Assembly: GCA_947589675.1 (NCBI GenBank)
Contig: CANQCI010000016.1
Location: forward strand, 1 to 39,791
From: an uncultured Bacilli bacterium
GTDB lineage: Bacteria; Bacillota_I; Bacilli_A; RF39; UBA660
Direction of reading: 5' to 3'
DNA length: 39,791 bases
Below the pieces are notes generated by a model, which saw nothing but the letters and a program-made list of their open reading frames with translations, was not told where the DNA came from and searched no databases. Made by a program: the position numbers and the translations under genes. Shown in pieces: positions 1 to 39,791 of the stretch (the first letter of the stretch is position 1; every line of letters starts with the position of its first letter).

Positions 1-324
1 AATTTAAAATTACTAGACATGTAAACTAAAAATCATCAAAATATGTTTTTAAATTCTAAAAAATACGGAAACTCAAAATTTTTTGGATATTGATTTTAAT
101 TGTATTTGTATGATAAAATATACATCAACAACTGATAAAGCCAAACTAAAAGCTTTAGTTAGGGAAAAATTTATATTATTTTGAATATAATTCAACTTTA
201 GAAGTTGGTTTTATAATTATATATAATGATATAATAACCGCAGTAGAAGTTAAATTTACTGAAGTGCAAAGCAAGTAAGAATTTTGGCTATAATGGTAAT
301 GTTTTATAAAAGATGGAGTACAAA
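1..324. other. AT-rich left-edge intergenic region
   Basis: No convincing gene is visible. The stretch holds a small inverted repeat (AACTAAA at 144-150 with TTTAGTT at 154-160), a second hairpin (CAACTT 193-198 with AAGTTG 202-207, followed by a short T-rich run) that could be a weak terminator for something upstream, and a TATAAT hexamer at 289-294 that may be the -10 box of the following gene. The -35 region of that promoter is poor. Confidence 0.4.
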
Positions 325-1983
325 ATGATAGAAGAAATAAATGAAATTTTATATTATATGCGGAATGATGATTTAAGAAGTCAAGCAAAAATTTTAGGAT
401 TAAAATCCTCTGGGACTAATAATGACTTAACGGAAAGAATTTTACAATTTTATAAAAAAGAAAATTTCGTTGTTAATACCTATAAAGAACTAAATGCTTA
501 TGAAAAAGAATATTTAGATAATTTAGTTAAACAAAGCTACACACCAACAAAAGAAAGTGTTGAGGCAATAGATTTAAAATATAAAGAATCCAAATTATCT
601 TTAGAAAAAGTAAATTATTTTTATATAAATAATAGAATACCAAAATGTTTTAAAGAGAAATTAAATGAGTTAATTCCTCCTTATGAAATTAATTTTACGG
701 ATACAGTAGATAATATTGATTTTAATGACCATTGGGCTTACTTAGCTATTGAAGATAAGATAGTTAAGTATATAGATGAATTTATAAAATATATTAATGA
801 AAAAAATATTAAAATTACATCTAAAAAAGGCTTATTATCAAAGAAAAATTGTGTTGAATTTGTTCATAAAAATAATATTGAAGAAGTAACTAAAGATGAA
901 GAAAATTTAACTATTGATGATATTAGAAGTATTAATGATACTGTTGTTATAAAAGGAATATTTAATTTGTTAATAGCTAATAAAGTTATAGATAATAAAA
1001 AAGAAGTATTTTGTTTAGGAAAAAATTATAAAGAGTATATAAAATTAAATAAATTAGAAAAGATAAGATATTTATTAAATGGTTATTTAGAAAGTGATAT
1101 CATTAATGAAATTGACGAAATGGATTCAGGAATATATAGTTATGAATATATAAATTTTTCTAAACCTAGAAAGTTTATTTTAGAGATTATAAAAAAACTT
1201 CCGATTGATAAATGGGTAAGTATGGAAAATTTTTTCAATGAAATAAGAAAAAAAGATGTTAGGTTTATAAGAAAAGCTGTTGGAAAAGTATTAAAGAAAA
1301 GTGATTATGATAATTGGTATTATGATTGTGGCTATATGGAGTTTGATTTGCCTTTTGTTGATGTATGCTTGATTAATTATTTTGCTGTGATGGGAATAAT
1401 TGATGTTGTTATCGATATAGAATATGATGATTATGATTTTCGTCGTTATTTAGCTAGTAGTTATATTAAATTAACTGATTTTGGAGCCCAAATTTTAAAA
1501 TTAGTGGCAACAAAAGAAGAAAGTAATACCCAAGAATTATTAATTGTAAATAATGATAAAGTAATAATGGCTGATAATTCTAGTACTTTAGAATATCAAT
1601 TATTTTTTGACCGCTTTGCTAGTTCTATTAAAGAAAATAATTTTATAATATATGATTTATCATTTAAATCCTTTGCTAAAGCCATCGATTTAGGAATCGA
1701 TTTAGAAGAATTAATGAATTACTTGCAAGCTAATTCTAATAATATATCAAAAGAATTATTAGAAAATTATAATTATTATAAAAAAATTATAAATAAAATA
1801 AAAATAAAGAAAGTAACAATTATTGAATACCCTAAAGAATTAGAAAAACAAATATTATCTAGTAATTTAAGTAAATATATAAGTAAAAATCAAAAAGAAC
1901 ATATAATTATTCAAGATAAAAAATCTCAAGATGTAAAGAAAGCCTTAGAAAATAATTATTTATTTTGTAGTATAGATGACTAA
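325..1983 (+). CDS. SAP-domain protein with XPB N-terminal-like C-terminal region
   Basis: The protein has 552 residues. The N-terminus (about residues 10-45) reads like a SAP motif, a small helix-extended loop-helix that binds DNA in many proteins: DDLRSQAKILGLKSSG then DLTERILQFY. The last ~150 residues resemble the N-terminal domain of XPB-type helicases seen in bacterial helicase-associated proteins: a strand with NNDKVIMADN, then a segment like YDLSFKSFAKAIDLGIDLEE, then an LxxxSN...LLENY helix. No Walker A or DEAD-box motif is present, so it is not itself a helicase. The ATG at 325 is preferred because GGAG at 315-318 sits 6 nt upstream; an in-frame ATG at 313 overlaps that site. A terminator follows at 1996. 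A role in DNA binding is inferred; the domain assignment is by pattern only. Confidence 0.55.
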   Translation: MIEEINEILYYMRNDDLRSQAKILGLKSSGTNNDLTERILQFYKKENFVVNTYKELNAYEKEYLDNLVKQSYTPTKESVEAIDLKYKESKLSLEKVNYFYINNRIPKCFKEKLNELIPPYEINFTDTVDNIDFNDHWAYLAIEDKIVKYIDEFIKYINEKNIKITSKKGLLSKKNCVEFVHKNNIEEVTKDEENLTIDDIRSINDTVVIKGIFNLLIANKVIDNKKEVFCLGKNYKEYIKLNKLEKIRYLLNGYLESDIINEIDEMDSGIYSYEYINFSKPRKFILEIIKKLPIDKWVSMENFFNEIRKKDVRFIRKAVGKVLKKSDYDNWYYDCGYMEFDLPFVDVCLINYFAVMGIIDVVIDIEYDDYDFRRYLASSYIKLTDFGAQILKLVATKEESNTQELLIVNNDKVIMADNSSTLEYQLFFDRFASSIKENNFIIYDLSFKSFAKAIDLGIDLEELMNYLQANSNNISKELLENYNYYKKIINKIKIKKVTIIEYPKELEKQILSSNLSKYISKNQKEHIIIQDKKSQDVKKALENNYLFCSIDD

Positions 1984-1995
1984 TATTTGATGACA

Positions 1996-2037
1996 AAGCC
2001 TCTAAGATTAGTGAAAATAATTTTAGAGGCTTATTTT
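1996..2037 (+). terminator. Strong intrinsic terminator after the SAP-domain gene
   Basis: AAGCCTCTAA (1996-2005) pairs perfectly with TTAGAGGCTT (2023-2032), and the stem continues inward for five more pairs, one of them G-U, to a 7-nt loop. A T-rich run follows. Confidence 0.8.
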
Positions 2038-2066
2038 ATCTTAATTCCAATGTTGAATATGTTTTG

Positions 2067-2089
2067 GGAATGGCTTAAGCCATTTTTTT
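2067..2089 (+). terminator. Second terminator-like palindrome
   Basis: AATGGC TTAA GCCATT (2069-2084) is a perfect palindrome followed by a T run to 2089, in the + orientation. No gene lies between it and the terminator at 1996-2037, so it either backs up that terminator or ends a short unannotated transcript. Confidence 0.65.
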
Positions 2090-2138
2090 CATGAATAATT
2101 TTAACTTTATATATATATAATTTATTGGGTGGTTTAAG

Positions 2139-2912
2139 GTGGCAGTTAAAAAGGGAGATTATGTAACAAGAATAAGTTATAATAATGATACTATTTTTAA
2201 AGTTATCAATATTCATAATAATGTCTGCTATTTAAAGGGAATTGAAGTAAGATTATATGCCGATAGTCCTGAGGATGATTTAAAAGTTGTCGAAAATGTA
2301 GAATTTGAACCCCTTGATGAAATTGATATTAAAGATAAATTATTAAATCGCAATGAATACTTCTATCTTCCCGCGAAAATTTTACATATTGACGGTGATG
2401 AATCTTACCTCAGTCGGTGTTTAAAATTTTATAAAAAAAATGGTGTTTTAGCAATCGGGAAGAAAATTAAAGAAAATCATATTTATGAACAAATAAAAGG
2501 CTTATTACGAGAATTTAAGCCTGATATTGTAGTTATAACGGGGCATGATGCCTATTTTGCTAAAAAGGGAAATATCCAAGATTTAGGAAATTACAAAAAT
2601 TCAGAAAATTTTGTTAAAGCGGTTAAGGTTGCTCGAAGCTTAGAAAAAAGTCATGAAAAGCTTGTGATTATCGCCGGAGCTTGTCAAAGTAACTATGAAG
2701 AACTCATTAAAGCGGGAGCTAATTTTGCCTCCAGTCCTAAGCGAGTCAATATCCATGCTCTTGACCCAGCGATAATAGCGTGTACGATAGCCTTAACAGA
2801 CCGAAGTACCCAAATAGATTTAGTTGATTTATTAAATAAAACTAAATATAAAGAAGAGGGAATGGGAGGAATAATATGCAATGGTTTAATGTATGTTGGT
2901 TATCCAAGATAA
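2139..2912 (+). CDS. yabG: Sporulation-specific protease YabG
   Basis: The protein has 257 residues (B. subtilis YabG about 290). The family is a cysteine-protease-like enzyme that trims and helps cross-link spore coat proteins late in sporulation. Recognised segments are the N-terminal KKGDYVTRISYNNDTIFKV, the central PDIVVITGHDAYF (with GHD), VIIAGACQSNYEELIKAGANFASSP, and the C-terminal EEGMGGIICNGLMYVGYP. The start is GTG at 2139 with GGGTGG about 6 nt upstream. It is the first gene of a yabG-veg pair, as in B. subtilis, with veg 9 nt downstream. No sporulation sigma-factor promoter could be read with confidence in the AT-rich stretch before it. Confidence 0.92.
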   Translation: MAVKKGDYVTRISYNNDTIFKVINIHNNVCYLKGIEVRLYADSPEDDLKVVENVEFEPLDEIDIKDKLLNRNEYFYLPAKILHIDGDESYLSRCLKFYKKNGVLAIGKKIKENHIYEQIKGLLREFKPDIVVITGHDAYFAKKGNIQDLGNYKNSENFVKAVKVARSLEKSHEKLVIIAGACQSNYEELIKAGANFASSPKRVNIHALDPAIIACTIALTDRSTQIDLVDLLNKTKYKEEGMGGIICNGLMYVGYPR

Positions 2913-2921
2913 GGGGGAATA

Positions 2922-3134
2922 ATGAATATTAATAAAGTTAAAGAAGAATTAGCCAAAAAAATTAACCAAAGAGTTGTAATCTCTGTGTATGGTTTGCGAA
3001 ATCGTGTAAATCGGCATGAGGGAAAAATCTTTAAAATATATCCCAATATTTTTACCATTTTAGAAAATGGCGAAGAGAAAAGTTTTCCTTATCGAGATGT
3101 AATTACGGGGGATATAAAAATAAAATATGTATAA
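2922..3134 (+). CDS. veg: Veg family protein
   Basis: The protein has 70 residues (B. subtilis Veg 86). It matches the Veg family pattern: an N-terminal helix KVKEELAKKINQRVVISV, a central HEGKIFKIYPNIFTI, and an acidic-to-basic C-terminus with SFPYRDVITGDI. In B. subtilis Veg is linked to biofilm gene expression and spore outgrowth; here the role is carried over from the family. It follows yabG by 9 nt, with GGGGG before the ATG, and is probably co-transcribed with it. The yabG-veg order is the same as in B. subtilis. Confidence 0.88.
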   Translation: MNINKVKEELAKKINQRVVISVYGLRNRVNRHEGKIFKIYPNIFTILENGEEKSFPYRDVITGDIKIKYV

Positions 3135-3182
3135 CTTTTCTGTAATATTTTGCCAAAGTTGTTAATATTGCAAAAATTTTTG

Positions 3183-3211
3183 TTGCAAAAAGTAACTACT
3201 TAGAGTAAAAT
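3183..3211 (+). promoter_or_regulatory. Sigma-A-type promoter for spoVG
   Basis: TTGCAA at 3183-3188 and TAAAAT at 3206-3211 are separated by 17 bp. A second overlapping hexamer, TATAAT, lies at 3211-3216. Upstream is a palindromic CAAAAATTTTTG flanked by another TTGCAA, which could be an operator or the remains of a veg terminator. Confidence 0.6.
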
Positions 3212-3249
3212 ATAATTAGAAACAATATATGCGTAAGGGAGAGTAAACT

Positions 3250-3507
3250 ATGGAAATAACAAACGTAAAAGTTTTCAAAACTAATGGTGATGACACCAAA
3301 ATGAAAGGATATGCAACAGTTACATTAGATGATTGTTTTGTAATTCGTAACTTAAGAATCATTCAAGGTGATGAAAGATTATTTGTTGCGATGCCTAGCC
3401 GTAAAAAAGCGGATGGTGAATATGAAGATATAGTTCATCCTACTAATTCGGAAACTAGAAAAATGTTTGAAGATAAAATTATTGAAGAATACAATAATTT
3501 AGAATAA
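3250..3507 (+). CDS. spoVG: Septation/sporulation regulator SpoVG
   Basis: The protein has 85 residues (family usually 84-100). It shows the family hallmarks: MEITNVKVF at the N-terminus, then GYATVTLDDCFVIRNLRII, and FVAMPSRKKADGEYEDIVHP. SpoVG is a small site-specific nucleic-acid-binding regulator that affects asymmetric septation and cortex formation in B. subtilis and many virulence genes in staphylococci. The ATG at 3250 has AAGGGAGAG upstream. Its own promoter (3183-3211) and a terminator directly after it (3514-3540) suggest a one-gene unit. Confidence 0.95.
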   Translation: MEITNVKVFKTNGDDTKMKGYATVTLDDCFVIRNLRIIQGDERLFVAMPSRKKADGEYEDIVHPTNSETRKMFEDKIIEEYNNLE

Positions 3508-3513
3508 GAAATG

Positions 3514-3540
3514 AAGTCGGTAAACGACTTTTTCTTTTTC
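3514..3540 (+). terminator. Terminator after spoVG
   Basis: AAGTCG (3514-3519), loop GTAAA, CGACTT (3525-3530), then a T-rich tail. This is a compact Rho-independent terminator right after the spoVG stop codon. Confidence 0.8.
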
Positions 3541-3554
3541 TAAGAAAGGAACTA

Positions 3555-3917
3555 ATGAAAAAGACAGAATATTTAGCTTTGGATAATACATTATATGGAT
3601 TTGTTATATATTATATGAAAGATAATATCTTATGTAAAAAAGGATATTATGTAGGAAAAAAATTATCAACTACCGAAAAAGAATATGTCCAAAATAATTA
3701 TCCTTTTTATCAAAGTATTGCTGAAAATGAGATAGCTTATTTAAACGAAATAAATCACTTCTTAGTAATTGATAAATATGATGTTGTTTTACCAAATCAA
3801 GAAGATTTATTAGAAGTTATCAACTATTATAATGCTACGAAAGATTTAGATGCCGACAATTCACTCCTTGAATTGCGAGATAAGGCTTATTTGGAAAGAA
3901 GATTATCCGTTCGATAG
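3555..3917 (+). CDS. Hypothetical protein between spoVG and yabP
   Basis: The protein has 120 residues and I do not recognise it. It is soluble, without a membrane segment, and rich in Tyr, Asp and Glu, with short features such as LYGFVIYYMKD, KKGYYVGKKLSTTEKEYVQ and LVIDKYDVVLPNQEDLLEVINYY. It ends LERRLSVR. The ATG is preceded by AGAAAGGA. It lies between two terminators (3514-3540 and 3899-3927), so it looks like a separate unit inside a block of sporulation genes; a sporulation-related job is only a guess from position. Confidence 0.6.
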   Translation: MKKTEYLALDNTLYGFVIYYMKDNILCKKGYYVGKKLSTTEKEYVQNNYPFYQSIAENEIAYLNEINHFLVIDKYDVVLPNQEDLLEVINYYNATKDLDADNSLLELRDKAYLERRLSVR

Positions 3918-3927
3918 TCTTTTTTTT
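3899..3927 (+). terminator. Terminator overlapping the stop codon of the hypothetical gene
   Basis: AAGATTATC (3899-3907) pairs with GATAGTCTT (3913-3921) with one G-U, followed by eight or nine T. The hairpin contains the last codons and the TAG stop (3915-3917) of the preceding gene. Confidence 0.8.
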
Positions 3928-3963
3928 AAATTATAAACATATAATTTTATGGGAGGAAACTAT

Positions 3964-4245
3964 ATGAATGAAAATATTATTTTTGGTAGCCAAGAAATAA
4001 AAATAATTGACCGTAGTACAATTAGTTTAAGTGGAATAAATAAGATAGTTAGTTTTGATGATGAAGAGTTTTTAATGGAATCAAATATGGGGAATATTCG
4101 CCTTCTGGGAGAAACTTTAGAATTATTAAAGTTAGATACTAATGATGGTAATGTCAAAATAAAAGGCAAAATTAATTCTTTAACGTATTTAGATGGAAAA
4201 ATAAAAAGTAAAGAAGATAGTATGTTAGCGAAGTTATTTAAATAA
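3964..4245 (+). CDS. yabP: Sporulation protein YabP
   Basis: The protein has 93 residues from the ATG at 3964, chosen because GGGAGG at 3951-3956 is at ideal distance; an in-frame ATG at 3949 overlaps that site. It fits the YabP/YqfC family: a small beta-rich protein with ITDR-like IKIIDRSTISLSGINKIVSFDDEEFLMES and a following GNIRLLGETLELLKLD. In B. subtilis yabP is transcribed under sigma-E in the mother cell. It overlaps yabQ by one base (TAATG), so the two are translationally coupled. A CATATAAT at 3938-3945 resembles a sigma-E -10 box but lies very close to the ribosome-binding site. Confidence 0.9.
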   Translation: MNENIIFGSQEIKIIDRSTISLSGINKIVSFDDEEFLMESNMGNIRLLGETLELLKLDTNDGNVKIKGKINSLTYLDGKIKSKEDSMLAKLFK

Positions 4246-4547
4246 TGGATAGTTTTACCCAATTAACGATAATTTGTTTATCATATTTATATGGCATAAT
4301 ATTTTACTTGTTAGCTCGTTATAATTTTAATTTAATTAAAAACCTCAAAGCTTTAGGTAAATACTTTATAACATTAATTTTTATTATTGATATTGTTATA
4401 TTTTATATTTATATTGTTTACCATATTAATCGTGGTATCTTTCATATTTATTTTTTACTAGCGATATTTTTAGGTTATCTCACGATGGCATTAAATTGTG
4501 AAAAAGTAGTCAAATTTATGTCAAAAAAATTTAAAAAAAAGTTATAA
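4245..4547 (+). CDS. yabQ: Spore cortex/membrane protein YabQ
   Basis: The protein has 100 residues with about three hydrophobic membrane segments (roughly residues 5-23, 36-58 and 65-84) and a very basic tail. The LYGIIFYLLARYNFNLIKN segment and the position directly after yabP and before divIC match YabQ, a membrane protein needed for spore cortex formation in B. subtilis. B. subtilis YabQ is longer, so this is a minimal version. Its start codon shares a base with the yabP stop codon. A terminator follows at 4553. Confidence 0.82.
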   Translation: MDSFTQLTIICLSYLYGIIFYLLARYNFNLIKNLKALGKYFITLIFIIDIVIFYIYIVYHINRGIFHIYFLLAIFLGYLTMALNCEKVVKFMSKKFKKKL

Positions 4548-4552
4548 ATAAC

Positions 4553-4576
4553 AAGATAAAAATATTATCTTTTTTT
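4553..4576 (+). terminator. Terminator after yabPQ
   Basis: AAGATAA (4553-4559), loop AAATA, TTATCTT (4565-4571), then a T run to 4576. Confidence 0.75.
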
Positions 4577-4580
4577 ATTA

Positions 4581-4589
4581 TGATATAAT
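4581..4589 (+). promoter_or_regulatory. Extended -10 promoter for divIC
   Basis: TGA directly precedes TATAAT (4584-4589), an extended -10 element. No good -35 is visible. Transcription would start near 4596, only about 17 nt before the divIC start. Confidence 0.6.
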
Positions 4590-4612
4590 TTTGGTGATTG
4601 GTGGTGGTTAAT

Positions 4613-4897
4613 TTGAAAAAAACAAAAAAAGAAAAAAAGCGATTATTTATTTTAAGTTGTTTAATCTTGTTCTTAGTGGGTTCCCTAGTAACATCTGTTT
4701 CTAAGGATTGGACATCAATATTAAATAATAATCAGGAGATTAAAAAATTAACCACTGAATATGAAGAATTACTAACAGAAGAAGAACAATTAAAAAGTGA
4801 AGTAACAAAACTTCAAGACCCGGATTATGTAGCCCGTTATGCGAAGGAAAAATATATGTATTCAGGGGAAGGAGAAACCATTATTCGGATGGATTAA
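4613..4897 (+). CDS. divIC: Cell division protein DivIC/FtsB family
   Basis: From a TTG start at 4613 the protein has 94 residues. GGTGGTGG about 7 nt upstream is the ribosome-binding site; an alternative TTG at 4598 would read through it. It has a short basic cytoplasmic N-terminus, one membrane segment (about residues 9-28), a coiled coil ([19 protein letters not shown]) and the conserved end [20 protein letters not shown]. DivIC/FtsB acts at the septum with FtsL and DivIB. The yabP-yabQ-divIC order matches B. subtilis. Its stop codon overlaps that of clpP on the opposite strand. Confidence 0.9.
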
Positions 4898-5478
4898 AAT
4901 TCGTCTTCGCCAATTATCTCGTCAATTAAGCCATATTTTAAGGCATCACTTGCGGAAAGAAAATTATCCCGTTCCGTGTCTTTAGTGATTTGTTTTAAGG
5001 TTTTGTTAGTTTTATGAGCAAGAATAGTATTTAGTTTCGTTTTAAGTTTTAAAATTCTTTCGGCAGCAATTTTGATGTCCGTTGCTTGTCCTTGGGCACC
5101 GCCAAGAGGTTGATGAATCATAATTTCCGCATTGGGTAAGGCTGACCTTTTTCCGGGGGTTCCACTGGCTAATAAAAAGGCGGCCATACTAGCTGATAAA
5201 CCTAAAGCAATTGTGCGGACATCACTTTTAATGTAGTTAATTGTATCATAAATACTCATGCCGGAGGTAATGCTTCCCCCAGGACTATTAATATATAAAT
5301 ATATATCTTCATGATTGATATTATCTAAATATAAAAGTTCACTAATAACAATATTCGCCGTTTGGTCGTTGATTTCGCCAACCAAAAAAACTATCCGGTC
5401 TTTTAAAAGTCTTGAATATAAATCATAAGCATATTCTTTATTACTACTTTTTTCAATAACAGTTGGAACAATGTTCAT
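4894..5478 (-). CDS. clpP: ATP-dependent Clp protease proteolytic subunit
   Basis: The protein has 194 residues, the normal length. The catalytic triad is intact: Ser97 in GLSASMAAF, His122 in [16 protein letters not shown] and Asp171 in [10 protein letters not shown]. ClpP forms the tetradecameric protease chamber that works with ClpX/ClpC ATPases. It is the only clear minus-strand gene in the window and lies convergent to divIC and divergent from the nucleoside kinase gene. The ribosome-binding site is AGGTG. No CtsR heptad repeat (GGTCAAA type) is visible upstream, but a palindrome with an extra half-site lies at 5535-5561. Confidence 0.97.
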
Positions 5479-5534
5479 TATATTTTCACCTATAAATATA
5501 ATAGTAGAAAACTTTCTAATTTATTCATTTAAAA

Positions 5535-5561
5535 ATGTTAAATTAAATGTTAAATTAACAT
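5535..5561. promoter_or_regulatory. Possible operator between clpP and the nucleoside kinase gene
   Basis: ATGTTAAATTAACAT (5547-5561) is a perfect odd-centred palindrome. It is immediately preceded by a direct copy of its left part, ATGTTAAATTAA (5535-5546). It lies in the divergent region upstream of both promoters. The binding protein is unknown, and AT-rich sequence makes chance palindromes more likely. Confidence 0.4.
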
Positions 5562-5581
5562 AAAGTCATAATAGTAAGTAT

Positions 5582-5609
5582 TTGCAAACAAAAATCGTTA
5601 TGATATAAT
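5582..5609 (+). promoter_or_regulatory. Promoter of the nucleoside kinase-gap unit
   Basis: TTGCAA (5582-5587), a 16-bp spacer and TATAAT (5604-5609) with a TG extension at 5601-5602. The predicted start is about 18 nt before the start codon. Confidence 0.7.
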
Positions 5610-5633
5610 TTAAAAAGAATAAGGGGTGGAAAT

Positions 5634-7280
5634 ATGGCTTCGATAAAGGTAGAATTTTCGGGGAAAGTACATGAATATTCCCAAAGTATGACTTTATATG
5701 AAATTAGCCAAGATTGTGAAGATATTCCTAATATTGTGGGAGCTGAGATTAATAATGAAATCTATTCATTAGATAAAGTAATCGAAGAAGATACGAAAAT
5801 AAATTTTATTAATTATAATAATATAGTAGGTAATAAAATTTATAAATCAGGGTTAAAGTTTTTATTTGAAGTTGCTTTGGAGGAAACTTATCCTAATTTA
5901 GAAGTATCTTATGAGCATAGTGTGCCACGGGGCATGTTAGCAATAATTCATGGAGCGAAAATATTAACTAGTGATGATATTGCCAAAATTAAAAATCAAA
6001 TGACGAATATCATTATGAAGAATGAAAAGATTCAAAAATTAAATGTTAATCCTAAGGAAGCCATTAAGTACTATCTTAGTACAAAAGAGTATGAAAAGGC
6101 GGATAATATCCAAAATATAAATGATAAGATAGTTTCTTTATATCGTTTGCATCATAAATTAAATTATTTTTATTCGCTAATGCCGTATAATACGGGGTGT
6201 TTAAGTAAATTTGAATTAGTTTATTTAGGAAATAATAAAATTATTTTTTTGTTTCCTAGTAGTCGAACTAATGGCGAAGTACCAGAGTATGTTCATTATG
6301 CAAAGATATTAGATTCGTTTTATCAAGGCAAAGAATGGTTAGGTAAATTAAAAATTCCTTATGTTACGGATTTAAATAAAACGATTGAAAGTGGAGCAAT
6401 AAAAGATTTCATTCGCTCGAATGAGTTAATGTTTAATTTAGATATTGCCAATGTTGCCAAGGAATTTACAGAAAACAAAAATATTAAATTTGTTTTAATC
6501 GCTGGACCATCTTCCTCGGGGAAAACAACAACTATGGCTAAATTAAGTTCCTATTTAAGTGCTTATGGCTTAGATCCTATTAAAATATCCTTAGATGATT
6601 ACTTTGTTAATCGGGAAGACACTCCAAAGGATGTATATGGAAGATATGATTTTGAGAGTCTAAATGCTCTAGATTTAAAACAATTTAATGATGATTTACA
6701 GCGACTTTTAAATTATGAAGAAGTAAATTTACCAACTTATAATTTTTTAACTGGTCGAAGAGAAAATATTGACAAGAAAGTAAAATTAAAAGAAAATAGT
6801 ATTTTTTTAATTGAAGGATTACATGCGTTAAATGAAGAATTAACGAAAGATATACCTAGCATGTATAAGTATAAAATTTATTTAAGTCCATTTATTCCGT
6901 TAAATATTGACCGGCATAATTATATATCAACAATTGATTTAAGGTTACTACGAAGAATGGTTCGTGATAATCGCACTCGTGGCTTTGATGTTGCAAGAAC
7001 GATTGGAATATGGCAAAGTGTGCGGGATGGGGAAGAAAAAAATATTTTTCCTTATATCCATCAAGCTGATGTTATTATCAATACAGCGATGGCTTACGAG
7101 GTTGGTGTATTAAAAGTGTATGTTGAACCGCTTTTATATGATGTAAAAGTGGATTCAGAATATTATGAAGAAGCCCGAAGATTGATTGATTTTTTAAAAC
7201 AATTTTTTCCGATTCCGGGAGAATATGTTAATGATGAATCAATTTTAAGAGAGTTTATAGGAGGAAAGTATAATGATTAA
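5634..7280 (+). CDS. TGS-domain nucleoside (uridine-type) kinase
   Basis: The protein has 548 residues. The N-terminal ~65 residues look like a TGS domain (GKVHEYSQSMTLYEIS...), followed by a region related to the editing domain of threonyl-tRNA synthetase. The C-terminal half is a uridine kinase/phosphoribulokinase domain with a Walker A loop at residues 291-298 (GPSSSGKT), the SLDDYFVNREDTP segment and the DLRLLRRMVRD...R basic cluster. This combination is the 'nucleoside kinase' family of Firmicutes; the precise substrate is not known from sequence. The ATG at 5634 follows GGGGTGG. It overlaps gap by 8 bp, so both are expressed together. Confidence 0.88.
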   Translation: MASIKVEFSGKVHEYSQSMTLYEISQDCEDIPNIVGAEINNEIYSLDKVIEEDTKINFINYNNIVGNKIYKSGLKFLFEVALEETYPNLEVSYEHSVPRGMLAIIHGAKILTSDDIAKIKNQMTNIIMKNEKIQKLNVNPKEAIKYYLSTKEYEKADNIQNINDKIVSLYRLHHKLNYFYSLMPYNTGCLSKFELVYLGNNKIIFLFPSSRTNGEVPEYVHYAKILDSFYQGKEWLGKLKIPYVTDLNKTIESGAIKDFIRSNELMFNLDIANVAKEFTENKNIKFVLIAGPSSSGKTTTMAKLSSYLSAYGLDPIKISLDDYFVNREDTPKDVYGRYDFESLNALDLKQFNDDLQRLLNYEEVNLPTYNFLTGRRENIDKKVKLKENSIFLIEGLHALNEELTKDIPSMYKYKIYLSPFIPLNIDRHNYISTIDLRLLRRMVRDNRTRGFDVARTIGIWQSVRDGEEKNIFPYIHQADVIINTAMAYEVGVLKVYVEPLLYDVKVDSEYYEEARRLIDFLKQFFPIPGEYVNDESILREFIGGKYND

Positions 7281-8277
7281 AGTGGCTATTAATGGTTTTG
7301 GGAGAATTGGAAGATTAGCGTTTCGGCAAATGCTTACGCAATCAGGTTTTGATGTGGTGGCAATAAACGATTTATCAAGTGCGGAAGATTTAGCATATTT
7401 AGTGAAATATGATACCGTTCATGGATCATTCCATGAAGATGAAATTACCTTTGAGGGTGATGAAATTGTTGTAGCAAATCAAAAAAGAATTAAAGTTTTA
7501 GCGGAAAAAGAACCGGATAAATTACCATGGAAAGAATTGGGGATTGATTTAGTGTTAGAATGTACGGGTAAATTTACGAGTAGTGAAGATGCTCAAAAAC
7601 ATATTGATGCCGGAGCTAAAAAAGTTTTAATTTCGGCACCAGGCAAAGGATTTATGAAAACAATTGTTTACAATGTTAATGATGAGGAAATAACTGATAA
7701 TGATAAAATAGTTTCCGCGGCAAGTTGTACCACCAATTGTTTAGCCCCAGTTTTAAAAGTTATTAATGATAATTTTGGGATAAAAAAAGGATTTATGACT
7801 ACTGTGCATGCTTACACTAATGACCAAGCTACCTTAGATATCGCTCATAAAAAGGGGATTAAAGCTAGACGGGGAAGAGCTTGTGCTCAAAATATTGTTC
7901 CCTCATCAACTGGAGCGGCAAAAGCTATTGGGTTAGTAATTCCTGATTTAAAAGGGAAAATGGATGGGGGAGCATTTAGGGTACCAGTAGCTGATGGCTC
8001 AATGATTGATGTAACCTTAGAACTTAAGAAAAATACAACAGTTGAAGAAATTAATAAGTCTTTAGAAAATAACCAAAATGAAACCTTAAAGTTTACGATG
8101 GATCCTGTTGTATCAAGTGATATACTCGGAAAAAAATATGGAGCTTTAGTCGATGGGTTATTAACTAATATTGTTGAAAGTGAAGAAACGCAATTAGTTA
8201 AAATAGTTGCTTGGTATGATAATGAATATGGGTATACAGCACAAATGTTAAGAACTGCCCAAAAAATGTTTAATTAA
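7273..8277 (+). CDS. gap: Glyceraldehyde-3-phosphate dehydrogenase
   Basis: The protein has 334 residues, normal length. It oxidises glyceraldehyde-3-phosphate to 1,3-bisphosphoglycerate with NAD. The NAD-binding NGFGRIGR is at the N-terminus, with Asp33 in AINDLSS suggesting NAD preference. The catalytic Cys152 is in SAASCTTNCLAPV and His179 in TTVHAYTNDQ. The start overlaps the end of the nucleoside kinase gene, with GGAGG just before it. pgk and tpiA follow. A small hairpin with a T run separates gap from pgk. Confidence 0.97.
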   Translation: MIKVAINGFGRIGRLAFRQMLTQSGFDVVAINDLSSAEDLAYLVKYDTVHGSFHEDEITFEGDEIVVANQKRIKVLAEKEPDKLPWKELGIDLVLECTGKFTSSEDAQKHIDAGAKKVLISAPGKGFMKTIVYNVNDEEITDNDKIVSAASCTTNCLAPVLKVINDNFGIKKGFMTTVHAYTNDQATLDIAHKKGIKARRGRACAQNIVPSSTGAAKAIGLVIPDLKGKMDGGAFRVPVADGSMIDVTLELKKNTTVEEINKSLENNQNETLKFTMDPVVSSDILGKKYGALVDGLLTNIVESEETQLVKIVAWYDNEYGYTAQMLRTAQKMFN

Positions 8278-8282
8278 AAAAT

Positions 8283-8308
8283 AGTTGATGTAATTTCAAC
8301 TTTTTTTT
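8283..8308 (+). terminator. Hairpin with T run between gap and pgk
   Basis: AGTTGA (8283-8288), loop TGTAATT, TCAACT (8296-8301), continuing into an eight-T run. The 6-bp AT-rich stem should be leaky, so it may lower rather than stop transcription into pgk. A TATGATAAT stretch at 8311-8319 could restart transcription. Confidence 0.55.
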
Positions 8309-8332
8309 GATATGATAATAATGGAGGATAGT

Positions 8333-9460
8333 ATGAAAAAAATAAATGAAATAGATATAAGTAATAAAAAAGTAATTATTAGAGTTGATTATAATGTTCC
8401 TTTTAAAGAAGATAAAATCACTGATAATTCCAAAATTGAAAAAAGCTTAGAAACTTTAAAATATTTATTAGATAAAAATTGTCGAATTGTGATTTTAAGT
8501 CATTTAGGACGAGTTAAAAGTGAAGAAGATAAAAAGAAATATTCCCTAAAAATAGCGGCTAAAGAATTAGCTGATTTAATTAATAAACCGGTAAAGTTTT
8601 TAGACCAATGTTATGGAGAAAAAGTTAAACAAATTGTTGAAGAAAGTTCTTTAGGGGAAATAATAATGTTAGAAAATACCCGAATTATGGACTTTCCTGA
8701 TAAATTAGAAAGTAAAAATAATGAAACTTTAGCTAAGTTTTGGGCTTCTTTAGGAGAAGTTTATGTAAATGATGCCTTTGGTTCATGCCATCGGGCTCAT
8801 GCATCAACTGCGGGAATTGCCAAGTACATTCCTAGCTGTGTAGGCTTTTTAGTGGCAAAAGAATTAGAAAATTTAGATTTATTAGTAAAAAATCCAGCTC
8901 ATCCTTTTACCGTATTTATGGGAGGAGCGAAAGTTGATGATAAGATTAAGATTATTTCTTCGTTGTTACCAAAATGTGACCATTTGTTATTAGGTGGGGG
9001 GATTGCTAATTCCTTTTTAAAAGCCAAAGGAGCGGATTTAGGATCTAGTTTAGCTACCAGTGATGAAGAAATTTTAAATGAATGTCGAAAATTAATGACT
9101 GATTATAAAGCCAAAATAGTTTTGCCAGTTGATTTTGCCTTAGATGATGGTTGTATTTATGATGTCGGTATCAAAACTATCGATATTTATAAAAAATATA
9201 TTAATGATAGTTCAATAATTTTTGTCAATGGTACTTGTGGTAAATTCGAGGATGAAAGATTTACCGAAGGAACTGAGGCATTATTCAAAACTTTAAAGGA
9301 AAGTGGCAAGACTGTCATTGTCGGTGGTGGTGATACCGTTTCCGCGGTTAGAAAATTTGGTTATGAAAAAGCTTTCAAATTTTTATCAAGTGGGGGAGGA
9401 GCTACATTAGAATATATTGCTAATGGAAAATTAGATGCTCTAGAATGGTTAAATAAATAA
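8333..9460 (+). CDS. pgk: Phosphoglycerate kinase
   Basis: The protein has 375 residues, slightly shorter than the usual ~390-400. It transfers the phosphate of 1,3-bisphosphoglycerate to ADP. Family signatures are RVDYNVPF near the N-terminus, VILSHLGR, ENTRIMD, FVNDAFG-type VYVNDAFGSCHRAHAST, GGAKVDDK and the C-terminal VIVGGGDTVSAVRKFG. The ATG at 8333 has GGAGG at 8323-8327; an in-frame ATG at 8312 lies upstream of that site and is unlikely. The stop codon shares a base with the tpiA start. Confidence 0.96.
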   Translation: MKKINEIDISNKKVIIRVDYNVPFKEDKITDNSKIEKSLETLKYLLDKNCRIVILSHLGRVKSEEDKKKYSLKIAAKELADLINKPVKFLDQCYGEKVKQIVEESSLGEIIMLENTRIMDFPDKLESKNNETLAKFWASLGEVYVNDAFGSCHRAHASTAGIAKYIPSCVGFLVAKELENLDLLVKNPAHPFTVFMGGAKVDDKIKIISSLLPKCDHLLLGGGIANSFLKAKGADLGSSLATSDEEILNECRKLMTDYKAKIVLPVDFALDDGCIYDVGIKTIDIYKKYINDSSIIFVNGTCGKFEDERFTEGTEALFKTLKESGKTVIVGGGDTVSAVRKFGYEKAFKFLSSGGGATLEYIANGKLDALEWLNK

Positions 9461-10173
9461 TGAAAATTCTCGCATGTAATTTCAAAAATAAATTAACTTT
9501 ACCCGAAATAAATAATTATATAAAAGAATTACCAGATTTAAATATCCCCAGCTTAGAATTAATTTTAATTCCCTCACTACCATATTTATCAGAATTTATG
9601 GAGCTTCCTTATTCGTTAGGGACTCAAGATATTAGTTCTTTCATGGATAAAACCATTACGGGGGAAATTACGGGTGAACAATTAAAGTCACTTAATGTAA
9701 GCTATGTAATGGTCGGTCACTCCGAAAGACGTTTATATAAAAATGAAATAAATATTGATTTTATCAATAAAATTAATCATGCGAAAGAAAATGATTTAAA
9801 AGTAATTTATTGTATCGGGGAATCCTTGGAAGCCAAAGAAAATGGTGATACTTATATGGTTTTAGAAAAACAAATAAGTGAAGTATTAAATAATGTTAAT
9901 ATTAAAGATATTATTATTGCCTATGAACCAGTCTGGGCTATTGGCAGTGGTAAAACGCCAACAAAAGAAGAAATAAGTGAAACGGTTGAGTTTATTAAAG
10001 ACATTATTGAAGAAAAGTATGATACGAGAATAAAAGTTCTCTATGGTGGTAGCATCAATGTGGATAATATTGAAGTTATCAACAAAATTAAAAATTTAGA
10101 CGGCTTCTTAGTGGGTGGGGCTTGCCTAGATAGCAATAATGTGAAAGCGATGTTATTAAAATTAATGTTATAG
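9460..10173 (+). CDS. tpiA: Triosephosphate isomerase
   Basis: The protein has 237 residues (usual ~250). The catalytic residues are present: Lys9 in CNFKNK (a variant of the usual NWKMN), His87 in VGHSERR and Glu156 in AYEPVWAIGSG. The phosphate-binding LYGGSI and VGGACL are also present. It interconverts dihydroxyacetone phosphate and glyceraldehyde-3-phosphate. There is no separate ribosome-binding site of note: the start overlaps the pgk stop (TAATG), pointing to translational coupling. Confidence 0.95.
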   Translation: MKILACNFKNKLTLPEINNYIKELPDLNIPSLELILIPSLPYLSEFMELPYSLGTQDISSFMDKTITGEITGEQLKSLNVSYVMVGHSERRLYKNEINIDFINKINHAKENDLKVIYCIGESLEAKENGDTYMVLEKQISEVLNNVNIKDIIIAYEPVWAIGSGKTPTKEEISETVEFIKDIIEEKYDTRIKVLYGGSINVDNIEVINKIKNLDGFLVGGACLDSNNVKAMLLKLML

Positions 10174-10181
10174 GTGGAAAA

Positions 10182-10967
10182 ATGAATTTAACTAAGAAAC
10201 AATTAACAATAATAGTTATCTTTTTAAGTATTATTGTGGTTTTATTATTTATTTATATTCTTTTAACTAAATCTAATGCGGATATTTTAGGATTAGATGT
10301 TGCAAACTATAACTTAGAAGTGGAAAGAACATATAATTGTAATAATGAACCGGTTGAGTATTTAAAAATAAATGATTATACCGTATATACCTATTGTTTA
10401 GATAATATTATGGTTAAAAATGGCAAGAATAAGGAAGAGCTAAGAGGATATTATTTAAATAATCCCAATATAATTGAAAATATGATTAATAATTTTGAAG
10501 TTCATGATAAATATAAAGATGGTGGTTCTATTATGTATGACTCACCTGAAAAGTTAGTTAATCAAAAAATAAAGATTTTAAAATGTAATACTATTGATGG
10601 TAATCATGATGTTTATATTGGTTCAAGTACAATGGAATATGAAGATAATTTTTGTAAAAAGGTTAATGCTGATGCGGGAAAAAGTTATATAGCTACTTAT
10701 CAAATATATAATATCTTAGATAGTAATGATGGGGAGTATTTTTATATAACAATTAGAGCTTTTCAAGATGAAGAAGTTGATGTGGTAAAAATAAAGAAAA
10801 GTATTAATCCGGATATCGCAATTAATAAAAATTATGAATTTACTTTTAATATATTGGAAAAGACTGATTTAAGTACAATAGATTCCATATTTACGACCGC
10901 AGAATTAGTTAGTGTGGTGGAAACTGAGGCTGTTGGACTTGAACAAGCTAATGGGATTGTGGAATAA
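10182..10967 (+). CDS. Hypothetical membrane-anchored protein
   Basis: The protein has 261 residues and is not recognised. A basic start is followed by a single hydrophobic segment (about residues 8-29, LTIIVIFLSIIVVLLFIYILL), with no lipobox cysteine, so it is probably an N-terminally anchored extracytoplasmic protein. The outer part is Asn/Asp/Tyr-rich and has several cysteines (for example YNCNNEP, TYCLDN, LKCNT, NFCKKV), which may form disulfides. It starts 8 nt after tpiA behind AGGTGG and ends at a strong terminator, so it is the last gene of the gap-pgk-tpiA unit and the direct upstream neighbour of spo0A. Confidence 0.65.
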   Translation: MNLTKKQLTIIVIFLSIIVVLLFIYILLTKSNADILGLDVANYNLEVERTYNCNNEPVEYLKINDYTVYTYCLDNIMVKNGKNKEELRGYYLNNPNIIENMINNFEVHDKYKDGGSIMYDSPEKLVNQKIKILKCNTIDGNHDVYIGSSTMEYEDNFCKKVNADAGKSYIATYQIYNILDSNDGEYFYITIRAFQDEEVDVVKIKKSINPDIAINKNYEFTFNILEKTDLSTIDSIFTTAELVSVVETEAVGLEQANGIVE

Positions 10968-10968
10968 G

Positions 10969-11000
10969 AAACTAAAAATGGTGCTAATTTTTAGTTTTTT
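10969..11000 (+). terminator. Terminator of the glycolytic unit
   Basis: AAACTAAAAAT (from 10969) pairs with ATTTTTAGTTT across a GGTGCTA loop, about 11 bp with no mismatch, and runs into a T tract ending at 11000. Confidence 0.85.
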
Positions 11001-11019
11001 CATGGGGAAAAACGAGGTT

Positions 11020-11066
11020 TTCGACATTCTTCGACAAATGTTGACGTCTATTGACAAAATATGACA
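11020..11066 (+). promoter_or_regulatory. Five phased Spo0A-box-like elements upstream of spo0A
   Basis: Heptamers start at 11020, 11030, 11040, 11050 and 11060: TTCGACA, TTCGACA, GTTGACG, ATTGACA, TATGACA. The GAC core recurs at exactly 10-bp steps in all five. The first two are perfect matches to the reverse complement of the established 0A box TGTCGAA; the others match 4, 5 and 5 of 7 positions. Tandem 0A boxes with 10-bp spacing are how Spo0A dimers are known to bind. The array ends about 10 bp before the -35 box of the spo0A promoter, a position that fits autoactivation (inference). Confidence 0.75.
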
Positions 11067-11076
11067 TTCTTTTTTG

Positions 11077-11105
11077 TAGACTTTTGTAAAGTAATGAGTT
11101 ATAAT
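11077..11105 (+). promoter_or_regulatory. Sigma-A-type promoter of spo0A
   Basis: TAGACT (11077-11082), a 17-bp spacer and TATAAT (11100-11105). Transcription would start near 11112, giving a ~33-nt leader. No clear sigma-H promoter could be read. Confidence 0.65.
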
Positions 11106-11144
11106 TAGTACAGATGCATTAAGAAAAGGAAGGAAAGAAATTAC

Positions 11145-11909
11145 ATGGAAAAAACTATTAGAGTTGTTGTGATTGATGACAATGAAGTAGTAACAGGCAG
11201 TGTAAAGAAGTACTTTTGTGGAAATGCAAACATTAACGTAGTGGGGGTTTTTAATAGTGGAAAGGCTGGGTTTGATTATTTAGTTAAACATAATCGTGAG
11301 TATGACCTAGTTATTCTTGATATTTTATTACCGGAAATTGATGGTTTAAGACTAATGGAAGAATTAAACAAACGGGGAATTGCGAAAAAAGTTATTATAA
11401 TTTCTAGTTATAAGGATGATTATTCCATTAAAAAAGCTCAAGCTTTAGGTGCAAATTATTACATGCTTAAACCATTTGATTTAAAAACTTTAGAAGAACG
11501 AATTAAAGATATATCTGAAAGCGATGAAAAGGCACCTATCGAGCATCGGGAAAGTGTCGAAGTTGAAGTTAGTACTATTTTGCATAATTTAGGTATTCCC
11601 TCACATATAAGAGGATATCAATATATTAGGGAAGGTATCTTACTAATTTATGAAAGTAATAAAATAGTAACACTTGTAACCAAAGAGGTATATCCCGAAA
11701 TTGCGGACAAGTATAATACGACATCATCACGGGTTGAAAGAGCAATACGGCATGCCATTGAAATAAGTTGTGTGCGTGGGGACTTAAAATTAATGGAAAA
11801 ACTATTTGGAAATAGTATTGATTTTGAGAAAGCTAAACCAACTAATTCGGAATTTTTAACGACTATAGCTGATCGCATGAAAATGAATAAAAGAGAATTG
11901 ATTGCCTAA
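11145..11909 (+). CDS. spo0A: Sporulation master regulator Spo0A
   Basis: The protein has 254 residues (B. subtilis 267). The receiver domain (1-~125) has the acidic pair Asp11/Asp12, the phosphoacceptor Asp59 in LVILDILLPEIDG, Ser87 and Lys109 in LKPF. The effector domain carries the strongly conserved recognition helix TTSSRVERAIRHAIEIS and ends NSEFLTTIADRMKMNKREL. This is a diagnostic Spo0A C-terminus and the protein should be functional. Phosphorylated Spo0A starts sporulation by binding 0A boxes. The gene has its own promoter and is preceded by a phased array of 0A-like boxes. In B. subtilis spo0A follows spoIVB; here it sits between glycolytic genes. Confidence 0.97.
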   Translation: MEKTIRVVVIDDNEVVTGSVKKYFCGNANINVVGVFNSGKAGFDYLVKHNREYDLVILDILLPEIDGLRLMEELNKRGIAKKVIIISSYKDDYSIKKAQALGANYYMLKPFDLKTLEERIKDISESDEKAPIEHRESVEVEVSTILHNLGIPSHIRGYQYIREGILLIYESNKIVTLVTKEVYPEIADKYNTTSSRVERAIRHAIEISCVRGDLKLMEKLFGNSIDFEKAKPTNSEFLTTIADRMKMNKRELIA

Positions 11910-11917
11910 TTAGTTTA

Positions 11918-11946
11918 TTGTCTTTTTTGAGGGGCTATGATATATT
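11918..11946 (+). promoter_or_regulatory. Promoter of gpmI
   Basis: TTGTCT (11918-11923), a 17-bp spacer and TATATT (11941-11946) with a TG extension at 11938-11939. The start codon is 21 nt beyond the -10 box, so the leader is very short. Confidence 0.65.
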
Positions 11947-11967
11947 GTTAATACAAGGTGATGATAA

Positions 11968-13467
11968 ATGAAAAAGGTTTTAACAATTATTTTTGATGGC
12001 TTTGGGATGCGAGAAGAAGAAAAAGGGAATGCGGTTAAAGCGGCGAATATGGTTCATTTTCAAGAATTTTGGAATAGCTATCCGCATGCTCTTTTACAAG
12101 CTAGTGAAGAGGCGGTTGGACTAAGTAAAGGTCAACCTGGTAATAGTGAAGTTGGTCATCAAACTATTGGGGCGGGTTATTTACTTCGCCAAAATGAGAT
12201 AGTTGTTAATGATTTTTTAGCTAATCCGGATTTACAAAATCCCGCAGTTGAAAAACTTTTAACTTTAAAGGATAAAACTATCCATTTGATGGGACTATGT
12301 AGTGATGGAAATATTCATGCTGGAGTTGATGACTTTATTTCGATGTATCAATTTTTAGTCAAAGAAGGATTTAAAGACATCGTATTTCATTTAATAACCG
12401 ATGGACGAGATACTCCCGTGGATGCTGCATATAAATACATCAAAATGATTGAAGATGAAATAAGCAAAACAGGCATTGGGGTTATTTCGACGTTATGTGG
12501 TCGTTATTATGCCATGGATCGTGATGAAAATTGGGATCGAACCGAACTTTATTATAATCTAGTGGTAAATGGTGTTGGCATAAAATCTTTAAATGCAAAG
12601 TTAACCTTGGAAAAATGCTATGCTGAGGGAATAACTGATGAATATATTAGACCCATAATTTTATCGAAAAAATTAATTAATAATGGCGATGTTTTAATCT
12701 GGATGAATTATCGGGCTGATCGGGCTAAGCAAATTTTAAATTCCATGGTAAATTCATTATCATTTACGGAATTTCCGGTTCAGGATTTAAGTGCGATAAC
12801 GTATTTTAGTTTCTTTAATGTTGATAAAAATATAAAAACAATTAATTTCTTAGAACCAGATCATGCCACTCAGCCTTTAGGGATTTATTTAAGTGAGTTA
12901 AATTTTACTCAAGCTCGGGTTGCAGAAAGTGAAAAATTTCCGCATGTTACTTACTTTTTTGATGGTGGCTATGATGGAAAAATTGAAAAGTGTGATAAAT
13001 TTCATATTAAATCACCCAATGTAGCTACTTATGATTTAAAACCGGAAATGAGTGCCATTGAAGTTACGAAAAAAGTTGTAGAATGTATGGAAAATGATTA
13101 TGATTTCATTTTAGTTAATTATGCTAATCCTGATATGGTCGGACATACGGGCAAAATGGAAGCGGCAACGAAAGCTTGTATGGCTGTTGATGTTTGCTTA
13201 AATGTTTTGCTCGAAAAAGCGGAAGAAAATTTTTATAAAATTATTTTATTAGCTGACCATGGAAATTGTGATACAATGTATAATCCTGATGGAAGTCCAT
13301 GCACTACACATACAACAGCTTTAGTTCCGTTTGTTATTGGTGATAAAAAAGTAAAATTAAAAGCAACTGGTTCTTTAACTAATGTTGCTCCCACCATTTT
13401 AGATTATATGGATATTGCAGTGCCAAAAGCAATGGAAAATACCCAGTCGTTAATTATCAAAGAATGA
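11968..13467 (+). CDS. gpmI: 2,3-bisphosphoglycerate-independent phosphoglycerate mutase
   Basis: The protein has 499 residues (family ~510). It interconverts 3- and 2-phosphoglycerate using two metal ions. Metal ligand Asp10 is in TIIFDGFG, and the nucleophile Ser60 in GQPGNSEVGH. Further motifs are HLITDGRDTPVDAA, CGRYYAMDRD.NWDR, NYRADRAKQI, VNYANPDMVGHTG and LLADHGNCDTM. AAGGTG precedes the ATG. Unlike the common gap-pgk-tpiA-gpmI-eno order, gpmI is separated from tpiA by an unknown gene and spo0A, and enolase is not in the window. Confidence 0.97.
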   Translation: MKKVLTIIFDGFGMREEEKGNAVKAANMVHFQEFWNSYPHALLQASEEAVGLSKGQPGNSEVGHQTIGAGYLLRQNEIVVNDFLANPDLQNPAVEKLLTLKDKTIHLMGLCSDGNIHAGVDDFISMYQFLVKEGFKDIVFHLITDGRDTPVDAAYKYIKMIEDEISKTGIGVISTLCGRYYAMDRDENWDRTELYYNLVVNGVGIKSLNAKLTLEKCYAEGITDEYIRPIILSKKLINNGDVLIWMNYRADRAKQILNSMVNSLSFTEFPVQDLSAITYFSFFNVDKNIKTINFLEPDHATQPLGIYLSELNFTQARVAESEKFPHVTYFFDGGYDGKIEKCDKFHIKSPNVATYDLKPEMSAIEVTKKVVECMENDYDFILVNYANPDMVGHTGKMEAATKACMAVDVCLNVLLEKAEENFYKIILLADHGNCDTMYNPDGSPCTTHTTALVPFVIGDKKVKLKATGSLTNVAPTILDYMDIAVPKAMENTQSLIIKE

Positions 13468-13500
13468 TAATATAATTTATAAAGTGGTAGGTGTGTAAGT

Positions 13501-14148
13501 ATGAATTATTGTTCAAATTGTGGAGCAAAAGTAAACCAAGGGGAAAATTATTGTACGAACTGTGGAAATAGATTAAATAATCAAACGGTTAATAATTATA
13601 ATAATTTGGAAAATTATTATGAACCCCAAAAAAGTATAGATGATGAATTTTTATATGATGCTTATATAGGAGCTAATGCTTCTAAAATTAAAACTAATGA
13701 TTTTTCTTTTGGGGTATTTTTCTTAGGAATATTTTATTTGTTTTATCGAAAAATGTGGAAAGTTGGTTTTGTTTGGCTGGGATTAAGTATATTTTTAAAT
13801 TTGCTAAATCAGCCTTTAGCTGGAATGGCAAATTTAGGTATAAGAATTTATTTAGCAATTGAATTTAAACATATTTATCAAAAACATGTTTTCGAACAAA
13901 TAAAAAATATCAAAGAAGCAAATGCGGAAAAAACATCCGAAGAAATTGCTGAAATATGTCGAGCCAAAGGAGGAACAACTTTTATTCCGATTGTTATTTT
14001 GATTATAGGATATGTTGTTTTAGTTTTTATAATAGTATTTTTGATGATTGGAATTTCGGGAATAAATAGTTATCCAACTGATTATGATGATTTTGATTTT
14101 AATTCGCAACGATTAGATAGTGCAATAACCAGATATTATGAATTTTAA
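13501..14148 (+). CDS. Zinc-ribbon membrane protein (DUF2628-like)
   Basis: The protein has 215 residues. The N-terminus is a zinc ribbon with Cys4-x2-Cys7 and Cys18-x2-Cys21 (YCSNCG...YCTNCGNRL). An Asn/Tyr-rich linker leads to a region like DUF2628 proteins (FLYDAYIGANASKIKTNDFS, then FGVFFLGIFYLFYRKMWKVG), with hydrophobic segments at about 76-112 and 157-182. Function is unknown; such proteins are common in Firmicutes. TATAAT at 13471-13476, just after the gpmI stop, could be its -10 box, 24 nt before the ATG. A terminator at 14159 separates it from the ribosomal cluster. Confidence 0.7.
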   Translation: MNYCSNCGAKVNQGENYCTNCGNRLNNQTVNNYNNLENYYEPQKSIDDEFLYDAYIGANASKIKTNDFSFGVFFLGIFYLFYRKMWKVGFVWLGLSIFLNLLNQPLAGMANLGIRIYLAIEFKHIYQKHVFEQIKNIKEANAEKTSEEIAEICRAKGGTTFIPIVILIIGYVVLVFIIVFLMIGISGINSYPTDYDDFDFNSQRLDSAITRYYEF

Positions 14149-14158
14149 ACGAAAAAGG

Positions 14159-14191
14159 AAGAGTCTTTGATTGAAAGATGATTCTTTTTTT
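14159..14191 (+). terminator. Imperfect terminator before the ribosomal cluster
   Basis: AAGAGT/ATTCTT (one G-U) and CTTT/AAAG form a bulged hairpin around GATTG, followed by a T run to 14191. Confidence 0.6.
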
Positions 14192-14243
14192 ATTGCCAAA
14201 AATATATTTTTGAAAAATGCGTGAAAAAAATGTGAAAATGTAC

Positions 14244-14272
14244 TTGCTTTTTCCAAGTAGATAGGCTATAAT
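14244..14272 (+). promoter_or_regulatory. Sigma-A promoter of the S10-spc-alpha cluster
   Basis: TTGCTT (14244-14249), a 17-bp spacer and TATAAT (14267-14272). It is the last good promoter before rpsJ, and no other clear promoter was seen inside the following ~14 kb. Confidence 0.75.
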
Positions 14273-14279
14273 CCTATTT

Positions 14280-14394
14280 GTATGACTGCATTGATGTGCA
14301 AGGTTACTGATACACTAGGATGAGTTGGTAAATGTATTGGAGAACTTGTACGGAGCGAGTCTATACTAGATATAGGCGAAAGGAGGAAATACGC
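14280..14394 (+). promoter_or_regulatory. Structured leader of the S10 operon, candidate autoregulatory element
   Basis: The ~115-nt leader can form several helices: TGCA/TGCA around 14287-14300, a long-range GATACA (14309-14314) with TGTATT (14333-14338), ACTTG (14344-14348) with CGAGT (14356-14360), and CTATA (14361-14365) with TATAG (14371-14375), ending just before AGGAGG. S10 operon leaders are regulatory in other bacteria (L4 in E. coli). I cannot assign this one to a known family, and control by a ribosomal protein is inferred. Confidence 0.5.
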
Positions 14395-14703
14395 ATGGCT
14401 AAAGAAAAAGTTAGAATCAATCTAAAAGCATATGATCATCGCATTTTAGATACTGCTGTGGGAAAGATTATTGAAACGGTTAAAAGAACCGGCGGCGAAA
14501 TATCTGGTCCCGTACCTCTACCAACTGAAATTGAAAAAGTAACAGTTTTAAGAGCAGTACACAAAGATAAAGATGCTAGAGAACAATTCGAAAGAAGAAC
14601 TCATAAAAGATTAATTGATATTAACAATCCTAGCAAAGAAACCATTGATGCTTTAAACCATATTGATTTACCTAGTGGTGTTGAAGTAAATATTAAATTA
14701 TAA
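14395..14703 (+). CDS. rpsJ: 30S ribosomal protein S10
   Basis: The protein has 102 residues, normal length. The family core is clear: [43 protein letters not shown] and [10 protein letters not shown]10 sits in the 30S head and, as NusE, joins antitermination complexes. The ATG at 14395 has AGGAGG 8 nt upstream; an in-frame ATG at 14332 would add an unrelated peptide and run through the leader helices. It is the first gene of the S10 cluster. Confidence 0.98.
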
Positions 14704-14732
14704 AAATAGAAATGTAGAAAGGAAATGAAATT

Positions 14733-15527
14733 ATGAAAGGAATCTTAGGACGCAAAATTGGTATGACACAAGTGTTCACTAAAGAAGGAAAATTAATTCC
14801 AGTAACAGTTGTTTCTGTTGAACCAAATACAGTAATGCAAATTAAGACTGTGGAAAAAGATGGATACAATGCCATTCAATTAGGCGTATTTGATAAAAAA
14901 GAAAATAAGGCAACCAAAGCAGAAATTGGCAATGCCAAAAAAGCCAAGACAAATCCTAAGCGCTTCTTAAAAGAAATAAGAAATTATGAAGGAACTTATA
15001 ATATTGGCGATAAAATAGATGCTAGTGCATTTTCAGTAGGTGAAATTGTTGATGTAACTGGTACAAGTAAAGGAAAGGGCTTTCAAGGGGTTATAAAAAG
15101 AAATAACCAATCACGAGGACCAATGACACACGGATCTCATTATCATCGTGGCCCAGGATCTTTAGGAACAATGCTTCCTAAAAGAGTATTAAAAGGCAAA
15201 ATGCTTCCAGGTCATATGGGAGTGGAAACTGTTACAATTCAAAATTTGGAAATAATTGAAGTTAATTCTGATGAAAATTATATTTTAGTAAGTGGAAATA
15301 TTCCCGGTGCTAAAAATTCCTTAGTTTTAATTAAATCAGCTGTAAAAAAATCTCGTCAAGTTAATCCTAAAGAAGTTATTACTTATGAAGATGAAACTGT
15401 TGTAGATGAAGTTGTTGAAGAAAAAAATGAAGCACCACAAGATGTAGTAGAAGAACAAAATAAAGAATCAGTTCCAGCTGAAGAAACAAACGAAACTGAA
15501 GAAGTAAAGGAAACTGAAGAAGCTTAA
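14733..15527 (+). CDS. rplC: 50S ribosomal protein L3 with acidic C-terminal tail
   Basis: The protein has 264 residues; typical L3 has about 205-210. The body (1-~210) is canonical, with [39 protein letters not shown] and [15 protein letters not shown]. From about residue 215 there is an extra ~50-residue Glu/Val-rich low-complexity tail that includes [21 protein letters not shown]3 is an early assembly protein near the peptidyl transferase centre. The reading frame is open to the rplD gene without any sign of frameshift. AGAAAGGAAA precedes the ATG. Confidence 0.96.
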
Positions 15528-15548
15528 GGGCTTTAGAAAGGAATAGTT

Positions 15549-16175
15549 ATGACAAAGATAAGTGTTAAAAATCTACAAGGTGAAAAAGTTAAAGATTTAA
15601 CATTAGCTGATAGTGTATGGAATATTGAAGTCAGTGATGATGCCTTAAAACAAATGATCCGTTTACAATTAAATGCTTCTCGTCAAGGAACTAGAAAAAC
15701 TAAAAATAGAAGTGAAGTTTCTGGGGGAGGACGTAAGCCATGGCGGCAAAAAAGAACTGGTCGAGCTCGTCAAGGTTCTACTAGAGCAACTAACTGGCGA
15801 GGCGGAGGAATTCCTTTTGGGGTAAATCCTCGTGATTACTCATTTAAAATTAATAAAAAGGTTAGAACTTTAGCGTTAAAAAGTGCTTTAACTTATAAAG
15901 CAAAAGATAAAGAATTAGTTGTAGTTGATAAATTAGAAATGAAAACTAATAAAACTAAAGATGCTTTAAAAGTTTTAGAAGCATTAAAATTAAATGATAG
16001 TAAAGTACTATTTGTAACAAATGATGATGCAGAAAATTTATATTTAGCTACTCGTAATTTACCAAATTGTTTAGTATTATTTGCTGATGAAATTAATTGT
16101 TATGATTTAATAAATGCTGATTATCTAGTATGTGATGAAGAAACAATCAAAAATATTGAGGAGGTGCTTAAATAA
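15549..16175 (+). CDS. rplD: 50S ribosomal protein L4
   Basis: The protein has 208 residues, normal length. The tunnel-loop region is typical: [35 protein letters not shown] with WRGGGIPFG. In E. coli L4 also represses the S10 operon, so it is the natural candidate to act on the leader here (inference). Its stop codon shares a base with the rplW start. Confidence 0.98.
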
Positions 16176-16450
16176 TGAAACATTATTCAGATATCATTAT
16201 TGCACCAGTAATTACTGAAAAATCAATGGCTAGTAGAGATGTTAATGTATATACATTTAAAGTGGCAAAAACTGCAACAAAAACTGATATTAAAAAGGCA
16301 GTAGAACAAGCTTTTAATGTTAAAGTTGAAAAAGTTAATACTCTAAATACCAAATCAAAAAGAAGAAGAGTCGGTCGTTATGCCGGACGTACTAAAACCT
16401 ATAAAAAAGCAATAGTTACACTTGCTCAAGGTTCTAGTATCGATATTTAG
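16175..16450 (+). CDS. rplW: 50S ribosomal protein L23
   Basis: The protein has 91 residues, normal length. It shows [10 protein letters not shown] at the N-terminus, [31 protein letters not shown] and the basic loop [19 protein letters not shown]23 lies at the tunnel exit and docks trigger factor, SRP and SecY. The start overlaps the rplD stop, with GAGGAGG upstream. Confidence 0.97.
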
Positions 16451-16465
16451 TTAGGAGGAAAAATT

Positions 16466-17299
16466 ATGGCTATAAAACATTTTAAACCATCTACTAATGG
16501 TCATCGAGGCATGAGTACTCTTACCAATGAAGAACTTACCAAGAATATAACTCCAACTAAATCTTTACTAAAAAGTAAAAGTAAAACTGGTGGAAGAAAT
16601 AATCAAGGTAAAATGACAGTTCGCCATATTGGTGGAGGAAGTCGTAAAAAATACCGTATTATAGATTATAAACGTAATAAGGTTGGTGTAACTGGTCGGG
16701 TAGCATCAATTGAATACGATCCAAACCGGACAGCTAATATTGCGTTAATTAATTATAAAGATGGTGAAAAAAGATATATTATTGCTCCAAATGGTTTACA
16801 AGTTGGTATGATTATTGAAAATGGAGCAGATGCTGATATTAAAGTTGGTAATGCTTTACCACTTCAAAATATTCCAGTTGGAACTACTGTTCATTGTATT
16901 GAACTTCAACCTGGTAAAGGGGCTGAATTATGCCGTAGTGCCGGTTCATCTGCCCAAATATTAGGTCGAGAAGGGAAATATGTAATGGTTCGTTTACAAT
17001 CTGGTGAAACTAGATTAATTTTAGGAACTTGTATGGCAACTATTGGTGTTGTTGGTAATGAAGATTATAAACTTATTAATTTAGGTAAAGCCGGAAGAAA
17101 ACGTCATATGGGAGTTCGTCCTACCAACCGTGGTAGCGTTATGAATCCAAATGATCACCCTCATGGTGGTGGAGAAGGAAGGACGCCAATTGGCCGTAAA
17201 CATCCAATGACTCCTTGGGGTAAACCAGCTCTTGGCGTAAAAACTCGTAAATCTAAAAAAGCTTCTGAAAAGCTTATAGTTAGTAGGAAGAATAAGTAG
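16466..17299 (+). CDS. rplB: 50S ribosomal protein L2
   Basis: The protein has 277 residues, normal length. It has the N-terminal [34 protein letters not shown], and the C-terminal [24 protein letters not shown] motif needed for peptidyl transferase assembly. L2 binds domain IV of 23S rRNA. TTAGGAGG precedes the ATG. Confidence 0.98.
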
Positions 17300-17309
17300 G
17301 AGGATATAA

Positions 17310-17573
17310 ATGGCAAGAAGTTTGAAAAAAGGACCTTTTGTTGATGAATCATTAATGAAAAAGGTTCAAGATATGAATAAAAATAATAAAAAATCAGTTA
17401 TAAAAACTTGGTCAAGACGATCAACAATTTTTCCAGATTTTGTTGGTCACACTATTGCGGTTCACAATGGAAAAGATTTTATTCCTGTTTATATAACTGA
17501 AGAAATGGTTGGGCATAAATTAGGTGAATTTGCTTTAACACGTAAATTTACAGGCCATGCCGGAAATAAATAG
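17310..17573 (+). CDS. rpsS: 30S ribosomal protein S19
   Basis: The protein has 87 residues (typical ~92). It begins [19 protein letters not shown] and contains [22 protein letters not shown] and [16 protein letters not shown], all canonical. S19 forms a 30S head complex with S13. AGGAGG precedes the ATG, and the gap to rplB is 10 nt. Confidence 0.98.
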
Positions 17574-17582
17574 GAGGATAAT

Positions 17583-17933
17583 ATGGAAGCTTATGCAATA
17601 CATAAAAATGCTTTAATTAAACCTAGACTTGCAAGAATGACAATGGATTTAATTAGAGGAAAAGATGTCGATACAGCTCGGGGTATTTTAGAAAACACTA
17701 ATACTAAGGCGAGTAGATTAATTTACAAAGTATTAAATTCTGCTGTAGCTAATGCAGTTAATAATATGGGAGCAAATGAAGCTGACTTAGTAGTTAGTGA
17801 ATGCTATATTAATCCTGGACCTATTTATAAAAGAATAAAATTTGCCAGCCGAGGAAATGTTGATCGGCATGATAAAAGAAGTAGTCACATTACCGTTAAA
17901 GTAAGTGATGATGCGGCGAAAGGAGCTAAATAG
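17583..17933 (+). CDS. rplV: 50S ribosomal protein L22
   Basis: The protein has 116 residues. Family signatures are [28 protein letters not shown] and the C-terminal loop [14 protein letters not shown] plus [12 protein letters not shown]22 lines the exit tunnel. It is slightly longer at the C-terminus than average, ending in GAK. AGGAGG is 4-5 nt from the ATG. Confidence 0.97.
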
Positions 17934-17934
17934 T

Positions 17935-18621
17935 ATGGGACAAAAAGTTAATCCTATTGGATATAGACTTGGCGTAAATAAAGACTGGCAAAGTCGTTGG
18001 TATTCTAAAAAAGATTATTCAGAAAATTTAATCAGTGATATAAGAATTAGAGAATATATTGCCAAAAAATTAAAAGATGCAGCGGTTGCTTCAGTAATTA
18101 TTGAACGCAAGAAAAATCGAATTGATATTACTATTTATACTGCTAAACCAGGTATGATTGTTGGCCGTGGTGGCGAAGATATCGAAAAATTAAGAAAGCA
18201 AATTGCAAAACTTATTGATGTAAAAGTAGAAAACATTTATATCAATATTGTTGAAGAAAAAAATCCAGATTTAAATGCCCAATTAGTAGCAAACAATATT
18301 GCTATGCAAATTGAAGCAAGAGCACCATTTAGAAGTGCTCAAAAAAGAGCAATTAGAAATACAATGAAAGCTGGAGCTAAAGGTTGTAAAACTAGTGTAT
18401 CTGGTCGTTTAGGTGGAGCAGAAATGGCTCGAACTGAAGGTTATACTGAAGGAACTGTGCCACTTCATACAATCCGGGCTGATGTTGATTATGCTGTAGC
18501 TGAGGCGAATACTACTTACGGTAAGATTGGTGTCAAAGTTTGGATTTATAAAGACGAAATACTACCTGAAAAAAAGATTCGGAAGGGAGAGTCTAAAAAT
18601 GTTAATGCCAAAAAAGACTAA
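17935..18621 (+). CDS. rpsC: 30S ribosomal protein S3
   Basis: The protein has 228 residues. It begins [20 protein letters not shown] and has the KH-domain loop [15 protein letters not shown] at about residues 73-87 and the C-terminal domain [21 protein letters not shown]3 forms part of the mRNA entry channel. The ATG at 17935 is one base after the rplV stop, with AGGAG at 17921-17925. Its 3' end overlaps the rplP start by 23 bp. Confidence 0.98.
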
Positions 18622-19036
18622 ATATCGTAAAAGTCATCGAATAAGTTATGAAGGCCAAGCTAAAGGTAATACAGAATTACATTTTGGTGATTATGGTCTT
18701 ATGGCAATTGAAGGGGCATGGATAAGTGCTCGCCAAATCGAAGCAGCTCGTATCGCTATGACAAGATTTATGAAGCGGGGCGGTAAAGTATTTATTAATA
18801 TCTTCCCACATATGCCTAGAACTAAAAAACCTTTAGAAACTCGTCAAGGTAAAGGGAAAGGTAATGTTGAAGAATGGGTAGCAGTTGTCAAAAAAGGCAA
18901 AATAATGTTTGAAATTAGTGGTGTTGATGAAGCAACAGCTCGTGAAGCCTTAAGATTAGCATCACATAAATTATCAGTAAAAACCAAATTTGTTAAAAAA
19001 GATGATGTAAAGGGTGGTGATTCTCTTGAAAATTAG
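18599..19036 (+). CDS. rplP: 50S ribosomal protein L16
   Basis: The protein has 145 residues from the ATG at 18599, beginning [14 protein letters not shown] as L16 proteins do; GGAAGGGAGAG lies upstream. It contains [26 protein letters not shown] and the conserved [18 protein letters not shown]16 organises the A-site region of 23S rRNA. It overlaps rpsC at its start and rpmC at its end. Confidence 0.98.
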
Positions 19037-19229
19037 TGAATTAAGAAAATTATCAGACGAAGAATTAAATAAAAAAATTATTGCAACTAAAGAAGAATTA
19101 TTTACGAAAAGAATGCAACAAGCTAGTGGAAATTTAGAAAAACCTGGTGAATTAAAAACATTAAGAAGAAATGTTGCAAAAATGAAAACAATTTTAAAAG
19201 AAAGAGAACTTGCTGGAGGTAATGAATAA
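19026..19229 (+). CDS. rpmC: 50S ribosomal protein L29
   Basis: The protein has 67 residues. The likely start is TTG at 19026 ([17 protein letters not shown]), placed 6-7 nt after GGGTGGTG; a GTG at 19014 is in frame but overlaps that site. Two long helices with [30 protein letters not shown] are typical. L29 sits next to L23 at the tunnel exit. It overlaps rplP by 11 bp and rpsQ by one base. Confidence 0.95.
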
Positions 19230-19486
19230 TGGCTGAAATTAAACAAGAATTAATTGGTAAAGTAGTTAGTGCTACTAATAATAAAACAATTACAGTTTTA
19301 GTTGAAACTTCAAAAAAACATCCTTTATATAAAAAACAAGTTAAATACTCTAAAAAATATGCTGCTCATGATGAAGAAAATAAAGCAAAGGTCGGAGATA
19401 CAGTAAAAATAAGAATGACTAAACCATTATCAAAAACCAAAAGATATGAATTAGTTGAAATTCTTGTTGAAGCTGTAATCCTTTAG
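19229..19486 (+). CDS. rpsQ: 30S ribosomal protein S17
   Basis: The protein has 85 residues, normal length. Signatures are [41 protein letters not shown] and [26 protein letters not shown]17 is a primary 16S rRNA-binding protein with an OB fold. The start overlaps the rpmC stop. Confidence 0.98.
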
Positions 19487-19497
19487 GAGGTAATACT

Positions 19498-19866
19498 ATG
19501 ATAATGCAAGAATCAAAGCTTAAAGTTGCTGATAACTGTGGAGCTCGTGAACTTTTAGTAATAAGAGTAATGGGTGGTTCAAAAGTGAAATATGGTAATA
19601 TTGGTGATATAGTTGTTGGTACAGTAAAAAAAGCAATACCTAATAGTCCTATCCCTAAAGGAAAAGTAGTCAAAGCGGTTATCGTAAGAAGCGTTGAAGG
19701 TGTAAGACGGGCTGACGGTTCATATATTAAATTTGACGATAATGCTTGTGTTTTAATTCGTGACGATAAATCGCCAATTGGTACACGGGTGTTAGGTCCA
19801 GTTGCTAGAGAATTAAGAGAAAAAGAATTTTCTAAAATTGTTTCTCTAGCACCGGAAGTATTATAG
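19498..19866 (+). CDS. rplN: 50S ribosomal protein L14
   Basis: The protein has 122 residues, normal length. It has [23 protein letters not shown], the [13 protein letters not shown] loop and the C-terminal [22 protein letters not shown]14 contacts 16S rRNA at an inter-subunit bridge. AGGAGG is at ideal distance. Confidence 0.98.
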
Positions 19867-19875
19867 GAGGTACTT

Positions 19876-20232
19876 ATGAAGGTAAAAGTTGGAGATACAG
19901 TAAAAATCCTTGCTGGAAAAGATAAAGGCAAAGATGGCAAAGTAATTGAAACCTTAAAAAAAGAAAATAAAGTAGTTGTTGAAGGAATAAACATGGTAAA
20001 AAAACATGCCAAACCTCGGACAGCTAATGAAAGTGGTAGTATTTTTGATATTGAAGCTCCTATTCATGTATCAAATGTAAAAGTTATTACGAAAGCCGAA
20101 GCCAAAAAAGCTAAAAAAGAATTAAAAGAAAAAGAAACTAAAAAAGAAGATCCTAAAGAAGTAAAAACAGAAGCAAAGAATACAACGAAAAAAACACCAA
20201 AAAAGGAAGCTTCTAAGAAAGCGAGTAAGTAG
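19876..20232 (+). CDS. rplX: 50S ribosomal protein L24, altered C-terminus
   Basis: The protein has 118 residues. The first ~70 residues form a normal KOW domain ([49 protein letters not shown]). The usual second part (DPKTGKPTRVGYK... and KKVRVAKKSG type) is absent; instead residues ~72-118 are a low-complexity Lys/Glu/Thr tail with repeated KK and AK pairs. L24 starts 50S assembly by binding the 5' domain of 23S rRNA. The frame is open and ends 2 nt before rplE, so this is not an obvious frameshift. Confidence 0.93.
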
Positions 20233-20234
20233 TT

Positions 20235-20774
20235 ATGAGTAATTTTAAAGAATTATATAATAAAAATATAGTACCAAGCTTATTAAAAGAATTTAACTAT
20301 AGTACAGTTGCTGCTGTACCAAAGTTGGAAAAAATTGTTATTAATATGGGTGTTGGTGAAGGTAGCAAAGATGAAAAGTATATAACAGCTGCTGTTCATG
20401 ATTTAGAAGTTATTACTGGACAAAAACCAGTTGTTACAAAAGCTCGCAAATCAATTGCTGGTTTTAAAATAAGAGAAGGACAAAATGTTGGTGTGAAAGT
20501 AACTTTAAGAGGGGAATATATGTATTATTTTCTTGAAAAGTTAATTAAAGTTGCTCTTCCTCGGGTTCGTGATTTCCGTGGTGTTTCTCCTCATGCTTTT
20601 GATGGTAAGGGAAATTATACAATAGGTATTAAAGAACAATTAATTTTTCCGGAAATAGAATATGATGATATTGTCAAAGTTCGGGGAATGGATATTGTTT
20701 TTGTTACAACAGCAAAAAGTAATGACGAAGCAAAAAGTTTATTAAAAGGCTTTGGAATGCCTTTTAAGAATTAG
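20235..20774 (+). CDS. rplE: 50S ribosomal protein L5
   Basis: The protein has 179 residues, normal length. It has [65 protein letters not shown] and the C-terminal [21 protein letters not shown]5 binds 5S rRNA and contacts the P-site tRNA. It starts 2 nt after rplX. Confidence 0.98.
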
Positions 20775-20783
20775 GAGGATACT

Positions 20784-20969
20784 ATGGCAAAAAAAAGTAT
20801 GATTGTAAAAAATAAAAGAACACCAAAATTTTCTACCAGAGCTTATACTCGTTGTAATCGTTGTGGTAGACCACATGGCGTTTTAAGAAAATATGGTATT
20901 TGTCGTATTTGTTTTCGAGAATTAGCTAATGAAGGTAAATTACCTGGTGTTAAAAAATCTAGTTGGTAA
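20784..20969 (+). CDS. rpsN: 30S ribosomal protein S14, zinc-binding type
   Basis: The protein has 61 residues, the short zinc form (type Z). The zinc ligands are Cys24, Cys27, Cys40 and Cys43 in RCNRCGRP and GICRICF. It ends LPGVKKSSW as usual. AGGAGG precedes the ATG. Confidence 0.98.
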
Positions 20970-20980
20970 GGAGGAATAAT

Positions 20981-21379
20981 ATGTTTGTTCAAGATAAAAT
21001 AGCGGATATGCTTACGAGGATTCGTAATGCTAATCAAATGAAATATGATACTGTTGAAGTAATTGGTACCAAAATGACTCTTGGAATAGCGGAAATATTA
21101 AAAAAAGAAGGTTATATTGCTGATTATGTTTATGAAAAAGATACTAAAGGTGATAAATTAACTTTGACTTTGAAATATGGAGCTAAGAAAGAAAGAGTTA
21201 TCATTGGGTTAAAAAGAATTAGTAAATCTGGATTAAGAGTTTATGCTAAAGCTGATGAAATTCCTCGCGTACTAAATGGATTAGGTATTGCCATAATTTC
21301 GACAAGCGAAGGGCTTATGACTGATAAAGAAGCTCGGGCTAAGAGATTAGGAGGTGAAGTTCTTGCCTATATTTGGTAA
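20981..21379 (+). CDS. rpsH: 30S ribosomal protein S8
   Basis: The protein has 132 residues from the ATG at 20981, which has AGGAGG 6 nt upstream; an in-frame upstream ATG at 20963 lies within rpsN. It has [15 protein letters not shown], the middle [19 protein letters not shown] and the C-terminal [31 protein letters not shown]. In E. coli S8 represses the spc operon; no such element was sought in detail here. Confidence 0.98.
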
Positions 21380-21388
21380 GATGTGCTT

Positions 21389-21925
21389 ATGAGTAGAATT
21401 GGTGAAAGAAAACTTACACTTCCAGCTGGTGTCGAAGTAACTATTAATGGGAATGACATTAAAGTTAAAGGGGCTAAAGGCGAACTAAATTATACATTTA
21501 GTGATTTAATTGAAGTTAAAGTAACAGATAATGTTTTAACAACTAAACAAAAAAAGGAATCTAGTAAAGCTAATGTAATGCAAGGTACAACTAATTCCAT
21601 TATTAATAATATGATTATTGGCGTATCAACTGGATTTAGTAAAGGTTTAGAAGCAGTTGGAGTAGGATATCGGTTTAATGTTCAAGGGAATAAAATTATG
21701 GTTAATGCCGGTTATTCTCACCCTGTAGAAGTTATAGTTCCAGAAGGTTTAAGTGTATCATCAGAAAGTAATACGGAAATTACAGTTCATGGAATTGATA
21801 AGCAAAAAGTTACTGAATTTGCGGCTAATATTCGCAAAATAAGAGAACCAGAACCTTATAAAGGTAAAGGTATTCGTTATAAAGGTGAATATGTTCGTCG
21901 TAAAGAAGGAAAGAAAGCGGCGTAG
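21389..21925 (+). CDS. rplF: 50S ribosomal protein L6
   Basis: The protein has 178 residues from the ATG at 21389 (MSRIGERKLTLPAGVEVT). Unlike its neighbours it has no clear Shine-Dalgarno sequence; the rpsH stop is 9 nt upstream, so reinitiation is likely. A GTG at 21383 is an alternative start. It has GVSTGFSKGLEAVGVGYRF and EPEPYKGKGIRYKGEYVRRKEGKKA, both canonical. L6 lies near the factor-binding site. Confidence 0.96.
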   Translation: MSRIGERKLTLPAGVEVTINGNDIKVKGAKGELNYTFSDLIEVKVTDNVLTTKQKKESSKANVMQGTTNSIINNMIIGVSTGFSKGLEAVGVGYRFNVQGNKIMVNAGYSHPVEVIVPEGLSVSSESNTEITVHGIDKQKVTEFAANIRKIREPEPYKGKGIRYKGEYVRRKEGKKAA

Positions 21926-21936
21926 GGAGGTAAGTT

Positions 21937-22293
21937 ATGATAAAAAAAGAAGCTAATAATAAAGCTCGTGTTCGTAGACATGAAAGAGTTCGGAAAACAA
22001 TAAGCGGAACTAGTGAATGTCCAAGATTAAATGTCTTTAGATCTAACAAAGGTATTTATGTCCAAGTAATTGATGATGTAACAGGAACAACCCTTGCTAG
22101 TTCTTCCCATCTTGAATTAAAAATAAAAAATGGTGGTAATATTGAAGCTGCGAAAGCGGTAGGTAAAGATATTGCCGAAAAATGCCAAAAGAAAAAAATT
22201 ACGAAAGTAGTTTTTGACCGTGGCGGATATCAATATCATGGTCGAGTTGCAGCCCTTGCTGATGCAGCAAGAGAAGCCGGACTAGAATTTTAG
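21937..22293 (+). CDS. rplR: 50S ribosomal protein L18
   Basis: The protein has 118 residues, normal length. It has [34 protein letters not shown], and the C-terminal [30 protein letters not shown]18 binds 5S rRNA with L5. GGGAGG precedes the ATG. Confidence 0.98.
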
Positions 22294-22301
22294 GAGGTAG
22301 C

Positions 22302-22805
22302 ATGAGAACTCAAAAAACTGATCAAAAGAAAAATTTATTAGAAGAAAAAGTTGTTTCTATAAAGAGAGTTACCAAAGTTACTCAAGGTGGTAGACATTTT
22401 CGTTTTTTAGCTACCGTAGTTGTTGGTAATCGAAAAGGTCTAGTAGGTATTGGTAGCGGTAAAGCTAATGAAGTACCAGAAGCAATTAAAAAAGCCATTC
22501 AAGCAGCTAATAAAAATGTTAAGAAAATTGCCCTTAGTGCAGGAAGAACTATTCCTCATGAAGCAACAGCTAAAGTTGGTCGGGCAGTGGTTTTAATTAA
22601 ACCAGCTAAAGCCGGTCGGGGAATTGTTGCTGGTGGAGCTGCAAGAGCAGTCTTAGAATTAGCCGGAGTAAAAGATATAGTTTCTAAATCTTTAGGGGCA
22701 AATTCACAAGTTAATGTTGCTAAAGCAACTCTTGAAGCTTTACAAATGCAAAGAACACCTGAACATATTGCTGAACTTCGTGGCAAGAAAGTTGAGGAAT
22801 TATAA
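22302..22805 (+). CDS. rpsE: 30S ribosomal protein S5
   Basis: The protein has 167 residues, normal length. The double-stranded RNA-binding domain reads KRVTKVTQGGRHFRFLATVVVGNRKGLVGIGSGKANEVPEAI, followed by TIPHEATAKVGRAVVLIKPA and GAARAVLELAGVKDIVSKSLG. S5 affects decoding accuracy. Only one base separates its stop from rplO, leaving no room for rpmD (L30), which usually lies here. Confidence 0.98.
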   Translation: MRTQKTDQKKNLLEEKVVSIKRVTKVTQGGRHFRFLATVVVGNRKGLVGIGSGKANEVPEAIKKAIQAANKNVKKIALSAGRTIPHEATAKVGRAVVLIKPAKAGRGIVAGGAARAVLELAGVKDIVSKSLGANSQVNVAKATLEALQMQRTPEHIAELRGKKVEEL

Positions 22806-22806
22806 A

Positions 22807-23250
22807 ATGAAATTAGAAAATTTACCAAAAAATAAAGAAATGAAAGCATCTAAAAGAGTTGGTCGTGGTCCAGGTAGTGGAATGGGTAAAACATCAACTC
22901 GCGGTGAAAAAGGTCAAAAATCACGAAGCGGAGCATCTATTCCAGCTTGGTTCCAAGGTGGACAAACTCCTCTTCATCGTCGTATTCCTATAAGAGGCTT
23001 TAATAATAGTCAATTTTCTACAAGATTTGCCGTTATTAATTTAGCTGATTTAGAAAAATTCTTTAATGATGGTGATGAAGTTAATCCAACCATTCTAAAA
23101 GAAAGAGGAATAATTAAAAAACAACTTGCAGGAATCAAAGTTTTAGCTAATGGTGAATTAACTAAAAAATTAACCGTTAAAGCCCAAAGGTTTTCCACAA
23201 AGGCTGTAACAAAAATCGAAAATGCAGGCGGCAAAGCAGAGGTGATTTAG
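22807..23250 (+). CDS. rplO: 50S ribosomal protein L15
   Basis: The protein has 147 residues, normal length. It starts MKLENLPKNKEMKASKRVGRG with the ATG at 22807, behind GAGG inside rpsE. Other features are GSGMGKTSTRGEKGQKSRSG, FQGGQTPLHRRIPIRGF and the C-terminal AQRFSTKAVTKIENAGGKAEVI. L15 is a late-assembly protein of the large subunit. secY begins immediately after the stop codon. Confidence 0.97.
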   Translation: MKLENLPKNKEMKASKRVGRGPGSGMGKTSTRGEKGQKSRSGASIPAWFQGGQTPLHRRIPIRGFNNSQFSTRFAVINLADLEKFFNDGDEVNPTILKERGIIKKQLAGIKVLANGELTKKLTVKAQRFSTKAVTKIENAGGKAEVI

Positions 23251-24516
23251 ATGTTTCGTGGGTTTTCCCAACTTTTTAATAAAGATAATAAAGATCTAAG
23301 AAAACGCATCTATTTAACTCTATTTTGCTTAGGAATATTTTGTTTAGGAACAACGATAACAATTCCTTGGGCTTCTGTAGTTTATGAAGAATTAGGTTTC
23401 TTAGAAATATTCAATTTAATGAGCGGTGGTGGTTTAAAAAACTTTTCCATCTTTGCTTTAGGGGTTTCTCCTTACATTACCGCTTCAATTATTACCCAAA
23501 TTCTCCAAATGGGTATTATTCCTTATTTTAGTGATTTAAAAGAACAAGGTTATGTTGGTCGTCAAAAAATGAATAAAATTACTCGTTATATTGGAATTTT
23601 ATTTGCCTTCCTTCAAGCTTATGTTCTATGTATATTTTATTTAAAATCTGCTGGAGCATTTGCCATGTTAAAAACGGCTGTTGTTATGACAGCTGGTACA
23701 GCATTTTGTTTATGGATGGGCGATCAAATTACGAATAAAGGAATTGGTAATGGTCAATCAATGCTAATTATGGCGGGAATACTTGAAAGTATGCCGGCAA
23801 TATTTACTGGAGCTTTCCAAGGATTTATTACCTCAGGAAATTATGCTTCATGGTTAGGAATTACCTTATTTGCAGTATTTATAATTGTTTATTTATTAAT
23901 TATTATTGGTATAATATGGGTTCAATTAGCTGAAAGACGAATTCCAATTCAACATGCTAATCGAACAGCTACTGCTTATGGTGGAGAACAAAGCTTTTTA
24001 CCAATTAAAATTAATAGTGCCGGCGTTATGCCAGTAATATTTGCTTCCATTTTAACGACGGTTCCTGCCACTATTGCTGGTATCGTAGGAAATGAAAGAG
24101 TTATAAACTTTATAAATAATTATATAGTTTATACTTCACCAACAGGCTTTTTAATCTATGCCATTTTAATTATCTTCTTTGGGTACTTTTATACTTATTT
24201 GACATTAGATCCAGAAGAAATGAGTAAAAACCTAAACAATAGTGGTGGATATATTCCGGGAATACGACCAGGAAGCGATACCACCCAATATATAAGTAAG
24301 TCAATAGGAAAATTAACATTAGTTGGAAGTATTTTCTTAATTGTCTTAGCAGCCATTCCTGTATTATTTTCAGCAATATTTAAATTAGGAAATAATGTAT
24401 CTATTGGAGGAACAGGAATACTTATTGTTGTTGGGGTAGCAATTGAAGCTTATAAACAAATTGAAAGTAGTTTAATAAGTAGAAGTTATCGATTTAAAAG
24501 TAAAAAATTAAAATAG
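23251..24516 (+). CDS. secY: Protein translocase subunit SecY
   Basis: The protein has 421 residues with about ten hydrophobic segments. Signatures are GLKNFSIFALGVSPYITASIITQILQM in TM2 and the following SDLKEQGYVGRQKMNKITRY, IGNGQSMLIMAGI, AERRIPIQHANR, and FYTYLTLDPEEMSKNLNNSGGYIPGIRPG. SecY forms the protein-conducting channel with SecE and SecG. It starts directly after rplO, with GAGGTG overlapping the rplO end. Confidence 0.98.
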   Translation: MFRGFSQLFNKDNKDLRKRIYLTLFCLGIFCLGTTITIPWASVVYEELGFLEIFNLMSGGGLKNFSIFALGVSPYITASIITQILQMGIIPYFSDLKEQGYVGRQKMNKITRYIGILFAFLQAYVLCIFYLKSAGAFAMLKTAVVMTAGTAFCLWMGDQITNKGIGNGQSMLIMAGILESMPAIFTGAFQGFITSGNYASWLGITLFAVFIIVYLLIIIGIIWVQLAERRIPIQHANRTATAYGGEQSFLPIKINSAGVMPVIFASILTTVPATIAGIVGNERVINFINNYIVYTSPTGFLIYAILIIFFGYFYTYLTLDPEEMSKNLNNSGGYIPGIRPGSDTTQYISKSIGKLTLVGSIFLIVLAAIPVLFSAIFKLGNNVSIGGTGILIVVGVAIEAYKQIESSLISRSYRFKSKKLK

Positions 24517-24541
24517 ACTAACAATTAAAGGAAGGCGAATA

Positions 24542-25186
24542 ATGAAAAATATTATATTTTTGGCTCCTCCAGCTGCTGGAAAGGGAACATTTAGTAATTT
24601 ATTAAAAGATAATTATAATTATGAACATATTTCCACTGGAGATATGTTAAGGGAAGAGATTAGTAAAAATACTGACCTCGGGCAAATTGTTCAAGAGATT
24701 ATGTCAGCTGGTAAATATGTTAGTGATGATATTGTTATTAAACTGATAACCCAAAAGTTAGAGAGCATTCAAGGAAAATCATTTATTTTAGATGGTTTTC
24801 CTCGTACTCTAAATCAAGCAATAGTTTTAGACGAAATACTTAAGAATTTAAAACTAGATTATCAAGTTATTTATTTAAATGTAACAGAAGAAATTGCTAA
24901 AAAACGCATAATGGGAAGAATAACTTGCGAATGTGGTAAATCATATAATCTAAATGAAGAAAAATTACAACCAAAAATTTCAGGAATATGTGATATCTGT
25001 GGAAAAAGTTTAGTAAAGCGAAATGATGATAATGAAGAAGCTTTTAAAGTTCGGTATGAAAGTTATTTAGAAAAAACTGAACCAATTAAGGATTATTATC
25101 AAAATAAACATAAATTAATAAATATTGATGCTAATGGATATTATTTAAATGTTTATCAAGATATTATTGAGGTAATAACTAAATGA
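24542..25186 (+). CDS. adk: Adenylate kinase with variant P-loop and lid
   Basis: The protein has 214 residues, near normal. It converts ATP and AMP to two ADP. Motifs include STGDMLREEI, DGFPRTLNQA and DDNEEAFKVR. Two deviations are visible. The P-loop reads APPAAGKGT (Ala8 and Ala11 where Gly is usual; Lys14 is kept). The lid zinc site has C-x-C (CECGKSYN) instead of the usual C-x2-C, with the second pair C-x2-C (GICDICGK) intact. The protein is otherwise complete and in the usual place after secY. It overlaps map by 4 bp (ATGA). Confidence 0.93.
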   Translation: MKNIIFLAPPAAGKGTFSNLLKDNYNYEHISTGDMLREEISKNTDLGQIVQEIMSAGKYVSDDIVIKLITQKLESIQGKSFILDGFPRTLNQAIVLDEILKNLKLDYQVIYLNVTEEIAKKRIMGRITCECGKSYNLNEEKLQPKISGICDICGKSLVKRNDDNEEAFKVRYESYLEKTEPIKDYYQNKHKLINIDANGYYLNVYQDIIEVITK

Positions 25187-25929
25187 TTAGTATTAAAAGT
25201 GCAAGAGAAATAGCTTTAATGAAAGAAGCTGGTAAATATAATCAGCTAACATTTAGGGAAATTGAAAAACATTTAAAAGCGGGTATAACAACAAAAGAAA
25301 TTGATAAAATTACTCATGATTTTATTATTAAAAACGGTTGTGTTCCATCTTGTTTGGGTTATGAGGGCTACCCAGCTTCGGTTTGTATATCCGTAAATGA
25401 TGAAGTAGTGCATGGTATTCCTAGCAAACGTAAACTTAAAAATGGCGATATTGTATCAATAGATTTAGTACTAGCTTATAAAGGTTATCATGCTGATGCA
25501 ACAAGAACCTATATAATAGGTACTGTAAGTAATGAGGTAGCGGATTTAGTTATAAACACTAGAAATGCTTTTTATGAAGCTTTAAAGATCTTAAAAGATG
25601 GTGTTCGGGTTAAAGAAATAAGTCGGGTTATTGAAAATTATGCTCATGCCCATGGTCTAAGTGTAGTAGAAGAATTATGTGGGCATGGAATTGGTACTAA
25701 TATGCATGAAGACCCTGATATTCCCAATTTTGATGATGGCAATAATACAAGATTAAAAGCGGGAATGGTAATTGCTATTGAACCAATGCTTAATTTAGGA
25801 AAAAAAGATGTATATTTAGATGATGATAATTGGACTATAAAAACAGAAGATGGCAAACCATCATGCCATTATGAAAATACCGTATTAATAACTAAAGATG
25901 GATACGAAATATTAACAGGAGAAGATTAA
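25183..25929 (+). CDS. map: Type I methionine aminopeptidase
   Basis: The protein has 248 residues, normal length. It removes the initiator Met. Metal ligands are seen in VSIDLVLAYKGYHADATRTY (two Asp), HGIGTNMHEDP (His), AIEPML (Glu) and CHYENTVLIT (Glu). The substrate-side His is in EVVHGIPS. Translation is coupled to adk through the ATGA overlap. Confidence 0.97.
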   Translation: MISIKSAREIALMKEAGKYNQLTFREIEKHLKAGITTKEIDKITHDFIIKNGCVPSCLGYEGYPASVCISVNDEVVHGIPSKRKLKNGDIVSIDLVLAYKGYHADATRTYIIGTVSNEVADLVINTRNAFYEALKILKDGVRVKEISRVIENYAHAHGLSVVEELCGHGIGTNMHEDPDIPNFDDGNNTRLKAGMVIAIEPMLNLGKKDVYLDDDNWTIKTEDGKPSCHYENTVLITKDGYEILTGED

Positions 25930-25933
25930 ATAA

Positions 25934-26206
25934 ATGGCTAAAAAAAATAAAACAAATAACTCGTATAAAAATAATGAAGAACGAGTAAATAAAACTAAAG
26001 ATAAAATTGAAGTAGATGGCGTTGTTACAGAAGTTTTAAAAGGTAGTGATTACCTTGTAGAACTAGAAAATGGACATACTGTAAAGGCCTACGTTTCTGG
26101 TAAAATGCGTATTCACATGATTCGTATTTTACCAGGTGATAAAGTTACAGTGGAATTATCGCCATACGATTTAACACGTGGGATTATAACATGGAATAAG
26201 AGATAA
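25934..26206 (+). CDS. infA: Translation initiation factor IF-1, N-terminally extended
   Basis: The protein has 90 residues; IF-1 is normally ~72. Residues ~24-90 are canonical ([61 protein letters not shown]). The first ~23 residues are an Asn/Lys-rich extension ([20 protein letters not shown]). No in-frame ATG, GTG or TTG lies between the ATG at 25934 and the conserved core, so the extension seems real. AGGAG lies 12 nt upstream, a little far. Confidence 0.93.
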
Positions 26207-26217
26207 GGAGTGAAATT

Positions 26218-26331
26218 ATGAAAGTAAGACCATCAGTTAAAAAAATATGTAAAAAATGTAAAATAATTAGAAGAAAAGGTAAAGTTAGGGTTATATGTGA
26301 AAATCCTAAACATAAACAAGTACAAGGTTAA
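26218..26331 (+). CDS. rpmJ: 50S ribosomal protein L36
   Basis: The protein has 37 residues, beginning [15 protein letters not shown]. The zinc ligands are Cys11, Cys14, Cys27 and His32, so this is the zinc-binding form. AAGGAG is 7 nt before the ATG. It sits in the usual infA-rpmJ-rpsM order, 11 nt after infA and 9 nt before rpsM. Confidence 0.97.
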
Positions 26332-26340
26332 GGAGGAATT

Positions 26341-26715
26341 ATGGCAAGAATAAAGAATATTGAATTACCAAATGAAAAACATACTTGTATTGGCTTAACA
26401 GCTATTTATGGGATAGGTCGTAATTTAGCTAAAACAATTTGTAAAGAAGCAGGTGTTGACCCAGCTAAGAAAATTAAAGATTTAACAGATAATGAAATTG
26501 CTGCCTTAAGAAAAGAAATTGATAAACATACTGTTGAAGGGGACTTAAGACGCGATGTTCAAATGAATATCAAAAATAAAATGGAAATTAATTGTTATCA
26601 AGGTGTTAGACATAAAAAAGGTTTACCAGTTCGAGGTCAAAGAACTAGCCGTAATGCGAAAACTCGGAAGGGTAAAGGTAAAGTAGTGGCTAATAAGAAA
26701 AAAGTAGGAAAGTAG
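26341..26715 (+). CDS. rpsM: 30S ribosomal protein S13
   Basis: The protein has 124 residues. It begins [33 protein letters not shown] and has the C-terminal [34 protein letters not shown] typical of S13. It contacts the P-site tRNA and L5. AGGAGG precedes the ATG. Confidence 0.98.
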
Positions 26716-26723
26716 GTTAAAGT

Positions 26724-27107
26724 ATGGCTTATAATAGAAGAAAAAGAAAAATTAAGAAAAATATTCCGGAAGCGGAAGCACATATTCATTCAACGTATAA
26801 TAATACTATTGTAACAATTTGTGATAAAGATGGTAACGCTATTAGCTGGTCATCAGCCGGTCGCATTGGTTATAAAGGAAGTAAAAAGAAAACACCTTTT
26901 GCTGCCGGGCTTACTAGTGAAGCAGCAGCAGCTGCGGCAGTTGAGCAAGGTGTAAAAAAAGTTGATGTTTATGTAAAAGGGCTTGGCCCAGGTCGTGAAA
27001 ATGCGATTAGATCATTACAAACAGCTGGACTAGAAATAACTAGTATTGTTGATGAAACTCCAGTTCCTCACAATGGCTGTCGTCCACCAAAAAGACCAAG
27101 AAAATAA
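26724..27107 (+). CDS. rpsK: 30S ribosomal protein S11
   Basis: The protein has 127 residues, normal length. It has [53 protein letters not shown] and the end [20 protein letters not shown]11 forms the 30S platform. No rpsD follows, as in B. subtilis. Confidence 0.98.
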
Positions 27108-27125
27108 TTTAGGGAGGCATAGTGT

Positions 27126-28070
27126 ATGATAAAATTTGAAAAACCAGAATATAAAATAACTGAATATCAAGAAAATAATTTTTATGGAAAGTTTGAATTA
27201 GATCCTTTAGAAAGAGGTTTTGGTACTACGATTGGTAATGCTTTAAGAAGAGTTTTATTATCTAGTTTACCAGGAAGTGCTGTAACAACTGTAAAAATTG
27301 ATGGAGTTATGCATGAATTTCAAAAAATTGAAGGAGTAGTAGAAGATGTTACAACTATTGTTTTGGCTCTTAAAAATTTAGTAGTAAAAAATCATGCTAA
27401 GGAAGAAAAAATTCTAAGATTGACTAAATCTACTGAAGGCCCAGTTACAGCTGGTGATTTTACCAAAGATTCAGACGTAGAAATTATTAATCCAGACCTT
27501 GTACTTTGTAATTTAGTTAAAGGTGGGAAAATAAGCATGGAAATTACCATTAATAATGGCCGTGGTTATGTTCCAGCTGCTGAAAACAAAGCTAAATTAG
27601 CCGAAGTAAAAGCTGGGGTTATTGCAATTGATTCTTCTTATTCACCTATTGAGTTAGTAAAATATGAAGTGTTAGATACTCGGGTTGGTCAAGACGAATC
27701 ATATGATAAATTGGTAATGGAAGTTTCTACTAATGGTAGTATGACTCCTGAGGAAGCAATGGCTTTAGCAGCTAAAATATTAATTGAACATTTTAATATT
27801 ATTGCTGATTTAAATTCAATTAGTAATATTACTGGTATAATGCAAGAAAAGAAAGTAGACACCATGACTAAAACCCTAGAAACACCAATTGAAGAAGTAG
27901 AGTTTTCTGTTCGGGCATATAATTGCTTAAAAAGAGCCGGAATACATACTATTCAAGATTTAGTAGATAAGAAAGAAGTCGAAGTTACTAAAATCAGAAA
28001 CTTAGGTAAGAAATCTTTAAAAGAAGTTATTGATAAAGTTGCTGAATTAGGACTTTCATTTAAGGAGTAG
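27126..28070 (+). CDS. rpoA: RNA polymerase alpha subunit
   Basis: The protein has 314 residues, normal for Bacilli. The N-terminal assembly domain (about 1-230) has ELDPLERGFGTTIGNALRRVLLSSLPGSAVT; the C-terminal domain (about 245-310) has FSVRAYNCLKRAGIHTIQDLV and RNLGKKSLKEVIDKVAELGL. This domain contacts UP elements and activators. GGGAGG precedes the ATG. Confidence 0.98.
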   Translation: MIKFEKPEYKITEYQENNFYGKFELDPLERGFGTTIGNALRRVLLSSLPGSAVTTVKIDGVMHEFQKIEGVVEDVTTIVLALKNLVVKNHAKEEKILRLTKSTEGPVTAGDFTKDSDVEIINPDLVLCNLVKGGKISMEITINNGRGYVPAAENKAKLAEVKAGVIAIDSSYSPIELVKYEVLDTRVGQDESYDKLVMEVSTNGSMTPEEAMALAAKILIEHFNIIADLNSISNITGIMQEKKVDTMTKTLETPIEEVEFSVRAYNCLKRAGIHTIQDLVDKKEVEVTKIRNLGKKSLKEVIDKVAELGLSFKE

Positions 28071-28073
28071 AAT

Positions 28074-28415
28074 ATGAAATATAGAAAATTAGGTAGAGAA
28101 ACTAGAATAAGAAGAAGCATTTTAGCTAGTTTAACTAAAGATTGCATTATGAATGAACATGTTGTTACAACAGAAGCAAGGGCTAAAGAAGTAAGAAAAT
28201 TTGTTGAAAAAATGATTACTTATGGTAAAGATGGTACACTTGTTTCTCGGCGTAAAGCTTTAGCATTTTTACATAATGACAAAGAAGTAGTTAAAAAAGT
28301 ATTTGATGATTTAGCTAAAAGATATGAAAACCGAGCTGGTGGTTATACAAGAATTATCAAATTAAAAGAACGTCGTGGCGACGATGCTTTAGAAGTTAAA
28401 TTAGAACTTGTATAA
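28074..28415 (+). CDS. rplQ: 50S ribosomal protein L17
   Basis: The protein has 113 residues, normal length. It begins MKYRKLGRETRIRRSILASLTKD and ends RRGDDALEVKLELV, with EARAKEVRKFVEKMITYGK between. It is the last gene of the ribosomal cluster: 3 nt after rpoA and followed by a terminator. Confidence 0.98.
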   Translation: MKYRKLGRETRIRRSILASLTKDCIMNEHVVTTEARAKEVRKFVEKMITYGKDGTLVSRRKALAFLHNDKEVVKKVFDDLAKRYENRAGGYTRIIKLKERRGDDALEVKLELV

Positions 28416-28421
28416 ATTAAT

Positions 28422-28453
28422 AATTCCTTGCAATTTTGTGAGGAATTTTTTTT
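28422..28453 (+). terminator. Terminator of the ribosomal cluster
   Basis: AATTCCT (28422-28428) pairs with AGGAATT (28441-28447), followed by a long T run to 28453. Confidence 0.85.
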
Positions 28454-28517
28454 ATAAAAAACATTATTTAGTTATAAATATTAAAGATAGGGACATAATA
28501 GCTTTAGGAGGGATATC

Positions 28518-28709
28518 ATGAAAAATCAAGAATGTGATGAATGTAAAGATGCTAAATTTGGTATTGCTTACATTGATCCGGATACAGGAATACTATGTAG
28601 TAAAATAGATACTGATATGGAATTACCTAAAGGCAAAAAAGTGTTAGCTCCACAAATCTGTACTAAATGTGGTAATACTAGTTGGAAAACAATTGATAAT
28701 AAGGAATAA
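28518..28709 (+). CDS. Small double-CxxC protein, function unknown
   Basis: The protein has 63 residues and is not recognised. Cys6-x2-Cys9 near the start and Cys48-x2-Cys51 near the end suggest one zinc-ribbon site, with a further Cys27. Between them lies AYIDPDTGILCSKIDTDMELPKGKKVLAPQ. A good AGGAGG precedes the ATG, and a terminator follows the stop, so it is a single-gene unit. Confidence 0.65.
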   Translation: MKNQECDECKDAKFGIAYIDPDTGILCSKIDTDMELPKGKKVLAPQICTKCGNTSWKTIDNKE

Positions 28710-28723
28710 ATTTAGTAATGAAT

Positions 28724-28756
28724 AACTCTTATAAGTTAAATTATAGGAGTTTTTTA
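28724..28756 (+). terminator. Terminator after the small Cys-rich gene
   Basis: AACTC (28724-28728) with GAGTT (28747-28751), and an inner TATAA/TTATA pairing, then a T run to 28756. Confidence 0.75.
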
Positions 28757-28798
28757 TTAGTTTGTATGCTGTTTAACGTAGTTAAATATAAAAAAATA

Positions 28799-28807
28799 TG
28801 TTATATT
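28799..28807 (+). promoter_or_regulatory. Extended -10 box for the anchored hypothetical gene
   Basis: TG (28799-28800), one base, then TATATT (28802-28807). No good -35 is visible. The start codon is 26 nt beyond. Confidence 0.45.
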
Positions 28808-28833
28808 AACAATAAGAAAAATAGGTGTTGCAA

Positions 28834-29712
28834 ATGAAAAATAAATTATTTTTTAAGGTTTTATTAGGTTTGGTAATAATATTAGTTTTTGGCTTAGGAA
28901 TCGGTTATTTTGTAGGAACTGAAAACAGTTTAAAAGAAAAAGATAATACAATTAATAATATTAATGATGAAGAAAACGAACCTAAAGAAGAATATGATTA
29001 TACAAGTGAAGAAATAGAAGATTTTGGTCATTATCTTTGGAAAAATATAACCCCATTATCAGTAATGATTTTAAATGGAAAAGAAGAAAATTTTGCAACT
29101 CTTTCGATGGAAAATTTAATAACATTATCTATTAGTGTTATGGATTATGATGAATATAGACAAGACTATTGTGATTATAATGTAAATTGTTCCGAAGATT
29201 ATTATGGAAAAGCAATTCTTAAAACAACGGAAATAGAAAAGAAATTTCAATATTTATTTGGTTCTGAGAAAAAGTTAATCTTTAAAGATGCGATGAAATT
29301 TCCTAATACTTTCGCTCATGATGGCACCTATTATGAAAATTGTCATTTTGAAAATAACCTGTATATATGTGATGCTTTAGATGGTGGGGGAGATAGTTCT
29401 GGAGGGTATAATTATGTTTATGGAAATACGGAAATGCAAGATGATACTTTTGTTTTAACAATTTATGGTTATAGTTATAGTTTGAATTATCAAAACGATA
29501 ATTCATCTGATGATGTAGATGAATATAAAATATCTTCATCACAAAATGATAATATGGGAATGATTACTATTAAGCAATTTGAAGATGAAGATTATTTAAA
29601 TAAATTTGAAAAAGAACATACGAAAGATATGGATGTTTATAAAGTTACTTATAAAAAAGATGCTAATGGTGTTTATTATTGGTATCAAACTGATGAATTA
29701 AATAAATGGTAA
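28834..29712 (+). CDS. Hypothetical membrane-anchored acidic protein
   Basis: The protein has 292 residues from the ATG at 28834 (AGGTG upstream). One N-terminal membrane segment (about residues 7-27) without lipobox cysteine is followed by a very acidic, Asn/Asp/Tyr-rich extracytoplasmic part. Four or more Cys occur in pairs (DYCDYNVNCSEDYY, YENCHFENNLYICDAL), and a Gly-rich LDGGGDSSGGYNYVYG lies near the middle. The second half could be a beta-rich domain. No family is recognised. The general plan (N-anchor, Asn/Tyr-rich outer part, Cys pairs) is similar to the unknown protein at 10182, but I could not establish homology. Confidence 0.6.
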   Translation: MKNKLFFKVLLGLVIILVFGLGIGYFVGTENSLKEKDNTINNINDEENEPKEEYDYTSEEIEDFGHYLWKNITPLSVMILNGKEENFATLSMENLITLSISVMDYDEYRQDYCDYNVNCSEDYYGKAILKTTEIEKKFQYLFGSEKKLIFKDAMKFPNTFAHDGTYYENCHFENNLYICDALDGGGDSSGGYNYVYGNTEMQDDTFVLTIYGYSYSLNYQNDNSSDDVDEYKISSSQNDNMGMITIKQFEDEDYLNKFEKEHTKDMDVYKVTYKKDANGVYYWYQTDELNKW

Positions 29713-29834
29713 GAAAGTTAAGTAATCTTACTTTTATTTTGGATAAATTTAGAAACTTATTTCAGGTAAATTCAGATTGGTTTTGGTCTTCAAAAAATTT
29801 TTCATGAAAAATAATTTTATTATCGAAAATAATA

Positions 29835-29843
29835 TGTTAAAAT
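29835..29843 (+). promoter_or_regulatory. Candidate extended -10 box for parA
   Basis: TG (29835-29836), one base, then TAAAAT (29838-29843), 38 nt before the parA start. The -35 region is weak. The rest of 29713-29881 is AT-rich, and no parS or DnaA box is seen in it. Confidence 0.4.
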
Positions 29844-29881
29844 ATTGTAGTAGCTAAAGTTATATAGAAGAGGTGCTAGTT

Positions 29882-30667
29882 ATGGCTAAAATTATATCGC
29901 TTGTAAATCAAAAAGGTGGAGTGGGTAAGACAACGACAAGTATTAATCTTGCTGCGGCTTTAGGAAAACTAGGTCGACGAGTTTTATTAATAGATATGGA
30001 TCCCCAAAGTAATGCCACGACTGGCTTAGGATTAAATACAAACGATTTTACAAATGATATTTATCAGTTAATAACAGGTAGATGTGAAGTTAAAAAAGCA
30101 ATAAAAAAAACTAAATATCATAATTTAAGTATTATTCCATCAACCATTAATTTAGCGGGAGTAGATGTGGAATTTGTCAAAAAAATGTTAGAAGATAAAG
30201 AATTTCAACAAAGCTTTCAATTAAAAATTAAATTAGATGAAATAAAAGCAAATTTTGATTATATAATTATTGATTGTCAACCATCTTTAGGTTTAGGAAC
30301 GATGAATGCTTTAGTTGCTAGTGATTCGGTGATAATTCCCGTGCAATGTGAATTTTTTGCTTTAGAGGGAATTAGACAACTACTTAATTCCATAATCATG
30401 GTGCAATCAAGTATGAACCCTAACTTAAGAATAGAGGGTGTCCTACTCACAATGTTAGATGGGCGAACAAATATTGGTTTAGAAGTAATTGAAGAAATAA
30501 GAAAATATTTTAAAGATAAGGTATTTAATACTATAATACCAAGATTAGTAAGATTAGTTGAAGCTCCAAGTCATGGTAAACCCATTAATGAATATGATCC
30601 AACCAGTAGAGCCACTGAGGCGTATGCCAATTTAGCGAAGGAAGTGATTAGTAGAGATGGAGAATAG
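29882..30667 (+). CDS. parA: Chromosome partitioning ATPase ParA (Soj)
   Basis: The protein has 261 residues, the short chromosomal ParA type without an N-terminal HTH. The deviant Walker A KGGVGKTTT is near residue 10-20, followed by LLIDMDPQSNATTGLG and the Walker B-like YIIIDCQPSLG. The ATG at 29882 has GAGGTG upstream. It overlaps parB by 11 bp. Soj helps segregate origins and controls DnaA in B. subtilis, and links to Spo0A activity there. Confidence 0.96.
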   Translation: MAKIISLVNQKGGVGKTTTSINLAAALGKLGRRVLLIDMDPQSNATTGLGLNTNDFTNDIYQLITGRCEVKKAIKKTKYHNLSIIPSTINLAGVDVEFVKKMLEDKEFQQSFQLKIKLDEIKANFDYIIIDCQPSLGLGTMNALVASDSVIIPVQCEFFALEGIRQLLNSIIMVQSSMNPNLRIEGVLLTMLDGRTNIGLEVIEEIRKYFKDKVFNTIIPRLVRLVEAPSHGKPINEYDPTSRATEAYANLAKEVISRDGE

Positions 30668-31547
30668 TAAGAAAAAAGCTTTAGGGAAAGGTTTAGAACA
30701 ATTATTTTCAAACCAAGTGATTGATTTTGATGACTTTGAACAAGGAATTGTCGAAGAGGCGGAAGCAACCAAGGATATTTTAGAAATTGATGTCGATGAG
30801 ATAAGGAGTAATCCTTACCAACCTCGGAAGACATTTGATAATGAGTCATTAAATGAATTAGCAAAATCAATAAAAGAATATGGAATAGTTCAACCCATCA
30901 TTGTTAAAAAAAGTATTAAAGGGTACGAGCTAATAGCTGGAGAACGAAGAACTAAAGCGGCAAAGATTGCTGGCTTAAAAAAAATTCCAGCGATTATCAA
31001 AGATTTTAATGATGAAGAAATGATGGAAATAGCTTTAATTGAAAATATTCAAAGAGAAAATCTAAATCCAATTGATGAAGCAACTTGTATGAGTAATATT
31101 ATTCGTTTACGAGGATATACCCAAGAAGAATTTGCTGAAAAATTTGGGAAAACCAGAACTTATGTTACGAACATATTGGGACTTTTAAAATTACCGGATA
31201 ATGTTCGGAAATTGGTTGAAAATAGAGCTATATCGATGTCCCATGCGAGAATCCTTAGTAAGATGGATGATGATGAGCGAATCATTGCTCTTGCTAATCG
31301 GATTGTAACTGATGGCATGAGTGTTCATGAATTAGAATTATTATCTAATCCGCTTAATGAATTACCTAAAAAAAGAACTAAAAAGCGAAATTTAGATACA
31401 GAATTTCGAATTTATGAAAATATAGCTATTGATAAATTTAATACAAAAGTACGAATTGGGAAGAATAAAATAGAAATATATTTTGACGGTAGGGAAGACT
31501 TAGAAAGAATACTAGAATTAATGAATGTAAAAGTCGAGGATGAATAA
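30657..31547 (+). CDS. parB: Chromosome partitioning protein ParB (Spo0J)
   Basis: The protein has 296 residues. It has the N-terminal KKALGKGLEQLFS that activates ParA, NPYQPRKTFD, the CTP-binding region with GYELIAGERRTKAA and ENIQRENLNPIDEA, the HTH TQEEFAEKFGKTRTYVTNILGLLKLP and a C-terminal dimerisation domain. ParB loads SMC at parS. The ATG is inside the parA end, and the stop shares a base with the next start. Confidence 0.96.
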   Translation: MENSKKKALGKGLEQLFSNQVIDFDDFEQGIVEEAEATKDILEIDVDEIRSNPYQPRKTFDNESLNELAKSIKEYGIVQPIIVKKSIKGYELIAGERRTKAAKIAGLKKIPAIIKDFNDEEMMEIALIENIQRENLNPIDEATCMSNIIRLRGYTQEEFAEKFGKTRTYVTNILGLLKLPDNVRKLVENRAISMSHARILSKMDDDERIIALANRIVTDGMSVHELELLSNPLNELPKKRTKKRNLDTEFRIYENIAIDKFNTKVRIGKNKIEIYFDGREDLERILELMNVKVEDE

Positions 31548-31747
31548 TGGATAAAGAATTTAATTTATTAGATCAGGTGATTATGAAAAAGCCCCATGCT
31601 TGTCAAAGTAATTTATGGACAATTACCCGAGTTGGGGTTGATGTAAAAATTAAATGTAATAATTGTGGCCGAGAAGTGATGCTTGATCGTTTAGAATTTA
31701 TGCGTAAGTTAAAAAAGGTGATAAAAAATGAAGAAAATAAAGACTAA
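31547..31747 (+). CDS. DUF951 family protein
   Basis: The protein has 66 residues. It fits the DUF951 pattern: LLDQVIMKKPHACQSNLWTITRVGVDVKIKCNNCGREVMLDRLEFMRKLKKV, with Cys in HAC and CNNCG. Function is unknown. In B. subtilis the homologue lies between spo0J and ychF, the same neighbourhood as here. It is coupled to parB by a one-base overlap and overlaps the AbgT gene by 20 bp. Confidence 0.85.
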   Translation: MDKEFNLLDQVIMKKPHACQSNLWTITRVGVDVKIKCNNCGREVMLDRLEFMRKLKKVIKNEENKD

Positions 31748-33275
31748 AAATCGCATCGGCTTACATCCTGTGATGACATTATTGATTTTATGCTTTATCG
31801 TGATTATTATCAGTGGCATATTAAGTTTCTTTAATGTCCAGGCAACGTTTAATAAAATATCACCAACAACAGGTGAGCTCCAGGTTACAACGGAGGCCGT
31901 TAATTCTCTTTTTAGTTTAAGTGGACTTAAATATATATTTACAAATACAGTTGCTAATTTTGCTAATTTTGCGGTTTTACCTCACTTAATTATTGTTTTG
32001 TTAGGTTTTGGGGTTATGGAAAAAAGTGGTTTTTTAAAAACAGTTATAATATTATGTACTAAAAAAGCCAAAAAAACTACGGTAACTTTTATGGTAGTCT
32101 TGATATGTATGTTAGCAAGTATTATTGGTGATTTATCATATATTATATTTATCCCTTTGAGTGCTTTACTATTTTTATATGGTAAACGTAATCCTACGAT
32201 TGGGGTTATTGCTTCGTTTGCCGCCTTAAGTTGTGGGGCTGGACTTAATTTTTTATTAACAAGTGTGGATTCAAGTTTAATTACCACCTCATTAAGTTAT
32301 GCTCATTTATTGCAACCTGGTTATGCTATATCACCTTATGCTTTTCTTTATGTTAATTTGTTAGCAATTATTGTATTATCACTATTAATTACTAATATTA
32401 CCGAAAATATTATAGCTAAACGAGTGCCAAAATATAGTTTTGCGGAAGAAGAAAATGTAGAAGATGATTTAGTTTTTACCAAAAAGAAAAAAAGAGGTTT
32501 AGCATTTGCGATTATGGCTGGGATAGTATATTTATTAATATTCATTTATAATATTATTCCGGGCTTACCTTTTTCAGGAAATTTACTAGATAATAGTCAA
32601 GTTTTATATATTGATAAGTTATTTAGTTATAATTCTTTTTTCAGTAATGGCTTTGTATTTATCGTTACGGTTTTCTTTGTTATTTTAGGTTTGGCTTATG
32701 GTATTGGAGCGAGAACTATTAAAAATAATAAAGAATTTGTGGATGCTTTAGGTTCTTCCTTAAATGGAATAGGAAAAGTATTATTAATGATTTTTGCTTC
32801 TGCGACATTTATAAGTATTATGAAACAAAGTAATATAGGAAATGTTGTAGCAGGTTTTTTAGCCAATATGATAGCTAATACTACTTTTTCTGGTTTACCT
32901 TTAGTACTATTAATATTTATTAGTACAATAGTTGCAACATTAGTTTTACCTAATTCCTTAAGTAAGTGGCCAATTTTAGCCAGTAGTGTTATAACTACTT
33001 TAATGAGTTCTGGGATTAGTCCTGAATTTGCCCATATTATTTACCGGTTTGGTGAATCAGTTAGTTTAGGCTTAACACCAGTATTTGCTTATTTTGTTGT
33101 ATACTTAGCCTTTTTAGAAAAATATAGTCAAAATGATAAACAATTTAAATTATCCAAAGCGATTAAATATCAATGCCCATATGCCTTGGCTTCTGTCATG
33201 GTCTTTGTGGTAATTATAACGGTTTGGTATTTACTTAATTTACCAGTTGGTATAGGTACTGGTGTAGCTATTTAA
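31728..33275 (+). CDS. AbgT-family transporter
   Basis: The protein has 515 residues with about 10-12 hydrophobic segments. It resembles the AbgT (p-aminobenzoyl-glutamate transporter) family: an N-terminal HPVMTLLILCFIVIIISGILS, LPHLIIVLLGFGVMEKSGFL, SIIGDLSYIIFIPLSALLF and the C-terminal VLPNSLSKWPILASS and YRFGESVSLGLTPVFAYF. Members export antifolates or import p-aminobenzoyl-glutamate; the substrate here is unknown. It sits between DUF951 and ychF and is probably co-transcribed. AAGGTG precedes the ATG. Confidence 0.85.
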   Translation: MKKIKTKNRIGLHPVMTLLILCFIVIIISGILSFFNVQATFNKISPTTGELQVTTEAVNSLFSLSGLKYIFTNTVANFANFAVLPHLIIVLLGFGVMEKSGFLKTVIILCTKKAKKTTVTFMVVLICMLASIIGDLSYIIFIPLSALLFLYGKRNPTIGVIASFAALSCGAGLNFLLTSVDSSLITTSLSYAHLLQPGYAISPYAFLYVNLLAIIVLSLLITNITENIIAKRVPKYSFAEEENVEDDLVFTKKKKRGLAFAIMAGIVYLLIFIYNIIPGLPFSGNLLDNSQVLYIDKLFSYNSFFSNGFVFIVTVFFVILGLAYGIGARTIKNNKEFVDALGSSLNGIGKVLLMIFASATFISIMKQSNIGNVVAGFLANMIANTTFSGLPLVLLIFISTIVATLVLPNSLSKWPILASSVITTLMSSGISPEFAHIIYRFGESVSLGLTPVFAYFVVYLAFLEKYSQNDKQFKLSKAIKYQCPYALASVMVFVVIITVWYLLNLPVGIGTGVAI

Positions 33276-33288
33276 GGGGGAATGAATA

Positions 33289-34386
33289 ATGGCTTTAAAA
33301 GCAGGAATTGTTGGCTTACCAAATGTTGGTAAGTCAACCTTATTTAATGCGATAACTAAACAAAATATTTTAGCTGCGAATTATCCTTTTGCAACGATAG
33401 AACCAAATGTTGGGGTAGTATTAGTCCCTGATAAAAGAATCGAATTTTTAAAAAATTTATATAATCCACCTAGTGTGGTGCCAACAACCTTTGAATTTAC
33501 AGATATTGCCGGTTTAGTAAAAGGAGCTCATGAGGGCGAAGGGCTTGGCAATAAATTTTTAGCTCATATTCGGGAAGTTGATGCGATGATTGAAGTTGTC
33601 CGATGCTTTGATGATAATAACATTACACACGTCGCTGGAGCAACAGACCCCATTCGGGATATCGATATAATCAATGTTGAATTAATTTTAGCGGATTTAG
33701 ATATAATCACTAATCGAATTGGCAAGATATTAAAAAAAGCCGAAACTACAAAAGATAAACAAACCGTAAGGGAATTAAATTTATTACAAAAATGTGAAAA
33801 AGCGTTAGCTCAAAATATTCCTTTAAGACAAATTACTTTCGATAAAGAAGAATTAAGTCTTATTAAAAATTTTAATTTTTTAACATTAAAGCCCCTTATA
33901 TATGTTGCTAATGTTAATGAAGAAGCACTAGGAGAAGATAATGAGTATGTTAAACAGGTAAAAGAATATGCAAAGAGGGAAAATACAAAAGTTATCGTTA
34001 TGTGTGCTAAATTGGAATCAGAATTAGCTAGTTTAGAAGAAGATGAAAAATTAGAACTCCTAAATTCTTTAGGAATTAATGAAAGTGGTTTAGATAAGTT
34101 AATTGTTGCTTCATATGATATACTAGGCTTAGCAACATTCTTTACAGTCGGAAGTGATGAAGTTCGGGCTTGGACTTTTAAAAAAGGGATGAAAGCTCCC
34201 GCATGTGCCGGAATAATTCACAATGACTTTGAAAGAGGGTTTATTCGAGCCGAAGTAACAAGTTATGAGGATTTAGAAAAGTTGGGTGATGATAAAAAAG
34301 TAAAAGAAGCTGGTAAATTACGAATTGAAGGTAAAGATTACATCATGCAAGACGGTGATATTTGCTATTTTCGATTTAATGTATAA
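33289..34386 (+). CDS. ychF: Obg-like GTPase/ATPase YchF
   Basis: The protein has 365 residues, normal length. The P-loop GLPNVGKSTLFNAIT is at residues 8-22; DIAGLVKGAHEGEGLGNKFLAHIREVDA is the switch region; ANVNEE replaces the usual NKxD, as in YchF, which prefers ATP. The C-terminal TGS domain has FFTVGSDEVRAWTFKKGMKAPACAGIIHNDFERGFIRAEV. AGGGGGAA precedes the ATG. Confidence 0.97.
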   Translation: MALKAGIVGLPNVGKSTLFNAITKQNILAANYPFATIEPNVGVVLVPDKRIEFLKNLYNPPSVVPTTFEFTDIAGLVKGAHEGEGLGNKFLAHIREVDAMIEVVRCFDDNNITHVAGATDPIRDIDIINVELILADLDIITNRIGKILKKAETTKDKQTVRELNLLQKCEKALAQNIPLRQITFDKEELSLIKNFNFLTLKPLIYVANVNEEALGEDNEYVKQVKEYAKRENTKVIVMCAKLESELASLEEDEKLELLNSLGINESGLDKLIVASYDILGLATFFTVGSDEVRAWTFKKGMKAPACAGIIHNDFERGFIRAEVTSYEDLEKLGDDKKVKEAGKLRIEGKDYIMQDGDICYFRFNV

Positions 34387-34399
34387 GAGGAGGGATATC

Positions 34400-35041
34400 A
34401 TGAATAAATTGTTTAGCAAAGTATTTATGTGGATGGCAATTGGTTTGTTAGTAACATTTGCCACCGGATTATTTGTTTCTACTAATGAGGTAATGTTAGA
34501 AAATGTCTTTTCAACAACAGGCTATATAATTTTCGCCATTATAGAAATTGTTCTGGTTATTGTTTTAGCCGCCAGGGTTTTGAAAATGAAACCTACAACC
34601 GCGAAAGCCGCTTTTATTTTATACTCCTTTGTTAGTGGTTTAACATTTTCTTCCATCTTTGTTTATTATTCATTAAGTTCAATCATCTATGTCTTCTTAG
34701 TAAGTGCTCTTTTATTTGCTATCTTAGCAATGGTAGGGTATACTACCAAAGCTGATTTATCAAAGTTAGGAACTTATCTATGTGTTGGCTTACTTGCCAT
34801 TATAATTATTTCGTTATTTGGATTTATCTTTAACTTAAGTCAATTAGATATTATATTATCAATTGCATCTGTGGTTATCTTCCTAGGAATAACAGCTTAT
34901 GATATTCAAAAAATTAAACAATTAGAACATAGTGGTCTTCCTGAGGATAATTTAGCAATCTATGGGGCATTGGATTTATACTTAGATTTAATTAACATAT
35001 TCTTAAATCTTTTATCAATTTTTGGTAAGAGTGATAATTAA
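34400..35041 (+). CDS. Bax inhibitor-1/YetJ-like membrane protein
   Basis: The protein has 213 residues with about seven membrane segments. The C-terminus ITAYDIQKIKQLEHSG ... AIYGALDLYLDLINIFLNLLSIFG is the family signature, with the conserved Asp residues that act as a pH sensor in B. subtilis YetJ, a calcium leak channel. The ATG at 34400 has GAGGAGGG upstream, and ychF ends 13 nt before. Its stop overlaps the next start. Confidence 0.9.
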   Translation: MNKLFSKVFMWMAIGLLVTFATGLFVSTNEVMLENVFSTTGYIIFAIIEIVLVIVLAARVLKMKPTTAKAAFILYSFVSGLTFSSIFVYYSLSSIIYVFLVSALLFAILAMVGYTTKADLSKLGTYLCVGLLAIIIISLFGFIFNLSQLDIILSIASVVIFLGITAYDIQKIKQLEHSGLPEDNLAIYGALDLYLDLINIFLNLLSIFGKSDN

Positions 35042-35652
35042 TGGATATAAGTTTAAAAAGAATAGGGGCATATCTTATTGATATTGCCCTTATTACAATC
35101 ATAGTAACCCTCTTAGGTCATATTAAATTTATAAATCCAAGTTATGCTTTATATCAAGAAAACTATGTTAAATATAATGAATTAATTAATAATTATAAAG
35201 ATAATAAAATAAAAAAAGATGATTATGAAAAAGAATTAATAACTTTAAACTATAAATTAGGACAAGAAAATGTAGTCAATGGTGTAATAACAATTGTTAC
35301 GATTATAATTTATTTTGGCGTTATTGAATACTTTTGGGATGGAGAAACGGTTGGTAGAAAATTAACAAAAATAAAACTAGTTAGTAATAAAGATAAGCAA
35401 AAATTACATTTGGGAAATTATTTAATTAGAACTTTTATTTTAAATAATATCTTATTTAGAATATTACTAATAATTGGTGTATATGTTTTTAAAGAAGAAC
35501 CATACTTTAATTTTGCTTCTATCATTAGTTTTATTGAAAGTGTGGTTGAATCTGTTATTTTAATAATGGTTGTGCTTCGTAAAGATAATCGTGGCTTACA
35601 TGATATGGTAGCTCAAACGAAAGTTATTGATGTTGCGAAAAATACTAAATAA
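35041..35652 (+). CDS. RDD-family membrane protein
   Basis: The protein has 203 residues. The RDD pattern is visible: Arg7 and Asp14 in the first segment (RIGAYLIDIALI), then WDGETVGRKLTKIKLVS and the late RGLHDMVAQTKVID. It has about three to four membrane segments, with a long charged loop of ~50 residues after the first. Function is unknown; some RDD proteins are ion antiporters. It is coupled to the BI-1 gene by a one-base overlap. Confidence 0.88.
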   Translation: MDISLKRIGAYLIDIALITIIVTLLGHIKFINPSYALYQENYVKYNELINNYKDNKIKKDDYEKELITLNYKLGQENVVNGVITIVTIIIYFGVIEYFWDGETVGRKLTKIKLVSNKDKQKLHLGNYLIRTFILNNILFRILLIIGVYVFKEEPYFNFASIISFIESVVESVILIMVVLRKDNRGLHDMVAQTKVIDVAKNTK

Positions 35653-35667
35653 ATTTTAGTATTTTTT
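35638..35667 (+). terminator. Terminator overlapping the RDD stop codon
   Basis: AAATACTAAA (35640-35649), loop TAAAT, TTTAGTATTT (35655-35664), then further T to 35667. The loop contains the TAA stop. Confidence 0.8.
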
Positions 35668-35679
35668 TAAATGCTAATT

Positions 35680-35688
35680 TGCTATAAT
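35680..35688 (+). promoter_or_regulatory. Extended -10 box for the next gene
   Basis: TGC followed by TATAAT (35683-35688), 24 nt before the start codon, placed just after the terminator. No good -35. Confidence 0.5.
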
Positions 35689-35712
35689 TATAACAGAGGT
35701 AGGGTGGTAATT

Positions 35713-37047
35713 ATGAGTAAAAAAAAGAAAAATAATGAACCTTTTGAATTTGAGGATTGGCGAGATAAAAGAAAGATAAAAAAGTATATTTTTCTATCGT
35801 TATTTAGTTTAATCATAATTTTATTTGGGGGTTATTTTGGTTATTTTTATTTTTATAGGAATACAACTAGTTATTTAGATAAGAGTACGAAAAAGATTGA
35901 ATTAGCATTTACCAATATTTTTACAAAATTACAAGAATTTGGGGATAATGATTTAACTAATTTAGATACCCAAATTAGTGGTAAATATAAAATAACTTAT
36001 GATAATAAAACTTATGATTTAGATTTGTCCTTGATTGAATCAAATGATAAATTAATTTCCGCTTTAACAGGAAGTCTAAAAAAAGAGGAAAAAGAAATAT
36101 TTAATGGTTTACTTCAAGTTCAAGATAATAACATAATTGTTAAATCTCCTAATATATCTAGTAAAACTTTATATAGTAATTTAAATCATAACTTAATTTT
36201 AAAAAATAGTAATTTAATAAATATTTCTGGTTATACAGGACTGGAAGATATTAAATATATGGTTGGTAAGTTAATTTTATATCATAAGGAAGCTTTAAAA
36301 AAAGGAACTTTGAAAACGAACATTGTGGGTTTAAATTTAAAAGAGTATAAAGTAAGTTTAGATGATAATGAAAAAAAGGAAGCATCGAAACGGTTAAAAG
36401 AATTAATTGAACAAGATGAAAAGTTAAGTCAAATTATAAAAAATTTAAATATAACGAGTTATGATTTATTACAAGTGGGTGAATTATCCATAATTGTCAA
36501 TACTTTGACGGAACAAATCGATAGTTTTTCTTTAACGAGTGAAGGCAAAACTTGGCAAGGAAAATGGGATGGGCAAAAATTAATTCTAACTAATGCTTCT
36601 ACAAAATATGAAGTATGGCTAACCGATAATACAATTAAGATTAATGTTTATGAAAATGATTTCGTTATTAAAGAAATGGAATTAGTTGTCAATAATCAAG
36701 ATTTAAATATAAGTTATAAAACCAAAGAAATTGGAGAAATTAAAGTAACTTTAACGAAAATTAATGCCAAAGAATATAATTTAGTTTGGGATAGTAATAA
36801 TATTCAATTTAATTTAAAAATAGAAGAAGTGGCAGAAAATATTCGCAAGATTACTGGTTCCGGTAGTTATAAAAAAGATAGTAAGAAATGGCAAATAGAA
36901 TGTGATGCTAATATTGCGATAAGAGAAAATTTAATAAGTGAGATTGACTTAGATAATGCGAAGAATATTGAAGATTTAAATGAAGCCGAAAAAAAGGAAA
37001 TAACTGATAATTTAGCTAATATAAAAGAAAGTTTGAAAACAGAATAA
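35713..37047 (+). CDS. Hypothetical N-anchored extracytoplasmic protein
   Basis: The protein has 444 residues from the ATG at 35713, with AGGTAGGGTGG upstream. A Lys-rich cytoplasmic start (~24 residues) and one membrane segment (about 25-48, ending GGYFGYFYFY) lead to a large outer part rich in Lys, Asn, Leu and Ile without cysteine. The outer part has repeated short beta-like stretches (for example GKYKITYDNKTYDLDLS, GKTWQGKWDGQKLILT, IKVTLTKINAKEYNLVWD), suggesting a beta-rich lipoprotein-like or cell-wall-facing domain. It is not recognised. It lies 13 nt before the acyltransferase-like gene, so both may act at the envelope. Confidence 0.65.
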   Translation: MSKKKKNNEPFEFEDWRDKRKIKKYIFLSLFSLIIILFGGYFGYFYFYRNTTSYLDKSTKKIELAFTNIFTKLQEFGDNDLTNLDTQISGKYKITYDNKTYDLDLSLIESNDKLISALTGSLKKEEKEIFNGLLQVQDNNIIVKSPNISSKTLYSNLNHNLILKNSNLINISGYTGLEDIKYMVGKLILYHKEALKKGTLKTNIVGLNLKEYKVSLDDNEKKEASKRLKELIEQDEKLSQIIKNLNITSYDLLQVGELSIIVNTLTEQIDSFSLTSEGKTWQGKWDGQKLILTNASTKYEVWLTDNTIKINVYENDFVIKEMELVVNNQDLNISYKTKEIGEIKVTLTKINAKEYNLVWDSNNIQFNLKIEEVAENIRKITGSGSYKKDSKKWQIECDANIAIRENLISEIDLDNAKNIEDLNEAEKKEITDNLANIKESLKTE

Positions 37048-37060
37048 AAGGAAGAGGAAA

Positions 37061-38152
37061 ATGGAAGAAGAAAATAGAACACAGGTTGGGTTTTGGAGTT
37101 TTATTTTTGTAATTGCAATTGTAATTAGTAATTTAAATAGTAATGTTTGGGAAGGAACTGGGACGAAACTTATTTTCACTGGAGTTAAAGTTTTACCATA
37201 TTTTATGTTTCTTTCTGGTTATTATTTGATGGTCAAAGTTAAGAAAAAGCAAAAAGAATCGGTTGGTAACCAAGCTTGGAGTTATACCAAAAATGTAATT
37301 AGTACTTTATATCCCGCTTTTTTGGGAGGCGTTGTTTTAGCGTTTATTGTACAAAATGTTATTGCTAAAACAAGACTTTCCGCCTTGCTCGGTACTCTAA
37401 TGAACTCTTTAGGGGAGTTTTTAGGCTTTACCCCCCTTTTAAGTTTAGAGTTAGGTAGTAGTGCTACGCACTTTAATATAACTAGTCAATCCTTGGTAAT
37501 TTGGAATAAACCTTTGTGGCTTCTTTCCGGAATTGTTGTAAGTGGGTTAATTCTTTATTATATTGCCGCGAAAAATGAAGATTTTTTTAAAACTGTATTT
37601 GCTCCTTTATTTTTAATTATAAGTTATATTTATTTAAGTTTAAATTTAGATTTTGTTTGGCTTCCTAAAGCTTTAATAATAGTTATGGCAGGGATGAGTG
37701 CTGGGATGCTTCTTTATTATCTAGTGGAACATTTACAACATAAAAAATTTAGTGATAATTTAACGATGTTTTTTAGCATTCTTCACATTGGTTTAGCGAT
37801 GTTTATTCTTTATACTTGTTATGCGGGATTTAATTGGAGTAGTATTAGTTATGCGTTAGTAATTTATTTATTTTGTTTAGTTTTATTAACAAATAAAGAT
37901 TATATAGCAACATTTTATAATAAAAGTAAGATATGTGCTTTCTTAGGAAAAATTACTTTATATATTTATGTATGTCATATTGCTTTTATTGATTTAATTC
38001 CTTATTTGTTTCCTTATATGGATTATACGGCAAGTATTATCTTTACTAATGCATTTACAATTTGCTTTGCCATGTTAATGTATTATGTTGATACTTGGGC
38101 TATTAGTCCTATATTTCGAAAAAAGAAACGTAAAGAACTTTTTAAAAAGTAA
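37061..38152 (+). CDS. Acyltransferase-3-like multi-pass membrane protein
   Basis: The protein has 363 residues with about ten membrane segments. VLPYFMFLSGYYLMVK and the late FLGKITLYIYVCHIAFIDLIPYLF resemble acyltransferase-3 (OafA-type) proteins, which acylate envelope sugars. The catalytic His expected in the first membrane segment (R-x10-H type) is not visible; that segment reads FWSFIFVIAIVISNLNSN. It could be a degenerate member or a different family. GGAAGAGG precedes the ATG, and a terminator follows. Confidence 0.6.
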   Translation: MEEENRTQVGFWSFIFVIAIVISNLNSNVWEGTGTKLIFTGVKVLPYFMFLSGYYLMVKVKKKQKESVGNQAWSYTKNVISTLYPAFLGGVVLAFIVQNVIAKTRLSALLGTLMNSLGEFLGFTPLLSLELGSSATHFNITSQSLVIWNKPLWLLSGIVVSGLILYYIAAKNEDFFKTVFAPLFLIISYIYLSLNLDFVWLPKALIIVMAGMSAGMLLYYLVEHLQHKKFSDNLTMFFSILHIGLAMFILYTCYAGFNWSSISYALVIYLFCLVLLTNKDYIATFYNKSKICAFLGKITLYIYVCHIAFIDLIPYLFPYMDYTASIIFTNAFTICFAMLMYYVDTWAISPIFRKKKRKELFKK

Positions 38153-38155
38153 ATT

Positions 38156-38181
38156 AACTATCAAATTAGATAGTTTTTTTT
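38156..38181 (+). terminator. Terminator after the acyltransferase-like gene
   Basis: AACTATC (38156-38162), loop AAATTA, GATAGTT (38169-38175), then T to 38181. Confidence 0.8.
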
Positions 38182-38220
38182 AAAGGAGTTATGTTATTAT
38201 TTTGGTAGAAGGTGATAATA

Positions 38221-39714
38221 TTGTTTAAAAAGGTAACAGCCCAAGAAGCAATTGATGTAATTCAAGATAACGATACGGTGGGAATAAGTGGCTCTGGTGG
38301 TTATGGCTCCCCCGAAGCTTTATTAGGGGCGTTAGAAACGAAATATAAAGAACAAAGTAAACCACGAAATTTAACTGTAACAACTGGCATTTCGGTTGGT
38401 AACTTAAGTTACGATGATGTGGGGATGAACCATTTAGTAGCCAAAGGCTTAGTAAAAAGAGCGATATGTGCTCACTTTGGTATGGGAAGAAATTTTGGTT
38501 TAGCTGTTGGTCACAATGAATTTGCCGCATATGCCCTTCCTTTAGGAATATATGGACATCTTCTTCGAGCTTTAGCCAAAGGGGAAGCGGGAATTTTTTC
38601 AAAGGTTGGTTTAGACACATTCATTGATCCTGATGTGGAAGGAGGCCAAATGAATGATTTAGCTAAAGTAGAAAAGTTTCCTTTAATTTTTAAGAAAGAT
38701 TATGGCTATGGGGAAGAATTATTTTATCAAACTTTTCCAATTAATGTAGCTTTAATTAAAGCTAGTTTTGTTGATAATGAGGGAAATGTTTCTTTACTTG
38801 ATGAAGCTGTAATTGGGGAACAAAGGGAGCTTGCCGCGGCAGTTCATAACAATGGGGGAATTGTTATTTGTGAGGTGGAAAAAGAAGTAGATAGAATAAA
38901 AGCTCAAGATTTAGTAATTCATAAATCCTTAGTGGATTATGTAGTTATTAATCCACCAAATGAAGCTTTAGGTGATTTTAATTTTCCTTATCCGCATCCT
39001 GAACTAACTGGGCAAGAATTAAAACAGGGAAAGTTAATTGAAAAGTTACCTTTTAATGAACGAAAAATTTGTGCTAGACGAGCCTTTTTAGAATTAAAAA
39101 AAGGTGATGTTGTTAATTTGGGGATTGGTATGCCCGAAGCGGTCGCCAAAGTTGCTGCGGAAGAGAACTTTTTTAAAGAAATTACTTTATCGGTGGAAAT
39201 GGGACCTTTAGGTGGTATCCCTTTATCAGGCTATAGTTTTGGTGCTAGCCTTAATCCTGAGTGTCTTAATTCGACAACGGATACTTTTGATCTTTATGAT
39301 GGAGGCTACTTAGATTTAGCCGTTTTAGGTTTAGCCCAAGTTGATAAAGAGGGAAATGTTAATGTTTCAAAGTTTGGCGAACGAATAACCGGACCGGGTG
39401 GTTTTATAAATATTAGTCAAAATACAAAACGTTTAATTTTTTTAGGAACCTTTGCTACTAAAAGTAAAGAAAAAAAGTTTGTCAAAAAGGTTGAACAAAT
39501 AACTTTTTCGGGCAAAAGAGCTTTGAAAAATAAACAAGAAGTATTATATATTACGGAAAAAGGGGTATTTACTTTAACGGATAAAGGGTTAAAATTAATG
39601 GAAATAGCTCCAAATGTGAATTTAGAAAAAGACATATATCCCTATATGGATTTTAAACCTTTGGTTGCTCCAGTGCTTAAAGAAATGGATGCTTGGATTT
39701 TTAAAAATAATTAG
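38221..39714 (+). CDS. Acetate/propionate-type acyl-CoA transferase
   Basis: The protein has 497 residues from a TTG start at 38221; AAGGTG at 38209-38214 is at ideal distance, while a GTG at 38212 lies inside it. It is a family I CoA-transferase with fused alpha and beta halves, as in propionate CoA-transferase/YdiF. The oxyanion-loop region is VGISGSGGYGSPEALLGAL, the central FIDPDVEGGQMND follows, and the catalytic Glu is expected at residue 326 in SVEMGPLGGIPLSG. It moves CoA between short-chain acids and suggests fermentative acid metabolism. Substrate is not determinable by eye. It stands alone after a terminator. Confidence 0.9.
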   Translation: MFKKVTAQEAIDVIQDNDTVGISGSGGYGSPEALLGALETKYKEQSKPRNLTVTTGISVGNLSYDDVGMNHLVAKGLVKRAICAHFGMGRNFGLAVGHNEFAAYALPLGIYGHLLRALAKGEAGIFSKVGLDTFIDPDVEGGQMNDLAKVEKFPLIFKKDYGYGEELFYQTFPINVALIKASFVDNEGNVSLLDEAVIGEQRELAAAVHNNGGIVICEVEKEVDRIKAQDLVIHKSLVDYVVINPPNEALGDFNFPYPHPELTGQELKQGKLIEKLPFNERKICARRAFLELKKGDVVNLGIGMPEAVAKVAAEENFFKEITLSVEMGPLGGIPLSGYSFGASLNPECLNSTTDTFDLYDGGYLDLAVLGLAQVDKEGNVNVSKFGERITGPGGFINISQNTKRLIFLGTFATKSKEKKFVKKVEQITFSGKRALKNKQEVLYITEKGVFTLTDKGLKLMEIAPNVNLEKDIYPYMDFKPLVAPVLKEMDAWIFKNN

Positions 39715-39724
39715 GGGCAAAATT

Positions 39725-39780
39725 TCAAAGTAAATGCATCCCATAAAAGTCAAAGTAAATACGACTAATAGGGAAAGTAA
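39725..39780. repeat. Short direct repeats at the right edge
   Basis: TCAAAGTAAAT occurs at 39725-39735 and again at 39750-39760, with a shorter third copy, AAAGTAA, at 39774-39780. Spacings are 25 and about 22 bp. The window ends here, so the size and nature of the repeat cannot be judged. Confidence 0.35.
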
Positions 39781-39791
39781 AAAATCAAAAG

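Follow-up and report, generated by a model that had tools for sequence, protein, structure and literature searches.

Phase-locked tandem 0A boxes at the spo0A promoter of an uncultured RF39 lineage point to a multi-protein Spo0A complex in self-regulation

Tandem 0A boxes and autoregulation by Spo0A are already known. In Bacillus subtilis, tandem weak and strong boxes reportedly lie near −35 at abrB and at spoIIG, a Spo0A-activated sigma-A promoter. A tandem head-to-tail Spo0A pair, at the 10-bp type of spacing described below, is seen in the structure 1LQ1 (the Spo0A DNA-binding domain on DNA). The B. subtilis spo0A gene itself has sigma-A and sigma-H promoters (Pv/Ps) flanking three boxes, 0A1–0A3, and a further box, 0A4; Spo0A acts at several of its own gene's boxes, with cooperativity between occupied boxes, and 0A1–0A3 together are mainly repressive, single boxes being of either sign (PMC12090719). 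In C. difficile, a consensus 0A box is located about 75 bp before the spo0A start codon and gave the tightest binding of the Spo0A DNA-binding domain, with multiple shifted species (PMC3485338).

The locus described here lies in a 39,791-nucleotide stretch (the window) of an uncultured Bacilli bacterium of the order RF39. The gene at 11145–11909 encodes Spo0A: its 254-aa product scores 242.5 bits against TIGR02875 (cut-off 200) and contains a PF00072 receiver and a PF08769 C-terminal domain. Its recognition region, NTTSSRVERAIRHAIE, is one residue apart from NTTASRVERAIRHAIE of the solved DNA-binding domains 1FC3/1LQ1. The features upstream of and including the gene are as follows, where block numbers refer to the alignment of 23 genus orthologs.

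11020..11026, + strand: 0A box 1, perfect TTCGACA, read directly; block −80, TTCGACA in 11/23 orthologs
11030..11036, + strand: 0A box 2, perfect TTCGACA, read directly; block −70, GAC in 22/23 orthologs
11040..11046, + strand: 0A-like box 3, weak GTTGACG; block −60, relatives mostly nTTTACA with an invariant C at position 6
11050..11056, + strand: 0A-like box 4, ATTGACA; block −50, ATTTACA in 11/23, ATTGACA in 7/23 and GTTGACA in 4/23
11060..11066, + strand: 0A-like box 5, promoter-proximal TATGACA; block −40, YTCGACA (TTCGACA/CTCGACA) in 16/23 relatives
11070..11090, + strand: conserved TTTTTGTAG..TTTTGTA stretch, the −35 region, in the 10-bp register of the array; blocks −30/−20, 16.3/10.8 bits in the genus
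11077..11082, + strand: −35 hexamer TAGACT (4/6), from a promoter scan
11100..11105, + strand: −10 hexamer TATAAT, present in 23/23 orthologs, its distance to the array being constant
11114..11119, + strand: start-region element ATGCA (GTGCA in relatives) just 3' of −10; 12.7 bits, block +10 to +19
11145..11909, + strand: spo0A coding sequence, 254 aa (TIGR02875, PF08769 and PF00072)

This arrangement resembles B. subtilis spo0A in offering Spo0A several boxes at its own gene, but differs from it in that a single sigma-A-like promoter here has four to five boxes in an unbroken 10-bp series 5' of −35. With spoIIG and abrB it shares weak and strong boxes in tandem near a sigma-A −35; unlike these, the array in the window is longer, ends one turn 5' of −35, and keeps an exact register across the whole family. 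C. difficile spo0A likewise has an upstream consensus box, whereas a five-box 10-bp series is not described in the available portion of PMC3485338. The recognition helix is nearly identical to that in 1LQ1, which, however, contains a pair and not a five-mer.

The GAC cores begin at 11023, 11033, 11043, 11053 and 11063, all on one strand, 37–77 bp 5' of the TATAAT at 11100. The sequence-only reading had put them exactly one helical turn apart; count, orientation and period stand, but the spacing is 10.0 bp and not 10.5 bp, so that the array drifts by about 0.2 turn from end to end. A spacing held strictly at 10.0 bp would be better accounted for by neighbouring protomers touching each other than by one helix face simply being preferred. 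That reading's two perfect distal copies, its three drifting nearer copies, and an array ending about 10 bp before a sigma-A-like promoter were all found: the boxes lie 10 bp 5' of a degenerate −35 in a TAGACT–17 bp–TATAAT promoter with a good −10, which is 39 bp from the start codon. A scan of 10930–11160, limited to the sigma-70 type, returned this single convincing promoter.

By chance, 0.00 sets of four phased GACs are expected across the 39.8 kb window. When 10968–11144 was dinucleotide-shuffled 20,000 times, the longest period-10 run of GACs was three (3 times), compared with the five observed, and with any period of 4–24 allowed it was four (once). In the window's own genome (1.46 Mb), matches to YGACAN5YGACAN5YGACA with at most one mismatch are confined to the array's three overlapping triplets and one further site (C40), and overlapping triplets occur in the spo0A array only.

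Conservation was assessed with a genus set of 25 sequences, including the window's own, reduced to 23 by removal of near-copies; the relatives' Spo0A proteins are 56–68% identical to that of the window. The relatives, in which absence of the array would have counted against the sequence-only reading, carry it in the same register. Within 30–100 bp 5' of −10, 75 of 77 GACs fall at 37, 47, 57, 67, 77 or 87 bp, and the proximal GAC is exactly 37 bp from −10 in 23/23 orthologs, while the linkers have diverged and the boxes persist. With a looser box definition, phased chains of four to five boxes are present in 20/23 members and in none of the shuffles; the array is unusually long for spo0A, as had been supposed, and is not special to the window's genome. 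The genus consensus has strong or variable distal boxes (−80/−70), weak middle boxes of the form nTTTACA (−60/−50), and a strong proximal box (−40). What is conserved, as read from this consensus, is a pattern with strong boxes at both ends and weak ones between them. The proposed gradient from strong distal to weak proximal boxes did not hold beyond the window's genome, whose weak proximal TATGACA is atypical: the proximal box is strong in 16/23 and the middle ones are weak.

Outside the genus, 99 non-redundant promoters of the family were collected. Exact TTCGACA is present in 75/99 (expected 0.9), and the chain mostly has one to five boxes. Phase was counted in the 58 of these promoters with a unique exact TATAAT as −10, and was 7 mod 10 in 44/58 and 8 in 8/58. 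In a Spo0A protein tree (unrooted, modest support), promoters with four to five boxes occur in the window's genus and several other deep lineages, and one large subclade is down to one or two boxes. In few-box lineages (L276, L278, L285, L290, L293 and other family loci; L049, L060, L062), an inverse half, TTCGACAAAACTTGTC, comes after the lone TTCGACA, giving a head-to-head arrangement rather than the tandem series. The phased array is absent from spo0A promoters of the clostridial outgroup and is thus not universal at spo0A.

Several observations bear on the identity of the bound protein. Box positions 1–7 are conserved in the genus and linker positions 8–10 much less so; summed over the five blocks, position 6 carries the most information (11.8 bits), followed by position 4 (8.3 bits). 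On the opposite strand these are G2 and C4 of TGTCGAA, of which Spo0A contacts G2, C4 and G5, mutation of any strongly lowering affinity (PMC3485338). As the most conserved base of the box is contacted by Spo0A, Spo0A is the predicted binder. Two boxes in the window are perfect and three degenerate, and the equivalent of G2 is retained in 5/5 and is near-invariant in the genus. That boxes 3–5 each deviate from the perfect 0A box counts against an operator for Spo0A. The B. subtilis 0A consensus on the other strand is TTTGTCRAA, and because the middle ATTGACA and GTTGACG fit this R-containing form, they are degenerate boxes and not non-boxes. Two weak inverse-orientation boxes are possibly present in the 11070–11090 stretch, a suggestion weakened by TCTAG at the equivalent place in distant relatives.

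The element just 3' of −10, near the expected transcription start, is strongly conserved in the genus and many family loci as (A)TGTGCAG or GCGTGCAGTAAA, more distant relatives having GCGTGCAGTAAA-like forms at the place of 11114–11119.

TTCGACA also recurs at other expected targets. In 13/13 loci with a placeable start, the putative spoIIAA-sigF operon has an exact box ahead of it, the distance hardly varying, and sigF of the window's own genome has one; 4/18 loci have one 5' of spoIIGA (spoIIGA-sigE operon). Exact boxes are found upstream of dnaA/oriC in 18/29 genus genomes (L246–L255, L258, L260, L262–L264, L268, L270, L272), mostly near DnaA boxes, and none is at dnaA in the window's own genome. 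Recurrence before sigF and often at oriC identifies TTCGACA as the Spo0A box of the genus. Spo0A binds at the replication origin in B. subtilis, and by analogy the dnaA-upstream boxes suggest control of replication initiation by Spo0A. A second phased-box promoter is present in the same genome as the window (G000:C19:19566-19600; L099/L185), with TTCGACA, a degenerate box, TATGACA and GCGACA, the last GAC being 38 bp from TATGAT. It precedes a gene whose secreted product is possibly LPXTG-like, together with a sortase-like gene, and is a candidate Spo0A target outside sporulation.

The spo0A gene resides in a glycolytic cluster (7273–13467; gap-pgk-tpiA-(orf)-spo0A-gpmI), flanked by tpiA plus one ORF on one side and by gpmI on the other; the usual neighbourhood is spoIVB-spo0A. 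The glycolytic setting is common to most genus relatives with enough flanking sequence and to many family members. One genome (G009) has two tandem full-length spo0A copies (C36:2288-3028 and 4615-5355), and two others (G156 and G161) have two copies each. No convincing spoIIE and no good sigma-H ortholog were found in the genus (best sigma-H score 114.5 bits, cut-off 294.8), and sigF- and sigG-like factors are present, in agreement with what has been published on the uncultured order RF39 (PMC10868615). The lack of a good sigma-H ortholog agrees with a sigma-A-type promoter. A dual promoter of the B. subtilis Pv/Ps type was rejected, as no sigma-H came near the cut-off and the sigma-70-type scan gave one convincing promoter.

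We consider the array to be a Spo0A operator for spo0A itself, bound by a head-to-tail oligomer and most likely activating, with a probability of about 0.82. This rests on the encoded Spo0A with its near-identical recognition helix, the phase-locked conservation, and the box at other expected targets. Spo0A~P would bind head to tail along the 10-bp repeats, nucleating at strong boxes and occupying weak ones through contacts with neighbours. The filament-like complex would lie 5' of −35, on a face of the helix that is constant with respect to RNA polymerase, and would most likely activate the sigma-A-type promoter with its degenerate −35, resulting in positive feedback and a steep response. Direct autoregulation of spo0A by Spo0A is well supported by the comparisons of sequence, as are tandem Spo0A boxes with 10-bp spacing at its own promoter, and the same comparisons point to a multi-protein complex in this regulation. 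Occupancy by Spo0A~P, cooperativity and the sign of the effect are inferences. Of the switch-like autoactivation first proposed, the autoregulation stands; activation and switch-like behavior are proposals, and the three spo0A boxes of B. subtilis together mainly repress.

Within autoregulation, activation is favored because all good boxes are 5' of a degenerate −35, the placement from which Spo0A-type regulators activate (PMC4168254); judged from this position it would be the likelier sign, and a repressive or mixed effect retains an appreciable minor share. In the repressive alternative, a Spo0A multimer at the promoter would hold spo0A low until another input raises transcription, that is, negative autoregulation or homeostasis. 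The three B. subtilis boxes jointly cut spo0A output (by 43.5% in a model of the wild type; PMC12090719), and the in-register TTTTGTA repeats reach into the −35/−10 spacer and could extend binding across the promoter. Every good box, however, is 5' of −35, where Spo0A usually activates, and strict locking of the face to −10 over 37–77 bp is better explained by contact with polymerase; repression is the less probable sign.

The remaining alternatives dispense with Spo0A. Tandem direct repeats near 10–11 bp are used by several regulators, and the binder is deduced here from sequence, so that a different response regulator or a repressor might occupy the array. This is improbable, given that the motif is an exact 0A box recurring at sigF and oriC, that its most conserved base is one contacted by Spo0A, and that the recognition helix is conserved. 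Still less credible is that the array arose by chance or through neutral duplication of a 10-bp unit in tandem, or that it consists of −35 hexamers overlapping one another, even though slippage can produce direct repeats and boxes 3 and 4 contain TTGACA-like hexamers. The hexamers have no matching −10 except in one weak pair, the run of five never arose in the 20,000 shuffles, and the array is kept in orthologs with diverged linkers and only 56–68% protein identity; chance or simple repeat and overlapping −35 hexamers were therefore both rejected.

A multicopy, dispersed module with the sequence TTGCAAGCNN-TTCGACANNNTTCGACA... is found in six genomes of the same genus (G004, G006, G012, G015, G016 and G027; 5–13 copies per genome; for example L175, L182, L170, L173 and L179) and carries phased 0A-like boxes, mostly outside a promoter position. 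The window's genome has no copies, and neither has the control. In G004, a repeat some 270 nt long lies in front of the module; it has a promoter-like start, a long terminal stem that closes it, and an RNA-fold z of −5.6. Even at E 1 it matches nothing in Rfam, and together with the module it may represent either a structured RNA or an element of the MITE type. An origin of the spo0A array from the dispersed TTCGACA arrays of some genus members was rejected, as genomes without them (for instance G000, G010, G014 and G019) keep the phased array.

New here are the length of the array, its strict register, and its conservation throughout a family whose lineages show no evident sigma-H promoter. 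No papers on long phased Spo0A arrays were found in the openly accessible literature, which does not prove their absence. The decision to sporulate has Spo0A autoregulation as its core feedback, the sign of which is debated even in B. subtilis. The family provides a natural series of one to five boxes in one register, in which the effects of box number and of affinity order on the response can be compared. Tentatively, Spo0A of this family might assemble into ordered oligomers of at least five molecules, with box number (one to five) shifting by whole turns while the polymerase face is held, in replacement of the dual sigma-A/sigma-H promoter; if so, evolution could tune how steep the sporulation decision is through the length of the array. 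The findings also bear on sequence-based prediction of Spo0A targets in reduced-genome, not yet culturable Bacilli.
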